IMG/VR virus record: IMGVR_UViG_3300032086_002890
Span: 1 to 20,561 of that record
Length of the DNA stretch: 20,561 bases
Direction: 5' to 3' (one strand)
From: a virus
The notes beneath the pieces were generated by a model. The model searched no databases. It saw only the letters and a program-made list of their open reading frames with translations, and had not been told where the DNA came from. Every line of letters starts with the position of its first letter. The first letter of the stretch is position 1. The position numbers and the translations under genes were made by a program. Positions 1-20,561 of the stretch are shown here, one piece after another.

Positions 1-790
1 CTACATAAACATGATTATCAGACCATTCTGAATCAATAATTTTAAAAGAAGCTTGTTCATTATTTTCTTGTATTTGATTATTAATTTTTTCGATGACACC
101 GGGTGTTTCCAGTGCCTCCTTGCTCATAACGAAATAGTAACACTTTTCTCGGATGCTGTCAAGAGGAAAGTGTAACATCTCTTCTCCATTTTCAGGGTTT
201 ACCATACCAAAGCTAGAGATTCTGTTGACTTCCGATGGCTCTTCTACATTTGTGAATAAACCCTCTGTATTTTTAATGTAATTTGTCATATGAAACATCC
301 CTGCTATTGTACTGGCAACATAGTCTTTTTTCTGTAAGAAGTTGACTTCTGCCTCTTTTAGAACTTCTAGAGCATCATAAAGATATATTTTACTAAACAC
401 CGCTGAGCGGGCTAACTCCTGTAGTATACCACAAGTCATTCGCTCTCTTAACTTTTGTTTGTTAGATAGAAAGTTCTTTTCAGGTCTAACATAGTGAACA
501 GTAATTTTTTTATCTTGTATCCTCTGTAAGATTCTAAGTGTTGCTCCGGTAGTCTTACCACCTCCGAACAAAAACACATGAACATTATTATGCCTCACTT
601 TTTTGCTAATGTCAAGGTTTGTTTTCTCTTCGTATTCTTTGATTGTTTCTTGACTATCAATTAAGATTTGCTCGACATTATTTAATTCTTTTTTAAAGCT
701 AGTATCAATCACCATGATATCATAAGCTTCATGCTGGGCTAACTCAGTGGCGATCTGACTACCACCTGTTCCGATTCCGATTACCTGCAT
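1..790 (-). CDS. FtsZ/tubulin-superfamily protein with degenerate GTPase loops (3' end outside window)
   Basis: The frame is open from the ATG at 788-790 to the left edge, giving 263 residues with no stop. Residues 1-11 (MQVIGIGTGGS) look like the first nucleotide-binding loop of FtsZ/tubulin after a beta strand. Residues 71-83 (HVFLFGGGKTTGA) sit where the tubulin signature GGGTG(T/S)G is expected, with K79 and T80 replacing T and G. The following strand, then R102-P103, resembles the FtsZ segment ending in KPF. Residues 160-195 fit the central helix and T7-loop region, but the acidic NxDxxD motif is not intact (NVEEPSE). Residues 210-263 resemble the FtsZ C-terminal domain. These matches are by eye; the family assignment is inference. 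The ATG overlaps the polymerase stop by 10 bases and has GGAGA upstream, so translation is probably coupled. Possible roles are a phage filament or a non-polymerising virion or assembly factor. It could instead be another Rossmann-fold protein. Confidence 0.7.
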   Translation of the reverse strand, partial: MQVIGIGTGGSQIATELAQHEAYDIMVIDTSFKKELNNVEQILIDSQETIKEYEEKTNLDISKKVRHNNVHVFLFGGGKTTGATLRILQRIQDKKITVHYVRPEKNFLSNKQKLRERMTCGILQELARSAVFSKIYLYDALEVLKEAEVNFLQKKDYVASTIAGMFHMTNYIKNTEGLFTNVEEPSEVNRISSFGMVNPENGEEMLHFPLDSIREKCYYFVMSKEALETPGVIEKINNQIQENNEQASFKIIDSEWSDNHVYV

Positions 791-1971
791 AATTCTTTCA
801 TTTCTCCATAGTTTACACCAGCAGCGATGTTAACCTTAAACTCTCCAAAGTCAGTGTTACCGTAAGTCTCTACCAATTCTTTTAAAAGGTCTCTATCATC
901 CTCGTTGTAATCGATTAAGACTGAATCGTGAATGACTGCTGTAATGTAGCTTTTTCTGAATTTTAGTAGCTCATCTAACTTGATTGCTTGAGTTAAACAT
1001 ACATCTGAAGCTGTACTCTGAATTAGGTAGTTTAGAGCATGAAAATCATCGCTAGGAATCTTACGATCAAAAGGTGTAGTGATGATGCCGTCCTTGTAGT
1101 AGGTTGACAAAATCTTATCTTTATTGTAAAATCTAGACATTAGGTGATCTTCAGAGTTGGGATTGTAGAGCCAAGCAAAAGCCCGTTTCTTCGCTTCTGC
1201 TCGGGTTCCTAGCCCTCTAAAAACATTCTTGATGTTCCACTCGTGGATGTCTTCTTTCGGCTGTTCTACACCATTTAGAGCCTGTAGAACACGAAGTTCA
1301 TTCGCATTGAAGTCTAGCTCTAAGAACCAGTGGTTATGTGGCTTTAGAATCTGACGGAATCTCTTATCAAAAGCTAAGATTGGAAAGCTATTTTTCTGAG
1401 TAGAGAGGCGACCCGTCTTAGACTTGAAGATGTTGTAGCTGATTTTGTCGCTGCTGTTTAAGAACTTTTGAACGGCAACAAAGTCAGTCTTCTTCATAAA
1501 TCGCTGATTCAGTTTACTTTTGTCGATGATCAGCTTTTGACCAGAGATCTTGGTTAGAAGCAAGTTAACTTCTTTTAAGAAAGAATAGTTAGCAGGCTTA
1601 CTAAAGTTTTCAAACACAAACTTTGTAATCTCAGTCTTGTCCTCATAAAAATCTGTGAGGAACTTGTCTGGAACTAGGTCATAGAAGCAGTGGTCGTCTA
1701 AGCTGACCTTAGCCTTACCTAGTGACTTGATAAACGACTTCATCCGTTTGGTGGAGTGCTGCCACCTATGGTGGAGGTGGTCCGGTAGTGGGACATCATC
1801 TATACTATCCACCCCGGCATAGATCTTTGCATAGTCTACAGCACTAGACATAAAGTTAGGAGAGCTATCCCAAGTCTGGGTAAAGCCATGTCCAACATCT
1901 TCTTTGTAGATTTTGCCGTCACTGTAGTAGCCGACACACTCAATCTTGTTATCAAGAACTTGAAAGATCAT
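781..1971 (-). CDS. Compact family-A DNA polymerase lacking exonuclease domain
   Basis: 396 residues. The C-terminal two thirds carry the polymerase-A landmarks in order: TGR at 186-188 (R668 of E. coli Pol I), motif A LDFNANELR at 219-227 with catalytic D220 and E225, the O-helix R257..K261..F265..Y269 (R754, K758, F762, Y766), NYLIQSTASD at 314-323, and motif C IHDS at 347-350 with catalytic D349. The usual HDE of motif C is HDS here. Motif A to motif C spans 129 residues against about 177 in Pol I, so fingers and palm are trimmed. I see no 5'-3' or 3'-5' exonuclease motifs in the first 180 residues. DNA synthesis without proofreading is the likely activity. The ATG lies inside the end of the upstream gene (20-base overlap) with AGCAGG before it. 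A polymerase at the end of a baseplate gene cluster is unusual; it may act late, in repair or gap filling, or on a special template. Confidence 0.88.
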   Translation of the reverse strand: MIFQVLDNKIECVGYYSDGKIYKEDVGHGFTQTWDSSPNFMSSAVDYAKIYAGVDSIDDVPLPDHLHHRWQHSTKRMKSFIKSLGKAKVSLDDHCFYDLVPDKFLTDFYEDKTEITKFVFENFSKPANYSFLKEVNLLLTKISGQKLIIDKSKLNQRFMKKTDFVAVQKFLNSSDKISYNIFKSKTGRLSTQKNSFPILAFDKRFRQILKPHNHWFLELDFNANELRVLQALNGVEQPKEDIHEWNIKNVFRGLGTRAEAKKRAFAWLYNPNSEDHLMSRFYNKDKILSTYYKDGIITTPFDRKIPSDDFHALNYLIQSTASDVCLTQAIKLDELLKFRKSYITAVIHDSVLIDYNEDDRDLLKELVETYGNTDFGEFKVNIAAGVNYGEMKELCR

Positions 1972-3250
1972 CTGTTAAATACCTGCTGTTTTCACCGGTC
2001 CTCTTGTCGAACTGGTCTTGTGCAGACATAGTAACACCATCGTTGGATCTTGTCAAGTTGTTTTGTGCAAGTGGTATCTCACGAAAAGCTGCGGTGCCTA
2101 GATTGTATTTAATGTATTCAAGAGCTTTTCTTGTAGCTAATTGCTCATTTTTTAGTGATTTAACAATTGCAGTAACATTTTTTAAATGGAATGATTGTCT
2201 TTTATTACTTGCCCTTAAATTTAATTCTGCTAATCTAAATTTATAAAAAAGAATTAATTTTTGTAACAAAGGTAAATTTAATTTTTCTGAAGTCGGACTT
2301 TCTCTATTAACAAGTTTATAGCTTCTAGAATTGCAAAGTTCATCAGAGTTAAAAATGCTTTGTTTATATTGTCTGTTGGTCTGATAAAAAGTAGCATAAA
2401 AGCTTTTTAAATAAGTTATAAATTCTTCAAAATACTCATTACCATCATACGAGATGTAAAATTCTCTAAAAATGTCTTCAACAGTGTTTTCTGTTTTGTT
2501 TTGTATTTTTTCTTTAATAAAGGGAAATAGATTATTACTTCGTATATTTGCGACTATTCTCCATGGAATATTTCTATCAATCTTAAATCCATATTTTCTG
2601 CACAACTCTTGATATATTGGAAAGTTAGGATCATTAATAAACGAAGCAGCTAATTTATCATCTCCGTACTCACCAGAGTATATTTCAATAGCCAATCCTG
2701 TATTTAAAACAGTCGACTTTCCAGATTCACCATATGCTAATCTAGTAAAAGCTTTTCCATTTTGTCTTATGTATTCAAATAATATATTTGTAAAATCTTC
2801 AAAATTTTTAATTTTATCACTCTGCTCTAATCTAACTAAGACATTAGAATAAAAGTCCTCATATACAGATTGAATATAGTTGTTATATCCAATAATGGGG
2901 CTTTCCCATGCTCTGGTTGGTTCAAGTGTACTTGAAAAGAATCTCGTTGGACCAGCTTCTGCATTTAATCTAAAAATTGTTTTATAATGCTCTCTCATCT
3001 TTCTAAAAGCATTTGCAACAAAATTCAAAACTGCTAATTGTTTTTTATCGCCCTTCTGTGAAATATAAAGTAATTTTGATTCATTTGGGAAAACTGGTGT
3101 GCCTTCTTCATTTACTCTGCCATATAAAGGTAAATTGTTCCATAAATCAAACTGATCGATATCGGTTGGATAAAACTCTTCGTAGGTCTCTCTACTTTTG
3201 TATAACTCTTTTGTATTAGAGTTTTTATTTGCAAAAGGAGTATTAGCCAT
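1952..3250 (-). CDS. Unrecognised 432-aa protein downstream of baseplate hub, probable virion protein
   Basis: I do not recognise this family. The protein is soluble-looking and mostly helical, rich in aromatic, Asn and Lys residues, with no signal peptide or membrane segment. Its ATG directly follows the TAA of the hub gene, and an AGGAG Shine-Dalgarno lies in the last codons of that gene, so the two are probably made together. That suggests a baseplate or virion-associated role, by position only. Residues 172-179 (AYGESGKS) match the loose P-loop pattern, but no Walker B or NTPase fold is evident, so I do not call an ATPase. The C-terminus (about 400-432) is polar and probably disordered. 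Its last 20 bases overlap the DNA polymerase start. The reading frame is intact, and the DNA is noticeably AT-rich, like the hub gene upstream. Confidence 0.75.
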   Translation of the reverse strand: MANTPFANKNSNTKELYKSRETYEEFYPTDIDQFDLWNNLPLYGRVNEEGTPVFPNESKLLYISQKGDKKQLAVLNFVANAFRKMREHYKTIFRLNAEAGPTRFFSSTLEPTRAWESPIIGYNNYIQSVYEDFYSNVLVRLEQSDKIKNFEDFTNILFEYIRQNGKAFTRLAYGESGKSTVLNTGLAIEIYSGEYGDDKLAASFINDPNFPIYQELCRKYGFKIDRNIPWRIVANIRSNNLFPFIKEKIQNKTENTVEDIFREFYISYDGNEYFEEFITYLKSFYATFYQTNRQYKQSIFNSDELCNSRSYKLVNRESPTSEKLNLPLLQKLILFYKFRLAELNLRASNKRQSFHLKNVTAIVKSLKNEQLATRKALEYIKYNLGTAAFREIPLAQNNLTRSNDGVTMSAQDQFDKRTGENSRYLTDDLSSS

Positions 3251-6001
3251 TTAGAAGTTCTCCTTAATATCTTTAAATGTGTCTTTTTGCACACCCGCTG
3301 CTTCCTCTACTTCAGCCCTTGAAATTGATGCATTTGGACCAATTCCGTACTTAGCTAGAGTTTCCGCATCTAATCTTAAGATCTCTTCGAAGTAGTTTGC
3401 TAATGACAAGCCGACTCTTGTTGGTGGGATATCGTCAGTCTTGTTCTGCCCATCTTTTACAGACTCGCCGCCCTTAGCCTTTGCTAGCCTTGGGTGCCAA
3501 AACCAAGTTGCTGTTAAGTTTGTTGTATAATTTCCTAAACTAATTGAATCATTTACTCTTTGAATTGCATAATATCCAGAGATACCAGGGTCAAAATCAT
3601 CGTTTTCAATGCCTAATAGGTTAGATGGAATGCCAAAAAAGCCCCCCTTGAAAAATACATTGTTGCCAATTGTTTCAACATTCGCAGAATAATGATATCT
3701 TAATAAGTTTGTTGCTGTATCTCTAAGATTTTCAGACCAAAATGCAAGTCTCATACCTGCAAAATCGTTTGCATTAAAACTAATATTTTTCAACAAGCCT
3801 TCATCAGCGCCAATCTTAATATGTGGGCAGCCAAACTGAATGTCATTGTCCTCTCTAAAATTAGTATTTGCTACTTTTCTTTTTAAGTAGGCACTACCAA
3901 TTGGTGAGCTTGGATTTCTTACCAAAGAGTAGTGAACAAAAGTTCTCACATCTGTTCTAGTTCTAGTTTCTGATGTTCTTTTAACTCTACCTGATAACTG
4001 CCTGAGTGCTAGTTTGTTTGTCGTATGATAAACATCTCTAAACAATTGTCTTGTTTGAGATCCAGGTTGCATTTCAGTTAGATAGTTTGTTCTTTGGATT
4101 GATCCAATTCTTGTTTTACCAAAAGTATCTATTGTATTGTCTTCTAGGATAGAAGGCACCAGCTTCTTTACAACATCTTCAACAAACTCACCTAAAGTAA
4201 AAATTAATCTACCTTTCTTGGTGTAGTGTTCGTAAAACCATTTTTGAAAATAAGTTAACTCAACTAAAATATCGCCCATGTTTATAACATACTCTTTGCC
4301 TAGAGATCTAGCATTAATATTTCCTAGGCTGGTAAAGTGTGCAATTTTTCTATCGTCTTCATTAAGTTGTCTATATGCTGCTGCAATTAAAGCTCTAACT
4401 GGAAAGAATACTATGTCTCCAAATTTCTTATCTCCAGCGGAAGTTGACTTAAGACCCTTTGGAGCATTAAAAGAAGAGCCAGCAAGATTATCTATTAGTG
4501 TCTCTTTTTGTTTAGCATTCACACCCTCTATAGAACTTAAAATAATATTATCTTTAAAATCTGCAACAGAAAAACTGGTTGGGATCTCATATAGAAGAAT
4601 GTCCCTTAAAGCACCTTTTGTATTCCTGTCTTTGACAACCAAATTTAAAAATGCCTTCATGGAGAAGTCTCTAGTGTTATTTGTATTAGAGGCTGTTGAT
4701 TTTGTAGCAAAGTTTATCTTAAAAACATCCATGTGTGATATCATGCTGTCAAGGAAGTTGGGCTTTACATACAAAGATAACTTGTCTTTTAAACTATTGA
4801 TTTCAATATTTAATGTTTTTAATTGTTTCTTTTCTATATTAACTTTCTTTTCTAATTTTAGAATTTGATTGGTCTGCTGAGACTGTCCTCTAATCCTAGC
4901 AGCACCTTTTCTTTTCTTTATCACTAATCTAGATTCTTTTATTGATTTTTCTAATTCTTTTCTTTTCTTTCTTTTTTCTGTATAAGATTGAATAAATTTT
5001 TTAATTTGTGGGTTTTCAGTTGAAAGGGCATTAATTTCTGGAATGTTTTCAGTTATTGAAATATCACTTGTTTCTTTTAATAAATCAAAATCTTGTTTTG
5101 ATGTATAATCTACAGTGAGTCTTACAGAACCATTTTGCTCAATATTAAAATTATGCCTGTAATAATTTAAAATAAATCTTTTTCTTTCTCTTCTTAAAAT
5201 TTCTTCTTGAATTCCAGGTGGAATAATTGTAGGATCTGTAAACTTTGTGTTTAATGAGTAGCCGTACTCTAATACTATTTGTTCTGTCTCTTGAGAAAGA
5301 GGAGCCATAACCTTTAAAAAACTAAAAGGAGTTGGCAAGTCTCTGTTTGGAAAATTTAGCTCTCTTGTTAGGATTCCTAAGTTTTGAAAATAAAAACTTA
5401 TATTTGCTTTAACATTTAAGAAGTTACCGAACTGTGGGAATTCTCTTTGTGTTGTGACTGATTCAATACCACAACCATCACCTCTTGCAAACTTAGAGCT
5501 TAAAATAGGCATGAATTCTTCTTCAGTGGTAAAAGAGGGAAATGGTATAACAAACTCTTTCCAATCCTCTCCTTTGTTTTTTCGATATCTGTAAACTAAT
5601 TTAATGAAAGGCTGCAAGACAGAAAGTTCTGATGTGCCAATCTTGGTCATAAATTTTACATACTCATTATACTTCTTTTGTTCAACAGGGTCAACTTCTT
5701 TGTTTGCTGAGTAAGATTCTTCAAATTCTTGATAGAGGTTTGGGTTAAAAGATACAATGTGCTCTTTACCCTTCTCTCTTACAACTTTTAGAATATTATG
5801 ATCATCTTCTGGCATGTTTTTACACAATTGAAGAGGAAAAGTATCATCGTACAAAACCTTGGCTATGCCAGATCTATTTGCTAAATTTGTACCTCTATTA
5901 ATCTGAGGAGCAAATATATCAGATATAAACTGCTGCTTATTAAGACCACCTTTTGACAGTGGGAAAAACAAATTTAATGAGGAATCAGAAGAGTTGCTCA
6001 T
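3251..6001 (-). CDS. Large baseplate hub-like structural protein (gp27-type candidate)
   Basis: About 916 residues from the ATG at 5999-6001. That start lies two bases after the stop of the LysM gene and has GGA seven bases upstream; a TTG at 6013 would add four residues and is less likely. The N-terminal 300 residues are mixed alpha/beta. A highly charged Lys/Glu-rich coiled coil occupies about residues 340-410. The last 150 residues include a Gly/Asn/Phe-rich stretch ending in ISGYYAIQRVNDSISLGNY and then a beta strand, a pattern I associate with the closing domain of baseplate hub proteins such as T4 gp27. Its place after the gp48/54- and gp53-like genes supports a hub or central baseplate role. 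The exact T4 equivalent is uncertain. T4 gp27 is only about 390 residues, so this would be a greatly enlarged form with added N-terminal and coiled-coil parts. Confidence 0.7.
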   Translation of the reverse strand: MSNSSDSSLNLFFPLSKGGLNKQQFISDIFAPQINRGTNLANRSGIAKVLYDDTFPLQLCKNMPEDDHNILKVVREKGKEHIVSFNPNLYQEFEESYSANKEVDPVEQKKYNEYVKFMTKIGTSELSVLQPFIKLVYRYRKNKGEDWKEFVIPFPSFTTEEEFMPILSSKFARGDGCGIESVTTQREFPQFGNFLNVKANISFYFQNLGILTRELNFPNRDLPTPFSFLKVMAPLSQETEQIVLEYGYSLNTKFTDPTIIPPGIQEEILRRERKRFILNYYRHNFNIEQNGSVRLTVDYTSKQDFDLLKETSDISITENIPEINALSTENPQIKKFIQSYTEKRKKRKELEKSIKESRLVIKKRKGAARIRGQSQQTNQILKLEKKVNIEKKQLKTLNIEINSLKDKLSLYVKPNFLDSMISHMDVFKINFATKSTASNTNNTRDFSMKAFLNLVVKDRNTKGALRDILLYEIPTSFSVADFKDNIILSSIEGVNAKQKETLIDNLAGSSFNAPKGLKSTSAGDKKFGDIVFFPVRALIAAAYRQLNEDDRKIAHFTSLGNINARSLGKEYVINMGDILVELTYFQKWFYEHYTKKGRLIFTLGEFVEDVVKKLVPSILEDNTIDTFGKTRIGSIQRTNYLTEMQPGSQTRQLFRDVYHTTNKLALRQLSGRVKRTSETRTRTDVRTFVHYSLVRNPSSPIGSAYLKRKVANTNFREDNDIQFGCPHIKIGADEGLLKNISFNANDFAGMRLAFWSENLRDTATNLLRYHYSANVETIGNNVFFKGGFFGIPSNLLGIENDDFDPGISGYYAIQRVNDSISLGNYTTNLTATWFWHPRLAKAKGGESVKDGQNKTDDIPPTRVGLSLANYFEEILRLDAETLAKYGIGPNASISRAEVEEAAGVQKDTFKDIKENF

Positions 6002-6002
6002 A

Positions 6003-6347
6003 TTATAATCCAAAAATACTTAATGCTTCATCTAAGAACAGGGGTACCTGTACTACTTCTCCAAGTTCTACATGCTGTTCAGTTGGCTTTCCATTGAACC
6101 AAGCGATTACCCACCATAATTCTGGTGAGCCATAATACTCACTTGCTAATTTGTAAAATCTATCACCTCTTTTCCAAACAACAGATGTTGTTTCTATATC
6201 ATTATACTCGACCTGATTTGGATATTTTAGTAATGTAACTGGTAATTGTCTAATACCTATTTCGCCGTATCTTTTTTTAAATGCCTTTCGATAGCCTTCG
6301 GTAGCATTTATAAATTGTAGTGAGTTTCTGTATCTTGATATAGCCAT
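6003..6347 (-). CDS. LysM-domain baseplate wedge protein, gp53-like
   Basis: 114 residues. Residues 55-103 form a recognisable LysM-type module: W58-x-x-GDRFYKLASEYYG, then PELWWVIAWFN, then GEVVQVP. This is the arrangement seen in T4 gp53 and in the small LysM baseplate proteins of many contractile-tail phages, where the module joins wedge to hub rather than acting as an enzyme. Residues 1-54 form the attached N-terminal arm. The gene starts one base after the stop of the upstream gp48/54-like gene and ends just before the hub start, so the three are tightly packed and probably coupled. The Shine-Dalgarno is weak (TTGGTAAAA), in line with coupling. The module is confidently seen; the T4 gene equivalence rests on it and on position. 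Confidence 0.8.
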   Translation of the reverse strand: MAISRYRNSLQFINATEGYRKAFKKRYGEIGIRQLPVTLLKYPNQVEYNDIETTSVVWKRGDRFYKLASEYYGSPELWWVIAWFNGKPTEQHVELGEVVQVPLFLDEALSIFGL

Positions 6348-6348
6348 A

Positions 6349-7197
6349 TTATTTTACCAAATCTGTTATTAAACTTCCTATTTTTCTAGCTCTATTGCCA
6401 ATCGCATTTGCACTGGAAAGGGCATCAGTAACCAGTTCTACTGCTGCATCGGCAACATCAGCGATACCATCACTTTGTTGTGCAGTGAATGGAATAGTAT
6501 CACCTTGCAAAGCATATGGGAACTGCTCTGAGTCAATAAATCCACCAGTCTCGGGGTCAAAACCAGGAGTTTCTTCGTGAAGCACACTAAAATTAAATGA
6601 TAACTCATAAGACTTAGCATACACAGTACCACCTGCATCGTCCTCTACTATGAAGATGCCATTGGTATCAATACCGTGAGTAATATTAATGCCGCCATTG
6701 ACATAGCCTAAAAGACCTCTGGTGGGATTTGTGTAATCGCAAATTAGATTTGCGAACTTAACTCTAACCAATGGAGGCGAGTTGATGATTCTAGTTCTGT
6801 TTGTTTCTGTTCGAACATAACTTGGGTATAAGTTTTTTATGATTGTATTGATATCTCTCATGATATCAATTGCATGTTGCTCATTAAAAGCAGGCATTGC
6901 CAATGTAAATGAAATTGATCTTTTGGTCGATTGGTAAACTGGAATGTCATCTTGACGACCAAATACAGAGATTGGGCTAAAGCTAGGTGTGAAAGTGTCT
7001 TGTAAGGCTTTTAAGTAAGCTGGAAATACTGCCGAATCTCCAGTCGTTGGAAACTCTAAAAATACATTAGCAAAAGGATACTTTATTCTTAGTTCTCTTT
7101 CCTCTGAAGGACCACTAGAAAGCTTTGGATCTTCCTGTAGGGAGATGAATTGATTTTCTTGACTTCTTATCGCTCCAAATATTTTTTTATGAGACAT
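6349..7197 (-). CDS. Baseplate tube-initiator protein, gp48/gp54-like
   Basis: 282 residues. The N-terminal half carries a pattern I associate with T4 gp48/gp54-type proteins that cap the baseplate and nucleate the tail tube: an aromatic-rich segment (about 76-90), then GRQDDIPVYQSTKRSISFTL, a helix with EQHAIDIMRDIN, and YPSYVR followed by SPPLVRVKFANLI. A GLLGYVNGGI segment and a beta strand follow. The last 60 residues are Ala-rich and helical. It lies between the tape measure and the LysM wedge protein, where a tube-baseplate junction protein fits. An AAGGAAA Shine-Dalgarno precedes the ATG. Whether it equals gp48 or gp54 cannot be decided by eye; the partner may be among the other tube-like genes. 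Confidence 0.65.
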   Translation of the reverse strand: MSHKKIFGAIRSQENQFISLQEDPKLSSGPSEERELRIKYPFANVFLEFPTTGDSAVFPAYLKALQDTFTPSFSPISVFGRQDDIPVYQSTKRSISFTLAMPAFNEQHAIDIMRDINTIIKNLYPSYVRTETNRTRIINSPPLVRVKFANLICDYTNPTRGLLGYVNGGINITHGIDTNGIFIVEDDAGGTVYAKSYELSFNFSVLHEETPGFDPETGGFIDSEQFPYALQGDTIPFTAQQSDGIADVADAAVELVTDALSSANAIGNRARKIGSLITDLVK

Positions 7198-7208
7198 AAT
7201 ATATTTCC

Positions 7209-8675
7209 TTATTGACCTGTCGGTAAGGTTGCTCTACCACCACTAACACCTGTAACTTTTACTGTGACACCTCGCTTGATCTGATCCATCAAAGCTTTTT
7301 GTTGAGCTTCAAGGTTTTTCTGGATTTTATCCATGAAGGTTCCAAGCCTCTGTAATCCCTGTTGCTGCAAGGTCTGATTTAGTGCTTCTAAATTACTAGC
7401 TACTTTTTCTGCTGCTATTGTCTGTTTGTTAATAAGTTTATCGTTTGTTATTTGTCTTCTTTCTGCTCTTGTCGTATTTTCGTCAGCTAATTGTTTTTGA
7501 TCTTTTGCGGACATAGCTGTCATTTGATCTGACTTCTCAAGCATTCTGTCTAATTCTGGTCCAATGCCCTTATCAATAAATCCTCTAATTGTTCCAACAT
7601 CAAACCCTGTTGTTTGTGAAAGTTGGCGAATAATAGCTCTTTGTCCTAGCTCACTCATGCCTCTAATTCTGCCACCAACACCAGCAATTGATTCAGCTAA
7701 ATATCTTAGTCTTTCGGGTCTAGACATTAAAATAGCTTGTTGGGCATCAAAAGTACCGCCCAAGTTTGAAAGAAGCATGTTAATTTGTCCACCCAACTCA
7801 AAGCCACCTTCAACAGTATCAAACTTATCAACAACTCCTAGGAGTCCATTGACACTTGTACCAAGTGTTCTAGCTGCTTGTTGGAAAACACTAAACCTTT
7901 GTAGTGCCTTACTAGAATCTAAAGTAACAAAAAATTGATCAACCGACCTATTAAAATCATTAAATACTTTAGTAAATGGTTGTCCGGTTTGCCTAGCAAA
8001 ATTCAATAAAGTTCTAGAAAATTTGTCTGCTCCCTCTCCACTTAAATTAAATCCTTTGTTTAAATTATTTAATAAATCAATAGTTTCAAATTGTTCTATT
8101 CCAAATTTTTGATTAACTACAATAAGCTTTGTTAATGCTTCTTGGTTATCTTTAAAAGTGCTAGAAGTCAATTCATTTAAATTGTCTCTAACTCTTAAAG
8201 TTGCACTAATCAAGTTGCTAAATTCAATGTTGTATGAGGATAGGCGGTCTTGTTGCTGTCTTAATGACAAAATATATGCTCTGCTTTCGCCAACATTTAA
8301 CTTATTTAATTGAATTCTATATTTTTCAATTTCATCCACATTTTTCTTAAGAAGGTTACCAGCAACTGCAATACCCCTTGCCATTCTTGATTGCTTGTCA
8401 TCAAAAACAGCTTTTGCAGCGGCTTCAATATCATTGAGTCCACCTTTCAAGCCTATAAGAGCATTTCCAAGCTCTTCTGCTACACCTTTTAATTTTCTTG
8501 CACCTTTAGCCGATGCAGCAAGGTCTGATTTGCTTGTAGAAGTAGATTTTAATTTTGCAACATATTTTCCATATGCATCACTATCGACCTGACGGAGTTC
8601 ATTTAAGAGCCTTTTCTCTCGATCGCTTCCGCGGCGAACATCTACTAATGCAGCTAAAATGTCATTCTTAGTCAT
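7209..8675 (-). CDS. Tail tape measure protein (gp29-like position)
   Basis: 488 residues, almost entirely helical and rich in Ala, Leu, Lys, Gln and Asn, with no membrane segments. Residues 1-180 are charged helices. The middle (about 200-380) has an amphipathic, Gly-punctuated segment around SGEGADKFSRTLLNFARQTG that recalls phage tape measures. The tail (390-470) is Gln/Lys-rich coiled coil, ending in a short Gly/Thr tail. Position supports the call: it follows the tube genes, the zinc protein and a small chaperone-like ORF, and precedes the baseplate genes. At the usual rule of about 1.5 angstrom per residue it would fit a tail near 70 nm; this is an estimate. The start has GAGG about 12 bases upstream, and an ACTATTTA-like element lies 20 bases before the ATG. 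Confidence 0.7.
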   Translation of the reverse strand: MTKNDILAALVDVRRGSDREKRLLNELRQVDSDAYGKYVAKLKSTSTSKSDLAASAKGARKLKGVAEELGNALIGLKGGLNDIEAAAKAVFDDKQSRMARGIAVAGNLLKKNVDEIEKYRIQLNKLNVGESRAYILSLRQQQDRLSSYNIEFSNLISATLRVRDNLNELTSSTFKDNQEALTKLIVVNQKFGIEQFETIDLLNNLNKGFNLSGEGADKFSRTLLNFARQTGQPFTKVFNDFNRSVDQFFVTLDSSKALQRFSVFQQAARTLGTSVNGLLGVVDKFDTVEGGFELGGQINMLLSNLGGTFDAQQAILMSRPERLRYLAESIAGVGGRIRGMSELGQRAIIRQLSQTTGFDVGTIRGFIDKGIGPELDRMLEKSDQMTAMSAKDQKQLADENTTRAERRQITNDKLINKQTIAAEKVASNLEALNQTLQQQGLQRLGTFMDKIQKNLEAQQKALMDQIKRGVTVKVTGVSGGRATLPTGQ

Positions 8676-8695
8676 TGACAGATTTTCCTCTAAAC

Positions 8696-8703
8696 TAAAT
8701 AGC
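8696..8703 (-). promoter_or_regulatory. ACTATTTA-like late promoter candidate (GCTATTTA) for tape measure
   Basis: Minus strand GCTATTTA, 20 bases before the tape measure ATG. It matches ACTATTTA in seven of eight positions and sits like the other copies in this window. Confidence 0.4.
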
Positions 8704-8715
8704 TAGTTGAAAATA

Positions 8716-8874
8716 TTATTTTTCATTCTCTTTTTTGAAGTATTTTATAGTTTGATCAAATATCCAAGATCGCAGTACAACGGTAAATGAATACAACTCA
8801 GAGAATCTAAAGTTAGTTCTCATAGTCATAATAAACATTTGTTCATAGACAGAGTTAATATAATCAGTCGTCAA
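8716..8874 (-). CDS. Small tail-assembly chaperone-like ORF, possibly expressed by frameshift
   Basis: A 52-residue frame from TTG (8872-8874) to TAA (8716-8718). An internal ATG at 8836-8838 would give 40 residues. It overlaps the end of the zinc-protein gene in the +1 frame. The core, about residues 24-51 (FSELYSFTVVLRSWIFDQTI followed by KYFKKENEK), has the look of short proteins found just before tape measure genes in myoviruses: an aromatic-rich helix, a loop, then L-R-x-W and a basic tail. That resemblance is from memory, not a search. No good Shine-Dalgarno serves the ATG. The frame begins just past a run of seven Ts in the upstream gene, so it may be made as a C-terminal extension by ribosomal slippage. 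It fills an otherwise gene-free 188 bases. Confidence 0.6.
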   Translation of the reverse strand: MTTDYINSVYEQMFIMTMRTNFRFSELYSFTVVLRSWIFDQTIKYFKKENEK

Positions 8875-9760
8875 CCCAAAAAAAGCCTGCCCCTAGAGGC
8901 ACACCTCCTTGATTATCATGACCGCACTCTTGACAAGTGTGCTGGTAAGTTGTATCCACATCTGGTTTAACTGCAACATAGCATTTTTGCAAATATCTTG
9001 AGTCTCTCAAAAGCAGAGAGGTGACAAAAGAGTTAATTGTGTTTGGATTAGTATCACCATTTACTGATACAATTAGTCTTCTGTGAGTTGTTGCAACACT
9101 ATCTTCAGGCAAGTTGTGCTTTTTTCTATTCTCTATCTGATTATTGATATGTTCTTCGTCTTCTGAGTCAAACAATTTGAACTCAACAGTGGCTTTAGAT
9201 ATGGGAGTCTCTACAACAAAAGTGTTTCTATCAGTAATGTTGTATGCTTCAAAATCAATATCTAAATTTTTAATTTCGCTAATTTTGATTGTTTTATCAT
9301 AAACAGCAGAGCAGTTTTGACAAATAGATTTAAATTGATATTCATCGCCATAGGCATTCTTTCTACAATTTAAGATAACTGCTAGTTTATCACCCGGTAA
9401 CAAGGTTTTTGAAGTTACTCTGTCAACACTGACACTCTCAATCAATTTATCAAAGACAACACCTCTTTGAACATAAGATGGAGAGGTAATAATGTCCTCT
9501 TCTTTTGTAGTCATGAATCTAACTTCAATTGTCTTCTTGTTGTGCCATGGATGATTTTGTGGATAAAATCTGCCTTCAGATGGTAGATCAACAAAGTCTG
9601 TAGGAACATTGTAAGCTGCTACATTTACAGTTGCTACTGTTGGCTGTACTGGTGGTGGCGCAGCTTGAGCGGCTTGCATAGCCTTTTGCTCTTGCTGCTT
9701 CATGAACTGCTCAAATACCTCTGGTGGTATTTGGGTCCGACCCGAATTGTCTCTTGTCAT
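8864..9760 (-). CDS. Zinc-binding baseplate hub/tail assembly protein, gp26-like
   Basis: 298 residues. Residues 1-45 are Gln/Ala/Pro-rich and probably flexible. The domain from about 50 carries VDLPSEGRFYP, then RFMTTKEEDI and GDKLAVILNCR, the succession I associate with T4 gp26-type baseplate proteins. Two cysteine pairs, C147-x-x-C150 and C276-x-x-C279, lie far apart and probably close one zinc ribbon. It lies between tube and tape measure genes, where many tailed phages place their tail-assembly chaperones, so a chaperone role for tape measure or hub loading is the alternative. Start: AGAGGA lies seven bases before the ATG. Oddity: codons 292-296 contain seven consecutive Ts (8878-8884), and a second open frame follows. 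Confidence 0.72.
   Translation of the reverse strand: MTRDNSGRTQIPPEVFEQFMKQQEQKAMQAAQAAPPPVQPTVATVNVAAYNVPTDFVDLPSEGRFYPQNHPWHNKKTIEVRFMTTKEEDIITSPSYVQRGVVFDKLIESVSVDRVTSKTLLPGDKLAVILNCRKNAYGDEYQFKSICQNCSAVYDKTIKISEIKNLDIDFEAYNITDRNTFVVETPISKATVEFKLFDSEDEEHINNQIENRKKHNLPEDSVATTHRRLIVSVNGDTNPNTINSFVTSLLLRDSRYLQKCYVAVKPDVDTTYQHTCQECGHDNQGGVPLGAGFFWVDD
8878..8884 (-). other. Candidate slippery site (seven-T run) near the zinc-protein stop
   Basis: On the minus strand the sequence reads GGC TTTTTTT GGG, six codons before the zinc-protein stop. The downstream small ORF is in the +1 (equivalently -2) frame, and that frame is open from the T run onward; the -1 frame stops after two codons. Slippage on a homopolymer could therefore fuse the zinc protein to the 52-residue tail. 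Whether it occurs is inference. Confidence 0.35.
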
Positions 9761-9773
9761 TATTTCCTCTTAT

Positions 9774-10430
9774 TTAGCCTAAAGAAAGCTTTGCCCAATC
9801 ATATTGTACACTAACTGCAATATCTGTTAAGGCTTCGCCACTATATGTTAAGGAGCTAAATTTTAGTCCTACAATCATTGCATTAAAAATTTCCCAAGTC
9901 TCAACTGAGTTTCCATCTGGATCTAACAATAATATTTTTACATTCCCCAAAGCTCTCACTAAGTTTTCTTTTGTGACATTCTTTGTTCCGTAAACTGATT
10001 CGTTTGCTGCTAACTGTGGGTTGCCAACTGCATCTAATGATTGTACTGCATCTGCTGTGTTTACATTGTCTGGGTAGTAATAACTTTGAGCTAAAAGCTT
10101 ATTCATTAAATTAGCACCAACTGTACCATTACTGTTATCTAAGATCTCTCTAATTGTAAAATTGATAGGATCCCATTTCACTCTGATTGGGTAACGAACA
10201 ACATGATCTAACAAAAGCTGCTCTTGTGTTTGAATTGTATAGGATGGTCTATCGACTTGAGTAATATAAGCTGCTGGAATATCATCAATTAGTAAGTAAA
10301 AGCGATGCTGCTGCTGTGCTGCAACAAACATACTATCTTGTTTTATTGGATTTTGTCCATTATACAAAGAAGAATATCTTTGATTCTTGGATAAAATACT
10401 GCTACCGTATGATTGCTTTGAATTACTCAT
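9774..10430 (-). CDS. Second tail tube-like protein (gp19 paralogue)
   Basis: 218 residues, clearly paralogous to the tube protein encoded just upstream. Shared in order: an FxLxxxxIPA strand, DRPSYTI, a VKWDPI strand, a YYYPD segment, LGNVKILLLDPDG, VETW, and a closing YSGEALTDIAVSVQYDWAKL. It adds about 35 polar residues (Ser, Asn, Gln) at the N-terminus and a longer loop around 120-155. T4-type phages build several ring proteins from the tube fold (gp19, gp48, gp54, gp3), so this copy may be a minor ring at one end of the tube rather than the bulk subunit. It has no visible Shine-Dalgarno before its ATG (AATTATTTTAATG), unlike its neighbour, which fits lower expression. The fold call is strong; the role is inference. 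Confidence 0.78.
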   Translation of the reverse strand: MSNSKQSYGSSILSKNQRYSSLYNGQNPIKQDSMFVAAQQQHRFYLLIDDIPAAYITQVDRPSYTIQTQEQLLLDHVVRYPIRVKWDPINFTIREILDNSNGTVGANLMNKLLAQSYYYPDNVNTADAVQSLDAVGNPQLAANESVYGTKNVTKENLVRALGNVKILLLDPDGNSVETWEIFNAMIVGLKFSSLTYSGEALTDIAVSVQYDWAKLSLG

Positions 10431-10454
10431 TAAAATAATTAGTTAAAAACTAAA

Positions 10455-11000
10455 TTATTCAGTGGTACTGAAGGATTCTAACTCAGCCCAGTCGTATCTA
10501 ATCTGTAGCTGTAGCTCGATTAAGCCTTCATCACTGTAGCTCATCTGGTTGTAAGTTACTGACTTAACCCAAACATTGTTGAGTCTCCAAGTCTCAATTG
10601 TTTCACCAGCGGTGTTGAGAGTATCAATTGTAACCTGACCTAGTTGATCAATAAAGTTTGATTTACCTAAAGACTTTCTTAGGTAATTTGGATCTGATGG
10701 TGAGCCACTAAAGTCACTTGGGTAAACATAGCCGGCATTTCTTACTAGATCCAACAATCTTTTGGAGACATCGGGATCGATTGGATCTACTAAGGAAATA
10801 CTGATCTCATTCCAAGTTACACGACCTGGAAAGTAAAAGTTGTGAACTAAAAATTCATGTTGTGCCTCACCAACTGTAACAGAGGGTCTGTCAGTTGTCT
10901 TAACAACATAGGCTGGGATACCTGCCAAGTTTAAAATAAATTTAAATTTTCTTTTTGGTTCTGTTAGTGGGTTAGCCCATACTGGAATTGCTGTAGCCAT
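10455..11000 (-). CDS. Tail tube protein (gp19-like)
   Basis: 181 residues, close to the 163 of T4 gp19. The sequence follows the T4 gp19 pattern: KFKFILNLAGIPAYVVKTTD, RPSVTVGEAQHEF, then FPGRVTWNEISISLVDP, a central YVYPSD loop, LGQVTIDTLNTAGETIETW, and the C-terminal strand GLIELQLQIRYDWAEL. It would polymerise as stacked hexamers forming the inner tube of the contractile tail. It lies directly after the sheath gene, the T4 order. An AGGAG Shine-Dalgarno is placed at about 13 bases, and ACTATTTA lies 21 bases before the ATG, fitting high expression. This is the better candidate for the bulk tube subunit of the two paralogues. Confidence 0.88.
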   Translation of the reverse strand: MATAIPVWANPLTEPKRKFKFILNLAGIPAYVVKTTDRPSVTVGEAQHEFLVHNFYFPGRVTWNEISISLVDPIDPDVSKRLLDLVRNAGYVYPSDFSGSPSDPNYLRKSLGKSNFIDQLGQVTIDTLNTAGETIETWRLNNVWVKSVTYNQMSYSDEGLIELQLQIRYDWAELESFSTTE

Positions 11001-11021
11001 TTATTTCTTGTCTCCTAAACC

Positions 11022-11029
11022 TAAATAGT
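11022..11029 (-). promoter_or_regulatory. ACTATTTA late promoter candidate for tail tube
   Basis: Exact ACTATTTA on the minus strand, 21 bases upstream of the tube ATG and just before the TTTAGGAG ribosome site, in the short sheath-tube gap. Confidence 0.5.
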
Positions 11030-11040
11030 TTCTCTTTAAA

Positions 11041-13935
11041 TTAATCATCAAATGATGCTCCAGTGTTGGTGATGATGAAGTCCAAAGCAATGTATTCAAT
11101 TGCTCTTGCTGGCTTGATGAACAACTTGGCATACAAGATGTTTTGGTCAATCAAGTCAGGTGTTGTTGTGGTTTCATCTAGAACCAACTTGTAGTCGGTT
11201 AAACCAAAGCGAGTCTTAACATCGTTCAAGAATGGGATAGCCTGATTCTTGAAGTTGTTCCAGGTGTCTGGCACATTTGGCTCAAATAGAACACCGTTAG
11301 AGATTCTAGAAATGCCTCTCTTGAGGAATACTAGAAGCCTGCGAACATTAATTCTATCTAAAGCAGATCGCTCAACTTGCAAGGTTTTTTGACCGAAGAT
11401 GACAACACCCTCATTTGGGAATGTAGCGATTGGGTTAATACCAGCCTCATAGAGATCATCTCTGTCGTCCTTGAAGAGTTTAAGGGCTGTAGAGACGACT
11501 GGGAGTCCAGACACACCAGAGGATAGCCCACCGCGGTTAAAGCCAGCAGGAGCGAACCATGGAGCTTGTACACGGTCTGTGTAGGACATTGCACCTAGCG
11601 CCGCCACAGTTGGTGGTACCCAAAGATCAACACTGTTAATATTATCACGAATTTTTACCCATGGAAAGTAAGTTGCAGCATAACTTGAATTTGTAGCTAC
11701 TGATTTTCTGTTAGTAATGTATGTGCTCACATTACCATTTGTCTCACTATTGCTTGTGTATTGGTAATCTGCGGGTGGAACATACCCACCAACATACTCT
11801 ACAACAGCAAGAGCATCTGCTCTCTCGGCAGTGTTATCAACTAGCTTTGTAACCAAAGATGTGTTTGTCATACCGGGCACAGCAATAACATTGTATGAAA
11901 CCTCTTCTGGATTCTTTACAGTGTTGATTGCTCTTTCGAAAGTAAAGTACTCTGAACTAGTTTCTTTATTACTTGGTGTTACTAAACCGGGGGCTAATGG
12001 GTCTGACTTTGTGATATCAAAGCCATCAGTACCACCGAAGAATAGTGTTGTTAGACCGGGTGCACCCGTTGCTTGCTCTAACACCTCATCGACACCGCCC
12101 TTCGCTGATAATGAAGCACCGGTTTGTCGTGCATCATCGGCATAAACCAAAATAGATGAGGTGCCGGCAATTGCACTGCTTGCTCCATTGTACTTAACAT
12201 TATCTAATGTTGTAATAAAAGAAAAATCTAAGAAGCTGCTTGACTGGTAGCCAAGAACATCTTTTGGTCTAATTCTGCTAATGTCAACAACATCCTCTCT
12301 AACTAGATTTGAACTATCGTCGCGAACGGAGACACCAAAGTTGGCTTGTCTAAAAGCACCAACAGTTGCTAAACTTGCCTGACTTCTTGTCACTGGGGCT
12401 GGGAAGATACAAACAAGGCTAGCCGAAGCTTGATTTCTGACGGTAGCATTAGCTTGTCCGTTTGCCGGCATCTCATTACCAATCAGTACAAAATCGGCGC
12501 CGCCATCTGGGGTGCTTAAAGATCCACTTACACCGGCAGCAAAAGCGACAGGTTTATACCTTGTGGGTCCAGTAACACCGTAAGGAACTAAATCAGATGT
12601 AAAACCGTTGGTGTATTTAGCATTAACCTCTACTCTACAATATTTTGATTGATTTTCATATTCACCCTTCTCAATGTTTCTATTTGTAGATTCGTCGTAT
12701 TCGACATATTTTGTACCAATTTTTCTTAATAGGTAATCATCAGAATTTTTATTTAATGTACAGTCTAAAAATGATTCAACCACTTTCTTACTAGTATCAT
12801 TGTCTCTAAGTTCTCTTAAAACAACATTAAATCTGTAATAAGGATCTACATCGGATAAAACAGGTGGTCTAATGTTTTCAATGCTTACTTTAAGATTCTC
12901 TTGAATCCACTGTCCATCATTCAATCCAACAAGTCTAAAAAGCTTTTCAACTCTTCCAGAATTAATATTAGCTGTCATATCCTTGCTAAAAGAAGCTGTG
13001 TCATTTGAAAGATCTTGACTAAGAATCCAGCCAGACTTGGGAACTGATGCATCTTGATCTAAAGCACCTTTTCTAAAATCTGAGCCGCCTTTGCTAGCGG
13101 CACCCAAACCAACAATCATACCAAACATTGAGCCAGCAGTATTAACATTCATTGATCCAGTTAAACTATTTTCAAATGTTTCACCTAAGAAGTATCCAAC
13201 CGGATTGTGAGCAGATCCCCTACCAATTAGAGTCGGATCTGTATTAAAGACTTTTCTAATAAAATTACTATTGCCCTTTTGAAGACTAAATTCCAATTGA
13301 GCAGTTGGCAGCGGGCTGTCACTGTCGCCAGTCCCGTTAAACCTAACATTAAATTTACCACTAGTGTCGCTCTCAAAAACTGCGGAGGTTTGATCAGCAA
13401 TGACAGTGCCATCATGTGCCAATGTGCCTGTAAGCTCTATAGATCCGGTGGATAAATACCATATAGCGGCAAGAGAGCCTGATATTGTCGCACTAGATCC
13501 AGATGTCCATACCATTAAGCCATAAGCACCGCCTCGACCACCGGGTCCTACATCATCAGCGATATTACCAACTTTCCAGCCAGCTTCACCGCCAGTTTGT
13601 TTATCATCAGATTCAACACCCAAAGTTCTAACAAATGTTAAAGCCTCACCGTTTCTTAACCAAGACTGAGCCGCATAAGTTGCATACATTGGAGAAGTGT
13701 AATTCCCCTCTCTCCAAACATCACCGCCGGCGCCGCCGTCGACGGGCTCCCCAAAGGTTGAAACAAAGTCTGAAAAGCTTCTCACCTCAACCGGGGTAAA
13801 CGCGGGACCTCTTCTCGCTCTACCAATTACACAAGCACCAATTGCTGGTTCATCTGCTGGAATTTGGGAACGATCGATTTCCTCGATTCGAATACCGGGT
13901 GAAATAAATCTAAAGTTTTTTGCTGAAACTGCCAT
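11041..13935 (-). CDS. Tail sheath protein (gp18-like, very long)
   Basis: 964 residues against 659 for T4 gp18. The N-terminus is typical of phage sheaths: FRFISPGIRIEEIDRSQIP, IGACVIGRARRGPAFTPVEV and FSDFVSTFGEP. The conserved C-terminal half follows from about residue 630: FTFERAINTVKNP, VIAVPGMTN, the APWFAPAGFNRGGL loop, INPIATFPNEGVVIFGQKT, and the closing strands RINVRRLLVFLKRGISR and FIKPARAIEYIALDF used in inter-subunit mesh contacts. The enlarged part lies between about residues 130 and 620, rich in Ser, Gly, Thr and Asp, and is probably one or more outward-facing domains. It would wrap the tube and contract at infection. AGGGAG precedes the ATG. The frame is intact. Confidence 0.93.
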   Translation of the reverse strand: MAVSAKNFRFISPGIRIEEIDRSQIPADEPAIGACVIGRARRGPAFTPVEVRSFSDFVSTFGEPVDGGAGGDVWREGNYTSPMYATYAAQSWLRNGEALTFVRTLGVESDDKQTGGEAGWKVGNIADDVGPGGRGGAYGLMVWTSGSSATISGSLAAIWYLSTGSIELTGTLAHDGTVIADQTSAVFESDTSGKFNVRFNGTGDSDSPLPTAQLEFSLQKGNSNFIRKVFNTDPTLIGRGSAHNPVGYFLGETFENSLTGSMNVNTAGSMFGMIVGLGAASKGGSDFRKGALDQDASVPKSGWILSQDLSNDTASFSKDMTANINSGRVEKLFRLVGLNDGQWIQENLKVSIENIRPPVLSDVDPYYRFNVVLRELRDNDTSKKVVESFLDCTLNKNSDDYLLRKIGTKYVEYDESTNRNIEKGEYENQSKYCRVEVNAKYTNGFTSDLVPYGVTGPTRYKPVAFAAGVSGSLSTPDGGADFVLIGNEMPANGQANATVRNQASASLVCIFPAPVTRSQASLATVGAFRQANFGVSVRDDSSNLVREDVVDISRIRPKDVLGYQSSSFLDFSFITTLDNVKYNGASSAIAGTSSILVYADDARQTGASLSAKGGVDEVLEQATGAPGLTTLFFGGTDGFDITKSDPLAPGLVTPSNKETSSEYFTFERAINTVKNPEEVSYNVIAVPGMTNTSLVTKLVDNTAERADALAVVEYVGGYVPPADYQYTSNSETNGNVSTYITNRKSVATNSSYAATYFPWVKIRDNINSVDLWVPPTVAALGAMSYTDRVQAPWFAPAGFNRGGLSSGVSGLPVVSTALKLFKDDRDDLYEAGINPIATFPNEGVVIFGQKTLQVERSALDRINVRRLLVFLKRGISRISNGVLFEPNVPDTWNNFKNQAIPFLNDVKTRFGLTDYKLVLDETTTTPDLIDQNILYAKLFIKPARAIEYIALDFIITNTGASFDD

Positions 13936-13967
13936 GTGTTAAAACTCCCTGCACAAATAGTCTATTG

Positions 13968-13975
13968 TAAATAGT
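13968..13975 (-). promoter_or_regulatory. ACTATTTA late promoter candidate for sheath
   Basis: Exact ACTATTTA on the minus strand, 32 bases before the sheath ATG. A near copy, ACTATTTG, lies at 13954-13961, closer to the gene, making a tandem pair. Confidence 0.5.
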
Positions 13976-13994
13976 TTTTGGAAAGCCAAAATGC

Positions 13995-14843
13995 TTATTG
14001 TCTAAAGAAACCATCATCGTTGTTTGGGTTTTTCTCTTGAAGTGAGGATCTTTCTCTAGTGAATCTAATCTTTGCGGCTGATTCTCGACTTGCAACAAAA
14101 GGAGTATCTTGATTTATTCCATCAGCAGTAATATATCCTAAAACTTTTATTTTAATTTGCGAATCAAATTTCTTTTCTTCTCCACCCAAGTTTGAAGCAT
14201 TACTGGTAATTGAGTAATCATCCTCAATAAAAGCTTCAAATTTGTGGTTTTCATACTCTACCAAAAACTGATTGATCCCACCTGTGAATCTTTGGAAAGG
14301 TAGCAGTACTTCATTTAATTGTTGAATGTAATCAGTTCTGATTTTGATTGTGTAGTTCATGTTTAAAAACACTGGATAACCAGTGTAAAGTGTCTCATAA
14401 ACGACAGCACTTGATTCAAATGGAAGCTTAAAAGTATCCTGTGTTTGTTTTGTGTATCTTTTAGCTTCTGCATTTTGGAAGTTTTGTGTTTTATCCTTCA
14501 CAACTCTTCTGTAAAGAGGAAAAGCTCCTCTTTTTCTATCCATCTGAGCAAAGATGTTGCCTGGAATTACTCTCTCGTTCGCATTAGTCTTTGAAACTGA
14601 AGTTCTTTCTACAACCATAGCGGGGTAAATGATTGCCTGTGAATCAATCTCTCTTAGCTCTTTATTGTCTTTTACTTGGAAAGCTCTCTCTGCGGTGATC
14701 CAAATGATTGGAACCTTTCTACGACCTTCATTAGAATCTGTGTAGATGTCTAGCTTTTCATTTAGCCAATTGTAAAGAGCAAAATCAACTGTCTCTAAAG
14801 TTGATGGGCTAAGTGTTTTTTGTTTTGTAGATTTATTCGGCAT
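13995..14843 (-). CDS. Tail completion/sheath stabiliser protein, gp15-like
   Basis: 282 residues, near the 272 of T4 gp15. Features in order: a helix with FALYNWLNEKLDIYT, KVPIIWITAERAF, YPAMVVERTSV, a basic stretch (about 105-140), then YTGYPVFLNMNYTIKIRTDY, QQLNEVLLPF and a beta-rich end (INQFLVEYENHKFEAFIEDD). The pattern P-V-x-L-N-x-x-Y followed by I-Q-Q-x-N-E-x-L-x-P-F fits the tail-terminator/gp15 type, which caps the tube and sheath at the neck. The gene is the last before the sheath and overlaps the gp14-like gene by 11 bases, with AAAGGGGAAG as Shine-Dalgarno. The C-terminal 40 residues are charged and probably flexible. gp3-type terminator is the alternative. Confidence 0.6.
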   Translation of the reverse strand: MPNKSTKQKTLSPSTLETVDFALYNWLNEKLDIYTDSNEGRRKVPIIWITAERAFQVKDNKELREIDSQAIIYPAMVVERTSVSKTNANERVIPGNIFAQMDRKRGAFPLYRRVVKDKTQNFQNAEAKRYTKQTQDTFKLPFESSAVVYETLYTGYPVFLNMNYTIKIRTDYIQQLNEVLLPFQRFTGGINQFLVEYENHKFEAFIEDDYSITSNASNLGGEEKKFDSQIKIKVLGYITADGINQDTPFVASRESAAKIRFTRERSSLQEKNPNNDDGFFRQ

Positions 14844-15327
14844 TAAACTTCCCCTTTCTTGCCCTTACACACTTGGCTTCGATCTCGTAACGAAAATCAA
14901 TCTGTCCAAATAACTGCTTTGGTTCATTTAACTCTGTGATCTCATAGAAGATGTCACCGTAAAGAACAAAGTCACCCTCTCTTACAAAAACATTTTGATC
15001 TTCACCTAATCTTCTTTTATGAAACTTTACATTAATAGTTGCTTTTTTATCTACACCAAAGTCTGAGGTCTCTGTCAAGATTCCCTCAAATGTTACAAGA
15101 GCATAAACTCTAATGGGCGGTAGGAATGTTTTCTCGATTGCCTCACCGTAAAGCGGATGATAGTTTGAGTTCTCAATGCTTAGAGGATAATAAGCAACCG
15201 GCTGGGCTACAACTCGATCTGTAACTTCATCAGTTACTTGTTTAACGAAGTCTCTCTCCTTCTTATTAAAGAAGACTGGACCGGGTGGGGCTGCGGGTTG
15301 TGACCATTTGTCTTTTGGATCTGGCAT
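14833..15327 (-). CDS. Neck protein, gp14-like
   Basis: 164 residues. After a Pro-rich N-terminus (1-20) and a helix comes a beta domain: PIRVYALVTFEGILTETSDF, KKATINVKFHKRRL, REGDFVLYGDIFYEITEL, and FGQIDFRYEIEAKCVR. The segment P/E-G-D-x-x-x-Y-G-D-x-x-Y-E-I followed by Q-x-D-x-x-Y-E-I is what I expect of T4 gp14-type neck proteins and related head-tail closure proteins. T4 gp14 is 256 residues, so this is a shorter version. Its place between the gp13-like and gp15-like genes supports the call. It starts four bases after the upstream stop with AAGGA, and overlaps the next gene by 11 bases. Identification depends on pattern and order. Confidence 0.6.
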   Translation of the reverse strand: MPDPKDKWSQPAAPPGPVFFNKKERDFVKQVTDEVTDRVVAQPVAYYPLSIENSNYHPLYGEAIEKTFLPPIRVYALVTFEGILTETSDFGVDKKATINVKFHKRRLGEDQNVFVREGDFVLYGDIFYEITELNEPKQLFGQIDFRYEIEAKCVRARKGKFNAE

Positions 15328-15331
15328 TTAT

Positions 15332-16594
15332 TTATCCTTGGAAAATAGGCATTGGAACCTTGGCAAAAATTTCGTCGTTTGTCTTAACTAACTCGGCATC
15401 CTTTTTAGATAATTCAACATAAGTTAGCTGATCTAAGATGCCATTAAGCTCTGTTTTTAAAGCATCTTTCTCTGCTGATGCCTGACTTAATAGATCTCCT
15501 GAGTTTAAGCTTACACTGTCACCTGGGATTGGTACTGAACCACCAAACTTACCTCTGATCTGTCCTAGCATCTCTTTTGATAAAGCAAGGGCATAACGAC
15601 GAATCCACTGCTTACCAATAGAGTTAATACTAGTATATGAAATATTATTAAATGGTAAAGTGTTCATGTTATTTACACCTTCCATACCATCCTTTCTAGT
15701 CGAATCTTCATCATAGGCTCCACCGTCAACATAAAACCTAAACCAAAACCTATCAGGTATTGAACCTGAAACTGGAAGGGGAAATAACCTTAATCTATTG
15801 TCTATTAATTCAAAAGAAAAGTGACTTACTCTTGTATAAACAGAATCTTCATATGCCATAGCTTGAGCTTTATTTTGCCAAGTTGGAACTACTTCAAATG
15901 TTGAATCGTCAGAGTATTGTCCATAAGTTGACAAGTTACCAATAACATTAAGAGCACCATAGTAAGCAAAGAATCTCCACATTGTAAGTGGAGTTTTATA
16001 CCAAACATTTGTAATTGTTGCTCTTTGGTTGTCAGTTATAACATCTGGGTAACTTGATGAAATAATAGATTGTAAATCATAATCTTGCACATCTGGACTA
16101 GGAACAAAACTAGCTGAGTAGTAACGAACATCTCCGTTTGTGCCGGCATGTTTGGCTAATCCCTTAGCCACTCTAACTGGATAAGTTAGTTTAAATTTAG
16201 GGTATTTAAGTTCTGCTTGTAGATTTTGAGCATCTCCAGCGATAGGATTGCCATTATGGTCAAAACTAGCTGTTGCAGAGCCTAGAACATTCGACAAGGC
16301 ATTTTTAGCTTGATGTAGATTAATAATGTAGGAGTACTCTAAAACGGCTTCCTCGTAAGCTGCAAATACATTCCCGTCAGTTAACTCAATATCTAAAACA
16401 TCACCACCTAATCTTTTATAAGTAAATGCTACTTGGTCAGATGCTCCTGAAGCGAAATACACTGACTCTAGTGGACCACCTGAGTTATATATTCCAAATG
16501 GGTAATTAAATGTAAAAGCTGTATCCGCTAGTGAAGCGGACGGTAAAATATTAGTTGGTGTTGAACTAGCCGGTGTTAAAGTTGGTTGAGCCAT
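15332..16594 (-). CDS. Neck/head completion protein, gp13-like
   Basis: 420 residues. The N-terminal 60 are Ser/Thr/Pro-rich and probably extended. Residues around 70-105 (DIELTDGNVFAAYEEAVLEY, then INLHQAKN) form a helical adaptor-like segment seen in head-tail connectors. The C-terminus (about 335-400) has a helix with RRYALALSKEMLGQIRGKFG, a PIPGDSVSLNSGDLL linker and a final coiled coil ending near LDQLTYVELSK. That ending resembles, from memory, gp13-type neck proteins of T4-related marine phages. Order (gp13, gp14, gp15, sheath, tube) agrees. T4 gp13 is 309 residues, so there is extra sequence in the middle (about 110-330), which is Tyr/Asn-rich and beta-like. AGGAG precedes the ATG. 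Confidence 0.55.
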   Translation of the reverse strand: MAQPTLTPASSTPTNILPSASLADTAFTFNYPFGIYNSGGPLESVYFASGASDQVAFTYKRLGGDVLDIELTDGNVFAAYEEAVLEYSYIINLHQAKNALSNVLGSATASFDHNGNPIAGDAQNLQAELKYPKFKLTYPVRVAKGLAKHAGTNGDVRYYSASFVPSPDVQDYDLQSIISSSYPDVITDNQRATITNVWYKTPLTMWRFFAYYGALNVIGNLSTYGQYSDDSTFEVVPTWQNKAQAMAYEDSVYTRVSHFSFELIDNRLRLFPLPVSGSIPDRFWFRFYVDGGAYDEDSTRKDGMEGVNNMNTLPFNNISYTSINSIGKQWIRRYALALSKEMLGQIRGKFGGSVPIPGDSVSLNSGDLLSQASAEKDALKTELNGILDQLTYVELSKKDAELVKTNDEIFAKVPMPIFQG

Positions 16595-16616
16595 TTAAGT
16601 CGTTCTCCTACATTAT

Positions 16617-16624
16617 TAAATAGT
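16617..16624 (-). promoter_or_regulatory. ACTATTTA late promoter candidate for neck operon
   Basis: Exact ACTATTTA on the minus strand, 22 bases before the gp13-like ATG and 10 bases after the GNRA-loop hairpin. A terminator followed at once by this element would fit the start of a new transcript. Confidence 0.5.
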
Positions 16625-16634
16625 TCCATAGAAG

Positions 16635-16664
16635 AAGACCTCCCAGTTTTCACTGGGAGGTCTT
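16635..16664 (-). terminator. 13-bp perfect hairpin with GAAA loop (terminator or RNA end)
   Basis: Arms 16635-16647 and 16652-16664 are perfectly complementary. Read on the minus strand the loop is GAAA, a stable GNRA tetraloop, and the stem is GC-rich in the middle. It lies 23 bases after the stop of the lysine-rich gene. The tract that follows is CTTCTATGG, not a clean T run, so termination may be partial or the stem may protect an RNA end. Confidence 0.65.
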
Positions 16665-16687
16665 GTATAAAGCTTTGGCTATTAGGA

Positions 16688-16876
16688 TTATAGTTGTTTG
16701 AGAAGTGCTGCTTCAAGTTTGGCTAGCTCTTCTGCCGCCTTTCCCTTTGCGCCATTTTCTCTAGGAGAGGTCTTGTGTTTTATGTATGCTTTAAGCCACT
16801 GTTCTACACTAACCTTCTTAACTGCTTTTGTTGCTTTTGGAGCACTTGCTTTTACTACTTTTTTTATCTTTTCCAT
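16688..16876 (-). CDS. Small lysine-rich basic protein
   Basis: 62 residues with 15 lysines (about 24%). The first 22 residues are a Lys/Ala/Pro/Val repeat-like arm resembling the tails of histone H1-like or other DNA-binding proteins (KKVVKASAPKATKAVKKV). The rest forms a short amphipathic helix pair (VEQWLKAYIK, then AAEELAKLEAALLKQL). I know no named family for it. Its place between head genes suggests a packaged, DNA-associated internal head protein, or a partner of the capsid lattice; both are inference. It has ATAGGAAA as Shine-Dalgarno, its own upstream ATTATTTA element, and a hairpin just after it, so it could be expressed as a short separate unit. Low-complexity sequence limits the certainty. 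Confidence 0.7.
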   Translation of the reverse strand: MEKIKKVVKASAPKATKAVKKVSVEQWLKAYIKHKTSPRENGAKGKAAEELAKLEAALLKQL

Positions 16877-16893
16877 AATTATTTCCTATAAAT

Positions 16894-16901
16894 TAAATAA
16901 T
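16894..16901 (-). promoter_or_regulatory. ACTATTTA-like element (ATTATTTA) before lysine-rich gene
   Basis: Seven of eight match, 17 bases before the ATG at 16876. In AT-rich DNA this copy alone would mean little. Confidence 0.3.
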
Positions 16902-16913
16902 GTTTCCTACACA

Positions 16914-17375
16914 TTAACCAAATGGTGTCACTAAGGTACCACTGCCGTGAAGTATACCACTTATGTGATATTGTCCAGATAATACTGTTAGTTCAACCAT
17001 ATCGCCGCCTGCGCCGCCTTTGGTAGTACCATTGAACTTGATTGCTGTATGGTCTGTTCCATTAGGAGCAAAGAAAGCTGTGTCCTCAACATCACCCGAG
17101 TCGGCGCCCCCGTTGAGTACTGATACACCACCTCTCATAAGGTCAGTTGTTGCTGAAGATGAAATAATGTATTCATTTGAACTAATCGCTGTATCAACAA
17201 TAAACTTGCAGTTCCAACCTGCTTCTGCGATGGTGGGGTCGGGCAAGGTGACCGTAAAGCCATCATTTTTTGCTAGTGTAAAGACCTTGCCGCAATCCTC
17301 TACTGTTAGTGTTTTAGCTGCTTCTAATTCCTCAGTAGCAACTCTGTTTGACATTGAAAAACCATTCTTAGCCAT
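16914..17375 (-). CDS. Small beta-rich protein after capsid gene, probable head decoration protein
   Basis: 153 residues, with no signal peptide or membrane segment. Residues 15-60 run EELEAAKTLTVEDCGKVFTL, then VTLPDPTIAEAGWNCKFIVD; the rest alternates short strands with Gly/Ser/Asp/Asn loops (GGAGGDMVELTVLSGQYHIS). This all-beta, Gly-rich make-up with a T-L-T-x-x-D-x-G-K-x-F start is common among small virion surface proteins of marine phages. Coming directly after the major capsid gene, it is best read as a decoration or capsid-stabilising protein, by position. A fibre or spike fragment is the alternative. AAGGAG is placed 12 bases before the ATG. Because a terminator separates it from the capsid gene, it probably has its own promoter (ACTATTTA at 17424). 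Confidence 0.65.
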   Translation of the reverse strand: MAKNGFSMSNRVATEELEAAKTLTVEDCGKVFTLAKNDGFTVTLPDPTIAEAGWNCKFIVDTAISSNEYIISSSATTDLMRGGVSVLNGGADSGDVEDTAFFAPNGTDHTAIKFNGTTKGGAGGDMVELTVLSGQYHISGILHGSGTLVTPFG

Positions 17376-17423
17376 GATTTGTTTTCTCCTTATTAATAAT
17401 CGCCTTTAGGCTTTATACATTAA

Positions 17424-17431
17424 TAAATAGT
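17424..17431 (-). promoter_or_regulatory. ACTATTTA late promoter candidate after capsid terminator
   Basis: Exact ACTATTTA on the minus strand, 48 bases before the decoration-like ATG and six bases beyond the T tract of the capsid terminator. Confidence 0.5.
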
Positions 17432-17437
17432 CTGCCC

Positions 17438-17480
17438 AAAAAGAAGATTCCCCGCTGAGTCAAAAACCCAACGAGGAACC
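17438..17480 (-). terminator. Intrinsic terminator after major capsid gene
   Basis: Arms 17467-17480 and 17446-17459 pair over 14 positions with four G-T wobbles. The loop is seven bases (TTTTTGA), and the stem is followed on the minus strand by TTCTTTTT. It lies 22 bases after the capsid stop, the classical place to end or attenuate a highly expressed transcript. Confidence 0.8.
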
Positions 17481-17502
17481 TAATTTTAGCTACACTAAGT
17501 TA

Positions 17503-19329
17503 TTAACCAATTAGATCTTGGCAAACAACTAGTCCGTACATGTCTGGACGAACCATCTTCTTGGCGTAGCGAGTCATGACGCCCTTACGGGGTACGAAGT
17601 CCTCGACACCGAAAATGGTTGGTGTGACCTGTAGTGGGACATATGGAGCATAGACATAGCCACTCTCTAGGAAGCTGTTGCCACGACGACCAACTAGCAC
17701 GACATTGCGTGGGAAGTATGGATCGACATAAACATCAAACTTCTTGCTGAGAGCACCTACCTTAACGGCACCAATCTGACCACCCTTTAGCTCCTCATGG
17801 TTTACGGTAGCACGGAAACCAGCAGTGAACTCAAGTAGGTTGGCAATTTCTGGGGAGCAAACTACGAAGTTAGCACCACCACGAAGTGTCTTTCTGTGGA
17901 TGTTAGCTGAGACATCATTGATGGTCTCGGCTAGTGTCTCATACCACTCAGAAACGGTACCTGTGAAGTCAGGAGCAGCAGTTGTAGCACCAACCTGAGC
18001 ACCTGTGTCACGGTTAACAAATTTACCGGGACGACGGCTCCAGTATTTTGTACCAGCAGTAGCACCTCTAACTAGGTCGTTTAAGATCTCTTGATCGATC
18101 TCTAGAGCAACCTGCTCAGAAAGAATGCTTGTAAGCTCAACCTCGGCATCGAGGTTGTGGTAAGCATTGAGATCTTGAGCTAGCTCTGGGGACCACTTAG
18201 CCTTAAGCTTCTTAGTGTTGGCTGTAACAGCGATTGACTCAACCTTGATGTCAATCTCTGGCATAATGTCGACATTATTACCGTTAAAGTTACCACCATC
18301 ATCGTCAGAACCTTCAAGTCCCCATGGTGCGAGACCACGAACGGAACCAATGCCATCGCCTGCCTCAAATCTGTCATTTCTGCTAAACTTGAAGACGGGA
18401 TCGGAACCTGCAATTTCAATTGTTGTTCCTGTTGGTGCAGTAACATAGAGAGAAACATAACCATCAGAAATTGATGAAGATACAAGATTACCATCAGTGT
18501 TGCGGAATCCTCTCTCGGACAAACGACGAACGACGGTTGCACCACCAAGTGCATCTGGGTTAGCACCGTTGAAGATTTCAGCACTGGTTAAGTTATCTAA
18601 ATTGATCTGGTTCATGTTTGCTTCAGATAATTTGACAACAATGACACCAACTAAATCTGTTTGAGTACCAGCGAGAATGTCGGCATCGTAACGAATTGCC
18701 TTCTTCTGAGCATCACTTAAAGCAGATACAGCAGTACCAGTGGTTGTTAGAGCAGTTTCACTACCAGAAGCACCAACTTCATCAGAAACTGTATTGTCGG
18801 TCATGGTAGTAGGGGTAGCAGTGGTAACCTCTGGAGTAGCCAAAGCACCTGTTGGTGAGGCATAACCATTCTGTAAGTTGTAAAATCCGCCACCTTCTTC
18901 TGTAATGTCGGTTACACCAGTCTGGATGCCTGAACCTGTAACTCCACCGCCGTACACAGAATCATTCGCATCAATACCGGCACGGGAGTTGGAGTAGGTA
19001 AAATCTAAGAAGAAGATTAGACCTGATGGTAGGCTCATTGGCTGAACTGAGACTAGCTCGTTAGCGATGAGACCACCGAATACACGGCGAACGATTGGGA
19101 ATGCGACGGCAGCGAAGCCCTCAACATCACCAGCAGCCATGGATGAAGCCTCACGGAGAAGCTCCTTTGCTTGGTTTTCTAAGAGTACAGCCATGCTGTT
19201 CTTAGTTCTTTCGTTATCTAGACCTTCTAGAAGACCAGTCTTCTCCCACTTGTTGAGAAGAGCAGCACCTTCGGCTGAGAGGTCACGAGCAACGATGTCT
19301 TTTGTTAAACTTTCTACGATAGTTGACAT
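17503..19329 (-). CDS. Major capsid protein (gp23-like, HK97 fold)
   Basis: 608 residues against 521 for T4 gp23. Clear T4-type landmarks: LLNKWEKTGLLEGL at 24-37, FPIVRRVFGGLIANELVSVQ at 77-96, SGLIFFLDF, SPELAQDLNAYHNLDAEVEL at 380-399, NFVVCSPEIANLLE, KKFDVYVDPY at 529-538, SGYVYAPYVPLQ at 556-567 and GVMTRYAKKMVRPD near the end. Residues 57-61 read LLRE/A and align with the gp21 protease site of T4 gp23 (LTE/A), so the first 60 residues are probably removed on maturation. A Thr/Ser/Gly-rich stretch (about 160-205) and a Gly/Asp/Asn segment (340-355) account for part of the extra length and probably form a surface domain. A strong AAAGGAGG Shine-Dalgarno lies before the ATG, and a terminator follows the gene. 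Confidence 0.95.
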   Translation of the reverse strand: MSTIVESLTKDIVARDLSAEGAALLNKWEKTGLLEGLDNERTKNSMAVLLENQAKELLREASSMAAGDVEGFAAVAFPIVRRVFGGLIANELVSVQPMSLPSGLIFFLDFTYSNSRAGIDANDSVYGGGVTGSGIQTGVTDITEEGGGFYNLQNGYASPTGALATPEVTTATPTTMTDNTVSDEVGASGSETALTTTGTAVSALSDAQKKAIRYDADILAGTQTDLVGVIVVKLSEANMNQINLDNLTSAEIFNGANPDALGGATVVRRLSERGFRNTDGNLVSSSISDGYVSLYVTAPTGTTIEIAGSDPVFKFSRNDRFEAGDGIGSVRGLAPWGLEGSDDDGGNFNGNNVDIMPEIDIKVESIAVTANTKKLKAKWSPELAQDLNAYHNLDAEVELTSILSEQVALEIDQEILNDLVRGATAGTKYWSRRPGKFVNRDTGAQVGATTAAPDFTGTVSEWYETLAETINDVSANIHRKTLRGGANFVVCSPEIANLLEFTAGFRATVNHEELKGGQIGAVKVGALSKKFDVYVDPYFPRNVVLVGRRGNSFLESGYVYAPYVPLQVTPTIFGVEDFVPRKGVMTRYAKKMVRPDMYGLVVCQDLIG

Positions 19330-19349
19330 TGTTTATCCTCCTTTATTAA

Positions 19350-20561
19350 TTACAAGTCAAGCCCTGCTAGCTTTTTCATACGGCTAGCAAAGTCGTCAGA
19401 GGGTTTAGCCTCTGTTTGATTCCCCTTTACGAAAAGGGGATGCTTGCGTCGTGTAACTGCCTCACTCAGCGATTCTGGTCCTCTCTTGGAGGCACTCTCC
19501 ACTGTGTTTACGAGAGTTTCGTACACAATCTTAGCTTCGTTTACACTATCAGTATTTTCGATGGATTCGGCAATCTTATTTTTCTGACGAACATTTAGTT
19601 TTTCATCGGATAAAACTTTGTTGGTGTAAACCAATTTAGCATTCATTAGTTGAGACTCTTCAAAGGCTCCTTTGAGTTCTTTGACTTTCTCTAATAATGA
19701 TGCATATTTGTTGTTTAAGTCGCTGGCTGTTGCTTCAGCGGACTCAAAGTTCTTTTTGTACTCAGCACTTTCTTTTAGAACTTTCTTGTTCTCGTTACTG
19801 AGTGATTCGTTCTTCATGTTTAGCTCTTCGCATTGAGCTTTTAAATCTGCTAGAATGAGATTCATTTCATCTCTTTCCTGAGTTGTTCCAAAGGGATTAC
19901 CTTCTTTAACTGATCTGTAATCAACCTTAATCATCTCTTCTAGAGTCTCTTCATCTAGCTCTAGGGATTCTTCATAATGGAACTTTCCACCCGCCATTGC
20001 TTCTTTCTTTGTCTTTTTCTTCTTTCTATGATCGGCTGTACAATGAGCCTCATTTACATCATCTAGCTCTGCTAAGTAAGCTTCGTGAGTCATACCAGCA
20101 TGAACTTCACTACAGGTGCTTTCTTTTTTAGTTTTAGTTTTAGGATTAATCAACATATCCGTCTCCTCATCGAGCATTTCTGCTAGGAGTGAATCATCAA
20201 TTTCAATTGACTCTGAAAGATTACGAGTAGTTGGACCAGCTTCTGGATTTAGCTCGTACTCTGATAGTGAGTCTAAGTTAATCTCAATTAAGTCACCTTG
20301 CTCTGGGTACTTTGTCTCACCAATAGTCATGCCATCAAAAGCGGCATACTCTAGTTGGTCTGGTACTTGGTCATCATCAGCCTTAGCACCTTCGAAGTCT
20401 ACCTGTGGCTTGGCTTCACCACCCATACCCATGTCTAGACCGCCGCCTAGTCCACCACCAGCATCACCGCCGCCTAAACCTAAATCTTGCTCGATTAGGT
20501 TCTCCATTTCTTCTTTTATTTCTTGAGAGTATCTCTCTAAAATAGCCTGTTCGGCATTGCG
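19350..20561 (-). CDS. Prohead core scaffold protein, gp22-like (5' end probably outside window)
   Basis: The frame is open from the stop at 19350 to the right edge. An ATG at 20507 would give 385 residues, but the 18 codons before it are open and encode an amphipathic helix (ERYSQEIKEE), and that ATG has no good Shine-Dalgarno, so the true start may lie beyond the window. The protein is acidic, with a Gly-rich segment near the N-terminus, acidic helices, and a long coiled coil (about 205-300). It ends with NKIAESIENTDSVNEAKIVY plus ETL, and RMKKLAGL, both typical of gp22 scaffolds. Many LxE sites (LSE, LAE, LDE, LEE, LKE) fit digestion by the prohead protease. Scaffold directly before the capsid gene is the T4 order. 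Confidence 0.85.
   Translation of the reverse strand, partial: RNAEQAILERYSQEIKEEMENLIEQDLGLGGGDAGGGLGGGLDMGMGGEAKPQVDFEGAKADDDQVPDQLEYAAFDGMTIGETKYPEQGDLIEINLDSLSEYELNPEAGPTTRNLSESIEIDDSLLAEMLDEETDMLINPKTKTKKESTCSEVHAGMTHEAYLAELDDVNEAHCTADHRKKKKTKKEAMAGGKFHYEESLELDEETLEEMIKVDYRSVKEGNPFGTTQERDEMNLILADLKAQCEELNMKNESLSNENKKVLKESAEYKKNFESAEATASDLNNKYASLLEKVKELKGAFEESQLMNAKLVYTNKVLSDEKLNVRQKNKIAESIENTDSVNEAKIVYETLVNTVESASKRGPESLSEAVTRRKHPLFVKGNQTEAKPSDDFASRMKKLAGLDL

Follow-up and report, generated by a model that had tools for sequence, protein, structure and literature searches.

We identify a family of phage proteins that is predicted to adopt the full two-domain tubulin/FtsZ fold, that has lost both the T7/H8 element triggering GTP hydrolysis and the G-box consensus throughout, and whose gene is joined to the phage replication cassette. 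The member considered here lies at the left edge of the window, by which we mean the whole 20,561-nucleotide stretch of viral DNA that was analysed; the source record for this genome consists of these 20,561 bases only. The gene occupies positions 2–790 on the minus strand (ATG at 790) and is cut by the window edge after the N-terminal 263 of its 279 codons, the remainder lying beyond the record. The complete gene, encoding 279 aa, is present in near-identical contigs (L002:711-1550, L003:392-1231 and L004:6001-6840). A search of IMG/VR returned at least 594 candidate loci of this degenerate family, and the length of its members is tightly kept, nearly all having 264–306 aa. An earlier note, made without database searches, had read the open frame at 1–790 as an FtsZ/tubulin-like protein with a degenerate GTP signature; the open reading frame is real and this main reading is supported.

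Membership in the tubulin/FtsZ superfamily rests mainly on the predicted fold, sequence-level homology to FtsZ being weak. The AlphaFold2 model of the window-clade protein, computed from a 49-row alignment without templates, has a pLDDT of 91.6 and a pTM of 0.90, and that of the main-clade member L080, also without templates, has a pLDDT of 93.6 and a pTM of 0.91. Both models cover two domains, with a Rossmann-type nucleotide domain, the core helix H7 and a C-terminal domain. In a Foldseek comparison with the PDB the top 50 matches all belong to the tubulin superfamily, the best being FtsZ (4.4e-13). With VIA-align, the window-clade model matches TubZ with a Z of 24.6 (3.0 Å over 273 residues), CetZ with a Z of 24.5 and FtsZ with a Z of 23.3; the best structural match of the L080 model is CetZ, with a Z of 25.7. 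Structural matches also include PhuZ of phage Noxifer and a tubulin-like protein of Edwardsiella phage pEt-SU. The earlier proposal that the C-terminal half follows the FtsZ second domain thus held, as the two-domain fold is predicted and the PDB comparison agrees. The same note had called for structure prediction of the full gene and a Foldseek search, and had named two outcomes that would refute it, namely a model lacking the two-domain tubulin fold and a clear assignment to some other Rossmann-type family; the prediction and search were run, a tubulin fold was found and neither of these outcomes was encountered.

Standard annotation is nearly blind to this family. The window protein scores 18.9 bits against the Pfam Tubulin model (PF00091), for which the curated cut-off is 33, and the similarity consists of two collinear stretches that are both below threshold. 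Profile alignment of the degenerate family with FtsZ by hhalign is collinear through H7 and gives an E-value of 1e-3 (probability 22%); a broader FtsZ set gives a weaker result (E 0.012–0.016, probability 3–4%) and the global mode of hhalign yielded no useful alignment. A single-sequence search of the PDB found no sequence relative of the protein, two different family members used as queries against 50,697 phage records returned no match, and PHROGs gave only weak matches.

At this level a competing reading is an ordinary NAD(P)-binding Rossmann protein of the saccharopine-dehydrogenase or TrkA_N/KtrA type. The best single-sequence Pfam match of the window protein is Sacchrp_dh_NADP (21.7 bits), TrkA_N is weakly matched by 18 of 49 members, and a PDB profile search finds KtrA at an E-value of 1.2e-4. 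Against this, all of these matches fall under the curated cut-offs where one exists and are limited to approximately residues 1–95, the first Rossmann units, whereas the fold match to tubulin/FtsZ spans the whole chain, C-terminal domain included, with more than 250 residues aligned at Z of about 21 or more. Given that the top 50 fold matches are without exception from the tubulin superfamily, we rejected the NAD(P)-binding identity and regard it as all but ruled out.

To what extent the nucleotide site survives was assessed in an alignment of 137 unique full-length members. The T1-type glycine-rich loop is retained: in the window protein it reads GIGTGGS (residues 5–11; 758–778, minus strand), lies between a strand at residues 2–6 and a helix at 7–17 in the model, and is well conserved in the family (G5 in 100%, G7 in 97% and G10 in 91% of members). 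The T4/G-box position is occupied by GGGKTTG (residues 76–82; 545–565, minus strand), between a strand at 69–75 and a helix at 79–90 in the model. Both motifs are exactly those picked out in the earlier note, and the degeneracy of the second proves to be family-wide. None of the 137 members has the canonical G-box [GSA]G[GA]TG[SAT]G; position 4 is Thr in only 8 of them and position 5 is Gly in none. The particular box GGGKTTG is exclusive to the window clade.

Losses extend beyond H7. In the element order of FtsZ, the T7 loop and helix H8 lie between H7 and S7. DSSP assignment of the window-clade model shows instead H7 (residues 151–173), a loop and then a strand at 191–197, with no H8; the loop at residues 175–190 (221–268, minus strand) replaces the T7 loop and H8, and the L080 model is likewise without a helix between H7 and S7. 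The T7 catalytic motif NxDxxD is found in none of the 137 members. The earlier description of the T7 loop as eroded was therefore correct but understated, since the T7-loop/H8 region is missing altogether. By its fold this is a branch of the tubulin/FtsZ superfamily, but by its G-box and T7/H8 motifs it is not FtsZ, TubZ or PhuZ, and we treat it as an unnamed degenerate branch.

Residues that would contact the guanine base show a different pattern. In the T6/start-of-H7 region (residues 140–159; 314–373, minus strand), family members usually have Asn140, an aromatic residue at 155 and Asn159, which we take to be the guanine-contacting positions (the T6 Asn, and the H7 aromatic followed by an Asn four residues later); this correspondence was made by profile alignment and secondary-structure order, not by superposition. 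The triad is complete in 111 of the 137 members. It has gone in six separate lineages of a FastTree tree built without those columns, and one of these is the window clade (13 members, full support), in which the whole clade is affected, the window protein having Ala140, Lys155 and Ala159. From these patterns, and without binding data, we infer that most members probably still bind a guanine nucleotide but do not hydrolyze it and that the window clade has probably lost guanine-nucleotide binding.

The placement of the degenerate family is helped by a second phage FtsZ/tubulin family with intact motifs, which links it to FtsZ. This second family (L317:1887-2981 and L318:1805-2845, both minus strand; relatives L321–L400) comprises proteins of 346–364 aa with a GGGGGTGS box, NTTEKD, and FDSKDL in the T7 region. 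We confirmed 107 loci, on marine phage contigs of up to about 280 kb; there was no match in the phages collection. It aligns with FtsZ at the profile level with high significance (97%, E 9.5e-11), and with the degenerate family at an E-value of 1.2e-4 (probability 55%), collinear from T1 through H7. The two families are found in the same kind of marine phage genomes, and the degenerate gene is present in 5 of 19 genomes that have the second family (conversely, 2 of 9 genomes with the degenerate gene have the second), but the locus of the second family differs in lying near an amidase-domain gene.

The genomic setting of the degenerate gene is nearly invariant. Directly upstream in the window is a family A DNA polymerase gene (781–1971, minus strand; 396 aa; PF00476, 52–60 bits), which overlaps the start of the tubulin-like gene by 10 nt and is followed by tail genes. 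Beyond the left window edge, as seen in L002, lie genes for a gp32-type SSB, RecA/UvsX, a 5'-3' exonuclease, DnaB helicase and ribonucleotide reductase, the last identified by reading its sequence and the others by Pfam. We gathered 211 loci with the gene by querying with the polymerase and the SSB and also with the tubulin-like protein; loci selected by either of the two neighbors are biased towards synteny, and the others were selected by the protein. Where both neighbors survive, 165 of 167 loci have the polymerase upstream and the SSB downstream and the remaining 2 have the polymerase upstream and uvsX downstream. Where one neighbor was not found, a contig end is nearby in the examples listed. 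At 123 unique loci with both neighbors the three genes are always co-directional (123/123), and at 92 of these the tubulin-like gene overlaps the polymerase stop, commonly by 4, 10 or 13 nt. The suggestion in the earlier note that the gene is coupled to T4-type virion genes needs correcting: the gene belongs with the replication cassette, the larger part of which is past the left window edge, and the note had seen only the tail genes on the other side. Its proposal that the fold serves a structural or regulatory purpose is still the reading we favor, with DNA replication the likeliest setting.

Several features of the neighborhood were recorded in passing. The polymerase is of a mini family A type, about 390–400 aa in most relatives, without a recognized exonuclease domain. 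Next to it, two genes at 1952–3250 and 3251–6013 encode large proteins of 432 and 920 aa with no Pfam or confident PHROG match; with a gp53-like baseplate gene on one side and polA on the other, they keep their order, and the tail cluster therefore abuts the replication cluster. One SSB locus without polymerase or tubulin-like gene (L079) is a UViG contig in which bacterial response-regulator and sigma-factor genes are joined to phage SSB/UvsX genes; with bacterial genes upstream it is probably chimeric and was set aside.

Rather than decaying, the gene is held under purifying selection: within the window clade its median dN/dS is 0.14, compared with 0.11 for the SSB and 0.06 for the polymerase. 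This value, the number of candidate loci and the extent of the structural match to TubZ together place the open reading frame beyond chance. Median pairwise identity at the same loci is 35% for the tubulin-like protein, 45% for the polymerase and 55% for the SSB.

By similarity ranking of gp23, without a tree, the carriers are Far-T4 phages, uncultured and mostly marine. The best gp23 matches are LR756508, Flavobacterium phage immuto and Mel-JY01, with RM378 slightly lower, and all four rank ahead of the first cyanophage row. Marine Far-T4 phages have been linked to Bacteroidetes/Flavobacteriales (PMC7198788, PMC13037479). The longest contigs with the degenerate gene belong to T4-type phages and are about 110–200 kb. 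Whole-record searches with the family profile showed that the gene is absent from Mel-JY01, immuto, LysYB2, LR756508 and RM378, which have related cassettes or capsids. Mel-JY01, immuto and LysYB2 are cultured phages with the same cassette; in a search among Far-T4/SPO1-type phages for an ancestral gene with intact motifs at this site, their intervening genes gave no tubulin match; the intervening genes of LR756508 were merely listed by eye. Neither tubulin nor FtsZ is mentioned in the main text of the Far-T4 papers searched. Two virion proteins of the window are unusually long, a tail sheath of 964 aa (11041–13935) and a gp23 of 608 aa (17503–19329) to which known gp23 aligns in two pieces with less than 60% covered; the long sheath and the two-piece alignment suggest large insertions.

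What might such a protein do? The predicted fold, the motif loss, the strict linkage to polymerase and SSB and the purifying selection all support its being a superfamily member without a GTPase/protofilament cycle that serves the phage replisome as an accessory or scaffold subunit, an inference made without biochemistry that we consider as likely to be right as wrong. Translational coupling to the exonuclease-less mini-PolA would give roughly matched amounts of the two proteins, and the tubulin-like protein would bind PolA and/or the gp32-type SSB and so help to keep the replisome together or in place. In most members a guanine nucleotide may still be bound, but not hydrolyzed, and act as a ligand or switch; the window clade, with nucleotide binding probably lost, would have kept a purely structural role. 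Against this reading, direct evidence for contact with PolA or SSB is lacking, the conserved gene order could stem from co-expression without any physical interaction, and the protein evolves faster than either neighbor. Moreover, its absence from Mel-JY01, immuto, LysYB2 and LR756508 means that some replisomes of this kind do without it, and GTP-dependent behavior is not excluded because most members keep the guanine-contacting residues. A bolder version, in which the protein is a stoichiometric non-GTPase subunit and fixed partner of mini-PolA and SSB in widespread uncultured phages, we put forward more tentatively, as something we would not quite expect to hold.

A filament, cytomotive or scaffolding, that is built through an interface other than T7/H8 and positions or segregates replicating phage DNA in the manner of TubZ or PhuZ remains possible. 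The nearest solved folds (TubZ, CetZ and FtsZ) are filament formers, a 2010 paper stated that every superfamily member characterized by then forms filaments (PMC2875224), the triad is retained by most relatives, and the canonical FtsZ-like protein encoded in some of the same genomes could co-assemble. Opposed to it are the absence of the G-box consensus and of NxDxxD from every member and of the T7/H8 region from the models: in TubZ the catalytic loop enters the GTP pocket of the neighboring subunit and hydrolysis drives filament dynamics (PMC5322520). The neighbors, moreover, are a polymerase and an SSB and not a partition gene, an observation that comes from the adjoining genes and not from a targeted search for TubR or a centromere.

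We consider it unlikely that the protein is an antagonist of host cell division, in which a shortened copy of FtsZ, with its top face kept and its bottom face absent, would cap or poison the FtsZ filaments of the host. The architecture of the N-terminal nucleotide domain is indeed kept and the T7/H8 region, on the opposite longitudinal face, is gone, and small phage proteins directed against FtsZ are known. However, host-takeover genes usually vary in position, whereas this gene is fixed between the polymerase and SSB/UvsX at every locus with both flanks, and even in phages that have diverged widely its product keeps the same fold and length. Improbable too is a non-polymerizing protein that senses or carries guanine nucleotides and thereby adjusts replication, perhaps to the GTP/dGTP pools, the window clade being secondarily ligand-free. 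Retention of the triad in 111 of 137 members despite an altered G-box, and the ribonucleotide reductase downstream in the same cassette, would fit, but the window clade and five further lineages have no triad and yet keep the same gene order, which means that the function common to all members cannot be nucleotide binding.

As of 2010, the characterized tubulin-superfamily proteins were filament-forming GTPases (PMC2875224). The degenerate family, which is common in environmental phage contigs, would directly test whether a GTPase/filament cycle is indispensable to the working of the fold, and the bolder form of the replisome reading, if true, would mean that the superfamily is also used outside filament-based work. 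The gradient from triad-keeping to triad-less members, together with the second, canonical FtsZ-like gene in some of these phages, offers a natural series for the repurposing of a cytoskeletal GTPase.

Among known systems, TubZ, a partition tubulin of plasmids and phages, is the best structural match to the window-clade model and is also phage- or plasmid-encoded. Solved TubZ chains, however, have about 380–414 aa compared with 279 aa here, and TubZ keeps its GTPase motifs and C-tail (PMC5322520), whereas the degenerate protein is without the G-box consensus and T7/H8. TubZ sits with TubR; the degenerate gene adjoins PolA and SSB. PhuZ, the tubulin of nucleus-forming jumbo phages, shares with the degenerate protein a phage-encoded tubulin fold, but the gene neighborhood of phiKZ PhuZ is unlike that of the degenerate gene and hhalign with phiKZ PhuZ detects no usable sequence similarity (probability 0.6%, 31 columns). 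FtsZ and CetZ have the two-domain fold in common with the degenerate protein, in which the H8/H9 helices are missing and the C-terminal tail is very short. A precedent for a divergent branch of the superfamily is FtsZl1 (Makarova and Koonin 2010, PMC2875224), which is doubtful as a filament former and in which T6-H7 and later elements are unrecognizable. FtsZl1 is cellular and found in operons with vWA-domain proteins, whereas the family described here is viral, lies in a replication operon and has a recognizable T6-H7.
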